Positions 1-41,739 of a DNA stretch of 41,739 nt are shown here, in pieces; the stretch's first letter is position 1, and every line of letters starts with the position of its first letter. Position numbers and translations under genes: made by a program. The stretch covers positions 1-41,739 of the forward strand of contig SYJG01000538.1 in the NCBI GenBank assembly GCA_005798445.1, read 5' to 3'. The notes below the pieces were generated by a model. The model saw only the letters and a program-made list of their open reading frames with translations, was not told the origin of the DNA and ran no database searches. This stretch comes from Planctomyces sp. (GTDB lineage: Bacteria; Planctomycetota; Planctomycetia; Planctomycetales; Planctomycetaceae).

Positions 1-36
1 CGTTGCAATCACAGCCTCTGTCAGTTCTGCATTCAT
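1..36 (-). CDS. Possible N-terminus of a gene leaving the window
   Basis: On the minus strand an ATG at 36-34 opens a frame reading MNAELTEAVIAT up to the window edge. A purine-rich GGGACGAGACG lies just upstream of the ATG and could serve as a ribosome binding site. Only twelve codons are visible, so no family can be assigned. If real, this gene diverges from the repeat-protein gene that follows, and bases 37-113 would be its upstream region. That would also explain why the plus-strand gene has no N-terminal part. It could equally be a chance ATG. Confidence 0.3.
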   Translation of the reverse strand, partial: MNAELTEAVIAT

Positions 37-203
37 CGTCTCGTCCCTGAGACCTGGATGTTTCTCCCAAACCCTTTCGCGGTCTATAACTCAGCAAGCC
101 AAACTGCCGGTAGATCAATTTCAACTGGCTGCCTTACACCGGCGCGACGACCATCAACGCCGGCTCTCTGAGCGTCACCGGCTCGATCACCAGTAGCGTC
201 ACC

Positions 204-2291
204 GTGAATCCCACCGCGACGCTGACCGGCTCCGGAACGATCACCGGAAATGTCAGCGGTGCGGGAATCGTGGCTCCGGGTGATTCCACGCAAACGCTGA
301 CGATCGCCGGCAACGTTACACAATCGGCGACCACGGACTTGAACCTGGAAGTCGGTGGAGCGTCGCCAGGCACGCAGTTCGACCGACTGGTGGTCAGTGG
401 AATCGTGACGCTCGGCGGAAATCTGAATTTGAGTTTGATCTCCGGCTTCGTGCCGTCGCAGTACGAGAGTTTCCGCATCATCGACAACACTGGCGGCAGC
501 GCCGTCGTCGGCACGTTCAATGGTTATGCCGAAGGGGCGTTGATTCCGGTGGCGGGAACGCAGTTCCAGATTTCGTATGTGGGCGGAACCGGCAACGATG
601 TCGTACTGACCGTGCCCATTCCCGACGTCATTCTGAATTCCGTCACGACGAACGGTTCGACGACGATCACGGTCCAGTACGAAATTCAGCATTCCGCGCT
701 ACCCATTCCGCTGACGATCCAGTTCCTGCAAACGGTAGGAGCGGTCGAGTCGCTGTTGAGCGCGAGAGTGATCAGCAATCCACCCGACTTGATTATCGGC
801 ACGCACACGCTGACCTATTCGCTCGGCTCGGGCGCGGAAGTGCAGTTGCCAGGAGCCGGATTGCCGGAGGACACGAGCGATTACACGCTGCGAGCGGTCG
901 CGGACCCGGTGAATACGGTCAACGAAGTCGATGCGCACCCGCTGAACGAGGACAACAGCCTGACCTTCGTGGCGAATTATCTGAGTGGCAAAACCGTCTA
1001 TTTGAATGCCGGCTCGGTGGCCGACACGGTGACGATCACCTATCCGGCGACGAAAACCGGCAACACGACGCTGGCCATCACAGGGTCGCTCAATGTGACC
1101 TACACCTACTTGTACAACGACGTGACGCAGTTCCGCATTCGCACGCACGGAGGTAACGACACGGTCAACGTGGTGAATACGGCGAATCTGACGAACCGCA
1201 ACATGTTGGTGTTGGGTGGCGATGGCGACGATGTGCTCAGCGGTGGAATGGCCATCGACACGATCAACGGCGGTGCCGGAAGCGACACGATCACGGGCAA
1301 CAAGGGGAGCGACTCGCTGGACGGCGGTACCGGCAACGACCGGTTGGAGGAAACCGCTGACGTCAATTTCGTGCTGACGGACACCAGCTTGACGGGCCTC
1401 GGAACGGACACGCTTGCCGGCTTTGAACTCGTACAACTCACGGGCCTGGCCGGGGCGAAGAAATTCACGGTCAGCGGTTTCACCGGCACTGCCAATCTGG
1501 TGGGCGGCGGTGGTGGCGACACGATCATCGCCGTCAAGAACAACAATTTCACACTCACGAATTCACTGCTCCAGGCGACAGACGGCGTGAATGTCTCGCT
1601 GACCGGATTCACCAAAGCGACACTGACCGGCGGTGATGGCAACAACTCCTTTGAAATCAGCACCTGGACCGGCGCGGCAACCCTCACGGGAGGTAATGGC
1701 ACAGACACAATCACCGCCACGCGCGACATCGACATGACGTTGAGCTCCAAGTCGCTGATGACTGCCGGCTACGGATTGGTCAAGCTGGTAACGATGGAAT
1801 CGGCCACGTTGACGGGAGGCGTGGGGAACAACACCTTCACGGTCAGCGGCTGGACGGGAACGGGCCAACTGATCGGGGGAGGCGGGACGGACACCGTCGT
1901 GGCAGTGCGGAATTCCAATTTCACGTTGTCCAATTCCGTGCTGGTGGCGGCGGACGGATTGAACCTTTCGCTGACAGGCATCAGCGCGGCCAAGCTGACG
2001 GGCGGTAAGGGCAACAATTCCTTCACGGTGACGGGTTGGACCGGCACCGGTTCGCTGACCGGCGGCGGCGGGACCGACAATCTGATCGCCGTCTTGAGTG
2101 ACGACGTCTCGCTGTCCAACAGCCAATTCATCGTGACCGGCGGCATGTCGATGTCGATTTCCGCTCTGAGTACTGCGGAATTGACCACAGGCATCAGCAA
2201 TCAGATTCTCGTGACCGGCGGTTGGCAGAGCACTTCGCTCGACCAGAGTGGCAGTACCTCGGTGATGTTCCTCAAACGCAGCACGAAGTGA
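204..2291 (+). CDS. 5'-truncated secreted repeat protein (autotransporter-like strand repeats plus RTX-like motifs)
   Basis: About 695 residues. The first possible start is a GTG at 204, but the frame is open back to a TAG at 111-113, and the sequence just after that TAG (YTGATTINAG) already looks like the middle of an autotransporter-associated beta-strand repeat. The N-terminal signal or LEPR-XLL region expected for such planctomycete proteins is absent. Residues about 1-140 match a common block ending in ISYVGGTGNDVVLTV. An RTX-like glycine/aspartate region follows around residues 335-390 (GGDGDDVLSGG, GGAGSDTI, GGTGNDRL), which in that family binds calcium. The C-terminal half has four tandem units of about 62 residues, each with GGxGTDT and GNNSFxVSGWTG. 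A surface or extracellular role is inferred. The gene is probably a truncated relic or one side of a rearrangement. Confidence 0.7.
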   Translation: MNPTATLTGSGTITGNVSGAGIVAPGDSTQTLTIAGNVTQSATTDLNLEVGGASPGTQFDRLVVSGIVTLGGNLNLSLISGFVPSQYESFRIIDNTGGSAVVGTFNGYAEGALIPVAGTQFQISYVGGTGNDVVLTVPIPDVILNSVTTNGSTTITVQYEIQHSALPIPLTIQFLQTVGAVESLLSARVISNPPDLIIGTHTLTYSLGSGAEVQLPGAGLPEDTSDYTLRAVADPVNTVNEVDAHPLNEDNSLTFVANYLSGKTVYLNAGSVADTVTITYPATKTGNTTLAITGSLNVTYTYLYNDVTQFRIRTHGGNDTVNVVNTANLTNRNMLVLGGDGDDVLSGGMAIDTINGGAGSDTITGNKGSDSLDGGTGNDRLEETADVNFVLTDTSLTGLGTDTLAGFELVQLTGLAGAKKFTVSGFTGTANLVGGGGGDTIIAVKNNNFTLTNSLLQATDGVNVSLTGFTKATLTGGDGNNSFEISTWTGAATLTGGNGTDTITATRDIDMTLSSKSLMTAGYGLVKLVTMESATLTGGVGNNTFTVSGWTGTGQLIGGGGTDTVVAVRNSNFTLSNSVLVAADGLNLSLTGISAAKLTGGKGNNSFTVTGWTGTGSLTGGGGTDNLIAVLSDDVSLSNSQFIVTGGMSMSISALSTAELTTGISNQILVTGGWQSTSLDQSGSTSVMFLKRSTK

Positions 2292-2292
2292 T

Positions 2293-2312
2293 GAGCAGCG
2301 AAAAAGCTGCTC
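2293..2312 (+). terminator. Hairpin just after the repeat-protein stop codon
   Basis: A perfect 7-bp stem (GAGCAGC / GCTGCTC) with a GAAAAA loop begins two bases after the TGA at 2289-2291. There is no T-run after it, so it is at best a weak or Rho-assisted terminator or an mRNA 3'-end stabiliser. Confidence 0.4.
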
Positions 2313-2432
2313 GCGCGACGCGCCAATTGATTTCGTGCATTTGAGGATTCTTGGCGACTTAGAATTGCCAACTGACTGCACTGGGCGTCAGTTTTTACGG
2401 TCTGTTTCAGGCAGCCTCGGCCCTCTTGCCGA

Positions 2433-2556
2433 GATTATTCATGGGTCGGGGAAAAGTCGTCGCAGTGTGCTACGGAATTAGCACGACGCGCAAGCGAGTG
2501 ATCTTGATACGCACCACTCGCTTGCGCGTCGTGCTAATTGCGACCCATGAATCATC
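2433..2556. repeat. Nested palindromic element, AGCACGACGCGC family (copy 1)
   Basis: An inner perfect inverted repeat of 25 bp (2476-2500 with 2515-2539, 14-nt loop) is flanked by an outer imperfect one (2433-2448 with 2541-2556, one mismatch). The inner arm contains AGCACGACGCGC and AGCGAGTG. The same arm, with one base changed, recurs at 16912-16967. It lies in the 411-bp gap between the two large surface-protein genes. No protein is encoded in that gap. A stretch at 2592-2615 (ACCACAAAGGC, GGCACGAAG) resembles one at 17801-17830 upstream of a transposase relic. Confidence 0.85.
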
Positions 2557-2702
2557 CCGGCTTGCTGCCTGTGTAGATCAGCTCATTCTGACCACAAAGG
2601 CGTTAAGGCACGAAGAGTCTCTTGCCGGGTCGCAGAAATGTCATCCGAAAAGCCGCCAACAGCCGAAAAACCAGTCATCGTCTCTTCGCAGGGAACCTCG
2701 AA

Positions 2703-5033
2703 ATGTCTGTGTCGTTCTGGAGCCGTCGGGGTTGGAAATCTTTGGTCACTGGTGTGTTGAAACCGCGAGGGCGAATTCGACAATCAGTTCGTGCACGGCA
2801 TTGCGGATGGCAGGCGGCACTTTCTGCCGAAACGCTCGAAACTCGGCAGTTGCTCGTCGATCCTCCGCCGCTGCTCACCGCCGAGTTTGAATTTGGGCTT
2901 TTGACACTGACGGGAGCGGAGGATTCCGACGAGACGTTGATCGTCAAAACGGGACTCGACTACACGGACGTTTTCCTCAATGGCCAGTTCTTTTTGCGTG
3001 AGCCATTCGCCCAGCAGGACACTCTGACGACCATCCTCTTCGATGGACTCACCGGCACGGACTCGCTGACATTCATCGGCCAGACGCCGGTCATCACCGT
3101 GATACTGGTCGACGTTGAGCAACTGCAGTTGAACTGCCGCGACGCCGTTGTGGAATCCAGCGCGGCTGTCGCGTTCGCCGCCTCATCCGTGAACGGTCCC
3201 TTGGACGTAACCACGACGGATGGAGACGTCACACAGACGGGGCGACTTTCCGTGTCGGGCACCGTCACCATTACGGCGGCGGACGGAGCGGCCAATATCC
3301 TCCTGACTTCACCCAGCAATCTGTTCGGAACGCTGATCCTGACCGGAGCCGACGTCAGCATTCAAGAAGCCGCGTCCACCGAACTGGGACCATCAACCAT
3401 CGGCAACCTCACGGTCAAATCGGGGTCAGCGATCACCGACTCGGGAAAGCTGACGGTGGCGGGCGACCTGACTCTGACCTCGAATCGCAACGTGATCACT
3501 CTCGACGATCCTGCCTCGACGTTCGACGGAACGATGCACCTGAAAGGGACCAAAATCGCCGTGACGAACGATACCGACACCGACCTGGGTACGATCACTG
3601 CCACAGGCACGTTCACTCTGATCTCCTCCGGGGCAATCACGCATGAGGAGTCTCTCAATCTCACGTTGAGCGGTTTGGCGACCATGACCGCTGGCGGAGA
3701 CACCCCTGACATCACGCTGGTCAACGGAACGAACAACTTCGCCTCGCTTTCATTGTTTGGTCGTGATGTCACTGTCTCGGAAGCGAGCGCGACCGACCTG
3801 TTCACGACCGACGCCACGAATTTGACCGTGAACTCGAAAGGAGCGATTTCCGACTCCGGCATACTGACGGTGTCCGAAGCAACCTCGCTGATCGCTGTCG
3901 GTCGTCCAATCACACTGAATCATCCGGCCTCGAAGTTCGAGGGGGTCGTGACTCTCAGCGGGACGAACCTCGACTTGGTCAACAACACGGCGACCATTCT
4001 CGGAACGGTGGTCGCGTCTGGACGCTGGAATCTGACTTCCGCCGGTGACGTGACTCAATCGGCGGCGACCACAACGGTCGTCGGCCGGGTGACCATCGTC
4101 GCGGCGGATCAAAACATCTCACTGGGCACCGGCAGCCGGTTTGGTTCGATTTCCGTATTCGGCAAGGACGTCATCCTCGACGAAGCGAACGCGACCAACC
4201 TGTTCACGTCCACGATGACCGGTGATTTCACACTGACCTCGGCGGGACCCGTGACGGATAGCGGTGATCTCCACATTTCCGGGACGACCACGATCGACGC
4301 GGGAAATCGCGCGATCACACTGGATTCCAATGGCTCTCACTTCGACGGGACCGTCTCGTCGATTGGCACGAGTGTGACACTGAAAAACGGAATCGCCACG
4401 GACCTGGGAACGACCATCGCCACTGGCAATCTGCGGGTCACCTCTGGCGGAGACGTGACGCAGTCGGGCACTTTGCGAGTCACCGGACGCGCGACGTTCA
4501 TCGCCACCGAGCAGAACATCACGCTGGATGACTCGGACAACAGGTTTGGTGCGATTTCGCTCTTCGGCCAGGAGATCAAGGTCAATGAACTGGATGCGAC
4601 AAACCTCTACACCTCGACGGCGACGGGATCATTCACTCTCCAGTCCGGCGGCAGGATCACGGATAGCGGCCCGCTGACCGTCTTGGATGGCCTCACCACG
4701 TTGATTGCTCTGGGGGGTTCACCCAACGACATCACTCTCGATTCCACTGCGACCGCTTTCGGTGGATCGGTCATCTTGATCGGTCTGAATCTTTCGCTCC
4801 GTTGCAATTCGTCGTTGGATCTGGGATTCGTGGAAGCGGCAGGCACGCTGACGATCATCGCGCGAGGGGACATCACCGATAGCAATCCCACGAATGTGCC
4901 CCCGTCCTCTCCCGTCTTGGCCGCGGAGGGAACCGTCTTCATCCGTGCTTCCGGATTGCTTTCGCTCGACGAAGATCGAGCCTTCACGGCCGCCAGCGTG
5001 ACACTGGTTGGCGATGCGGGAACGAGTGTCTGA
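2703..5033 (+). CDS. LEPR-XLL-type secreted beta-repeat protein, 3' end probably truncated
   Basis: About 776 residues from the ATG at 2703; the frame is open further upstream to a TTG at 2622, but the ATG puts the signal in its usual place. Residues 42-52 (AETLETRQLLV) fit the planctomycete LEPR-XLL sorting-type motif, preceded by a basic N-terminus. The rest is a long array of beta-strand repeats with recurring phrases: ITDSG.LTV, VTQSGTLRVTG, ATNLFTST, DLGTxxATG. Two half-repeats make a module of about 130 residues, repeated four to five times. This suggests a large extracellular or cell-surface protein; its ligand is unknown. It stops abruptly at GDAGTSV within a repeat, directly before a fragment of an unrelated sugar isomerase gene, so the original C-terminus was probably lost by rearrangement. 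Confidence 0.75.
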   Translation: MSVSFWSRRGWKSLVTGVLKPRGRIRQSVRARHCGWQAALSAETLETRQLLVDPPPLLTAEFEFGLLTLTGAEDSDETLIVKTGLDYTDVFLNGQFFLREPFAQQDTLTTILFDGLTGTDSLTFIGQTPVITVILVDVEQLQLNCRDAVVESSAAVAFAASSVNGPLDVTTTDGDVTQTGRLSVSGTVTITAADGAANILLTSPSNLFGTLILTGADVSIQEAASTELGPSTIGNLTVKSGSAITDSGKLTVAGDLTLTSNRNVITLDDPASTFDGTMHLKGTKIAVTNDTDTDLGTITATGTFTLISSGAITHEESLNLTLSGLATMTAGGDTPDITLVNGTNNFASLSLFGRDVTVSEASATDLFTTDATNLTVNSKGAISDSGILTVSEATSLIAVGRPITLNHPASKFEGVVTLSGTNLDLVNNTATILGTVVASGRWNLTSAGDVTQSAATTTVVGRVTIVAADQNISLGTGSRFGSISVFGKDVILDEANATNLFTSTMTGDFTLTSAGPVTDSGDLHISGTTTIDAGNRAITLDSNGSHFDGTVSSIGTSVTLKNGIATDLGTTIATGNLRVTSGGDVTQSGTLRVTGRATFIATEQNITLDDSDNRFGAISLFGQEIKVNELDATNLYTSTATGSFTLQSGGRITDSGPLTVLDGLTTLIALGGSPNDITLDSTATAFGGSVILIGLNLSLRCNSSLDLGFVEAAGTLTIIARGDITDSNPTNVPPSSPVLAAEGTVFIRASGLLSLDEDRAFTAASVTLVGDAGTSV

Positions 5034-5051
5034 TCGGCCCACCGTCAGCGG

Positions 5052-5202
5052 AGTGTTGTTCGCACTGCGAAAGAGCATCGGCTACAAAGGTTGGTGCCTG
5101 TCCGAAAGCCCGGCCACCTCCGACACCGTTCGCGTCAATCGCTACGACCGGACTCTGTTCGACGAGTTGACCAAACAGTCACACAGCACGCCCTCAGTTT
5201 GA
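5052..5202 (+). pseudogene. 3' fragment of a sugar-phosphate isomerase/epimerase gene
   Basis: This stretch translates to a peptide containing YKGWCLSESPAT, DTVRV and LFDELTK. These match, with few changes, the last 40 or so residues of the intact isomerase/epimerase at 16975-17736. Only the C-terminal end of the TIM-barrel domain is present. It has no start region of its own and begins within about 20-30 bp of the stop codon of the preceding repeat-protein gene. An extra QSHSTPSV tail precedes the TGA. It is best read as the surviving 3' end of a paralogous gene whose body was deleted or replaced by the end of the repeat-protein gene. Confidence 0.8.
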
Positions 5203-5280
5203 GGACATCGTTCATTCTCTCTCGCGACGGAGATGTCGGTAAGTCAGGGACACATAGTCCGAAGAGGCGATGCCACCAAC

Positions 5281-6006
5281 ATGGAACCCGCATTCAACAA
5301 CCTCGGCCAGCCAATCGCTTTCCCATTGCCGACCTGGACTCCACCGCCCCATCCACCACGCGAGCCAATGCAGGGACGATTCTGTCGCCTGGAACCGCTC
5401 GACCCCGATCGACATACCGAGTCGTTGTTCGCCGCGAATGCTGCTGATGTCGATGGACGGAGTTGGACCTACATGGCCTACGGCCCGTTTCCCACTCTGG
5501 CCAGCTATCGCGAGTGGATGCGCACGACGTGCCTCAGCGACGATCCGCTGTTCTTCGCGATCATCGACTTGGCCGACGGTCAGCCAGCCGGCGTTGCGAG
5601 CTATCTCCGCATTGCTCCGGCCAGTGGCTCCATCGAGGTCGGACACATTCACTAGTCCCCGCGCTTGCAGCGCCGTCCGGCCGCGACCGAGGCGATGTTT
5701 TTGCTGATGCAGCGCGCGTTCGAGTTGGGCTACCGCCGCTACGAATGGAAATGCGACGCGTTCAACGCCCCCTCGCGAGCCGCCGCTCAACGCTTAGGTT
5801 TGTCGTTCGAGGGCATCTTCCGGCAAGCGACGGTCTACAAACACCGCAACCGCGACACCGCCTGGTACGCCGCCATCGACACCGAATGGCCCGCTCTGCG
5901 CGAAGCGTTTGAAGCGTGGCTCGCCCCCGGCAATTTCGACACGACCGGCCAACAGCAAACCCGCCTAACCGATTTGACGCGCCCGATCCTCAAGCAACGC
6001 GGATGA
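5281..6006 (+). pseudogene. GNAT-family N-acetyltransferase interrupted by an in-frame TAG
   Basis: The frame from ATG 5281 encodes a RimJ/RimL-like GNAT protein of about 241 codons. The N-terminal half includes LEPLDPDRHTESLF and ends at GHIH, followed by TAG at 5653-5655. The same frame then resumes with SPRLQRRPAATEAM, ELGYRRYEWKCDAFN, and LGLSFEGIFRQATVYK, all expected for this family including the acetyl-CoA-binding region. Relatives usually have a Trp or aromatic residue where the stop lies (HIHxSP), so a single TGG to TAG change explains it. The rest is intact with no frameshift, so the mutation is recent, or is a sequencing error, or is read through. A start at 5233 is also possible. 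Confidence 0.8.
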
Positions 6007-6087
6007 AGAGAAGTATTGCAGGTGGATGAAGTGTCGCAGTTGAGTTGACGGGCCTTCCTTCTTGAGCCACGGAGTGGCGGCAGAATG

Positions 6088-6266
6088 TAGCCGGGGGCGT
6101 CAGCCCCAGAATACGGAAAGAAGAATTGCGAAGCCCTGAAAGGATGACACTCGAACGAGAACGAGAACGAGAACGAGAACGAGAACGAGAACGAGATCAG
6201 GGTGTCGCCCCTTCGGGGCTTTGTGAGAATGAATCGACTCAAACCGGAGGCTTTCGCCCCCGGCTA
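6088..6266. repeat. Inverted repeat enclosing a hexamer array
   Basis: TAGCCGGGGGCG at 6088-6099 pairs perfectly with CGCCCCCGGCTA at 6255-6266. Shorter hairpins such as GCCCCTTCGGGGC lie inside. This occupies the roughly 300-bp gap between the acetyltransferase and the 3' end of gatA, which are convergent; no gene is seen in the gap. Confidence 0.65.
6153..6196. repeat. Tandem hexamer GAACGA, about 7.3 copies
   Basis: Seven uninterrupted copies of GAACGA plus two further bases. This is a simple-sequence repeat between convergent genes. Its length is expected to vary by slippage, but no reading frame of an identified gene crosses it. Confidence 0.9.
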
Positions 6267-6313
6267 AATTCCGTCGCCGCTTCGCGGCTGAAGGCGACGC
6301 AATTTCAATAGTG

Positions 6314-7756
6314 TCAGCGGGGCCTCTTCGTGTGCCATGCGGTTGCTCGTTCAAACATGCGGGCGGCGCGAAGGAGTTTCTCTTCCTCGAAAGGCGCGGC
6401 GAGAAGTTGTAGGCCGATCGGGAGGCCGGTCGAGCTGAGGCTGCAGGGGAGCGACAGGCCGGGGATGCCGGCGAGGTTCGCGCTGATCGTGTAAATGTCG
6501 GAGAGGTACATCGCCAGCGGATCGTTGACCAACTCGCCCAGCCGGAACGCGGGGGTCGAGGCGATCGGGGAGGCGAGGACGTCGCAACGCTCAAACGCAG
6601 CGTCGAAGTCGCGGCGGATCAGGCGGCGGACTTTCACCGCCTTCAGGTAATCGGCGTCGTAGGAGCCAGCCGAGAGCGCGTAGGTGCCGAGCATGATGCG
6701 GCGTTTCACTTCCGGACCAAAACCCTCGCCACGGCTGGCCGAGTACATGTCGATCAGGTTGTCGAACTTCGCCGCGCGATGCCCGTAATGCACGCCGTCG
6801 AAGCGAGCCAGATTGCTCGACGCCTCGGACGCCGCGATCAAGTAGTACGTCGCGATGGCATACTTCGAGTGCGGCAACGACAGCTCGACGATCTCGGCTC
6901 CGAGCGAGCGATACACGTCGAGCGATTGCTTGATCGCCGCTTCGACTTCGCGATCGAGCCCCTCGACGAAGTGCTCGCGAGCGATGCCGACGCGCAGGCC
7001 GGCCAGAGGCTGCTCGACGGTTTGCGAATACTCCGGCACCGGCCGATCCACACTGGTCGAATCGCGGCCGTCGTGACCGGAAATGACCTCCAACAATAAC
7101 GCCGCGCTGGCAACATCGGTTGCGAACGGGCCGATTTGATCGAGCGAACTCGCGTAAGCCACCAAGCCGTACCGCGAGACTCGGCCGTAGGTCGGCTTCA
7201 TCCCGACGACGCCGCAGAAGCCGGCCGGCTGACGGATCGAGCCGCCCGTGTCCGAACCAAGCGACAGCGGCACCATTCGCGCGGCCACGGCCGCCGCCGA
7301 ACCGCCGCTCGAACCGCCGACGGTGTGCTGCAGATTCCACGGATTGCGAGTCACTTGAAACGCCGAGTTCTCCGTCGAAGAACCCATCGCGAACTCGTCG
7401 AGGTTTGTCTTGCCGACGAGCACGGCGTCGGCGGCTTTGAGTCTCTCAACAACTCCCGCGTCATACGGCGGGATGAAGTCTTCGAGGATGCGGCTGGCGC
7501 ACGTCGTCTTCACGCCGGTGACGCACATGTTGTCTTTGAGGGCGATCGGCAAGCCGGCCAGCTTGCCGACTGGCTGACCGGCCTTGCGTTTCTCGTCAAT
7601 CGACTTGGCCTGAGCGAGCGCGGAGTCGGCATTCATCGACAGGAAAGCGAGGATGTTCGAGTCCTGTGCCGTGATGGCTTGCAGAGACTGCTGCGTCAGT
7701 TCGACGGAGGTGACTTCGCCGCGATTCAACCGAGCGACAAGTTCTGTTGTGGACAT
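6314..7756 (-). CDS. gatA: Glutamyl-tRNA(Gln)/aspartyl-tRNA(Asn) amidotransferase subunit A
   Basis: A 480-residue amidase-signature protein. Subunit A of GatCAB hydrolyses glutamine; the ammonia converts mischarged Glu-tRNA(Gln) or Asp-tRNA(Asn) to the correct amide in the cytoplasm. The Ser-cisSer-Lys triad is visible: Lys74 in IALKDN, Ser in GGSSGGS near residue 149, and Ser173 in [13 protein letters not shown]. Length is normal. The ATG at 7756 (MSTTEL) is chosen because the open frame upstream only translates the palindrome at 7777-7843. It lies downstream of gatC on the same strand with about 96 bp between; gatB is not in the window. Confidence 0.96.
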
Positions 7757-7776
7757 GATGCTTCGCCAGATTCGTG

Positions 7777-7843
7777 TGAGCGGCAAGGCGCTAGCCGCCG
7801 GTTTTGAACGGAACACGACCGGCGGCTAGCGCCGTGCCGCTCA
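7777..7843. repeat. Palindromic element between gatC and gatA
   Basis: Arms of 26 bp (7777-7802 and 7818-7843) with one mismatch and a 15-nt loop; the core is GGCGCTAGCCGCCGG. It sits in the gap between gatC and gatA, so a strong hairpin would form in their common transcript and could affect relative expression or mRNA stability of the two subunits. The regulatory effect is inference. Confidence 0.85.
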
Positions 7844-7852
7844 GAATAGCCT

Positions 7853-8152
7853 CTATCCCTCTTCCAAGATTTGCGGCACCACAAAGTATTTTCCATCGGT
7901 CTTCGGAGCGTTCGACAGCGCGGCGGCTCGCGGCAGAGACGGTCGCAATTCATCGTCGCGGAAGACATTGGCAATGTCAGCGACGTGCGCCATCGGCTCA
8001 ACGGCCGATGTGTCGAGCTCGTTGAGCAACTCGACGTAGCCAAGCACTTGGCCGAGCTGAGTCGTGAAGAGGTCGAGCTCCGCGTCGGACAGTTTCAGCC
8101 GCGCGAGGTGCGCGACTTTCTTGACGGTCTCTTTCGTCAGCGGTTCGGCCAT
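7853..8152 (-). CDS. gatC: Glutamyl-tRNA(Gln)/aspartyl-tRNA(Asn) amidotransferase subunit C
   Basis: A 99-residue protein of normal length for GatC, the small subunit that helps assemble GatA with GatB. Typical features are the N-terminal TVKKVAHLARLKLSDAEL segment and the C-terminal VFRDDELRPSLPR and FVVPQILE. The ATG at 8152 (MAEPLTKE) is chosen; the open frame upstream runs through an inverted repeat at 8164-8211 and is not coding. Followed by gatA on the same strand, preceded by rpmB with its own terminator. Confidence 0.95.
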   Translation of the reverse strand: MAEPLTKETVKKVAHLARLKLSDAELDLFTTQLGQVLGYVELLNELDTSAVEPMAHVADIANVFRDDELRPSLPRAAALSNAPKTDGKYFVVPQILEEG

Positions 8153-8163
8153 GTGGTGGCTCC

Positions 8164-8211
8164 GTAGGTTGGGACTCCGTCCCGACCGGTCGGGATGGAA
8201 TCCCAACCTAC
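8164..8211. repeat. Loopless palindrome upstream of gatC, GTAGGTTGGGA family
   Basis: Two 24-bp arms meet at 8187/8188 with two mismatches; each outer end reads GTAGGTTGGGA. It begins 12 bp upstream of the gatC start codon, between that start and the rpmB terminator. The outer GTAGGT ends resemble those of the element inside the DUF1553 gene at 19847-19927. Confidence 0.85.
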
Positions 8212-8218
8212 ACAACAC

Positions 8219-8248
8219 AAAAACCCGGCTCCACGAGGAACCGGGTTT
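8219..8248 (-). terminator. Rho-independent terminator of rpmB
   Basis: Read on the minus strand: AAACCCGGTTCC, a short loop, GGAGCCGGGTTT and further T residues (five T in a row from 8223 to 8219). The GC stem plus T-run, 30 bp after the rpmB stop, fits an intrinsic terminator. Confidence 0.8.
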
Positions 8249-8277
8249 AGGAAATTACGATGCAGTCAACTCGCCGA

Positions 8278-8544
8278 TTAGTTGTTCACAGCGAGTGTGA
8301 ACGGCTTCCGTTTGACGCTCTTGCGAACAGCACCGCTGCGGATGCACTTGGTGCAAACGCGAGAGGTCATCGCTCCGCCTTCCGGCTTTTCGATATGCAC
8401 GGTCTGGAGATTGATGAAGTAATGCCGCTTGGTGATGCCGGTCGTTTTGCGGCCGTTGCCACCCAGGTATTTGGCCTTGCCGCGTTCGACCTTGGAGTTG
8501 CCTCGGCCAGCGGTTCGTTTGCAAACATCGCACATCAGAGTCAT
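8278..8544 (-). CDS. rpmB: 50S ribosomal protein L28, zinc-binding form
   Basis: An 88-residue protein of the L28 family found in planctomycetes. The core GKAKYLGGNGRKTTGIT and FINLQTVHI match L28, and the C-terminus ends basic (RKSVKRKPFTL). Two CxxC pairs (Cys5/Cys8 and Cys64/Cys67) form a likely zinc ribbon, as in C+ versions of ribosomal proteins. The protein binds 23S rRNA in the large subunit. AAGGGTGAG upstream of ATG 8544 is a plausible ribosome binding site. It appears monocistronic, with its own terminator. Confidence 0.93.
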   Translation of the reverse strand: MTLMCDVCKRTAGRGNSKVERGKAKYLGGNGRKTTGITKRHYFINLQTVHIEKPEGGAMTSRVCTKCIRSGAVRKSVKRKPFTLAVNN

Positions 8545-8658
8545 GACGCACTCACCCTTTTTGAGACGGAAAGCTGTCTAGCGGTTCGCTTTGGGAGGCG
8601 GGAGTATATTGACCCGCCACCGACTTGCAAGACCGGGAATGGCTGCCGTTTCACTTGC

Positions 8659-9563
8659 TCAATCGCCCTGTGTCTTGCCGACGGGATCGCCAAGTTCAGC
8701 CATCCGCTGTCGGATGAGTTTCGACAGCTTCGCGAACGCGGCCTTCGCTTCCGGCCGATCGGAAGTCGCGAGGTTTGTCGTCTCGCCGGGATCGTTCCGC
8801 AGGTCGTAGAGTTCGTCACGGTCGGCATTCAAGAAATCTCGTTTGAGCTTCCATTCGGACGTGCGGTAACTGCGCATGTCGGCCCGCATCGTGTGCTGCA
8901 CGCTGAACTCCGTGTAGAGGTCATCGGAGCGATCGAAAGTCCCCTCTCCTCTCAGCATTTTGAGGACGCTGCGTCCACGAATCGTTGTTCCAGCGGGCAG
9001 CGCGACGCCTGTCGCCTCCAACAGCGTCGGAAACCAATCGAGATGCGTGATCGTACGGCTGACGATTTTCCCTGCCGGGATCGCCTTCGACCAGCGGATG
9101 ACGGCGGGGACTCGCAGTGACGTGTCGAACATGTTGGGCCGATGAGCAGCCGGGACGTTCTTCGTGCCGGGAGGGTTCTCGGTCAGAATCCACACGGCGT
9201 TCCCTTTGTGCAGAATCCCGTGCCGGCCGATGTTGTCGCCGTAATCGCTGGTGAAGATGACCAGCATGGATTGAGTCAGTCGAGAATTCCGATTTTGGTC
9301 CCGTGGGCTGGTGAGAATCGAAACACGCGACGGACTGCACACCGGCGTCGGCGTGAAACAATTCGTCAGCCGCACCCTTCGCGAGCGATTCGGTCCGTGT
9401 TCGGAGTCTTCAACTCAGGATGCCCGGAGCAGCTCATCGCCCACTCGGCCTGATCGTCGGCGACGATGAAAAGAATGTTCGGCCGCGCGGCATCGGAAGC
9501 GAGCAGCGTGCTCGACAGCAGTAGCAGCGACGCGACGAACCAGAATCTCATGCAGCTTGCCAT
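8659..9563 (-). pseudogene. Decayed sulfatase (frameshift plus large internal deletion)
   Basis: The N-terminus from ATG 9563 has a signal peptide (FVASLLLLSSTLLAS) and the metal-site start RPNILFIVADDQ of type I sulfatases, but the frame ends in TGA at 9366-9368. The next frame carries on the same protein (RLTNCFTPTPVCSPSR), including the CSPSR site where Cys is oxidised to formylglycine. A loss of one C in a TGCCGG codon pair near 9372 would account for the shift. Straight after VSILTS the sequence jumps to MLVIFTSDYGDN, skipping roughly 150-200 residues expected between these motifs. The C-terminal part is then intact (WFPTLLEATG, ELYDLRNDPGE). Both active-site halves remain but the gene cannot make a working enzyme. 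Confidence 0.85.
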
Positions 9564-9578
9564 GCAACACCTCCGAAT

Positions 9579-9692
9579 TTGGACTGCGACGACCAGAGTC
9601 GTCGCTTTTCAACACACGACGTTTTCCAAAACGGATATCAAATGATCAACAGCGTCGTTTGAAAAGCTGCGACTCAGGTCGCAGCAGTCCAA
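9579..9692. repeat. Imperfect palindrome between sulfatase relic and murG
   Basis: Arms 9579-9612 and 9659-9692 share TTTGGACTGC at the outside and GCTTTTCA at the inside, with an indel of two bases and a few mismatches, around a loop of about 46 nt. It lies in the divergent promoter region of the sulfatase relic and murG. Confidence 0.75.
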
Positions 9693-9732
9693 AGAGGCAG
9701 CAAATCTGACAGGGCTGGACTACATTAGCGAC

Positions 9733-10998
9733 ATGACGAATGCCACAACACGACGGAGCGTGATCTTTGCCGGCGGCGGTACCGGCGGGCATTTGTTTCC
9801 CGGCGTCGCGGTTGCTCGCGAGTTACTCGCTCGCGAACCGGACGCGCGAGTGTTGTTCGTCGGATCGCAGAAACCGATTGAACAAGACATCGTCGTCGGC
9901 GCAGGCTTCGAACATGTCGCGTTGCCGTCGGTCTCGCCGTCGCTGAGTCCGACACGCATCGGCTCATCGTTGGTCAACAATTGGCGAGCGTACCGGCAGG
10001 CGTGCACGATCATGACTCGCGAGCGTCCGAGCGTGATCGTCGGACTCGGCGGCTTTGCCAGCGTTCCCCCGGTCCTGGCTGCTTGGCGAGCAAGTGTGCC
10101 GATCGTGCTGCTGGAACAGAACGTCGTCCCCGGCAAGGCGACTCGCTGGTTGAGCCGTTTCGCAGAGGTTGTTTGTCTGCCGTGGAAACAAGCCGCGAAC
10201 GGATTGCCTAGCGTCGTGAAGACGGTTGTGACCGGCAATCCGATCCGTGCTGAGATCGCAGCGCTGGCTGGCGGCCGCGTTTCTCTCCCTCTCCCTTTGG
10301 GAGCGGGCCGGGGTGCGGGACCGCAGGACGAAAGATTTTTCTTACCGGAGAAAAGTGAAGGTAGGGGAGTCAACCGTGACGCCGTCCCTCATCCGGCCTT
10401 CGGCCACCTTCTCCCGGGGGGAGAAGGGGTGGGATCGAGCCGTGAGACTAATTCGATGCTGCTCATCCTCGGCGGCAGTCAGGGAGCGGCATCGCTCAAC
10501 GCTGCCGTGCTTGATGCTCTCGCGACTCTGCAAACCGAACTCACTGGTTGGCGGATCGTGCATCAAACCGGACCGGCTGATTTCGACGCGATTCGTCAGC
10601 GTTATGCCGCGTTGTCGCTGGCGGCCGACGTGCAACCCTTCTTTCGCGACATGGCCGAGCAATACCGCCGCGCCACCTGCGTCATCTCGCGAGCGGGAGC
10701 TACCACGCTGGCCGAACTCGCGTGCGCGGGACTGCCAGCCCTTTTGGTCCCGCTCCCGACCTCGGCTCACGACCACCAGCGTCTCAACGCCCGCCTGTTC
10801 GCCGCCCACTCCGCCGCCCTCGTGGCCGAAACGACCTCGTCCGCCGCCGACTTCTTGCGAGCCTCTCTCGTCCAACTCTTGAGCGATCAGCCTCTACGAC
10901 ACCGACTCCGTCAAAATCTCCTTGCTCTTGCGCAGCCGCAAGCCGCGAGTGCCGTCGTGGAAATCATTCGCGAGCAGTCAAAGCTCTCCCGTGAATAG
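9733..10998 (+). CDS. murG: UDP-GlcNAc:lipid I N-acetylglucosaminyltransferase (MurG) with an in-frame repeat insertion
   Basis: MurG adds GlcNAc to lipid I to make lipid II, the peptidoglycan precursor, at the cytoplasmic face of the membrane. The glycosyltransferase GT28 fold is clear: GGTGGH at residues 15-20, GGFASVPP and LLEQNVVPGKATR in the N-domain, then LLILGGSQGA, and SRAGATTLAELA with PLPTSAHDHQ in the UDP-GlcNAc-binding C-domain. At 421 residues it is about 60 longer than usual. The excess lies between GNPIRAEIAAL and MLLILGGSQGA (residues about 183-241), where a dispersed palindromic repeat is translated. This is the linker just before the second Rossmann domain, so folding may be tolerated. 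The presence of murG supports peptidoglycan synthesis in this organism. Confidence 0.95.
   Translation: MTNATTRRSVIFAGGGTGGHLFPGVAVARELLAREPDARVLFVGSQKPIEQDIVVGAGFEHVALPSVSPSLSPTRIGSSLVNNWRAYRQACTIMTRERPSVIVGLGGFASVPPVLAAWRASVPIVLLEQNVVPGKATRWLSRFAEVVCLPWKQAANGLPSVVKTVVTGNPIRAEIAALAGGRVSLPLPLGAGRGAGPQDERFFLPEKSEGRGVNRDAVPHPAFGHLLPGGEGVGSSRETNSMLLILGGSQGAASLNAAVLDALATLQTELTGWRIVHQTGPADFDAIRQRYAALSLAADVQPFFRDMAEQYRRATCVISRAGATTLAELACAGLPALLVPLPTSAHDHQRLNARLFAAHSAALVAETTSSAADFLRASLVQLLSDQPLRHRLRQNLLALAQPQAASAVVEIIREQSKLSRE
10282..10436. repeat. Palindromic element translated within murG
   Basis: The left arm begins with a pyrimidine-rich CTCCCTCTCCCTTTGGGAG and the right arm ends with CTTCTCCCGGGGGGAGAAGG; the arms pair imperfectly around an A-rich centre. 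The stretch reads as low-complexity peptide (SLPLPLGAGRG, HPAFGHLLPGGEG) and keeps the murG frame open. The type of sequence is normally intergenic. Confidence 0.8.
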
Positions 10999-11014
10999 CC
11001 GCAGGAGATCGAGC

Positions 11015-11443
11015 CTACCGCGATTGCCCGAAGAACAATGCGGCTCGACGGGCAATGACTTCCAACTGGCCAGCTTCGGCAAAGACCGTGGCCGACACTC
11101 GCCAATCATCGGGCATATACCCGGATCGAAGCTCAACACAAATCGCAATGTGTCCAAGTCCGTCGTGACTGCACCGTAGCAAGAGTTCTCCCTCAATCGA
11201 CTCCCACGTCAACTCGTCAGGCCAACCAGACCATTGATGTGCCAATTCAGCGAACAGCCGTGCGGGGTGTCCCGAGACATAACCTTCACAGACCCGTCCA
11301 GCAGCAGACAGGTTGAGATCTGTGACTCGAACCCAGAAATGCTCAAGCGGTAATTGAGAGTCAAGTGGTGAACGGTCATAGAACAATAGACTGCCGATGC
11401 CATCGGTGCTGCCAATCAGAAACTCGTCCACGACAATCTCCAA
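11015..11443 (-). CDS. DUF6228-like small protein
   Basis: 142 residues from a TTG at 11443; a GTG at 11434 is an alternative. The pattern WPDELTWESIEGELLLRCSHDGLGHI followed by CVELR, the preceding FAELAHQWSGW, and the C-terminal AEAGQLEVIARRAALFF resemble the DUF6228 family as I remember it, a small beta-rich family sometimes found near polymorphic-toxin immunity genes. No signal peptide or membrane segment is visible. It follows the retropepsin-like gene by 6 bp and is probably in the same transcript. Its 3' end is convergent with murG, only 16 bp away. Function unknown; the immunity link is inference. Confidence 0.65.
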   Translation of the reverse strand: MEIVVDEFLIGSTDGIGSLLFYDRSPLDSQLPLEHFWVRVTDLNLSAAGRVCEGYVSGHPARLFAELAHQWSGWPDELTWESIEGELLLRCSHDGLGHIAICVELRSGYMPDDWRVSATVFAEAGQLEVIARRAALFFGQSR

Positions 11444-11449
11444 TTGTGG

Positions 11450-11923
11450 CTACGTCAGTTTCCGTCGGCGTTTCTTGGGGAAGCTCGCGTTCGGTTTCAG
11501 TTCCACAACGTGAGCATCGCCGAAGAATCGGACGTCGAAGTATTCGAGAAAGCCGGATTGGCCGAGCACTACGATTTCCTCGCTCATAAGATCGGGATAC
11601 ATGACCACGGCCACTGGAAGCTGCCAGCAGAACGACTCCGATTGGTTGACGATTTCGACTTCAAGATGTCCTCGAACTGCCTCCAGCGTGTGGCCGGAAA
11701 AGCCGTGAACCTGCCAGCGGTGCTTTGGTTGCAACTTGACGCCAATTTGCCGAGCGATCGTTTGCCCGATCACCACGCTGTCCGCACCGGTATCAACCAG
11801 CCCTGAACAGTAAATCTCGCCCGCTTCACCGATCAGATGGACCACAATCTCCGGCCGATGAATCTCCGTCGAACCATCGAGAGGTGACTTCGGAATCTCG
11901 TAGCGTTTGTAGGCGAACTTCAT
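11450..11923 (-). CDS. Retropepsin-like aspartic protease
   Basis: 157 residues. The segment GLVDTGADSVVIG carries the DTGA active-site motif of retroviral-type single-domain aspartic proteases, which work as dimers. A second expected element, a hydrophobic strand followed by VLGQSGFLEYFDV, resembles the ILGRDFL region near the C-terminus of this fold. No signal peptide, so probably cytoplasmic. The ATG overlaps the TGA of the upstream DUF5678 gene (ATGA at 11923-11920), implying translational coupling. The basic tail (KKRRRKLT) is notable. Substrate unknown. Confidence 0.8.
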   Translation of the reverse strand: MKFAYKRYEIPKSPLDGSTEIHRPEIVVHLIGEAGEIYCSGLVDTGADSVVIGQTIARQIGVKLQPKHRWQVHGFSGHTLEAVRGHLEVEIVNQSESFCWQLPVAVVMYPDLMSEEIVVLGQSGFLEYFDVRFFGDAHVVELKPNASFPKKRRRKLT

Positions 11924-12126
11924 CGAGAGCCACCCACGAATCGGGATTCCGTCTGCGGGGCTTTCGTGAAGATGGGCTGCTTCTCACCGGTGACCTCCGC
12001 AGCGGCGATGGCGTCGGGAAGTGTCTTGCCGCTGGCCACGATCTTGGTTTGCGCATGGTTCCAAGCAATCCACAGCCCGCAGAACTTCTTCGGCACTTTC
12101 GGAACGGGATTGGTTTTGGAGGACAT
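11920..12126 (-). CDS. DUF5678-like small protein
   Basis: 68 residues from ATG 12126. The pattern FCGLWIAWN, KIVASGKTLPDAIAAA and a C-terminal PIFTKAP resembles the DUF5678 family, small proteins frequently encoded beside retropepsin-like proteases. The open frame extends upstream to 12243 but that part reads through non-coding sequence. Its stop codon overlaps the start of the protease gene. The two may act together, for instance as partner and processing enzyme, but this is inferred only from the coupling. Confidence 0.7.
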   Translation of the reverse strand: MSSKTNPVPKVPKKFCGLWIAWNHAQTKIVASGKTLPDAIAAAEVTGEKQPIFTKAPQTESRFVGGSR

Positions 12127-12233
12127 GATTCGCTCGCTTGCCGATTGACGGTCGCGGCCGAATTCGCATCGGCCCATTGGTCGGAGTGTATCCCGATGAA
12201 TTGGGGCAACTCCAGCCGTCATCGTTTGTCGTT

Positions 12234-12283
12234 CGGACGCCAACGTCCGAACTTCCGCAGGTCTGACCGGACGTGGGCGTCCG
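12234..12283. repeat. Small inverted repeat, CGGACGCC family
   Basis: CGGACGCCAACGTCCG at 12234-12249 pairs with 12268-12283 with one mismatch; each 16-bp arm is itself nearly palindromic. It lies in the gap between the DUF5678-like gene and the next upstream gene, directly after the stop of the latter. Confidence 0.7.
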
Positions 12284-12285
12284 GT

Positions 12286-12591
12286 CTACGATGTGCCGGG
12301 CTTTTTCTTTGGTGGCGGTTGGATGTGGCCGTTGATCACGTCTTGGACGACCTCGGCCAGGATTGCGGGGTCGGCGGATTTCAGAACGTGATCGAGCCGC
12401 GACTGCGGCACGCCGAGCCGTTCCATGACTTCGCCCGCTTGCTTCCAGAGACGCTCGCGCTTCTTGCCTTCTGCGAGGTACAGTTCGGCGGCGAGATCGC
12501 TCAGCCGAGTTTGGTCGATCGTGTCGCGGTTGTCGTAGAACCGCTTGATGATCTTTTCTTGGTACGGCGAATAGTTGCGTGATGTGGCCAT
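12286..12591 (-). CDS. Small conserved-looking hypothetical protein
   Basis: 101 residues from ATG 12591 (MATSRNYSPYQEKIIKRFY). It is mostly charged and helical in character, with no signal peptide, no membrane segment and a proline/lysine-rich end (PPPKKKPGTS). Codon use is like that of neighbouring real genes. I cannot name a family or function. A start at 12609 is possible but lies inside the palindrome at 12608-12678. Confidence 0.65.
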   Translation of the reverse strand: MATSRNYSPYQEKIIKRFYDNRDTIDQTRLSDLAAELYLAEGKKRERLWKQAGEVMERLGVPQSRLDHVLKSADPAILAEVVQDVINGHIQPPPKKKPGTS

Positions 12592-12607
12592 GATGGCTCC
12601 TGAATTC

Positions 12608-12678
12608 ACCGTACCGCGACCGTCAGGGAGCGGTCAGCGTCGAGGCGCGAGGCCGCTTCCTAACGGTCGCGGTACGGT
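12608..12678. repeat. Palindromic element, ACCGTACCGCGACCG family
   Basis: 26-bp arms at 12608-12633 and 12653-12678 begin ACCGTACCGCGACCG and differ at two positions, with a 19-nt loop. It sits between the NagB-like gene and the small hypothetical gene, both on the minus strand, just upstream of the latter. Confidence 0.85.
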
Positions 12679-12749
12679 TGATTTCAACTCAAAGAGGGGC
12701 GAATGAAAAAGAATCCAAAGCGGCACTGACATGCCGCATTCCAAAGTGC

Positions 12750-13700
12750 TCAGTTGCAGTCGGCGACGAGCGGGCCGGCCAGTTCTTTCAGGAAGAACAG
12801 TCGGCCGGGCTGTGTCGGCATGTAGGTGGATGGAATCCACGACGTCGGCGCATGACGCAGCGTCATCCATAGGCTGAGTCCCTGCCACATCATGCCTCGA
12901 CCGAACGAGCCGTCCGCGCCGCCGATGATCTTGTCGGCCCCAAGGAACAAGCCAGGGCCAATCGTGTTGGCGTACGCAGGCACGAGTGTCGTACGACTCT
13001 TGAAGCTGGTGAGCGCGTTTTGCTCGACCGTCAGCGGATGCAGCTTCGCGCCCAGGCGGTGAGTTTGCTTCTTCCATTCCCCTTCGGAAGCGAACTCAGC
13101 GGCGAAGTGCGGTTCCCAGAAGGCGATGTGACAGACTCGGCCGATGCCGAAGATGACCGTCAGCTTGGCCCCGTTCGCGCGAAGTTCTTTGATCCGAGCG
13201 GCGTAGGTCGGCAGCATCTTCTTTGTGGCGAAGTACCGCTGGCTCTTGGGAGGCGTCAGTTTGCCGAGCGGCCCGTAGAACGCTTTCTCCATCGAGTACT
13301 GAAACGACCCAGGATTTTCCGGAGGGAGCGTGTTGCCGACGGCGTCGGACCACTCATCCATGTTGAAGCCGTAGACGTGGCTGCACGACACATTCCACTC
13401 GGTCAGGAAGTAGACGGCCCAGCGATACATGCCCATCGGGCCGACGGGCAGAATGAGCAACGCCTCTTCGTTGGCATCACGAGCTTTCTTGATCGTCATG
13501 GCGATTTCGTGGCCCAGCATCATGTCGAAATCGGCGACGGTCGCGCACGGGATTGGCTCAAAGAGGCGGTGCCAGGACTTTTGCCGAACCGTGATGTTCG
13601 CCGGGTTGTCGTCAACGCATTTGTCGATCTTGGCCAAGTCCCAACCCTTGGGAAAGAATCCTTCCATCAACGAACCGGGCAACGTGCTGAGCAAATCCAT
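12750..13700 (-). CDS. NagB/6-phosphogluconolactonase-fold protein (glucosamine-6-phosphate deaminase-like)
   Basis: 316 residues from ATG 13700. [18 protein letters not shown] and [11 protein letters not shown] resemble the sugar-phosphate-binding loops and Asp-containing motif of glucosamine-6-phosphate deaminases; [19 protein letters not shown] corresponds to the family's GIGxxGHIAFNEP region. The Gly-His pair is altered to Val-Cys-His, so strict NagB activity is uncertain. The late segment [16 protein letters not shown] is also family-like. No signal peptide; cytoplasmic. The open frame runs upstream to 14207 through a palindrome and the opposite-strand membrane gene, so that extension is rejected. 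No amino-sugar pathway partner is visible nearby. Confidence 0.75.
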
Positions 13701-13775
13701 GAGGCAACTCCGTGGGGCTTGGGGGTTCAAACGCGGCGGAGTATAGGGACATGAATGACGAATGACGACGCGCTC

Positions 13776-13910
13776 GGCGAGGGTCTCCTGACCCCGCCGA
13801 AGCGCTGGGCCGCATGTCTCAGAGAATGTCCGTTGAATTGCGGAGTTGCGTCTCCTGTTCGTTTTGGAGACCTGCGGTCGAGTGAGCGGCGGGGTCGGGA
13901 GACCCGCGCC
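13776..13910. repeat. Composite palindrome, GGTCTCCTGACCCCGCC family (intergenic copy)
   Basis: Outer arms of 23 bp (13776-13798 and 13888-13910) differ at two positions. Inside is a second short inverted pair around GGAGAC. Short flanking direct repeats of AATGACGA and its complement TCGTCATT lie on either side (13752-13769, 13935-13973). It separates the NagB-like gene from the divergent membrane-protein gene. A relative is translated within the DUF1553 gene at 19553-19649. Confidence 0.85.
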
Positions 13911-14033
13911 GAGCGCGGCGCGACCATCGAGCGTCGTCATTCTTTCGTCATTGGGTCTTTCGTCATTCGACATTTCTTCGGCTATCATGCCCGGCCAAAT
14001 CCCGACCAACCGCCACGTTCGCAGGAGGCGACG

Positions 14034-15287
14034 ATGACCGACAAACACATCACGGTGGACACCATCCGCTGGCACAGCGTGCTCCCGTGCCTGCATCTGC
14101 TGCGAATTCCCCAGTTGGCGTTCCGGTTTCGAGCGATTGCCGTGGCAACGTTGGCAGTGCTGGTTTTTGGCCTGGGCAATTCGGCGTTGCGTGAGTTGCC
14201 GTTTCACGGAGAGAAGGACTCCGAAGCTCTTTTCCCGACTCTCACGGACTTATCCTACGCGATCTCAAAAGCATTTGGACGGACCGAGGTGATCGAGGGG
14301 CAATGGCTCCGTTCCCATGATGCCTTACAGCTCAGACGTGATGATGATTCCCCTTTTCTGCGACGTCATCAACAAGCGAGTGAATGGTACTCCTGGCCGT
14401 TTGAGACGATTTATCAGCCGTCAAAGCGACTGTTTGAATTCAGAAATAGTTGGTCTGATGTCGCGACCGCATGGACGGCTCTGCTCTGGGCTGCGCTTGT
14501 CTGGGCGGTATTTGGCGGCGCTCTCTGCCGGATGATGGCGGTGCGTTTCGGACGGGACGAATCGGTATCGCTGCGGGCAGCCTTGCGGTTCTCTCTTCGT
14601 AACTGGCAAAGCTACGTCTATTGCCCATTGCTGCCAATGCTGGGTGTTGGCGTCTTCGCGTTGTTGGCAGCGAGTGTTGGCGGATTGGAGCGTTGGCTAG
14701 ATGTGTCAAATGGCATAGTCCTGACCTTCTTCGGTTTCGTCCCAATCCTCTGCGCGATGGTGATGGCATTCTTGTTGGCACTCACGGGCCTGAGTTGGCC
14801 ATTGATGACGGCGGCCATTAGCACCGAAGGGAGCGATGGAGTCGATGGTCTCAGTCGAGCATTCGGTTATGTGATGAATCGGTTTTGGTTTTTGTTGTTG
14901 ATGGCTTGGCTGACGGCTTTCGGAATCAGCTTCTTCGCGCTGACGGTGGTGGAATATTTCTTTGATGCCGTCGTCTGGTTGGCCGATTGGAGCGTCGGGC
15001 CGGCATTGCAGAGTGACGGGGGAGCCGTGTGGCTCCATGTCTTGAATATCGTTTGCCTCGGTGTCGTCGTCAGTCTGTTCTGGTCGGCGACGACCGTCAT
15101 TTACTTCCTGCTGCGGCAAAGCGATGACGGGACGCCGCTCGATCAGGTTTACATTCCCGGCCCGCCGCCGAAGGCGGAGCCGTTGCCGTTGGTGGGCGTC
15201 GCCGCCTCGCAGCAACCGGTCATCGAACGGCCGGCGACCGAATCCGTGGCGACCGGTGGGTCGCCTGTCAGCCCCTCAGGCTCTTGA
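14034..15287 (+). CDS. Multipass membrane protein of unknown function
   Basis: 417 residues from ATG 14034, preceded by a strong AGGAGG at 14023-14028. There is one N-terminal hydrophobic helix ([15 protein letters not shown]), then a hydrophilic region of about 100 residues, then about five membrane helices (e.g. [86 protein letters not shown]). The C-terminal tail is proline-rich ([11 protein letters not shown]) and probably cytosolic. The layout recalls planctomycete inner-membrane proteins of unknown role. It is followed 8 bp later by a RidA-family gene and may be co-transcribed. Confidence 0.8.
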
Positions 15288-15295
15288 GATTCACC

Positions 15296-15688
15296 ATGCC
15301 TCCAAACGTCACTTTCCCGCGCGATCCAGAGACACCGACATCGCACCTTCCGTTCAGCACATGCGTGCGCGTTGGCGATCTGGTTTTTGTCTCCGGCCAA
15401 GCTTCGGTCGATGCGTCCGGCCAGATCGTGAGTGACTCGTTCGAGGGTGAGTTTCGTCGCTCATTGGACAACATGGCTCAGGTGCTCAAGGCCGCTGGCT
15501 GCGGGCTGGAGCACGTCGTGCAGACTCGCAACTATGTGCGCGAGGACGCCGATCTGCCTCAGTTCAATCAACTCTATCGCGATTATTTTCGCGCGCCGTT
15601 TCCCGCGCGCACGACGGTCACGAACTGCTTGCCAGCGTCGCTGAAGTTTGAGATCGAGTGCGTCGCCGTGGTGCCGAATGCCTCGTAG
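15296..15688 (+). CDS. RidA/YjgF/YER057c/UK114 family protein
   Basis: 130 residues from ATG 15296; a TTG at 15284 is less likely. The family pattern is clear: FSTCVRVGDLVFVSGQAS, an internal LKAAGCGLEHVVQTRNYV, YFRAPFPARTTV with the conserved Arg, and a final FEIECVAVVP. RidA-type members hydrolyse reactive 2-aminoacrylate/enamine intermediates from amino-acid metabolism in the cytoplasm, as homotrimers. The substrate of this subgroup is not known. Confidence 0.9.
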   Translation: MPPNVTFPRDPETPTSHLPFSTCVRVGDLVFVSGQASVDASGQIVSDSFEGEFRRSLDNMAQVLKAAGCGLEHVVQTRNYVREDADLPQFNQLYRDYFRAPFPARTTVTNCLPASLKFEIECVAVVPNAS

Positions 15689-15741
15689 AACCAGCGTGTA
15701 TGACAAACCGCCGTCGCGGAGGGGGAGTGAGTGCTGAGGGA

Positions 15742-16794
15742 CTACTTGCGTCGCAGTCGCCAGACGTCCGATTCCATGTTGTTGCCGGCGACCATCCACA
15801 GCGAGCCGTTGTGGACGAACACACTGGCGGCGTGACGCGGCTTCCACGGAGTGTTCGGCACCTCGAACCAGTGCTCGCCGTCGGCCGAGTACCAGGCGTC
15901 GTTGCGGTTCCCTTTCGCGTAGCCTTCGAAGACCCACAAGCGGTCATCCCACGCGGCGACATCGTGATACTGCCGCGGTGCCCAGGGAGCGGCCTCGACG
16001 TGCCGCTTCCATTGCACTCCGTCCGCCGAACTCCAGACGTCGTTCATGTATTGCCGAGTCGGCGTCTTGGGAGTGTCGTACGTCCCGCCGCCGAGAATCC
16101 AGATGCGCCCCTTGTGAACCGCGCTGCCGCCGATCATGCCGCGAGCCGACCAGTACGGCTCCTGCGGTTTCACTTGAGCCCACTCAACGCCGTCGGTCGT
16201 CGTCCAGACGTCGCGATAAAACGCTTCCTCCGACTTCACGAACGCCGGCATCGTCTGGCCTCCCATGACCCAAATCTTGTCGGCATGGACGACGGTGTAT
16301 TGCAACGCGCGCTGGCCCCACGGTGTCGACGGGTTGATCAGTTTCCATTTTTTGCCGTCCGCCGAGTTCCACACGTCGGGCTGATAATTCCCTTGATTGC
16401 AGTCTCCGCCAAGAATCCACAGCTTGTCTTTGTAGACGGCGTATCCCGCCGTGTGCCGGCCTTCCCAATCGGCCTTGGCATCGAACGAGCGGTCTTTGAA
16501 CGTGTTTGGTTTTTCGAGAATCCACTCCGCCCCTTCCTTGGAACTCCAGACTTCGTTGTTGCAGATCCGCGGAAAGAAGCTGCGAGTCGCCGCTCCCGGA
16601 TTCCATCCGCCGATGAACCACATCTTGCCTTGAAAGGACAACGCCCCCGCGCCGTCTCGCGGAGCGAACGCCGCATTCATCGTGATCTTGACCCATTCGT
16701 AGTCCACCGGCTTGGTCGGATCGTCGGCCGCGCGAGCCGAACCACAAAATGGCAACAGCAGAGAGATTCCCAGAAACCAGCAAGCACGATTCAT
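15742..16794 (-). CDS. Secreted Kelch-type beta-propeller protein
   Basis: 350 residues with an N-terminal signal peptide (WFLGISLLLPFCGSARA). About six propeller blades follow, each with a hydrophobic strand, a Gly-Gly pair and a downstream W/ExSxDGxxW phrase (LWILGGDC, IWVMGGQT, IWILGGGT, VWSSADGVQW, AWYSADGEHW). The fold is that of galactose-oxidase/Kelch-like proteins. No catalytic residues are recognised, so a binding or recognition role outside the cytoplasm is likely. Its neighbour upstream is the sugar-phosphate isomerase gene, separated by two palindromes. Confidence 0.8.
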   Translation of the reverse strand: MNRACWFLGISLLLPFCGSARAADDPTKPVDYEWVKITMNAAFAPRDGAGALSFQGKMWFIGGWNPGAATRSFFPRICNNEVWSSKEGAEWILEKPNTFKDRSFDAKADWEGRHTAGYAVYKDKLWILGGDCNQGNYQPDVWNSADGKKWKLINPSTPWGQRALQYTVVHADKIWVMGGQTMPAFVKSEEAFYRDVWTTTDGVEWAQVKPQEPYWSARGMIGGSAVHKGRIWILGGGTYDTPKTPTRQYMNDVWSSADGVQWKRHVEAAPWAPRQYHDVAAWDDRLWVFEGYAKGNRNDAWYSADGEHWFEVPNTPWKPRHAASVFVHNGSLWMVAGNNMESDVWRLRRK

Positions 16795-16822
16795 GTCATT
16801 TCCTTCGCTGTCGATGATTGTT

Positions 16823-16885
16823 TGTCGCCACGTTCGCCAGAACGTGAGGGGAAGGATTACCCACGTTCTGGCGAACGTGGCTACA
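16823..16885. repeat. Palindrome upstream of the Kelch gene, GCCACGTTCGCCAG family
   Basis: Perfect 20-bp arms at 16827-16846 and 16862-16881, extendable to 24 bp (16823-16846 and 16862-16885) with one mismatch, around a 15-nt loop. It starts 29 bp upstream of the Kelch start codon and could form a hairpin in the 5' untranslated region. Confidence 0.85.
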
Positions 16886-16911
16886 ACGGACGCGGATGCT
16901 GAACAGCCTCT

Positions 16912-16967
16912 AGCACGACGCGCCAGCGAGTGGAGTTGGTCTGGACCACTCGCTGGCGCGTCGTGCT
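16912..16967. repeat. Palindrome, AGCACGACGCGC family (copy 2)
   Basis: Perfect 22-bp arms at 16912-16933 and 16946-16967, 12-nt loop. The arm differs at one base from the 2476-2500 copy over their shared 21 bp. It ends 7 bp before the stop codon of the isomerase gene and is well placed to act as a transcription or mRNA 3' end. Confidence 0.9.
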
Positions 16968-16974
16968 TGGCAAT

Positions 16975-17736
16975 CTATTTCGTCAACTCGTCAAACAGTG
17001 CCCGGTAGTAGCGCATGACGCGGACGGTGTCGGTGGTGGCCGGGCTTTCGGACAGGCACCAGCCTTTGTAGTCGACACTCTTCAGCAGCGCGAACAGCTC
17101 GCGGTACGGATAGTCCGGGTCGTAAAGATCGTGGATGTGCGTCGTCGAACCGAGTTTGTCCTTGAGCAGTTCGAAGCTCGCCTTCACGGAGCCGTTCACG
17201 GTCTCACCGGGGTTCGAGTTCCAGCAGGCGACGACTTGCGGATGGTCGGCGACTTTCAGGATGTCGCGCATCACGGCTGGTTTCTGAGTCCCATTGCCGT
17301 GGACTTCGACTCGAATCTCTTGCCCGTGATCGGCGGCGAACTTCCCGCACTCGCGCAGAGCAAGCCCCATCCGCTCGATGGTCTTCTTTTCGTCTTCCCC
17401 TTTGTTGAAGCCGTTGGGTCGGACTTTCACGCCGCTGCCGCCGATGTCTTTGGAAAGCAGCACGAACTCTTTCGTGAGGTCGATATTCCGCTGCAAGACG
17501 CCGTGATCGACGCTGTGATACTCGCACGCTGACCCAGGCCCAACGCAGGTCACCTTCGAATCGGCGAACCGCTGACGAACCTCGCCCCGCTGCTCTTTCG
17601 TCAGCGACGGTTCGACGCCGTGCTTGTGCGTGCTGCGAAGTTCAACTCCTTCAAAGCCGGTCGCCTCGCAATTCTTGATGAGCGTCGGCAAATCCCAATC
17701 CGCACCCCACATGTACGTCACGATGCCCAGCTTCAT
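16975..17736 (-). CDS. Sugar phosphate isomerase/epimerase (xylose-isomerase-like TIM barrel)
   Basis: 253 residues from ATG 17736 (MKLGIVTYMW). Features of the AP-endonuclease-2/xylose-isomerase-like family: GFEGVELR, VEVHGNG, a metal-ligand-type HIHDLYDPDYPYRE, and the C-terminal GWCLSESPA. Such enzymes interconvert sugars or inositol derivatives using a divalent metal. No signal peptide, so probably cytoplasmic. The C-terminal 40 residues are duplicated as a gene fragment at 5052-5202. The exact substrate cannot be told. Confidence 0.85.
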   Translation of the reverse strand: MKLGIVTYMWGADWDLPTLIKNCEATGFEGVELRSTHKHGVEPSLTKEQRGEVRQRFADSKVTCVGPGSACEYHSVDHGVLQRNIDLTKEFVLLSKDIGGSGVKVRPNGFNKGEDEKKTIERMGLALRECGKFAADHGQEIRVEVHGNGTQKPAVMRDILKVADHPQVVACWNSNPGETVNGSVKASFELLKDKLGSTTHIHDLYDPDYPYRELFALLKSVDYKGWCLSESPATTDTVRVMRYYRALFDELTK

Positions 17737-17886
17737 CAGAGTGTCTCCGTCGAGTCTTGGTGGGAAGAGTTGTATGGGGCCAGAAAGACGCAATGGTTTT
17801 TACCACAAAGGCCAGAAGGGACGAAGGGAAGGCAAAAGAGTTTTGCGGAGGAAGTTGGTCCGCCATGGAAGCACTACCGACCAGTC

Positions 17887-18084
17887 ATGATCAGCCGAGA
17901 ACTCAAACGCAAAGATCGCGTCTGGCAGCAAGATGGCTTCGATCAGATGGTTCGCTGAATTGAGCAGTTCGAGTATTATTGGCGGTACATCGCGGAGAAC
18001 GGGCCGAAGTCTCGGTTTGGGAAAGTAGTACGCGCATTATTCGAAGGCGCGGGAGTCCGGCATTATGAACGCGGATCGCTTTGA
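17887..18084 (+). pseudogene. Relic of a REP-associated (IS200-like) transposase
   Basis: The frame beginning ISRELKRKDRVWQQDGFDQMVR is stopped by a TGA at 17956-17958, then goes on in the same frame with IEQFEYYWRYIAENGPKS to a second stop at 18082-18084. The phrase xWQQDxFDxxVR followed by an aromatic-rich segment and YIxENPxK is the C-terminal signature of REP-associated tyrosine transposases. Only this end survives; the HUH catalytic part is missing. It lies between the isomerase and the DUF1549 gene. The match is by memory of the family and is moderately secure. Confidence 0.55.
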
Positions 18085-18157
18085 GCATTGGGCGTTGGAG
18101 AATGTTCGGTATGTCACGCGGAGCGTTGACGGCTACTTAGCCATCGCGCTAAGCGTG

Positions 18158-20605
18158 ATGAGCCGAACGCTTTTGACCGCATCGCTACTTATCACAATCT
18201 CCTCATCGCCCATAACCGCCGACGAACTGCATTGGTCCTTCCGCAAGATCACTCGTCCGACTCCGCCGCGTGTTCGGAAAGCCGATTGGCCGCGAAACGG
18301 CAGCGACTCGTTCGTGCTCGCGAGTTTGGAGAAAGAGAACGTCGCGCCGTCGCCGGATGCCGACCGCGTCACGTTGATTCGGCGAGTCACGCTCGACTTG
18401 ATCGGACTGCCGCCGACGCCGGAGGAGGTCGCGGAGTTCGTCCACGACGAGCAACCCGACGCTTACGAGCGGCTGGTGGATCGGCTGCTCGCGTCGCCAC
18501 ATTACGGGGAGCGGTGGGCTCGGCCGTGGCTCGATCTGTGTCATTACGGCGACAGCGACGGACATCTGACCGATCAGTTACGCCCGGTCGCCTGGCGCTA
18601 TCGCGATTGGCTCACGCGAATGCTCAACGACAACCTGCCGTTTGATGAGTTCACGGTGCGGCAGATTGCGGGAGACCTCTTGACTCCAGGCGAGCCGGGG
18701 GGGGTCAGCCCCCGGACATCCGCGAACACTCCAACTCCTCCGGGGGCTGACGCCCCCCGGCTCGCCGAAGATCGATTTAATTTCGACCGCGTCCTCGGCA
18801 CGGGCTTCCTCCGGCAGACGCTCAGCAATCGCGAAGGCGGAGCGGACCTCGAAGAGTTCCGCGTCGCTCAGATCGTGGATCGCACGTCGATGGTCGGCAC
18901 GATTTGGCTTGGCCTGACCGTGGGCTGTGCGAGGTGTCACGATCACAAGTACGACCCGCTGACTCAGGCCGAGTTCTTCCGGATGTTCGCCTTCTTCGAT
19001 GACGCCGACGAGGTCAACATCGACGCGCCGCTGCCGGACGAAGTCGCCAGCTATCAACGCTCGCGGCCGGAGTACGAACGGCGACGACGCGAAGTCGTCG
19101 AGCCGTTTCGCACGGGGCTGACCGAACTGCAAAAACAGTGGGAGACGAAGGCTCTGTACGCAGCGGCGCATCCGGGCGAAGACCATGTTTGGGATCGGCA
19201 GTGGGAAGTCCTCGGCCTAATCTGGGGCGGCCACTTGGGCGAAGGACAACTTGAAGGCTGCGAGATCGTGCGTCTTCCGTGGGACAAACGAACGCAGCGG
19301 CAGCAAGACGACTGGCTCGACTACTTCTTGGCTCACGGTTCGATCGTGGATGCGAAGAAGTTCGCCGAACTGAAGCTGCCCGAACTGCAACAGAAGCTCA
19401 TCGCGTTGAAGAAGGAGTTTCCAGCCGCTCACGCGACGCGCGCTCCGGTGATGCAAGCGGCATTCGCTCCGCGTCAGACCTATATCCACGAACGGGGCGA
19501 ATTCCGCAGTCGAGGTGCGGACGTTTCGCCGGAGATCCCGGCCTGCGTTCGGCGCGGGTCTCCCGACCCCGCCGCTTCGACCGACCGCAGGTCTCCCAAA
19601 TCCGAGGAGACCTTCGGTCCAACGTCAGTGCGGGGTCAGGAGACCCGCGCACAGCGCGACGCACCGCGTCTCGCACTCGCGCGCTGGCTGGTCTCGCCCG
19701 ACAACACGCTGACCACTCGCGTGACCGCCAACCGGATGTGGCAAGAATTCTTCGGTCGCGGCCTCGTCGTAACGTCCGACGACTTCGGTACGAAAGGCAA
19801 TCCGCCGTCGCATCCGGAGTTGCTCGATTGGCTGGCCGCGGAGTTCGTAGGTCAGGCTTCCCAACCTGACCCGGAGCGCGATGAAACTCTGGGAAGCAAC
19901 CGAGTCGGCCAAGGAAGGCCGACCTACGGCTGGGACATCAAACGCATGCACCGACAGATTGTCACCTCGGCAACGTATCGGCAATCGTCATGTCCGCGAG
20001 AGGAACTCGCGACGCGCGATCCAAACAACGTGTTGCTTGCCCGGCAGAACAGCTTGCGAGTTCCGGCCGAGACCGTGCGTGACTCGGCGCTCGCGGTCAG
20101 TGGATTGCTCAGCCGAAAGCTCGGCGGGCCGAGCGTCTTTCCGCCGCAGCACGAGCGGGTCACGATGGAAGCATTCGGCAGCAATTCGTGGAAGACCAGC
20201 GAAGGAGCGGATCGGTATCGGCGCGGCCTCTACACGTTCATCCTGCGAACCTCGCCGTTCGCGCAGGCGATCACGTTCGATGCTCCGCCGCCGGTCGATG
20301 TCTGCACTCGCCGCGACCGATCCAACACGCCGCTGCAAGCGCTGACTCTGCTCAACGACCCGGTCTTCGGCGAGATGGCCACCGCGCTCTCCGAACGAGT
20401 CCGTCGTGAAGGGGGAGTGAGCGATCAAGACCGTCTGCGATTCGCCTGGAAAATCTGCTTCGGCCGATCCGGTACGGAAGCCGAGCTCGCCCGATTGCAG
20501 CAATACTTCAATTTTCAACGAGACACGAACAAAGACGAGTCAGCCGCCTGGACCAACTTGGCCAGCGTGTTGCTCAACCTGCATGAGTTCATCACACGGG
20601 ATTGA
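18158..20605 (+). CDS. DUF1549/DUF1553 (PSCyt2-PSD1) protein with three translated palindromic insertions
   Basis: 815 residues from ATG 18158, where a signal peptide begins ([17 protein letters not shown]). The usual N-terminal PSCyt1 haem domain is absent; DUF1549 starts almost at once ([10 protein letters not shown]). DUF1549 includes [25 protein letters not shown] and the [11 protein letters not shown] motif, a possible haem or metal site. DUF1553 includes [41 protein letters not shown], and the C-terminal [13 protein letters not shown]. Three stretches unlike the family, at residues about 178-203, 466-498 and 564-590, are in-frame palindromic repeats. The gene is followed by a DUF1501 gene, the usual partner. 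The pair is abundant in planctomycetes and exported; its biochemical function is not established. Confidence 0.88.
18689..18766. repeat. Palindrome translated in the DUF1549 domain, GGCGAGCCGGGGGG family
   Basis: 28-bp arms at 18689-18716 and 18739-18766 with one mismatch, 22-nt loop. Read in frame they give [10 protein letters not shown] and [10 protein letters not shown]. The right arm is identical over all 28 bases to 28099-28126 near another gene. The insertion lies between AGDLL and the VLGTGF segment, normally a short loop. Confidence 0.9.
19553..19649. repeat. Nested palindrome translated in the linker to DUF1553, CGCGGGTCTCCCGACC family
   Basis: Outer 20-bp arms (19553-19572, 19630-19649) with one mismatch enclose an inner pair of 14 bp (starting GACCGCAGGTCTCC, one mismatch). 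The peptide includes RRGSPDPA and GQETRAQRD. The outer arm is closely related to the intergenic element at 13776-13910. Confidence 0.85.
19847..19927. repeat. Palindrome translated in DUF1553, GTAGGT family
   Basis: Ends GTAGGTCAGGCTTCC (19847-19861) and GGAAGGCCGACCTAC (19913-19927) pair with two mismatches. The peptide (GQASQPDPE...GQGRPTY) is inserted between DWLAAEFV and GWDIKRMH, two pieces that adjoin directly in ordinary relatives. Confidence 0.8.
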
Positions 20606-20614
20606 AGACAGGGT

Positions 20615-20696
20615 GGAACGCTGATCTGCGCTGATCATCGCTAATGAAGGCAAACAAGAATCTTGATTAGTGAAGATCAGCGGAGATTAGTGTTCC
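20615..20696. repeat. Palindrome between the DUF1549/DUF1553 gene and DUF1501
   Basis: 31-bp arms at 20615-20645 and 20666-20696 with about five mismatches; core CGCTGATC. It fills most of the gap between the two genes of the pair (20606-20720). Its position could modulate the downstream gene's expression. Confidence 0.8.
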
Positions 20697-20720
20697 AGTT
20701 GTTTGTTCGGAGTAATTGAG

Positions 20721-22169
20721 ATGACCGACTTTGAATCCTTTCATCAGCTTCAGCGTCGCGCGTTCCTGACTCGGTCAACCTGCGGCCTGGGCTCGATGGC
20801 GTTGGCTCAGTTGCTGAGTGGCGAATCGTCGTTCGCGGCGACGGCGAACTCGGCCGGCAACGCGCTCGCTCCGAAGCGACCGATGTTTGAGCCGCGTGCG
20901 AAGAACGTGATCTTCCTCTTCATGGCTGGCGCGCCGAGCCAGTTCGACCTGTTCTCGCCGAAGCCGGTCATGCAGAAGCTGCACGGCCAGCCGGTGCCGG
21001 CGTCGTTTCTCGAAGGGTTGAGCGATTCGCTGATCAAAGGGAGTGCGCGGGTTTGGGCATCGCCTCGCAAGTTTACGAAGCATGGCGAATGCGGCATGGA
21101 CTTCTCGGACTACTTGCCGCATCTGGCGACGTGCGCGGATGACCTGTGCATGATCCGCACGATGAAGACGGACGTGCCGAATCACGATCCGGCGCAGCTT
21201 CAGATGCAGTGCGGCGTGCCTCGGTTCGGGATGCCGAGCATGGGGTCGTGGATCACCTACGGGCTCGGCTGCGAGTCGCGGAACTTGCCGAGTTTCACCG
21301 TGCTGCTTTCGAACAACGGGCCGGGGGACATCGCCGGGACCGCGCTGTGGGACAGTGCGTTCCTGCCAGCGATGCATCGTGGCGTGACGTTTCGCAGTCA
21401 GGGTGATCCGATTCTGCATCTCGCGAATCCCGGTGGAGTCACCCGTCAACAACAACGACAAAGACTCGATGCGATCAACGATCTCAATCGGCTGCGTCAG
21501 CAACAGCAGCCCGATCCGGAGATCGCGACGCGGATCGAAAGCTACGAACTCGCGTTTCGGATGCAGGCGGCCGCGCCGGAGTTGCTCGACTTCAAGCAGG
21601 AGTCGCCGCACACGCTGGCCGAGTACGGCATCGGCGACGAGAAGACCGACACGTTCTCGCGGAATTGCCTGCTGGCTCGGCGGATGGTCGAGCGGGGTGT
21701 CCGCTTCGTGCAGCTCTATCACTACACCTGGGACGATCACGCGGACCTCAACAACAAGCTCAAGCAGAACACCGACAAGACCGACCGTCCCTCCGCCACG
21801 CTGATTCACGATCTCAAGCGACGCGGGTTGCTCGACGACACGCTGGTGATCTGGGGAGGTGAGTTCGGCCGCACGCCGATGAACGAAGTCCGCCGAGGAA
21901 TCAACCCCGGCAAAGAAGGCCGCGACCATCACCCGTTCGCCTTCACGATGCTGCTCGCCGGTGGCGGAGTCCGCGGTGGCCAAATCATCGGTGAGACCGA
22001 CGACCTCGGCTATCACCCCATCGCCGATCCGATCCACGTTCACGACCTGCAAGCCACGATCCTGCACGCGCTCGGTTTGGATCACACGAAGCTGACGTTT
22101 CGCCACCAAGGCCGGGATCACCGGCTGACTGATGTGGCGGGTGAGGTCGTGACGAAAGTGTTCGGCTAG
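20721..22169 (+). CDS. DUF1501 protein, partner of the upstream DUF1549/DUF1553 protein
   Basis: 482 residues from ATG 20721. The N-terminus QRRAFLTRSTCGLGSMALAQLL has an RR-FLT motif that suggests Tat export. The DUF1501 family, related to alkaline phosphatase/sulfatase-fold proteins, shows VIFLFMAGAPSQFDLFSPKP, MIRTMKTDVPNHDPAQ, VWGGEFGRTPMNE and a C-terminal DHHPFAFTMLLAGGGVRGG. The last two contain the Glu/His residues typical of the metal site in that superfamily. It ends convergent with a small membrane-protein gene, the two stop codons sharing CTAG. Confidence 0.9.
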   Translation: MTDFESFHQLQRRAFLTRSTCGLGSMALAQLLSGESSFAATANSAGNALAPKRPMFEPRAKNVIFLFMAGAPSQFDLFSPKPVMQKLHGQPVPASFLEGLSDSLIKGSARVWASPRKFTKHGECGMDFSDYLPHLATCADDLCMIRTMKTDVPNHDPAQLQMQCGVPRFGMPSMGSWITYGLGCESRNLPSFTVLLSNNGPGDIAGTALWDSAFLPAMHRGVTFRSQGDPILHLANPGGVTRQQQRQRLDAINDLNRLRQQQQPDPEIATRIESYELAFRMQAAAPELLDFKQESPHTLAEYGIGDEKTDTFSRNCLLARRMVERGVRFVQLYHYTWDDHADLNNKLKQNTDKTDRPSATLIHDLKRRGLLDDTLVIWGGEFGRTPMNEVRRGINPGKEGRDHHPFAFTMLLAGGGVRGGQIIGETDDLGYHPIADPIHVHDLQATILHALGLDHTKLTFRHQGRDHRLTDVAGEVVTKVFG

Positions 22170-22411
22170 AGGAAGAGCCAGATATACGCGTCCAGCGTGC
22201 GGTGCATCACCCGCGAGTGCTCAGCCAACCAAATGAGTGGTTGGTAGAACCACAAGTCATCTGCACGCAGCACTCCGCCCGAGCTGCGTGTCAAAACCCC
22301 AACGTAAGGTCCCAGGCTCAGCGGATACAACACGAGCAGCAACAAAACCAGCACGAGCCAGAGGCGATGCTTCGACGGGGGATTGATGTCCGAATCAGAA
22401 GTCTCTGACAT
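22166..22411 (-). CDS. Small membrane protein
   Basis: 81 residues from ATG 22411 (MSETSDSDINPPSKHR). A single strong membrane helix at residues 17-33 (LWLVLVLLLLVLYPLSL) is preceded by basic residues, so the N-terminus is probably cytosolic. The C-terminal 40 residues are rich in Trp, Leu and aromatic residues (WFYQPLIWLAEHS) and may lie at the outer membrane surface. I recognise no family. Its last base positions overlap those of the DUF1501 gene on the other strand. Confidence 0.65.
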   Translation of the reverse strand: MSETSDSDINPPSKHRLWLVLVLLLLVLYPLSLGPYVGVLTRSSGGVLRADDLWFYQPLIWLAEHSRVMHRTLDAYIWLFL

Positions 22412-22458
22412 GGGGCAACTCCCGGAAATGGTCTTACGCCGTCGAACGACGAACCGAT

Positions 22459-24054
22459 TCAGACAAGCAGCGGACGAATCGGCTCGCCTTGAAAGATTCG
22501 ATACGGCCGGCCGCGCGAGTCTTGGAATTCGGCGTGCGAGTCGATGCCAAGTTGATGAAAGATCGTGGCGGCAAGGTCGCTCGGTGTGAACGCATCGCTG
22601 ACCGGCAGGCCGGCGTGTGCGTCGGTTTGGCCGATGACTTGGCCGGGGCGGATGCCTCCGCCGGCGAGGAAGCAGGGGAAGACGTCCCCCCAATGGTGCC
22701 GGCCGGGGGTGAAGATTTCGCCGCTGGCGTTCTTGCCGCCGACGGCAATTGGCGAGATGCGCGGCGTGCGACCCATCTCGCCACACATCACCACCAGCGT
22801 CTCGTCGAGCAAACCGCGCGCGGCAAGATCGTCGAGGAACCCGCTAAGGCAGTGGTCGATCGATGGCAGCAGCTTCCCTTTCAAATCCCGAAACGCATTT
22901 TGGTGAGTGTCCCAGCCGCGCAGATTGATCTGCACCATGCGGACGCCCGCTTCGATCAAGCGGCGAGCCACCAAAAAACCTTGGCCCCATTCCTCGCGGC
23001 CGTATTGATCGCGGATGTGGTCCGGCTCCTGAGTCAGATCGAACGGATTCTGCTTGCCCGGCCGGCTGGCGATGAGCAATTGCATTGCCTGGCGACGATA
23101 TTCGTCCCAGGCCTCCAATCGGCCAGCTCGCTCGGCGTTGTCCAACGAGCGACGCAGTTGGTCAAAGCGCGCGAGTAGCTCGGTGCGATTCTCGATTTGC
23201 CTCAATGTCGAACCGCCCGCTCCGACGTCTGGCAGGCGGAATGACGGATCGCGGCAGCTCGAATTGTCCCACCATGCTTTGGGGCCTTTGCCGGCGGCGC
23301 GTTCGGGATCATTGGGGTCATCGTGGCTGAAACAATTCGGGCACGAGCCGGCGGTATCGGGTGACTTGCACACCGGAGCGAGATCGACTTTCCAGCGTTC
23401 GTACTTTGGGCCGAGCAGCCCTGCACCTCGGCCGGGATAATTCATCAAGTTCACACGCGGGAGTTCGATGCCGGCTGGCCAGCCGGAATTCGAGTCTCGG
23501 AGCGACTCGCCTGCGACGGGCGGCGCTGCGAACGCGATCATTGATCCGATGGACGGCCACTCGATCCGACCGTCTCGCGGCTGAGCGATCGTGGCGTTTG
23601 TGTCTCCCGCCGGCATTTCGGTCGAGCCGGTGTGCAGCAGGTACATGCAACTGAGATGCTCGTTGCGAAACTGCGGATGCGCGACGTGGTGCATCGTGCG
23701 CACGATCGAGAACTTGTCGTTGCGTGCCGCGAGCTTTGGCAGGTACTCGCAAAAGTTGACCCCCGCGAGCTTCGTCTGCGTGATGCCGTAGTCCCCTCGG
23801 ATCACGTCGGGGGCTTCGGGTTTTGGATCGAACGTTTCGTGCTGCGAAGGGCCACCGGACTGAAAAATCAAGACGACGCTCTTGGCCCGCGCCTTTGATC
23901 GGGCAACCGGTTCCGCGTGAGCTTCCAGCCGCAACAGATCGGCGAGTCCCGTGCCGAGCAGGCCCAGTGAGCCCACTTGTAACAGTTCGCGCCGACCGAC
24001 GGCCGGATGATCGGTTCGGCAACACCCCAGACGATGTGGCGAGTGGTGACTCAT
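22459..24054 (-). CDS. DUF1501 protein (standalone)
   Basis: 531 residues from ATG 24054. The signal segment GRRELLQVGSLGLLGTGLADLL has the RR motif of Tat substrates. Domain features: VVLIFQSGGPSQHETFDPKP, IVRTMHHVAHPQF, WDTHQNAFRDL, LVVMCGEMGRTPR and a metal-site-like RHHWGDVFPCFLAGGGIRPG. An insert around residues 245-300 contains extra cysteines (PVCKSPDTAGSCPNCF) and is not usual for the family. No DUF1549/DUF1553 gene is adjacent on the same strand. The upstream frame to 24174 crosses a palindrome and is rejected. Confidence 0.9.
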   Translation of the reverse strand: MSHHSPHRLGCCRTDHPAVGRRELLQVGSLGLLGTGLADLLRLEAHAEPVARSKARAKSVVLIFQSGGPSQHETFDPKPEAPDVIRGDYGITQTKLAGVNFCEYLPKLAARNDKFSIVRTMHHVAHPQFRNEHLSCMYLLHTGSTEMPAGDTNATIAQPRDGRIEWPSIGSMIAFAAPPVAGESLRDSNSGWPAGIELPRVNLMNYPGRGAGLLGPKYERWKVDLAPVCKSPDTAGSCPNCFSHDDPNDPERAAGKGPKAWWDNSSCRDPSFRLPDVGAGGSTLRQIENRTELLARFDQLRRSLDNAERAGRLEAWDEYRRQAMQLLIASRPGKQNPFDLTQEPDHIRDQYGREEWGQGFLVARRLIEAGVRMVQINLRGWDTHQNAFRDLKGKLLPSIDHCLSGFLDDLAARGLLDETLVVMCGEMGRTPRISPIAVGGKNASGEIFTPGRHHWGDVFPCFLAGGGIRPGQVIGQTDAHAGLPVSDAFTPSDLAATIFHQLGIDSHAEFQDSRGRPYRIFQGEPIRPLLV

Positions 24055-24108
24055 GGCGGAGCAGGGTAACCACGTGAGCGTGAGGCTTCTAGTCGTTTTT
24101 TCGTGGGA

Positions 24109-24166
24109 TGGGCACTCTTTCCGGTCCTGTTCCAATTTTCGAACACAGGTCGGACAAGAGTGCCCA
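24109..24166. repeat. Palindromic element upstream of a DUF1501 gene
   Basis: Arms 24109-24132 and 24141-24166 with common TGGGCACTCTT ends and a 2-bp length difference. It starts about 55 bp upstream of the DUF1501 ATG at 24054, inside the divergent upstream region. Confidence 0.7.
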
Positions 24167-24189
24167 ACCGACAAGTCTTGGAGCGCGCC

Positions 24190-24360
24190 ATGTCATTTCG
24201 CGTTCTCGCTCCCTCGACGACCGTCGTTTTGTTGTCACTCGTGTGGTTCGGCGTCGCGTCCGATTCGTCGCAAACTCAACCGGTGAAGGCAATACTTTCC
24301 GGTGCTCGTCCGGAGATCGACGCCCTACATCGTTATCGCCGAAGGCGATGTTTTTTGAGC
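24190..24360 (+). other. Possible remnant of a secreted protein gene (signal peptide only)
   Basis: From ATG 24190 the frame reads a convincing signal peptide (TTVVLLSLVWFGVAS) and about 30 further residues, after which it enters a dispersed repeat and has no protein-like character. The start of a secreted protein whose body has been lost is one explanation; chance is another. The 24055-24582 gap otherwise holds only the palindromes listed here. Confidence 0.3.
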
Positions 24361-24375
24361 AAGAAATCCCAATTT

Positions 24376-24508
24376 CCAAAACCCAATGACCAAGGAAATC
24401 CGAAGCTCCAAATTCCAAAACGGAGCATTGCAACCCAGAATCGGAGTCCTCACGGCAACGACTCATTGGGATTTGGTCATTGGTCATTCATTGGACATTG
24501 GGTTTTGG
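24376..24508. repeat. MITE-like inverted repeat CCAAAACCCAATGACC
   Basis: 18-bp ends at 24376-24393 and 24491-24508 pair with one mismatch. The interior repeats the words CCAATTCC/CATTGG and TGGTCATT in several forms, so smaller hairpins can form. It is AT-richer than its surroundings. The stretch ends about 75 bp from the 3' end of hemY. Confidence 0.75.
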
Positions 24509-24582
24509 ACCTTGGACATTTGCGGCTTCGCCGCGCTATGAGAATTTCACAGGATGGAATCTCAGTCGCGGGAGCGACTGAG

Positions 24583-26178
24583 CTACGCACTCGAATTCAT
24601 CAGCTTCATCACTTTGTCCGCGGCCATTTCGCCGCTGGCGATCGAGTCGGGGATGCCGACGCCAGTCAAGAAGTTGCCAGCAAGCGCCAAGCCGCGAAAC
24701 TGCTCTGACGCCGCGTGAATGCGCGATACGAGATCGATGTGGCCGACGTGATATTGAGGCATCGCTTCGGTGTGTCGCAAGATGCGAGCGAAATCGGGCT
24801 CGCCGCGCACGCCGAGCAGTTCGCGCAGCTCGCGGCGCACCAAATCCAACAGGGCTGATTCGCCGAGGTCCATGATTTCCGGTTGCAAGGCTCCACCGAC
24901 GAATGTCCGCAGCAAGACATGACCGTCGGGTGCTCGGCCGGGGAACTTGCGGCTCGTAAAGGAGACGGCCAAAAGTTTTCGGCGCTCGATGTGCGGAATG
25001 ACGAGGCCGAACGCATCCAGTGGATGTTCGATATCCGCCAGCTTGTGCCCCGTGGCAATGACAGCGGTCGAGGCATATTCGATGCGGTACAGCTCAGCGG
25101 CTAATTGGGGCTGCCATCCGCACAACAATCGCGCGGCAATGTATGACGGCACGGCCAGGATCATCGCGTCGAATTGCTTTGCCCAAGTGAGGCCAATGAG
25201 TCGGGCATATTGTTCTTGAGTCAAAATGACCGGGTCAACGTCTACGCCACCGACAAGGACACCGGAACTTGGACTGAGGTCATTCTCAGGTCGTCCTGTC
25301 CAATAATTCGGTGAAACAGGATCCAGTGGATCGTCTTCAAAAAGACGCCCGCCCCCCTCGCGCAGGATGCCGAACCCACCTTCGCTGAGTGCCCGCACTC
25401 CTAGCACCCTCACACCGCAACGAACGTCAGCGAACTCGGCAACACGGCGGGACAACGCGGAGACCAATTCCTCAACGCCATTCGGCAGACTCACGAACAA
25501 GCCGTAGCGCGCGCCGCTGGTACTGGATGACTCGCTCGGTGAGCGGCCGCGTGACTGATGCAACGCGGCACGGATCAAACTGCCGTGTTGTTGTTCCATC
25601 TCGATGAAACGCGGCAGAGTGGCCTTCAGGCTGAGCTTCTCTGGGTCAGCGGTGTAGATGCCTCCGACGAGCGGTTGCACGAGTCGCTGGAATGCTTCAT
25701 CTCCGCAACGGCGGCGCACGAACTCGGCGAGACTTTCGTCCCCTCCGTCACGCCGAGCGCGGACGAAGTATTCGGCGAGCAGCCGCAACTTTCCGCGCCA
25801 ACTCAGCAGCGGCGACCGGAGCATGGGCCAAGCTTGCTCCGGGACCATCAAATGAAATCCTTCGGGGACCGGATGCGCTTTGCCGTCGCGCAGGACGAGC
25901 GACTTGCGAAACTGTGCATTCGTCGGAATCAGCCGCTCGGTGAGTCCGAGCTTCTCGCACAACCGCAGTCCTTCCGGCTTGTTCGTGATCCACATGTCGG
26001 CGGCGTGTTCGACGAGGTACTCGCCGATCCGCTCAGTTCGCAGCACGCCACCTAGTCGATCAGATTCTTCCAGGATCGTGATTTGCACATCACGATTTTG
26101 CTCGACTGCGAGTTCCTGAACTCGCAGCGCGGCCGAGAGGCCAGTGATGCCGCCGCCGATGATCGCGATGCGGCTCAT
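24583..26178 (-). CDS. hemY: Protoporphyrinogen/coproporphyrinogen III oxidase (HemY type)
   Basis: 531 residues from ATG 26178. The FAD-binding Rossmann motif IIGGGITGLSAAL is at residues 6-18, followed by LEESDRLGGVLRTE; VQPLVGGIYTADPEKLSL and the C-terminal LAGNFLTGVGIPDSIASGEMAA are characteristic of HemY enzymes. It oxidises proto- or coproporphyrinogen in the late haem pathway, using FAD and oxygen. At 531 residues it is about 60 longer than usual: there is an atypical insert of about 45-60 residues between GGFGILREGGG and KQFDAMILAVP, with a short hairpin-forming TCCTGT/ACAGGA pair in its DNA. Start overlaps the stop of the upstream GroES-like gene (ATGA). Confidence 0.88.
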   Translation of the reverse strand: MSRIAIIGGGITGLSAALRVQELAVEQNRDVQITILEESDRLGGVLRTERIGEYLVEHAADMWITNKPEGLRLCEKLGLTERLIPTNAQFRKSLVLRDGKAHPVPEGFHLMVPEQAWPMLRSPLLSWRGKLRLLAEYFVRARRDGGDESLAEFVRRRCGDEAFQRLVQPLVGGIYTADPEKLSLKATLPRFIEMEQQHGSLIRAALHQSRGRSPSESSSTSGARYGLFVSLPNGVEELVSALSRRVAEFADVRCGVRVLGVRALSEGGFGILREGGGRLFEDDPLDPVSPNYWTGRPENDLSPSSGVLVGGVDVDPVILTQEQYARLIGLTWAKQFDAMILAVPSYIAARLLCGWQPQLAAELYRIEYASTAVIATGHKLADIEHPLDAFGLVIPHIERRKLLAVSFTSRKFPGRAPDGHVLLRTFVGGALQPEIMDLGESALLDLVRRELRELLGVRGEPDFARILRHTEAMPQYHVGHIDLVSRIHAASEQFRGLALAGNFLTGVGIPDSIASGEMAADKVMKLMNSSA

Positions 26179-26537
26179 TCTTCCGCCAACTCGCCATCGG
26201 CGGAATCGAGTTCGTCCAGTTCGTCGGCAACCTCCCGTTTTGGTTCGGGATTGCGGCGGAAGACAGCGACGATGTCGGCCACCGGGACGACGTACAGGAC
26301 GTTGGTCTGCTCAAAGTCGACGGGAATCGCATTCTTCGGATGGAACAGCACCTTGTCGTACTTCTCGATCGGGAAGTCGTGATCGCGCTGCACTTGCACG
26401 CTGACCTCGACGACCCGGCCGGTGATGGTCGGAATCTCGGCGTGGTCAGGCAGCACGATGCCGCCGCGCGTCTTCTGGCGGCCTTCGTCCTTGCGGATCA
26501 ACACTCGCATTCCGAGCGGTTCGACGTACTCGTTCAA
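26175..26537 (-). CDS. GroES-like co-chaperonin
   Basis: 120 residues from ATG 26537. The N-terminal half follows the Cpn10 pattern: VEPLGMRVLIRKDEGRQKTRGGIVLPD, then TITGRVVEVS, YDKVLFHPKNAIPV, and VLYVVPVADIVAV. It is longer than GroES (about 97 residues) owing to an acidic tail (ELDELDSADGELAEE). No groEL is in the window, and the gene overlaps hemY by ATGA, so it may be a divergent paralogue rather than the main GroES. Confidence 0.8.
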   Translation of the reverse strand: MNEYVEPLGMRVLIRKDEGRQKTRGGIVLPDHAEIPTITGRVVEVSVQVQRDHDFPIEKYDKVLFHPKNAIPVDFEQTNVLYVVPVADIVAVFRRNPEPKREVADELDELDSADGELAEE

Positions 26538-26551
26538 GATTCTCTGTCATC

Positions 26552-26629
26552 CGTAGGGTGGGCCAAGTCATCGCGGCCCACCGCTTCCATCGCGACATGG
26601 TGGGCCGCGATGACTTGGCCCACCCTACG
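26552..26629. repeat. Perfect 30-bp palindrome between a DUF1501 gene and the GroES-like gene
   Basis: Arms 26552-26581 and 26600-26629 are perfectly complementary over 30 bp (starting CGTAGGGTGGGCCAAG) with an 18-nt loop. It occupies almost the whole 98-bp gap between two minus-strand genes. Loss of even one base would be visible, so the two arms have either arrived recently or are kept identical. Confidence 0.95.
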
Positions 26630-26635
26630 AAGCAC

Positions 26636-28045
26636 TCACAGCACCGCTTCAATGACTTCGCCGCGACTGATCGGGAATGGGCGGCCGACGGTGTCGTGCA
26701 TCTCGGTGTCGGGCGCGTAGCCGAGGCAGTGATAAATTGTCGCCAGCATGTCGGCTGGGGAAACTTGCCCTTCGATCGGAAATGCGGCGTCTTTGTCGGA
26801 CGCACCGTGGACAACTCCGCCACGAATGCCGCCGCCGGCCAAAGCGATCGAGAAGCAATGGCCCCAGTGATCGCGACCGGCGTTGCCGTTGATTTTCGGC
26901 GTGTGACCGAACTCACCCAGCCAAACGACCAGCGTTTCGTCGAGCAGTCCTCGATCGGACAAATCTTCGAGCAGCGCGGAGTAGCACTGATCCATGATCG
27001 GCATCAGCAGTGATTGCAGAGCCTTGGCGTGAGTCGCGTGAGTGTCCCAGCCCCCTTGGTTCGGCTGATCTTTGATCCGCGTCCAATTGATGCGGACGAT
27101 CGAGACTCCTGACTCGACCAATCGCCGCGCGAGCAACACGCTCTGAGCATACCGCGAATTGCCGTAGCGATCGCGCACCGAATCCGGTTCGGAGGACAAA
27201 TCGAATGCTCGTCGCGCGGCGGACGCGCTGAGCAAGCCGATCGCCTGCTGCGTATCGTCATTGAAACGCTGGATCGAGCCTCCTTGCAGCGTTCCATCGA
27301 GTTGCCGGTTGACTTGTTCGAGCAGACTCCGCCGAGCATCGAACCGCACGGGGCTGATCTCGTCCGGGAACGACAAGGCAGGAACTTTGAATTGCGGTGA
27401 ACTCGGATCGCAGTGAATCAACCACGGATCAACCTTGTTGCCGAGGAACCCGGCGTCCTGTCCCGGCCACGGAAAGTTTCCGTCGTTCCAAATGTGTTCG
27501 GGCAGCACGACCGATGGCGGCAAGCCATTTCGCACCTGTCGCAGCGACCGCACGATCGAGTCCGCGCACGGCCACAGGTTCGGAGCTTTCGACGTCACGC
27601 TCTCGGCGCTGAGCGGAATGTGCGGCACGCCAGTCAGCATTTGATAGCCGCTCGACGAATGCGCGTTGTCGCCGGTGACGACCGCTCGCAGCACGGCGAT
27701 CTTGTCGGTGAGCGTTGCGACGCGGGGCATCAATTCACCCACGAACAGGCCGGGGGTCTTCGACGCGATTGGGCCGAACGAGCCACGAATCTCCGCGGGG
27801 GCATCCGGCTTCGGATCCCACGTCTCGTGCTGAGGCGCTCCGCCAGTGAGCCAGAACAGAATCACCGACTTCGCTTTTCCGAACGACGCGACACGACCAG
27901 TTCCGTTCGCCGCTCGTGCCCCATTCTTCGCGGCCAGCAGGTTTGCGAGCGACAAGCCTCCCGCGCCGAGACTGCCGACACGCAGCCACTCGCGCCGGTT
28001 GACGCGGTCGCACAGCGAAACGCCTTCATCAAGAATCGTCAGCAT
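26636..28045 (-). CDS. DUF1501 protein, divergent from a DUF1549/DUF1553 gene
   Basis: 469 residues from ATG 28045, preceded by GGAAGAGG. Tat-like N-terminus VNRREWLRVGSLGAGGLSLANLL. Family features: VILFWLTGGAPQHETWDPKP, VLRAVVTGDNAHSSSGY, GWDTHATHAKAL, LVVWLGEFGHTPKIN, and GRDHWGHCFSIALAGGGIRGG. The reading frame upstream of the ATG to 28195 runs through a palindrome arm and is not used. It faces the small gene and DUF1549/DUF1553 gene at 28301-31824, from which it diverges across about 255 bp. Confidence 0.9.
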   Translation of the reverse strand: MLTILDEGVSLCDRVNRREWLRVGSLGAGGLSLANLLAAKNGARAANGTGRVASFGKAKSVILFWLTGGAPQHETWDPKPDAPAEIRGSFGPIASKTPGLFVGELMPRVATLTDKIAVLRAVVTGDNAHSSSGYQMLTGVPHIPLSAESVTSKAPNLWPCADSIVRSLRQVRNGLPPSVVLPEHIWNDGNFPWPGQDAGFLGNKVDPWLIHCDPSSPQFKVPALSFPDEISPVRFDARRSLLEQVNRQLDGTLQGGSIQRFNDDTQQAIGLLSASAARRAFDLSSEPDSVRDRYGNSRYAQSVLLARRLVESGVSIVRINWTRIKDQPNQGGWDTHATHAKALQSLLMPIMDQCYSALLEDLSDRGLLDETLVVWLGEFGHTPKINGNAGRDHWGHCFSIALAGGGIRGGVVHGASDKDAAFPIEGQVSPADMLATIYHCLGYAPDTEMHDTVGRPFPISRGEVIEAVL

Positions 28046-28098
28046 AAGCACCTCTTCCATCCACCCCAACAGTCGAGCCATGACACTCTGCTGTCCTG

Positions 28099-28126
28099 TC
28101 CGGGGGCTGACGCCCCCCGGCTCGCC
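28099..28126. repeat. Solo arm of the GGCGAGCCGGGGGG palindrome family
   Basis: Identical over 28 bases to the right arm of the element translated at 18739-18766. No second arm is present here, though GGGGGC/GCCCCC makes a small hairpin by itself. It lies in the divergent promoter region 28046-28300, about 55 bp upstream of the DUF1501 start. Confidence 0.9.
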
Positions 28127-28300
28127 CGGAGTCGCTTGAGAATCGTATCGGCATGACTGGTCGCCACTCCAGCGTAGTTCGAACGCCTTCGTCAAATGAT
28201 CGACCGGACATAGGCGTTCGGACGACTCGGCTTTAGAATCCGCACGATCCGAACAGGCTGGCGAAAGCCCGAACTACGAACTTGAACAACGGAGTGCCTC

Positions 28301-28564
28301 ATGACCAAAGAAGAGATCCTGCAAAAAGTCGCATCGGGAGAGATTACCCCGGAGCAAGCCGGCAAGCTGCTTCTGACCGAAGCACCGACTCGCGGCACGC
28401 TGTACTGCAAGGTCAGCGAGAAAGGCGCGATCAGCGTTTACGGCCTGCAACGGATGCCAGTCACTCTGTACGTCGAGCAATGGACGCGGTTGCTCGACTT
28501 CGCCGACACACTCAAGCAGTTCATGAAAGACAACGACGACAAGCTCAAACGCAAAGGGCAGTAG
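28301..28564 (+). CDS. Small hypothetical protein with SHOCT-like N-terminus
   Basis: 87 residues from ATG 28301 with GGAG upstream. The N-terminal 26 residues (KEEILQKVASGEITPEQAGKLL) form an amphipathic helix-turn-helix resembling the SHOCT short C-terminal-type domain. The rest has YCKVSEKGAISVYGLQRMPVTLY and a charged, helical end. It ends 5 bp before the following DUF1549/DUF1553 gene and is probably co-transcribed and possibly co-translated with it. Function unknown. Confidence 0.75.
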   Translation: MTKEEILQKVASGEITPEQAGKLLLTEAPTRGTLYCKVSEKGAISVYGLQRMPVTLYVEQWTRLLDFADTLKQFMKDNDDKLKRKGQ

Positions 28565-28569
28565 CCGCC

Positions 28570-31500
28570 ATGACCGCTCGATGGACATTCGCCGCGATCG
28601 TTCTCGTGCTGACGAATTCGTTGGCCGCGCAAGACGAACCCGTTTCGTTCAACCGGGACATTCGGCCAATCTTGTCCGACGTCTGTTTTCAGTGTCATGG
28701 CCCGGATGCAAAGGAGCGCAAAGGGGACTTGCGGCTCGACAACGCAGAGCAACTTTTCGTCGAGCGGGACGGACATCGAATTCTCGTCCCTGGCAATCCA
28801 ATGAAGAGCGAGTTATTCCGCCGACTGATCGCGACCGACTCAGACGAAAAAATGCCGCCGGCGGCTTCGGGCAAGAAACTGACGCCGCAGCAAATCGAGA
28901 CTGTGCGCCGCTGGATCGCACAGGGGGCGACGTATCAGGGGCATTGGGCGTTTTTGGCACCGACTCGGCCGCGAGTGCCGGAAACTCGAAACTCGAAACA
29001 CGAAGCTCGAAATTCCATTGATTCGTTTGTGCGGTCACGACTTGTCCGCGAGGGCTTGTCGCCGTCTCCTCAAGCGAACAACGCAACTTTGCTGCGACGG
29101 ATCACGCTCGACCTGACGGGCCTGCCCCCTTCGATGGATGAGATCGAAGAATTTCTGAAGGACGATACACCCGACGCTTACGAGCGTGTGGTTGATCGCT
29201 TGCTGGCGTCACCACGATTTGGCGAACGGTTCGCTCGGCCCTGGCTGGATGCGGCGCGGTACGCCGACACGTCCGGCTATCAATCGGATGGCGACCGCAG
29301 CATGTGGCGCTGGCGCGATTGGGTGATCGAAGCGTTCAATGACAACAAGCCGTTTGACGAATTCACGCTGGAGCAACTCGCGGGCGATTTGCTGCCGAAG
29401 CCGACAATGGACCAAGTGCTGGCCACCGGATTCAACCGCAATCATCGCGGCAACGCCGAGGGTGGCATCATCCCAGAAGAGTACGCTGTCGAGTATGTCG
29501 TCGATCGCGTCGACACTACCGCGACCGTGTGGCTCGGCCTGACGCTGGGCTGCTGCCGCTGTCACGATCACAAGTTCGATCCATTCTCGCAGCGTGAGTA
29601 CTACCAAGTCTTCGCCTTTTTCAACAACGTGCCGGAAAAGGGCCGAGCGATCAAGTTCGGAAATTCGCCTCCATTCGTGAGGACTCCGACTCGCGATCAG
29701 CAGCGGCAATTGCAGGCGATGCAATTCCAACAGGGCTTCGTCGAGGGCTTCAGCGATCGGTTGATGGAAACCGTGCCGACTCTGCAAGCAGAGTGGGAGC
29801 GTCGAGTGGCTCAAAAGCTGCCGGCCGAAATCGACTGGACGGTCACTCGCGGCGAAGTGCTGTACTTGCCGTTCGATCGCGACGGTCAGCCCGCTCCGGC
29901 CCGCAGCGATGCAACGAAGAAGGAGCGTCATCAGCCGCAACCGCTGGGGCCGAATTCCGGTCCGCCAATCATCAAAGACGCGGATCGAGTTCCGGTGGAG
30001 CTGGGAGAGGGGCGATTCGGCAAAGCGGCGCTGTTTGACGGGCAACGACGCTTCGCGGTCGGCGATCTTGCGAACATCGGCTTCTTCGAACCGTTCTCAA
30101 TGTCCGCCTGGGTTCGGGCCGATGCGGAATCGGGCACGATCCTCTCACGAATGACGGATGACGCGAACTCAGACGGCTACAACCTTTGCCTCGACAACGG
30201 GAAGTTGCAGTTCAACCTCATCAAGCGCTGGCTGGACGACGCGATGCGCGTCGAAACGGCCGACCCGATTCCGTTGGGTCGATGGGTGCATGTCGCCGTG
30301 AGCTACGACGGTTCGCGGTTTGCCGAGGGAGTCAAGTTCTTCGTCAACGGGCAGCTCGCGAAACCGCGCATCGTGCTCGATGAATTGAATCAAGCATTCG
30401 CCTCAAAGGATGTTTTCCGCGTCGGCTTCGGCGGCCTGACGCCTCCATTTCGCGGCGCGATCGACGATGTCCGGCTGTTCGACGTGCAACTCGACGCGGC
30501 CGAGGTGGCAATTCTGTCCGTCCCGGAATCCGTTTCGCGAATCGCGTCGCTGCCGCCGAAGAACCGCTCGGACGCACAGTCGAACAAACTTCGCGAGTCG
30601 TTTTTGGCCGACCATGCTCCGGAGAACATTCGCAGCACGCATCGGCAACTGCGACAACTGGAACTTGCCGAGCGACAGTTTGCCGATTCGTTCCCAACGA
30701 CGATGGTGATGCAGGAAACTCCCGAGCCCCGAACGACTCACGTCCTGATTCGCGGAGCCTACGATCGTCCCGGCGAACCAGTGACTCCCGGAGTTCCAAA
30801 GTCGCTGCCCGTGCCTCTGACGTCAGAAAGCCGAGCCAATCGCCTGCATCTCGCCCGCTGGCTGGTCGATCCCGCAAACCCGCTGACCGCGCGAGTCACC
30901 GTGAATCGCTTCTGGCAGCAACTGTTCGGCCAAGGACTCGTGAAGACGGTCGATGATTTCGGCTCACAGGGAGACTGGCCGACGCATCCGGAGTTGCTCG
31001 ATTGGCTGGCCGTTGAATTCGGAGGGGCAGCCGACAGCCGACAACCGACAGCCGACAGCCGTGATACCGTTTTTCAAAAATGGAACATCAAACGCATCAT
31101 TCGTGAACTCGTCACCTCGGCCACATACCGGCAGTCCTCGCAAGCGAGCGCCGAACTGCTGGCACGCGACCCCGACAACCGTTGGCTCGCGCGCGGCCCG
31201 CGTTCGCGACTCTCGGCGGAGATGGTTCGCGATCAGGCACTCGCGGCCAGCGGCTTGCTGGTCGAGCAACTCGGTGGCCCGTCGATCAAGCCGTATCAAC
31301 CGGAAGGCCTATGGGACGATCTGCAGAGCACCGAAAAGTACGTGCAAGATCACGGCTCAGCGTTGTATCGCCGGGGCATGTACGTTTTTTGGAAGCGCAC
31401 AATCGCTCCGCCGATGATGGTGACCTTCGACGCGGCGGGCCGAGAAACTTGTATCGTCCGCGAGACTCGCACCAACACGCCGTTGCAAGCATTGACGTTG

Positions 31501-31824
31501 CTCAATGAGGTCAGCTTTGTCGAAGCCGCTCGCAAATTGGCCGAACGGACGCTGACCAGTGGCAGCGCCGATTTCGATCGCCGCTTGCGTTTCGCGTTTC
31601 GAGCCGTCTTAACTCGCGAACCAAACGACCGCGAAATCGCCGTGTTGCGAAACGGAGTTGTGCGGCATCTCGCGCACTACCGCGCCCATCCGGCCGAGGC
31701 GGTTGATGTCCTCCGCACCGGCGAATCGCCAGCCGATGCGACGCTCGATCCCGTCGAAGTCGCAGCCTGGACGGCGGTCAGCGGACTGATTCTGAATTTG
31801 GATGAGGCCGTGACGAAAGAGTGA
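28570..31824 (+). CDS. PSCyt1-DUF1549-LamG-DUF1553 protein
   Basis: 1084 residues from ATG 28570, with a signal peptide (FAAIVLVLTNSLAAQ). Order of domains: PSCyt1 haem domain with VCFQCHGPDAKERKGDLRLD (residues about 36-60) and MPPAASGKKLT; DUF1549 with LDLTGLPPSMDEI, FARPWLDAARYADTSGY and CRCHDHKFDP; a concanavalin/LamG-like lectin domain (about 440-640: FSMSAWVRADAESG, FVNGQLAKP, AIDDVRLFDVQLDAAEV); DUF1553 with ANPLTARVTVNRFWQQLFGQGLV and [13 protein letters not shown]. The CxxCH sites suggest haem binding and an exported redox or binding protein. Two arrays of five 7-bp repeats are translated near residues 138-149 and 820-831. Confidence 0.92.
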   Translation: MTARWTFAAIVLVLTNSLAAQDEPVSFNRDIRPILSDVCFQCHGPDAKERKGDLRLDNAEQLFVERDGHRILVPGNPMKSELFRRLIATDSDEKMPPAASGKKLTPQQIETVRRWIAQGATYQGHWAFLAPTRPRVPETRNSKHEARNSIDSFVRSRLVREGLSPSPQANNATLLRRITLDLTGLPPSMDEIEEFLKDDTPDAYERVVDRLLASPRFGERFARPWLDAARYADTSGYQSDGDRSMWRWRDWVIEAFNDNKPFDEFTLEQLAGDLLPKPTMDQVLATGFNRNHRGNAEGGIIPEEYAVEYVVDRVDTTATVWLGLTLGCCRCHDHKFDPFSQREYYQVFAFFNNVPEKGRAIKFGNSPPFVRTPTRDQQRQLQAMQFQQGFVEGFSDRLMETVPTLQAEWERRVAQKLPAEIDWTVTRGEVLYLPFDRDGQPAPARSDATKKERHQPQPLGPNSGPPIIKDADRVPVELGEGRFGKAALFDGQRRFAVGDLANIGFFEPFSMSAWVRADAESGTILSRMTDDANSDGYNLCLDNGKLQFNLIKRWLDDAMRVETADPIPLGRWVHVAVSYDGSRFAEGVKFFVNGQLAKPRIVLDELNQAFASKDVFRVGFGGLTPPFRGAIDDVRLFDVQLDAAEVAILSVPESVSRIASLPPKNRSDAQSNKLRESFLADHAPENIRSTHRQLRQLELAERQFADSFPTTMVMQETPEPRTTHVLIRGAYDRPGEPVTPGVPKSLPVPLTSESRANRLHLARWLVDPANPLTARVTVNRFWQQLFGQGLVKTVDDFGSQGDWPTHPELLDWLAVEFGGAADSRQPTADSRDTVFQKWNIKRIIRELVTSATYRQSSQASAELLARDPDNRWLARGPRSRLSAEMVRDQALAASGLLVEQLGGPSIKPYQPEGLWDDLQSTEKYVQDHGSALYRRGMYVFWKRTIAPPMMVTFDAAGRETCIVRETRTNTPLQALTLLNEVSFVEAARKLAERTLTSGSADFDRRLRFAFRAVLTREPNDREIAVLRNGVVRHLAHYRAHPAEAVDVLRTGESPADATLDPVEVAAWTAVSGLILNLDEAVTKE
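28981..29015. repeat. Five-copy 7-bp array (GAAACTC-type) inside the DUF1549 gene
   Basis: GAAACTC, GAAACTC, GAAACAC, GAAGCTC, GAAATTC: 35 bp of near-identical 7-mers, read as peptide ETRNSKHEARNS. It replaces the variable linker just before the first DUF1549 helix. Confidence 0.85.
31028..31062. repeat. Five-copy 7-bp array (CAGCCGA-type) inside the DUF1553 gene
   Basis: Five 7-mers of CAGCCGA type (third copy CAACCGA, last copy CAGCCGT) over 35 bp, read as DSRQPTADSRD. The position is between LAVEFGG and KWNIKRI, where the paralogue at 18158-20605 has the palindrome at 19847-19927. Confidence 0.85.
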
Positions 31825-31829
31825 TCGAC

Positions 31830-31912
31830 CGGCGAGCGGTTGGGCGTCAGCCCACCGAGTCAACGCGGCGAATTCAATTTCACACGGGGGACTGACGCCC
31901 AACCGCTCGCCG
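31830..31912. repeat. Palindrome between two convergent genes
   Basis: Perfect 21-bp arms (31830-31850 and 31892-31912; CGGCGAGCGGTTGGGCG) with a 41-nt loop, filling the 92-bp gap between the DUF1549/DUF1553 and metallopeptidase genes. A bidirectional terminator role is plausible though no T-run follows on either strand. Confidence 0.9.
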
Positions 31913-31916
31913 TTCA

Positions 31917-33620
31917 CTACTCCGACCGAAAATCTTTGGCGAACGCTTTCGGATTGAGTTCCTCGCCCGTCGCAAACTTGGTGAGTTCGTTCCAGCTCAG
32001 GACTTGGCCGGGAGCGATGACTTTCACTTTCATGAACTCGCCGACTTTCTTGTCACCAACGTAGGCGACCGAGCGCGGGTCTTTGCCACCGCAGACTTCG
32101 TGGGCAATCGTGTGATGCACCTGCGAGGCAAACAGTTCGCCCATCATGTAGTTGTGGTAGTAGACCGGCGCTCCGACGATGTGAATTTTGCTGGCATAAT
32201 CGGGAGCGTTGCGGCCGTCCGGTCGATGCACCTGCTGGTACTTCTCCGCCAAATCCCACCACAGCTTGTTGAGATCCTGATTCGGGTTTTCATAGAGCCC
32301 CTTCTCAAATCGCAGCATGACCTGGCACCAGCGTGAGAAGATCAGCAGTTGATTGCGAAGCACTCGCGCTCCGGCGTCGCCGAGCATCTTTCGTTCGGCA
32401 GCATCCTTGGACGCGATTCCCATTTTCTCCTGCCATGTGCCACTCTTCGCAAGCCGGCCCATCTGCATCGCGACTCCTTCGGTGGTCAGGATGTGCGACG
32501 CGCTTCGCAGCACATACGGCACCGACGCCGGGATGTTCTTGCTGGAATAAATCGAGTGGCCGAGTTCATGTAGCATCGTGTCCATCCAGCGTTCGGACGG
32601 GACGATGTTGGCCAGCACGCGGACGTCACCTTCGCGGTCGATGTCCGTGCAGAAGGCGTGGGGCGACTTGCCCGGCTTTTCGAACAGGTCGCTGCGTTTG
32701 AGCACGTCGTCGATCGGCAAGCCGATGCCGGTGTAGAACTCGCGGCAGAGTTTCAGGATGTCAGCGCCTTTGTAAATCGCATCGAGGTCCGTGCCGAACA
32801 CCGTCGGCGATTCCTGAAAGAACGGATCGTGGTAATGCCAAGGCCGCAATTCGGCGACTTTGACGCCACAGTTGGCCGCGAGCCGTTCGTCGATTTCGGC
32901 TTTGGCCTTGGAGAACGGCTCGCGCGTCAACGCATCGAGTTCGTCGAACAACTTCAGAATCTGACCCTGCTCCTGCTCGTTGAGGTGCAGCATCATCTGG
33001 TGGTAGTTCGTGAAACCCAGTTGCGCCGCCGCTTGATTTCGAAGCTTTGCCAGCGCGATCAAATCCTTTTCAACGTTGGCTCCGACTCGCTTACTACCCT
33101 CCCAGACTTTGCGGCGTTCGTCGGACGATTTCGAGTCTTTCAAAATCTTGCGGACGTCGTTTTCGGTCAGCTTCTTGCCATCAACATCGGCTCGAAAAAC
33201 GTTGAAGCCTTTCTCGACGGCGTTGGCTTTGGCGACCATTTCACGCAACAGCAGCGGATCGACCTGCTTCTCCAAGTACGACAGGTACAGCACGTCGATC
33301 TGCCGAGCCAGCAGTTTGTCGCTGACCTTGCCCGTTTCCTTGATCGCCTTGAGTTCGCGGAACACAACCGGATCGGCCAACGCAGCGTCGATCTTGTTTT
33401 GAGCGACTTCCTTTCGCTGAAAGTCTTCGTCCTTGCCGGAAGTGTTGGCGTCCCACCAGGCAATGCCAGCCTCTTTGTCGAGTGGCCTCATTTTGGTCAC
33501 ATGGTCATCGACAAACTTTTTCGCACGAGCGTCTGTCGCGTCGTCGCCAACGCTGGCGCCGCAAAGAATCAGGAACACCATCGGAATGCTCAACAACGAC
33601 GACCGAGCGAGTAAAAGCAT
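31917..33620 (-). CDS. Secreted zinc metallopeptidase, M2/M3-like gluzincin
   Basis: 567 residues from ATG 33620 with a hydrophobic signal segment (LLSIPMVFLILCGASVG). The zinc site is HELGHSIY (HExxH) with a third ligand in the TTEGVAM segment about 27 residues later, a spacing like that of M2 (ACE-type) peptidases. Other M2-like pieces are ISANGCG-type AELRPWHYHDPFFQ before the zinc site and FGTDLDAIYK. Members of these clans cleave peptides by carboxypeptidase or oligopeptidase action. Residues near the C-terminus (AFAKDFRSE) are charged. Upstream, 86 bp away, is rny on the same strand. I cannot decide between M2 and M3 without a search. Confidence 0.78.
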   Translation of the reverse strand: MLLLARSSLLSIPMVFLILCGASVGDDATDARAKKFVDDHVTKMRPLDKEAGIAWWDANTSGKDEDFQRKEVAQNKIDAALADPVVFRELKAIKETGKVSDKLLARQIDVLYLSYLEKQVDPLLLREMVAKANAVEKGFNVFRADVDGKKLTENDVRKILKDSKSSDERRKVWEGSKRVGANVEKDLIALAKLRNQAAAQLGFTNYHQMMLHLNEQEQGQILKLFDELDALTREPFSKAKAEIDERLAANCGVKVAELRPWHYHDPFFQESPTVFGTDLDAIYKGADILKLCREFYTGIGLPIDDVLKRSDLFEKPGKSPHAFCTDIDREGDVRVLANIVPSERWMDTMLHELGHSIYSSKNIPASVPYVLRSASHILTTEGVAMQMGRLAKSGTWQEKMGIASKDAAERKMLGDAGARVLRNQLLIFSRWCQVMLRFEKGLYENPNQDLNKLWWDLAEKYQQVHRPDGRNAPDYASKIHIVGAPVYYHNYMMGELFASQVHHTIAHEVCGGKDPRSVAYVGDKKVGEFMKVKVIAPGQVLSWNELTKFATGEELNPKAFAKDFRSE

Positions 33621-33706
33621 GATTGAACGTCCCTTTCGGAAAGTGATGGATGCGGTTCGCATTCCGATGGTTGATTTTATTTGGGAGACACGTCGCATCC
33701 GGGCCG

Positions 33707-35248
33707 CTATCGAGCGATTTCAATCGCTTTGGTTTCTCGCAGGACCGTCACTTTGATTTCGCCGGGATACGTCAGAGCTTGCTCGATGGCGGTGGCGATG
33801 TCGCGAGCCATCTTGGCGGCTTCACGATCATTGACTCGGCCGGAGTCGACGATGATGCGAATCTCGCGACCGGCTTGCACGGCGAAGGCTTGATCGACTC
33901 CGGGAAACCCGAATGCGACCGCTTCAAGTTCCTCCAATCGCTTGATGTACCGATCCAGGCTTTCGCGCCGCGCACCCGGACGCGACGCGCTGACGGCATC
34001 GGCGGCGGCGACCAGCACCGTGTAGATGTATTCGGGGCGAATATCGTCGTGGTGACCAAACGCGGCGTGGACGACCTCCCCCTTTTCACCGTACCGCTTG
34101 AGCAATTCCGCACCGACGGCAGGATGCCCGCCTTCCATCTCGTGATCGGCGGCTTTGCCGATGTCATGCAGGAATCCGCAGCGGCGAGCGATGTTGCCGT
34201 CGAGTCCAAATTGCTCGGCGATCAAACCGGTCAAGTGCGAAACTTCGATCGAATGCCGCAGCACGTTCTGACTGTAGCTGGTCCGGAAATGCAGCCGCCC
34301 CATGAGGTCCACCAGCTTCTCGTGCAGCCCCAGCACGCCGACTTCCTGGCAAGCCGCTTGACCGGTCTTGCGCACGAAACTGTCCATCTCCTTGGTCGTT
34401 TCCGCAACGACTTCGTCGATGCGAGTCGGATGAATGCGGCCATCCTCGATCAGTTTGACCAGTGACTGCCGCGCGATCTCGCGGCGGACTTTGTCGAACG
34501 CCGAGACCACGACCACACCTGGTGTGTCATCGACGATGACGTCCACGCCAGCGGCCTTCTCGAATGCGCGGATGTTGCGGCCCTCGCGTCCGATGATCCG
34601 GCCCTTCATTTCATCACTTGGAATATCAACCGTGCTGACCGCCAGCTCAGACGTATGCTGCGACGCGCAGCGCTGCACTGCCATTCCGATGATCTCACGA
34701 GCTTTGACTTCCGCTTGATCTCGCAGATCCGCTTCATGCTTGAGAATCAACGTGCCGGTCTCGTTCTTCAGTTCGCGATCCAACCGGTCGAGCAACTGCG
34801 ACGTCGCCATTTGCTTGTCGAGTCCGCTGATTTTGTAGAGTTGTTCCTGCTCGTCGCGCAGCAGCCGTTCGAGTTCCTTGTCGCGGGCCTCGATAGCCTT
34901 CAAACGCTCAGCCAGTTTGGTCTGGTTGGTTTGCAGGAATCGCTCCTTCTTGACGAGGTCATCCTGCTGCTCTTTGAGCGATGACTCGCGCTTGTCGAGC
35001 TGCCGCTCAAAGTCTCGAACTTCGTCGCGCGTCTTGTTGACCTCGCGTTCAAGTTCCTCGCGGCGTTTGAGAACGATCTCCTTGGCGGCAATCTCTTCCG
35101 TCCGCTTGAGATTGTCGGCATCGCGCTGCGCCTGAGCGATGATCGCATCACGATCCTGATAGGCGGCACCACGCCGTAACCGCTCAAAAAAGAAACCGCC
35201 AGCACCACCCAGCAACAACGCTACCAGTCCAATAATCGCATTATCCAT
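33707..35248 (-). CDS. rny: Ribonuclease Y
   Basis: 513 residues from ATG 35248. The order is standard: an N-terminal membrane anchor ([17 protein letters not shown]), a long coiled coil (residues about 25-170, Glu/Lys/Arg-rich), a KH domain with [17 protein letters not shown], and an HD domain with [14 protein letters not shown] and AFGHHDD. RNase Y is an endoribonuclease at the membrane that begins mRNA turnover. Length is normal. It precedes the metallopeptidase gene on the same strand. Confidence 0.96.
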
Positions 35249-36275
35249 GGCTCCGCAGCCCTTAATCCATCTGCGAAACCACACGCTCAATCGGTCAAGT
35301 CGTTCGACATTTTGTCATCGGTCAGAATCGAACAATGTCAAGCAGAGCGAGTTGGCAATCGGTCGGTTTGAAATTCCGATCAAAAATCGAAATCAACCGA
35401 ACTCAGCTTCAACGGCCATCGGACTGCCATCCGCCGAGGCCGTTTTCGGCGAGATGCCGAATTCGGTCGGGCGGCTCGGTGCGATCGCTGACAGATCGGA
35501 CTGGGCAACGCACCGGAAGAAATGCTTCCAGTGACAATCGCTCGTTCGCCATCTTCTGCAGCGGCGCGGATCGGGATGAATCAGTGCCATTCAGAATTCG
35601 TCGGACGGCAGTACAGGTCGGCGAAGCGACCAGAATCGCACCGCCTAGCCAAGCCAACATCCAGACAATTACTGACAGCAATGTCTCATCGGCAGTGAAC
35701 AACACGATGACACCTGTGATAACCGTTGAAGTCACACGTTTAGGCAGAGACCCGTCGATCGACTACCCAAAACGCCTTGCAAACTCGCTCCACCGGCGAT
35801 TGAGCCTGTGGTTCTAGGAGTTGTGTTGAAGCCAGCCCCGCACAGTTGCTCGGCCAGCGGCGGCGAGCATCCTAACGCGAGACCACAGTCGGTCAACCAA
35901 CTCGCGACAAGCTCCGATCGGTGTTCCTTCGCCCGTAAAGCCTCGTCAAAAAAACGAACGAAATCGCACCCCAATCGCATAATTAATGACTGGCTCCGGT
36001 TCATTCCAGTTCTAGACTCGAAGGAATCTCGATACGCGAATTGTTCTGTGACGGCACAGACGATGAATGGCACTTGATGGCGCTTTGCAGTCACAAGCGA
36101 GGCCCCGATCGCAGCACGATATGTCTCGATTCGACCTTGGCCGATCCGCAGTTCTGTGCAGCAGGCTTGATCCTTGCGGTGACATTGCTATTTTGACAGA
36201 TGAAATTGTCGAAAACGAAACCTCAACAGAGCCAAGTAACAGCGGCGAATCGGCCGCAATCGATTAGGTGCCGGC
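35249..36275. other. 1-kb stretch without a recognised gene
   Basis: No recognisable protein is found on either strand between rny and sufU. Two minus-strand frames overlap by GTGA at 35732-35735: 35732-36094 (120 codons, with no family resemblance) and 35409-35735. The promoters of rny (minus) and possibly sufU (plus) must lie here. No hairpin as long as those elsewhere is seen. The stretch may be a decayed gene. Confidence 0.4.
35409..35735 (-). CDS. Doubtful small membrane protein
   Basis: 108 codons from GTG 35735. The first 40 residues are strongly hydrophobic (VITGVIVLFTADETLLSVIVWMLAWLGGAILVA), as two membrane helices would be, but the rest is Arg/Pro/Ser-rich and not family-like. No Shine-Dalgarno sequence is obvious. 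Given as possible only. Confidence 0.2.
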   Translation of the reverse strand: MTSTVITGVIVLFTADETLLSVIVWMLAWLGGAILVASPTCTAVRRILNGTDSSRSAPLQKMANERLSLEAFLPVRCPVRSVSDRTEPPDRIRHLAENGLGGWQSDGR

Positions 36276-36716
36276 GTGAACGCAGATCTCTACGACGATT
36301 ACATCCTGGACCATTATGAATGTCCCTATCACAAGGGGCACCTCGCTAGTCCGACGTGTGCCCACAGCGAAAAGAACCCGTTGTGTGGCGACCAAATCCG
36401 GTTGGAACTGAAATTGGATGAATCCGGGCGAGTCGCCGAGGCCTTCTTCAATGGAAAAGGCTGTGCCATCAGCCAAGCGGCTGCGTCGATTCTTTGCCAG
36501 CACGTCGAGGGAAAGACATTGAACGAACTGCGTGGCTTCCAAGCCCCCGAGATGTTGCAGTTGTTGAAGGTGCCGCTAACGGCGACTCGGCAACGTTGCG
36601 GGTTACTGGGATTCAAAGTTCTCAAGACGCTGATGTACGAATTGGATCAGGTTTCCGCTCCAACTCAGCCGCAACCGACGGACGCCAGTGAGCCGGTGGT
36701 CGCGACCACCGGCTAG
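36276..36716 (+). CDS. sufU: SufU-type iron-sulfur cluster assembly protein
   Basis: 146 residues from a GTG at 36276. Zinc/cluster ligands of the SufU/IscU family are present: Cys37 in PLCGDQ, Cys63 in GKGCAIS, and Cys108 in RQRCGLL, with Asp39. In SufU-type proteins these bind zinc and accept sulfur from SufS. The neighbour 10 bp downstream is sufS, as expected. The last residues (EPVVATTG) are encoded by a palindromic element and are unlike other SufU proteins. Confidence 0.9.
   Translation: MNADLYDDYILDHYECPYHKGHLASPTCAHSEKNPLCGDQIRLELKLDESGRVAEAFFNGKGCAISQAAASILCQHVEGKTLNELRGFQAPEMLQLLKVPLTATRQRCGLLGFKVLKTLMYELDQVSAPTQPQPTDASEPVVATTG
36691..36714. repeat. Perfect loopless palindrome forming the 3' end of sufU
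   Basis: AGCCGGTGGTCG (36691-36702) is followed immediately by its reverse complement CGACCACCGGCT (36703-36714). It supplies the last seven codons and part of the TAG stop. It lies 12 bp before the sufS start, so a hairpin would affect the junction between the two genes. Confidence 0.85.
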
Positions 36717-36726
36717 AAGTCTGCGA

Positions 36727-37989
36727 ATGAGCACGCCACTGGAAAACATGACTCTCCGCCCGTTCGACGTTCAGGCTGTGCGCGGAGATTTTCCGATTCT
36801 GGCACGTCCGCTGCCGAACGGAGCGACGCTGGCGTATCTCGACAACGGTGCCACTGCACAAAAGCCGCAGTTGGTCATCGACAAGCTGCGCGAGATCTAC
36901 GAGACCTGCACCGCGAACGCGCATCGTGGCATTCATCAACTCGGCGATCGAGTGACCGTCGAACTGGAAGCGGCTCGCGAGAAAATTCGGCGTTTTCTGA
37001 ACGCGGCAGATGCCGCCGAGATCGTTTTCACATCCGGCACGACGATGTCGATCAATTTGGTCGCGAATGCCTGGGGGCGAAAATTTCTGAAGCCGGGGGA
37101 CGAGATACTGCTCAACGAGATGGAGCATCACGCGAACTTGGTCCCGTGGCAGCAAACGGCAAAGGCGACCGGAGCGAGGCTGAGGTTCATTCCGTTAACC
37201 GCTGATGGTCGCCTGGATGAGTCACACTTCGATCGGCTCATCACCTCCAAGACGAAACTGCTCGCGGTGACGGCGATGTCGAACGTGCTCGGAACGATTA
37301 ATCCGATCCGAGAACTCGCGTCGCGGGCGAAGAGTGTCGGAGCGTTGATCTTGGTCGATGGCGCACAGAGCGTCCCTCACATGCCAACCGACGTGCGCGA
37401 TCCCACCATCGACTTTTTGGCGTTCTCAGGACACAAGCTTTACGGCCCGACAGGCATTGGTGTTCTGTATGGCCGACGCGAGTTGTTGGAAGCGATGGAC
37501 CCGTTCCTGTGTGGCGGCAACATGATCAACGAGGTGCATCTCGAAACCTCGACGTGGGGCGAACTGCCCGCAAAGTTCGAGGCGGGCACGATCCCGATCA
37601 CCGAGGCGATCGGACTCGGAGCAGCGATCGACTACATGCAGTCGATTGGCTTCGAGGCGATCCACATTCAGGAGTCAAAGCTGCTCGAAAAGGCGTTACG
37701 GTTGTTGCCTCAACAACCGGGAGTGACGGTTTATGGCCCGGCCATCGAACATCGCGGTTCGATCGTCAGCTTCACGGTCGAGAAAGTGCATCCGCACGAT
37801 CTCGCCGATCTGCTGGATCAAAAAGGGGTCGCTGTGCGAGCCGGCCATCACTGCACAATGCCGTTGCACGACTGGCTCGACGTCCCGGCAACGGCCCGCG
37901 CCAGCTTCGCGTTCTACAACACCGAGACCGAAGTGGACGCGCTCATCGACGCGATTCATTATGCTCGCCACAAATTTCGCTTGGAATGA
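36727..37989 (+). CDS. sufS: Cysteine desulfurase SufS
   Basis: 420 residues from ATG 36727. A class V aminotransferase fold: the PLP-binding Lys237 lies in SGHKLYGPTGIG, LDNGATAQKP at the N-terminus, NEMEHHANLVPW, and the catalytic Cys376 in VRAGHHCTMPL (normally RAGHHCAQPL). It takes sulfur from cysteine and passes it to SufU for cluster building. Length is standard. The GTG at 36688 would give a longer frame that overlaps sufU and is rejected. Confidence 0.95.
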   Translation: MSTPLENMTLRPFDVQAVRGDFPILARPLPNGATLAYLDNGATAQKPQLVIDKLREIYETCTANAHRGIHQLGDRVTVELEAAREKIRRFLNAADAAEIVFTSGTTMSINLVANAWGRKFLKPGDEILLNEMEHHANLVPWQQTAKATGARLRFIPLTADGRLDESHFDRLITSKTKLLAVTAMSNVLGTINPIRELASRAKSVGALILVDGAQSVPHMPTDVRDPTIDFLAFSGHKLYGPTGIGVLYGRRELLEAMDPFLCGGNMINEVHLETSTWGELPAKFEAGTIPITEAIGLGAAIDYMQSIGFEAIHIQESKLLEKALRLLPQQPGVTVYGPAIEHRGSIVSFTVEKVHPHDLADLLDQKGVAVRAGHHCTMPLHDWLDVPATARASFAFYNTETEVDALIDAIHYARHKFRLE

Positions 37990-38013
37990 GGCGGACTCTC
38001 AATAGGTCTTCCG

Positions 38014-38661
38014 ATGCGGCACTCACCAAAGTTCTTCGCAGTACTCTTGAGTTTGGTACTGCTGTCGCCGATCACCGCCGAGGATCTAGCGCGTCGTGCA
38101 GACAATCTTCGAACTGACGCTGCCATTCGGGATTTGGTGCAGCGCGGTGCCGTCGTGAAGAGATTTGCCGTTCGTGAATCGAAAACCGAAGGCCTTTTGG
38201 TCCGATTGAAGGCGCAACACCTGAATCCAAAAGGGATCATCGAGTCGGACATCCTGTCGGCTCTGCAGTCGCTGAGCGAATTGGCGATTGAATTGCGTGG
38301 TTTGCCATTCAGCGACGCGGGCTTGAGATCTTTGCTTGCTTCGGTGAAGCCGGTTAGTTTGGACGTATCGGGTTCACAGATTTCAGATCGCGGACTTCAA
38401 GAGTTCGCAACGGCGCAAGCTCAACTCCGGATGCTCGACTTGAGTTTCACTCGTGTCGGCGATGACGGCTTGAGAGGAGTGGCTTCCCTGCGGGAACTGC
38501 GACACCTCTCGCTGATCGGAAGCCGAGTCACCGACAGTGGCACTGGCTGTTTGGCACACTTATGCCAGTTGCACGAACTCTATCTCGCTAAGACAGCCGT
38601 CTCAGCAACGGCAGCCGAGCAACTTCGACGCAGACTTCCGATGTGCCGCATCGAGCAATGA
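38014..38661 (+). CDS. Secreted leucine-rich-repeat protein
   Basis: 215 residues from ATG 38014, 24 bp after sufS. Signal peptide FFAVLLSLVLLSPITA. The C-terminal half has at least four LRR units (LDVSGSQISDRGLQEF, LDLSFTRVGDDGLRGV, LSLIGSRVTDSGTGCL, LYLAKTAVSATAAEQL), the cysteine-containing subtype common in planctomycetes. Likely exported and a binding protein. A link to the suf pair is unproven. Confidence 0.8.
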   Translation: MRHSPKFFAVLLSLVLLSPITAEDLARRADNLRTDAAIRDLVQRGAVVKRFAVRESKTEGLLVRLKAQHLNPKGIIESDILSALQSLSELAIELRGLPFSDAGLRSLLASVKPVSLDVSGSQISDRGLQEFATAQAQLRMLDLSFTRVGDDGLRGVASLRELRHLSLIGSRVTDSGTGCLAHLCQLHELYLAKTAVSATAAEQLRRRLPMCRIEQ

Positions 38662-38669
38662 CGGTACTT

Positions 38670-39488
38670 TCAGAATCCGCCCGACGTCGATTTGTTGGCT
38701 TTCATTTGTGGGGGCTGCGACGGCACCTTGAGTGTTTCCAACGTGTGCTTCAGGCGATCATCCAACTTCAACCGAGCATCCATCGCTCGCGGAAAGATCA
38801 GCACCAATCCGACATGCACGTCTTTGGCTTCCATCCAATAAAAGATGGCGTTGATGGGCTGTTCCTCAGGCGGGATCGAAATCGTTTCGACTGTTTTCTT
38901 CCCGACATACGGTGCGAAGTCACGATCACGAAGCGTTTCCCAAGGCCATGCGGAGTCCGTCGTCTCCGTCTGCACGTTGTAGGCGTTGGCCAGCACGTTC
39001 GTCAGATCGCGGCGATAGTACTGTGGCTCGATGTCGTTATTGGTTTGCTTCTCGACCCATCGCGGCAAGTTGCTCAACAAGTGCAAGTAGGCCATTCCTT
39101 CGCCCGAGGGTTCCAAATCGACCATTGCTCGCCAACTGGCCAGCACACCTTCAAGGCGCACGTTGGGGTGATAGCCCAATTGGGCAGGGTCATTATTCGG
39201 ATCAATGGGTTGAGCTTCGGGTTCTCCATCCTTGGGTGGAGGGGGCGGAAGGATTTGCTCGAAGGGCTTGGGAACACGAATTTCCACGCCTTCAAACGGG
39301 ACCACCTTCGGCCCGAGTGCCGAGTTCACCTTTTCGAGATACTCGAAATACTTCTGAGTCTCAGTGAGGCGATTTTTGTAGGTCTCTGCACCACACCCGA
39401 TCGCAAACAGCGACGTGCCAACCAAGCTCATCAGAAATCTGCGACGGTCGAGTCCAACCACCGGAATCGACGGAAGACTTTGCGACAT
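38670..39488 (-). CDS. Putative lipoprotein, Tat-type signal
   Basis: 272 residues from ATG 39488. RRRFLMSLVGTSLFAIGCGAE contains both a twin-arginine-like motif (residues 15-20) and a lipobox with Cys32. The mature part has a polyproline segment (ILPPPPPKDGEPEA) and a folded domain with WPWETLRDRDFAPYVG and FYWMEAKDVHVGLVLIF. No known domain is recognised. It is convergent with the LRR gene. Confidence 0.75.
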   Translation of the reverse strand: MSQSLPSIPVVGLDRRRFLMSLVGTSLFAIGCGAETYKNRLTETQKYFEYLEKVNSALGPKVVPFEGVEIRVPKPFEQILPPPPPKDGEPEAQPIDPNNDPAQLGYHPNVRLEGVLASWRAMVDLEPSGEGMAYLHLLSNLPRWVEKQTNNDIEPQYYRRDLTNVLANAYNVQTETTDSAWPWETLRDRDFAPYVGKKTVETISIPPEEQPINAIFYWMEAKDVHVGLVLIFPRAMDARLKLDDRLKHTLETLKVPSQPPQMKANKSTSGGF

Positions 39489-39630
39489 ACTGGTCTCGTC
39501 TAGCAGGATGAAGCGGTTGATATGGACAAGATTCATCAACAATGTGTGGCGATTGTGCGAGTGGCTGCAAAGAGCGTCAAGCCAGACAGCGAGCACGTCT
39601 TTGTCATGAACTCACCTAATTTTAGGGCGC

Positions 39631-39667
39631 AAAAAAATCGAGCCGACCCGTGAGGGTCAACTCGATT
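39631..39667 (-). terminator. Rho-independent terminator of the cysteine-rich protein gene
   Basis: On the minus strand: AATCGAGTTGACCC, loop TCAC, GGGTCGGCTCGATT, then T residues (seven in a row from 39637 to 39631). A long GC stem with a T-run, 35 bp after the stop at 39702. The clearest intrinsic terminator in the window. Confidence 0.92.
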
Positions 39668-39701
39668 TCTGGATTCGCACATCGAGCTGTCCAAGAGGCA
39701 A

Positions 39702-40064
39702 TTAAGCCTTTGGAGCCGGAGCGGCTTCTTCCTTCGGCGGCGGAGGAACTTCCTTCACCGGTTCGGCCGTAGCACCAGCAGCACTGCCACAGCAGGCCTT
39801 CGGAGCCGAGCAGCAAGAGGTCTTGGCGGCGCAGCAGGTCGCGGCCGGCTTGCAGCAGCTCACCGTCTTGACCTGGCACGGGGCCGGAGCACAGGCGGTG
39901 GCGCACGGGGCCGGAGCGGCTTGAGCGCAGCAGGTCGGCTTCGGAGCCTTGCAGCACTTAACCTTCACGGGCTTGCAGCAATCCTTGGCTTCAGCGGCAC
40001 CGCTGAATGCGGCCAGGACGGCCAGGGTCGCGCTCAACGCAACCAACTTCATAGAACGACTCAT
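39702..40064 (-). CDS. Secreted cysteine-rich protein
   Basis: 120 residues from ATG 40064 with GGGAG upstream. Signal peptide LVALSATLAVLAAFSGAAEA, mature start KDCCKPVKVKCC. The mature part has 17 cysteines, 14 as CC pairs (DCC, KCC, TCC, SCC, TCC, SCC, ACC), arranged in repeated CCKP/CCxA units, and ends in a Pro/Glu/Lys/Ala-rich tail (PPPPKEEAAPAPKA). Possible roles are metal binding or disulfide cross-linking in the cell envelope; neither is shown. It has its own terminator and so is a single-gene transcript. Confidence 0.8.
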   Translation of the reverse strand: MSRSMKLVALSATLAVLAAFSGAAEAKDCCKPVKVKCCKAPKPTCCAQAAPAPCATACAPAPCQVKTVSCCKPAATCCAAKTSCCSAPKACCGSAAGATAEPVKEVPPPPKEEAAPAPKA

Positions 40065-40201
40065 GATGTCTCCCTTTCCTTGCACTATGATGGTGGCCAC
40101 CTGGCCTTCCACCGAGACGAACGGGCAAAGCCCTCATGGCTCTGCCGCTCTAGACGATTCGCGTCCGACACTCCCTGGACGCTAGGTGTTACGCAACGTT
40201 G

Positions 40202-41203
40202 ATGATCGGACAAACTTTTCCGAATGGGCAAATTATGCGGGGTAGGATAGCCGTGACGCCTCCAATGTCAAACCACCACATGAATCAAGTGCAGCCGGAT
40301 TCACCGCCTCATCCGAATTTCACTTTTTCAGATTCGCCAGCGGTCCGTGAACCGCTATCCGCTCGTGAGTGGCTTGTCGGTTCTCGGCGATGGGAGATGA
40401 CTGGTCAAACGAAATTGATGGGAATTGTGAACGTCACTCCCGACAGCTTTTCGGACGGTGGGAAGTTTGCTTCGGTGTCGGCTGCCGTTGAGCACGCGCT
40501 GAAATTAGTCGAGGAAGGTGCCGACATTCTCGACATCGGCGGCGAGTCGACTCGTCCCGGTGCTACAGCGGTTCCGTTGGACGAGGAGTTACGACGAGTC
40601 GTTCCTGTGGTGCGTGAATTGGCTCGACAAACAAGAACTCCGATCAGCATCGACACCTCCAAGGCCGAAGTCGCTCGCCAATGTCTGGAGGTCGGAGCCG
40701 CAATCGTCAACGACATCTCAGGGCTGACCTTCGACTCAGACATGCCTCGCATTTGTTGTGAGTCCGCTTGTGGCGTGATCGTGATGCACATTCAAGGCAC
40801 ACCACAAACCATGCAGGTTGAGCCGCGCTACGACGACGTCGTCGCCGACGTGTGCCGACACTTCTCACGACGTCTGGATGAACTCGAAGCCGCCGGCCTC
40901 GCACGCGAGCGGATCGTCTTCGACCCCGGGATCGGCTTCGGAAAAACGGCCGAGCACAATCTGGATCTGCTCTCGCACATCGCGACATTTCACTCGCTCG
41001 GTCGCCCCGTGCTCATCGGCCATTCGCGGAAGCGGTTCTTGAAAAAGGTACTCGGCCGTGAGCTCGAAGAACGCGATGCCGGCACGCTGGGGGTCAGCCT
41101 CGCATTGGCTGCTCAAGGCACGGACCTCCTGCGCGTCCACGATGTGCGAGCCACTCGCGACGCGCTACTCGCCTGGCGCACCGTGTTGAATCGCTGCCCT
41201 TGA
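40202..41203 (+). CDS. folP: Dihydropteroate synthase
   Basis: Up to 333 residues from ATG 40202; ATGs at 40235, 40265 and 40280 are alternatives, because the family usually begins shortly before KLMGIVNVTPDSFSDGG and the first 60 residues here are low-complexity. Clear motifs: VNVTPDSFSDGG, ILDIGGESTRPGA, SIDTSKAEVA, FDPGIGFGKT and PVLIGHSRKRF. It joins 4-aminobenzoate with the pterin diphosphate in folate synthesis in the cytoplasm. No other fol gene is adjacent. Confidence 0.93.
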   Translation: MIGQTFPNGQIMRGRIAVTPPMSNHHMNQVQPDSPPHPNFTFSDSPAVREPLSAREWLVGSRRWEMTGQTKLMGIVNVTPDSFSDGGKFASVSAAVEHALKLVEEGADILDIGGESTRPGATAVPLDEELRRVVPVVRELARQTRTPISIDTSKAEVARQCLEVGAAIVNDISGLTFDSDMPRICCESACGVIVMHIQGTPQTMQVEPRYDDVVADVCRHFSRRLDELEAAGLARERIVFDPGIGFGKTAEHNLDLLSHIATFHSLGRPVLIGHSRKRFLKKVLGRELEERDAGTLGVSLALAAQGTDLLRVHDVRATRDALLAWRTVLNRCP

Positions 41204-41258
41204 AACCCGCGTTTGTTGGCGACCAACGGGCTGACGTTTTCCTCGCGGGGCAATGCAA

Positions 41259-41739
41259 TCACGCCTTGCGAATCTTCTCACGGCCGACCGTGACGTTCTT
41301 GCTGGCATTGCGAGTGTCGAGCACCAGCTTTGAATGCTGAACGATGAAGTCGCTGTCGTAGGCCGAATGATCGGTCGCGATCAGCACGCAGTCTTGTGCG
41401 GCAAGGTACTCCGGAGTCAGCGGCGAGCTGTCCATGTCGGGAACGTCGTGATGACGCATCTTCGGCAGCGACGGGACGTGCGGATCGTTGTAGGTCACGA
41501 CTGCTCCGCGCGCGAGCAGCATTTCCATCAGCACGAACGAAGGACTTTCGCGCGGGTCATCGACGTCCTTCTTGTAGGCCATGCCTAGCAGGGCGATCTT
41601 ACTGCCACGCAACGCCTTGCCTTGTTCGTTGAGGAATTCCATGAGCCGGTTGATGACATAGTCCGGCATGTGCGTGTTGATCTCGCCGGCCAACTCGATG
41701 AAGCGTGTGGTCATGCCGTACTTGCGAGCCAGCCACGTC
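41259..41739 (-). CDS. UDP-N-acetylglucosamine/mannosamine-type nucleotide-sugar dehydrogenase, 3' part
   Basis: Only the C-terminal 159 codons are in the window; the frame is open to the edge, reading TWLARKYGMTTRFIELAGEIN before the in-frame ATG at 41714. IALLGMAYKKDVDDPRESPS and VVTYNDPHVPSLPKMR, with a final DCVLIATDHSAYD and DTRNA, match the C-domain of WbpA/TviB-like dehydrogenases. Such enzymes oxidise UDP-sugars to uronic acids for surface polysaccharide. The catalytic cysteine lies upstream, outside the window. Confidence 0.9.
   Translation of the reverse strand, partial: TWLARKYGMTTRFIELAGEINTHMPDYVINRLMEFLNEQGKALRGSKIALLGMAYKKDVDDPRESPSFVLMEMLLARGAVVTYNDPHVPSLPKMRHHDVPDMDSSPLTPEYLAAQDCVLIATDHSAYDSDFIVQHSKLVLDTRNASKNVTVGREKIRKA

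What the first reader, a model, noticed from the sequence alone, without database searches (positions are those of the whole stretch)
10282..10436. A dispersed palindromic repeat translated inside murG
MurG here has about 60 extra residues exactly between two conserved blocks (GNPIRAEIAAL and MLLILGGSQGA). The DNA of the excess is a palindrome-forming, pyrimidine/purine-rich repeat of a kind normally intergenic, and the frame stays open through it. An essential cell-wall enzyme thus seems to carry a coding selfish repeat, as the Rickettsia palindromic elements do, but with an unrelated sequence.
Basis: partly seen in the sequence, partly recalled or inferred. Interest (0 to 1): 0.85.

Follow-up and report, generated by a model that had tools for sequence, protein, structure and literature searches.

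The report
Mobile-like DNA palindromes translated inside MurG
In an uncultured planctomycete genus, the short hinge between the two halves of the cell-wall enzyme MurG has been filled, in frame, by scattered DNA palindromes, and different species carry different palindromes at that same hinge.

Summary
MurG (window 9733-10998) has 58 residues between its two domains where P. aeruginosa MurG has 7. Their DNA is a two-unit palindromic repeat with at least 39 other places in the same genome.

The larger finding is comparative. In 11 of 12 genomes of the genus this linker holds a palindrome, but not the same one: four families (e1 2, e2 3, e3 5, e4 1) that do not match each other and are dispersed. 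G008 has the short linker. The Lhr helicase linker varies likewise. AlaRS has a clean e2 insert in this genome only; 11 of 11 relatives are empty. AlphaFold2 leaves the MurG insert unstructured between two well-folded domains.

Best reading: REP/RPE-like repeats at high load that survive in genes only in frame and at tolerant linkers or loops. That kind is known (PMC3733652). New are recurrent colonisation of one linker by several families, and arms that diverge less than their surroundings. 'Essential' is unproven: murG was not essential in a cultured planctomycete (PMC10632474).

The parts
9733..10998 (+). murG open frame (421 codons), both glycosyltransferase-28 domains present
   Evidence: dN/dS 0.16-0.21 over the two domains in the six genus pairs computed
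10282..10455 (+). extra segment, residues 184-241, interdomain linker; pLDDT < 50 at residues 188-236 in the model
10285..10322 (+). left palindromic unit of element e1 (CTCCCTCTCCC...GGGACC)
10323..10383 (+). spacer between the two units; variable among dispersed copies, partly shared with the MurG insert of G006
10384..10427 (+). right palindromic unit of element e1 (GTCCCTCATCCGGCC...GGGAGAAGG), the commonest matching part, similar to repeats on Rhizobiaceae plasmids
18029..20602 (+). second gene with palindromes read in frame: open frame with PSCyt2 (DUF1549) and PSD1 (DUF1553)
18689..18766 (+). element e2, in frame (residues 220-245), inside the PSCyt2 match 93-327
19545..19657 (+). element e6, in frame (residues 505-542); dispersed in the own genome
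19847..19927 (+). GTAG...CTAC palindrome-like stretch, in frame in the same gene; copy number not tested
   Evidence: read from the sequence

Best explanation
The murG insert is a copy of e1, a dispersed REP/RPE-like palindromic repeat (two inverted units with a spacer). It most likely entered the short hinge between the two MurG domains before G000 and G006 parted, and is translated as a disordered linker. These genomes carry many such palindromes of several families. Copies that land in genes survive only where their length keeps the frame, they read without a stop, and the protein tolerates a floppy insert, that is, in linkers and surface turns. The MurG hinge is such a place and has been hit, or its element exchanged, several times, so that lineages show different families. 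Shown: position, copy number, open frame, families, empty sites, purifying selection on MurG. Inferred: translation, mobility, neutrality. Unknown: which enzyme moves e1, e2 and e3; the GTAG-headed e4 is the one best explained by RAYT transposases.
For: Dispersed e1 copies. Insert exactly between domains, pLDDT < 50 at 188-236, mean 87.1, pTM 0.86. In the genus 11 of 12 MurG linkers carry a palindrome, 1 of 12 (G008) is short; e2, e3 and e4 have matches in 12 of 12 genomes each, e1 in 8 of 12; the families do not match each other at E <= 0.01. Five changes of element state on the MurG tree built without the linker columns. One frame runs through the linker in 12 of 12 (G008 is cut later by its contig end). 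dN/dS 0.16-0.21. G006 is a separate MAG (contig length equal to CAMDPK010000256.1) with an alignable insert sharing part of the spacer. Lhr linker differs between species likewise. AlaRS: insert in 1 of 12, empty in 11 of 12. Other in-frame copies with Pfam matches on both sides: kinase/FG-GAP, ABC transporter, PPDK-like, cyclase-like, cytochrome.
Against: No proteomic or transcript evidence; the genome is a MAG, 90.45% complete, 5.34% contaminated. No target-site duplication was recognised at the AlaRS empty site. Of 12 RAYT loci looked at (of 91 matches) none has a convincing e1 beside it, and G011 has 103 e3 matches but no PF01797 match. e1 was not found in 4 of 12 genus genomes. Palindrome arms diverge less than 4-fold sites, which plain neutrality after insertion does not predict.
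Confidence: 0.76

Rival explanations
1. A hairpin at the domain boundary is selected, for example as an mRNA structure that slows ribosomes between the two MurG domains; the element families are interchangeable suppliers of that hairpin.
For: Four families at one spot in 11 of 12 genomes. Copies of e2, e3 and e4 fold at z -7.7 to -11.3, the e1 stretch at z -2.27. In five e3 inserts 88% of stem cells pair against 28-43% for slid controls, and 4 of 20 pairs changed on both sides against 0-1. e1 units differ at 4 of 82 sites against 19 of 61 in the spacer; e2 arms at 4, 0 and 4 of 58 against 9, 9 and 8 of 27 in the linker flank.
Against: G008 and 17 of 18 other-genus loci read have no such insert. 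The AlaRS insert (by reading, a turn) and e2 inside the PSCyt2 match are not at domain boundaries. In one search there are only five rows; 30 of 500 shuffles reach 4 double-changed pairs, and the number of further pair types (5) is below the shuffle mean (6.5). G005's 5' arm is identical over 22 nt to the arm of another palindrome in this window, 16912-16933, so exchange between dispersed copies can mimic compensation.
Confidence: 0.14
2. Insertion is targeted: the elements recognise a sequence or structure in the linker DNA, or a resident palindrome attracts or is exchanged for another. This could hold together with the best explanation.
For: Different families fall in the same short linker of MurG and different repeats in that of Lhr. 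If insertion were uniform over about 380 residues, three further insertions in the same 26-residue stretch have p about 3e-4. e3 occurs in both subclades, e2 and e1 in one each, as if replacing it (weak forks).
Against: The same bias follows from loss of insertions elsewhere in the protein. G010 has a second insert just outside the linker. No shared target or duplication was recognised.
Confidence: 0.25
3. Assembly or binning artefact: the repeat caused two contigs' murG halves to be joined, or the gene is a pseudogene.
For: The genome is a MAG of 553 contigs and several repeat copies lie near contig ends; Lhr of G004 breaks at this very place.
Against: G006, a separate MAG, has an alignable insert with a partly shared spacer in an 84%-identical MurG. 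Both halves are MurG in one open frame, under purifying selection, and the domains fold.
Confidence: 0.04
4. Ordinary linker length variation with low-complexity sequence, unrelated to any repeat.
For: The linker is variable in length and sequence across the family.
Against: Significant dispersed copies for all four families.
Confidence: 0.02

Closest known systems
Rickettsia palindromic elements (RPEs)
   Same: Dispersed palindromes found between genes and in frame inside conserved genes (general description recalled; PMC3733652 section 15, read, mentions RPE-1, RPE-4 and RPE-6 inside R. conorii genes).
   Different: Other phylum; here several families occur at one linker across a genus. Sequence relation not tested.
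Intragenic GTAG and CGTC REPs (PMC3733652)
   Same: In-frame palindromes in conserved genes; the authors already suggest they may be neutral because in flexible linkers or loops (section 15 and part 1 of section 17 read; passages). e4 begins with (T)GTAG and ends with CTAC(A); a stretch in the second window gene begins GTAG and ends CTAC.
   Different: e1, e2 and e3 do not begin with GTAG. MurG, alanyl and peptidoglycan do not occur in that paper's main text as held.
Enterobacterial RU-1/2/3 small mobile sequences (PMC2759123)
   Same: Small mobile repeats with open frames found inside annotated genes (abstract and outline seen).
   Different: MITE-like, enterobacterial; the abstract mentions no recurrent colonisation of one linker.
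Rhizobiaceae plasmid repeats, perhaps RIME
   Same: The right unit of e1 matches 169 plasmid records (Sinorhizobium 80, Rhizobium 60, Shinella 20); the 15 listed are at 89-94% over most of the 45-nt query. The copy in Rhizobium sp. B21/90 lies between two genes.
   Different: There the unit sits in an outer palindrome of its own (by reading); here it is paired with a left unit across a spacer. RIME (Rhizobium-specific intergenic mosaic elements) is named in passages of PMC2245857; that these hits are RIME is my recollection, not checked.

Membership tests
Rickettsia palindromic elements | palindromic, dispersed, multi-copy | tested here: met
Rickettsia palindromic elements | in-frame insertion inside conserved genes as well as elsewhere | tested here: met
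   other families:
Rickettsia palindromic elements | sequence homology to an RPE family | not tested
   no RPE sequence was compared; so it is not filed as an RPE
GTAG REP / REPIN with RAYT | GTAG head at one end (e1, e2, e3) | tested here: not met
   e1, e2 and e3 begin with other bases
GTAG REP / REPIN with RAYT | unpaired GTAG head at one end (e4) | tested here: inconclusive
   e4 begins with (T)GTAG, but in the folded dimer those bases pair with the CTAC end
GTAG REP / REPIN with RAYT | Y1 transposase (PF01797) in the genome | tested here: met
   11 of 12 genus genomes; 8 matches in the own genome; the control set rings in 5 of 14 genomes
GTAG REP / REPIN with RAYT | elements flanking the transposase gene | tested here: inconclusive
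   12 of 91 matches looked at: e4 beside one (L121, 51 nt, E 7.8e-7), 14-18 nt e3 hits near L125, a 16-nt e1 hit near L117 at E 0.039
MITE | terminal inverted repeats plus target-site duplication | tested here: inconclusive
   inverted units present; no clear duplication at the AlaRS empty site
RIME | shared unit sequence | tested here: inconclusive
   right unit matches Rhizobiaceae plasmid repeats; whether those are RIME was not checked
MurG (TIGR01133) | score above curated cut-off | tested here: met
   266.1 bits against 250.25
Rfam families | match above gathering score in 10100-10600 | tested here: not met
   five sub-threshold matches only

The most novel reading that the evidence does not exclude
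The MurG and Lhr hinges are standing landing pads for repeat elements: one palindrome is exchanged for another over evolution, and its pairing is upheld at the DNA or RNA level (by conversion between dispersed copies, by template switching, or by selection for a hairpin between domains) while the peptide is free to change. A translated linker would then be inherited as a nucleic-acid structure, not as a protein sequence.
Probability: 0.22. Interest if true: 0.85.

Novelty: new variant of a known kind. Interest (0 to 1): 0.62.

Why it matters
It gives a natural experiment on where proteins tolerate random insertions of about 20-60 residues: one hinge, twelve related genomes, four kinds of insert and an empty reference. 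It extends translated palindromic repeats to an uncultured planctomycete genus with several families in one genome, and offers a route by which bacterial linkers lengthen and disordered regions arise from mobile-like DNA. It also warns that gene models in such genomes carry repeat-derived peptides, which create matches between unrelated proteins (such matches appeared).

Tried and rejected
Assembly chimera: set aside because an independent MAG has an alignable insert with part of its spacer. Known RNA family: nothing reached a gathering score. 49-nt pieces holding each e1 unit are no more stable than shuffles; only the longer stretch stands out. RAYT as mover of e1: 12 of 91 matches looked at, no convincing e1. 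G030 (other genus) has a linker of 95 residues, not tested for repeats. The family-wide scan (157 of 170 genomes matched) was not turned into linker lengths. No paper naming this MurG case was found in eight full-text searches; the library lacks most subscription papers, so this is weak. PMC12306157 was seen in passages only and has no 'planctomyc'.

An early idea that e1 arms show no synonymous change was wrong: one search counts about 2 synonymous and 4 nonsynonymous differences over 28 arm codons. What is kept is only that the units diverge less than 4-fold sites (p 2.9e-5) and than the spacer; against an overall MurG divergence of 0.12 it is weak for e1 (p 0.025). An Lhr 'palindrome' in G001 did not hold: the one pairing tried gave 11 of 20, while G007 gave 34 of 34 and G002 31 of 31.

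Left out of counts: spanning frames not scanned in Pfam are one of L006, two of L140, and in the window the frames at 2363, 16703, 18581 (-), 19255, 19401 (-), 26426, 26449 (-) and 31612 (-). The e3 place C100:2794 was not examined apart. Assignment of the MurG inserts of G002, G003, G005 and G011 to e3, and of G006 to e1, rests on alignment, not on their being listed in the copy searches. Match counts of palindromes include both strands, so they exceed the number of places.

Full report
WHAT IS THERE. The open frame 9733-10998 is a MurG: TIGR01133 at 266.1 bits, with glycosyltransferase-28 domains at residues 10-147 and 242-386. Against P. aeruginosa MurG (3S2U) the alignment stops at query residue 183 / chain 174 and resumes at 242 / 182, so 58 residues replace 7. 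AlphaFold2 on an alignment of 30 MurGs gives mean pLDDT 87.1 and pTM 0.86, with one stretch under 50, residues 188-236. Foldseek's best three PDB matches are MurG structures 3S2U, 1F0K and 1NLM.

THE REPEAT. The DNA holds a left unit (10285-10322), a spacer and a right unit (10384-10427). The stretch 10270-10450 folds into one long hairpin (-89.7 kcal/mol, z -2.27). In the window's own genome 40 places, itself included, match at E <= 3.3e-10; 91 candidates existed and 40 were scored. With a typed two-unit query 25 of 59 genomes match, 8 of 12 in the genus, G004 only weakly; G001, G007, G008 and G010 have none. The right unit also matches 169 plasmid records: Sinorhizobium 80, Rhizobium 60, Shinella 20. 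The copy in Rhizobium sp. B21/90 is intergenic. I recall such rhizobial repeats as RIME; that was not checked.

OTHER SPECIES, OTHER PALINDROMES. In the 12 genomes of the genus (G000, G006, G011, G005, G003, G009, G004, G002, G007, G010, G008, G001) the stretch from TGNP to GGSQG has 80, 89, 45, 51, 45, 51, 49, 45, 49, 49, 26 and 44 residues. Reading and aligning the DNA: e1 in G000 and G006; e2 (GGCGAGCCGGGCGGCG...) in G004, G007, G010; e3 (AACCCGAAGCGTCAGCGAGGG...) in G002, G003, G005, G009, G011; e4 (TGTAGGACGGGCGCTCC...) in G001; none in G008, whose MurG is cut by the contig end further on. The families do not match each other at E <= 0.01, apart from the two units of e1. Of 24 other-genus genomes with a MurG match, 18 loci were read: 17 have a short linker and G030 a long one (for L053 the alignment was used, since the pattern hit an earlier GNP). 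Searches with e2, e3 and e4 found matches at E <= 0.001 in 12 of 12 genus genomes each; numbers vary widely, and e4 has one match in G011 and four in G003. G010 has a second, upstream insert, e5, also with matches in 12 of 12. A MurG tree without the linker groups G008 (none) with G001 (e4) outside the other ten and needs 5 changes of element state; only 3 of 27 inner branches are starred and several forks are open, so other resolutions may need fewer (five states need at least four).

NOT ONLY MURG. Of 30 e1 loci of the own genome, 16 have an open frame of 150 or more codons across the element. Eight of these 16 have a Pfam match, MurG included. In five the matches lie on both sides: MurG, an Lhr helicase (element about residues 500-553, WH_Lhr 297-462, DEAD_assoc 591-793), a squalene-hopene-cyclase-like protein, a cytochrome, and an AcrB-type transporter (its second stretch is not printed, so one side is inferred). 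Of 37 e2 and e3 loci of the own genome (22 and 15), 16 have a frame of 200 or more codons across and 9 of these a Pfam match. Two-sided cases are a kinase/FG-GAP protein, alanyl-tRNA synthetase, a fused ABC transporter and a PPDK-like protein. Elements upstream of the first matched domain (for example L002, L021, L027, L149, L156) are ambiguous, since the true start may lie downstream.

LHR. 10 of 12 genus genomes gave Lhr matches. At the linker G000 and G009 carry e1 in the opposite orientation; G007 and G002 carry other palindromes with perfect arms of 34 and 31 nt; G003, G006 and G010 carry short tandem repeats (GCAAATTGC or GCAAAGT type); G001 has a long linker in which the one pairing tried failed (11 of 20); G004 is broken by contig ends there; G005 has a short linker. 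Copy numbers of these were not tested.

ALARS. 12 of 12 genomes matched. G000 alone has a 32-residue e2 insert; 11 of 11 others read LTADG or a close variant without it. It is a clean empty site, by reading a turn between strands rather than a domain boundary. No target duplication was clear.

THE WINDOW AGAIN. 19 inverted-repeat pairs with arms of 16 nt or more lie in the 41.7 kb. The PSCyt2/PSD1 gene at 18029-20602 is open through e2 (18689-18766) and e6 (19545-19657), and by reading also through a GTAG...CTAC stretch at 19847-19927. e6 is dispersed in the own genome: 87 matches counting both strands, 40 of 134 candidates scored.

HOW THE ARMS EVOLVE. The e1 inserts of G000 and G006 differ at 2 of 38 and 2 of 44 sites in the units and at 19 of 61 in the spacer; 4-fold sites of the MurG domains differ at 43 of 200. 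For e2 the arms differ at 4, 0 and 4 of 58 sites in the three pairs, the linker flank at 9, 9 and 8 of 27, and 4-fold sites by 17-18%. In five e3 inserts 88 of 100 stem cells pair; 4 of 20 pairs have changes on both sides, against 0-1 in slid controls and a shuffle mean of 2.3 (30 of 500 reach 4); further pair types are not in excess (5 against 6.5). With five rows this is suggestive only. G005's 5' arm is identical over 22 nt to the arm of a palindrome elsewhere in this window (16912-16933), which favours exchange between dispersed copies.

SELECTION AND ESSENTIALITY. The MurG domains are under purifying selection: dN/dS 0.16-0.21 in the six pairs computed. In Planctopirus limnophila murABCDEFGJ scored as not essential (PMC10632474, passages seen), so essentiality here is open. 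Alanyl-tRNA synthetase is the stronger case for an indispensable enzyme (general knowledge).

MECHANISM. Shown: dispersed families, in-frame open inserts, empty and differently filled sites, intact domains. Inferred: transposition or copying of the elements, purging of harmful insertions, translation. Y1 transposases (PF01797) exist in 11 of 12 genomes; of 12 loci looked at, only e4 was convincingly beside one (L121). The GTAG-headed e4 therefore fits the known REP/RAYT scheme best; movers of e1, e2 and e3 are unknown. That REPs inside genes may sit harmlessly in linkers or loops was already proposed in PMC3733652 (section 15 and part 1 of section 17 read). New here, as far as the searches reach, is that one linker is filled by several families across a genus.

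Noticed in passing
window 18029-20602 (+): PSCyt2/PSD1 gene with two, probably three, different palindromic elements read through in frame.
   Followed up: partly
window 10384-10427: The right unit of e1 resembles repeats on Rhizobium, Sinorhizobium and Shinella plasmids, a different phylum; the 15 listed hits are 89-94% identical.
   Followed up: partly
G000 AlaRS, L137:899-3217 (-): Alanyl-tRNA synthetase with a 32-residue e2 insert in this genome only; 11 of 11 relatives have the empty site.
   Followed up: yes
L040 (G010 murG): A second insert (e5, GGGTGGC...GCCACCC) just before the VTGNPIR motif.
   Followed up: partly
L100, L106, L107 (Lhr linkers of G003, G010, G006): Short tandem repeats of GCAAATTGC or GCAAAGT type fill the same Lhr linker.
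   Followed up: no
L043 (G030 murG): A 95-residue MurG linker in another genus, origin not tested.
   Followed up: no
window 1-41739: 19 inverted-repeat pairs in 41.7 kb, five of them with arms over 25 nt and over 90% complementary.
   Followed up: partly
G011 genome: 103 e3 matches (both strands counted) but no PF01797 match, so e3 does not need a resident Y1 transposase now, or the MAG is incomplete.
   Followed up: no
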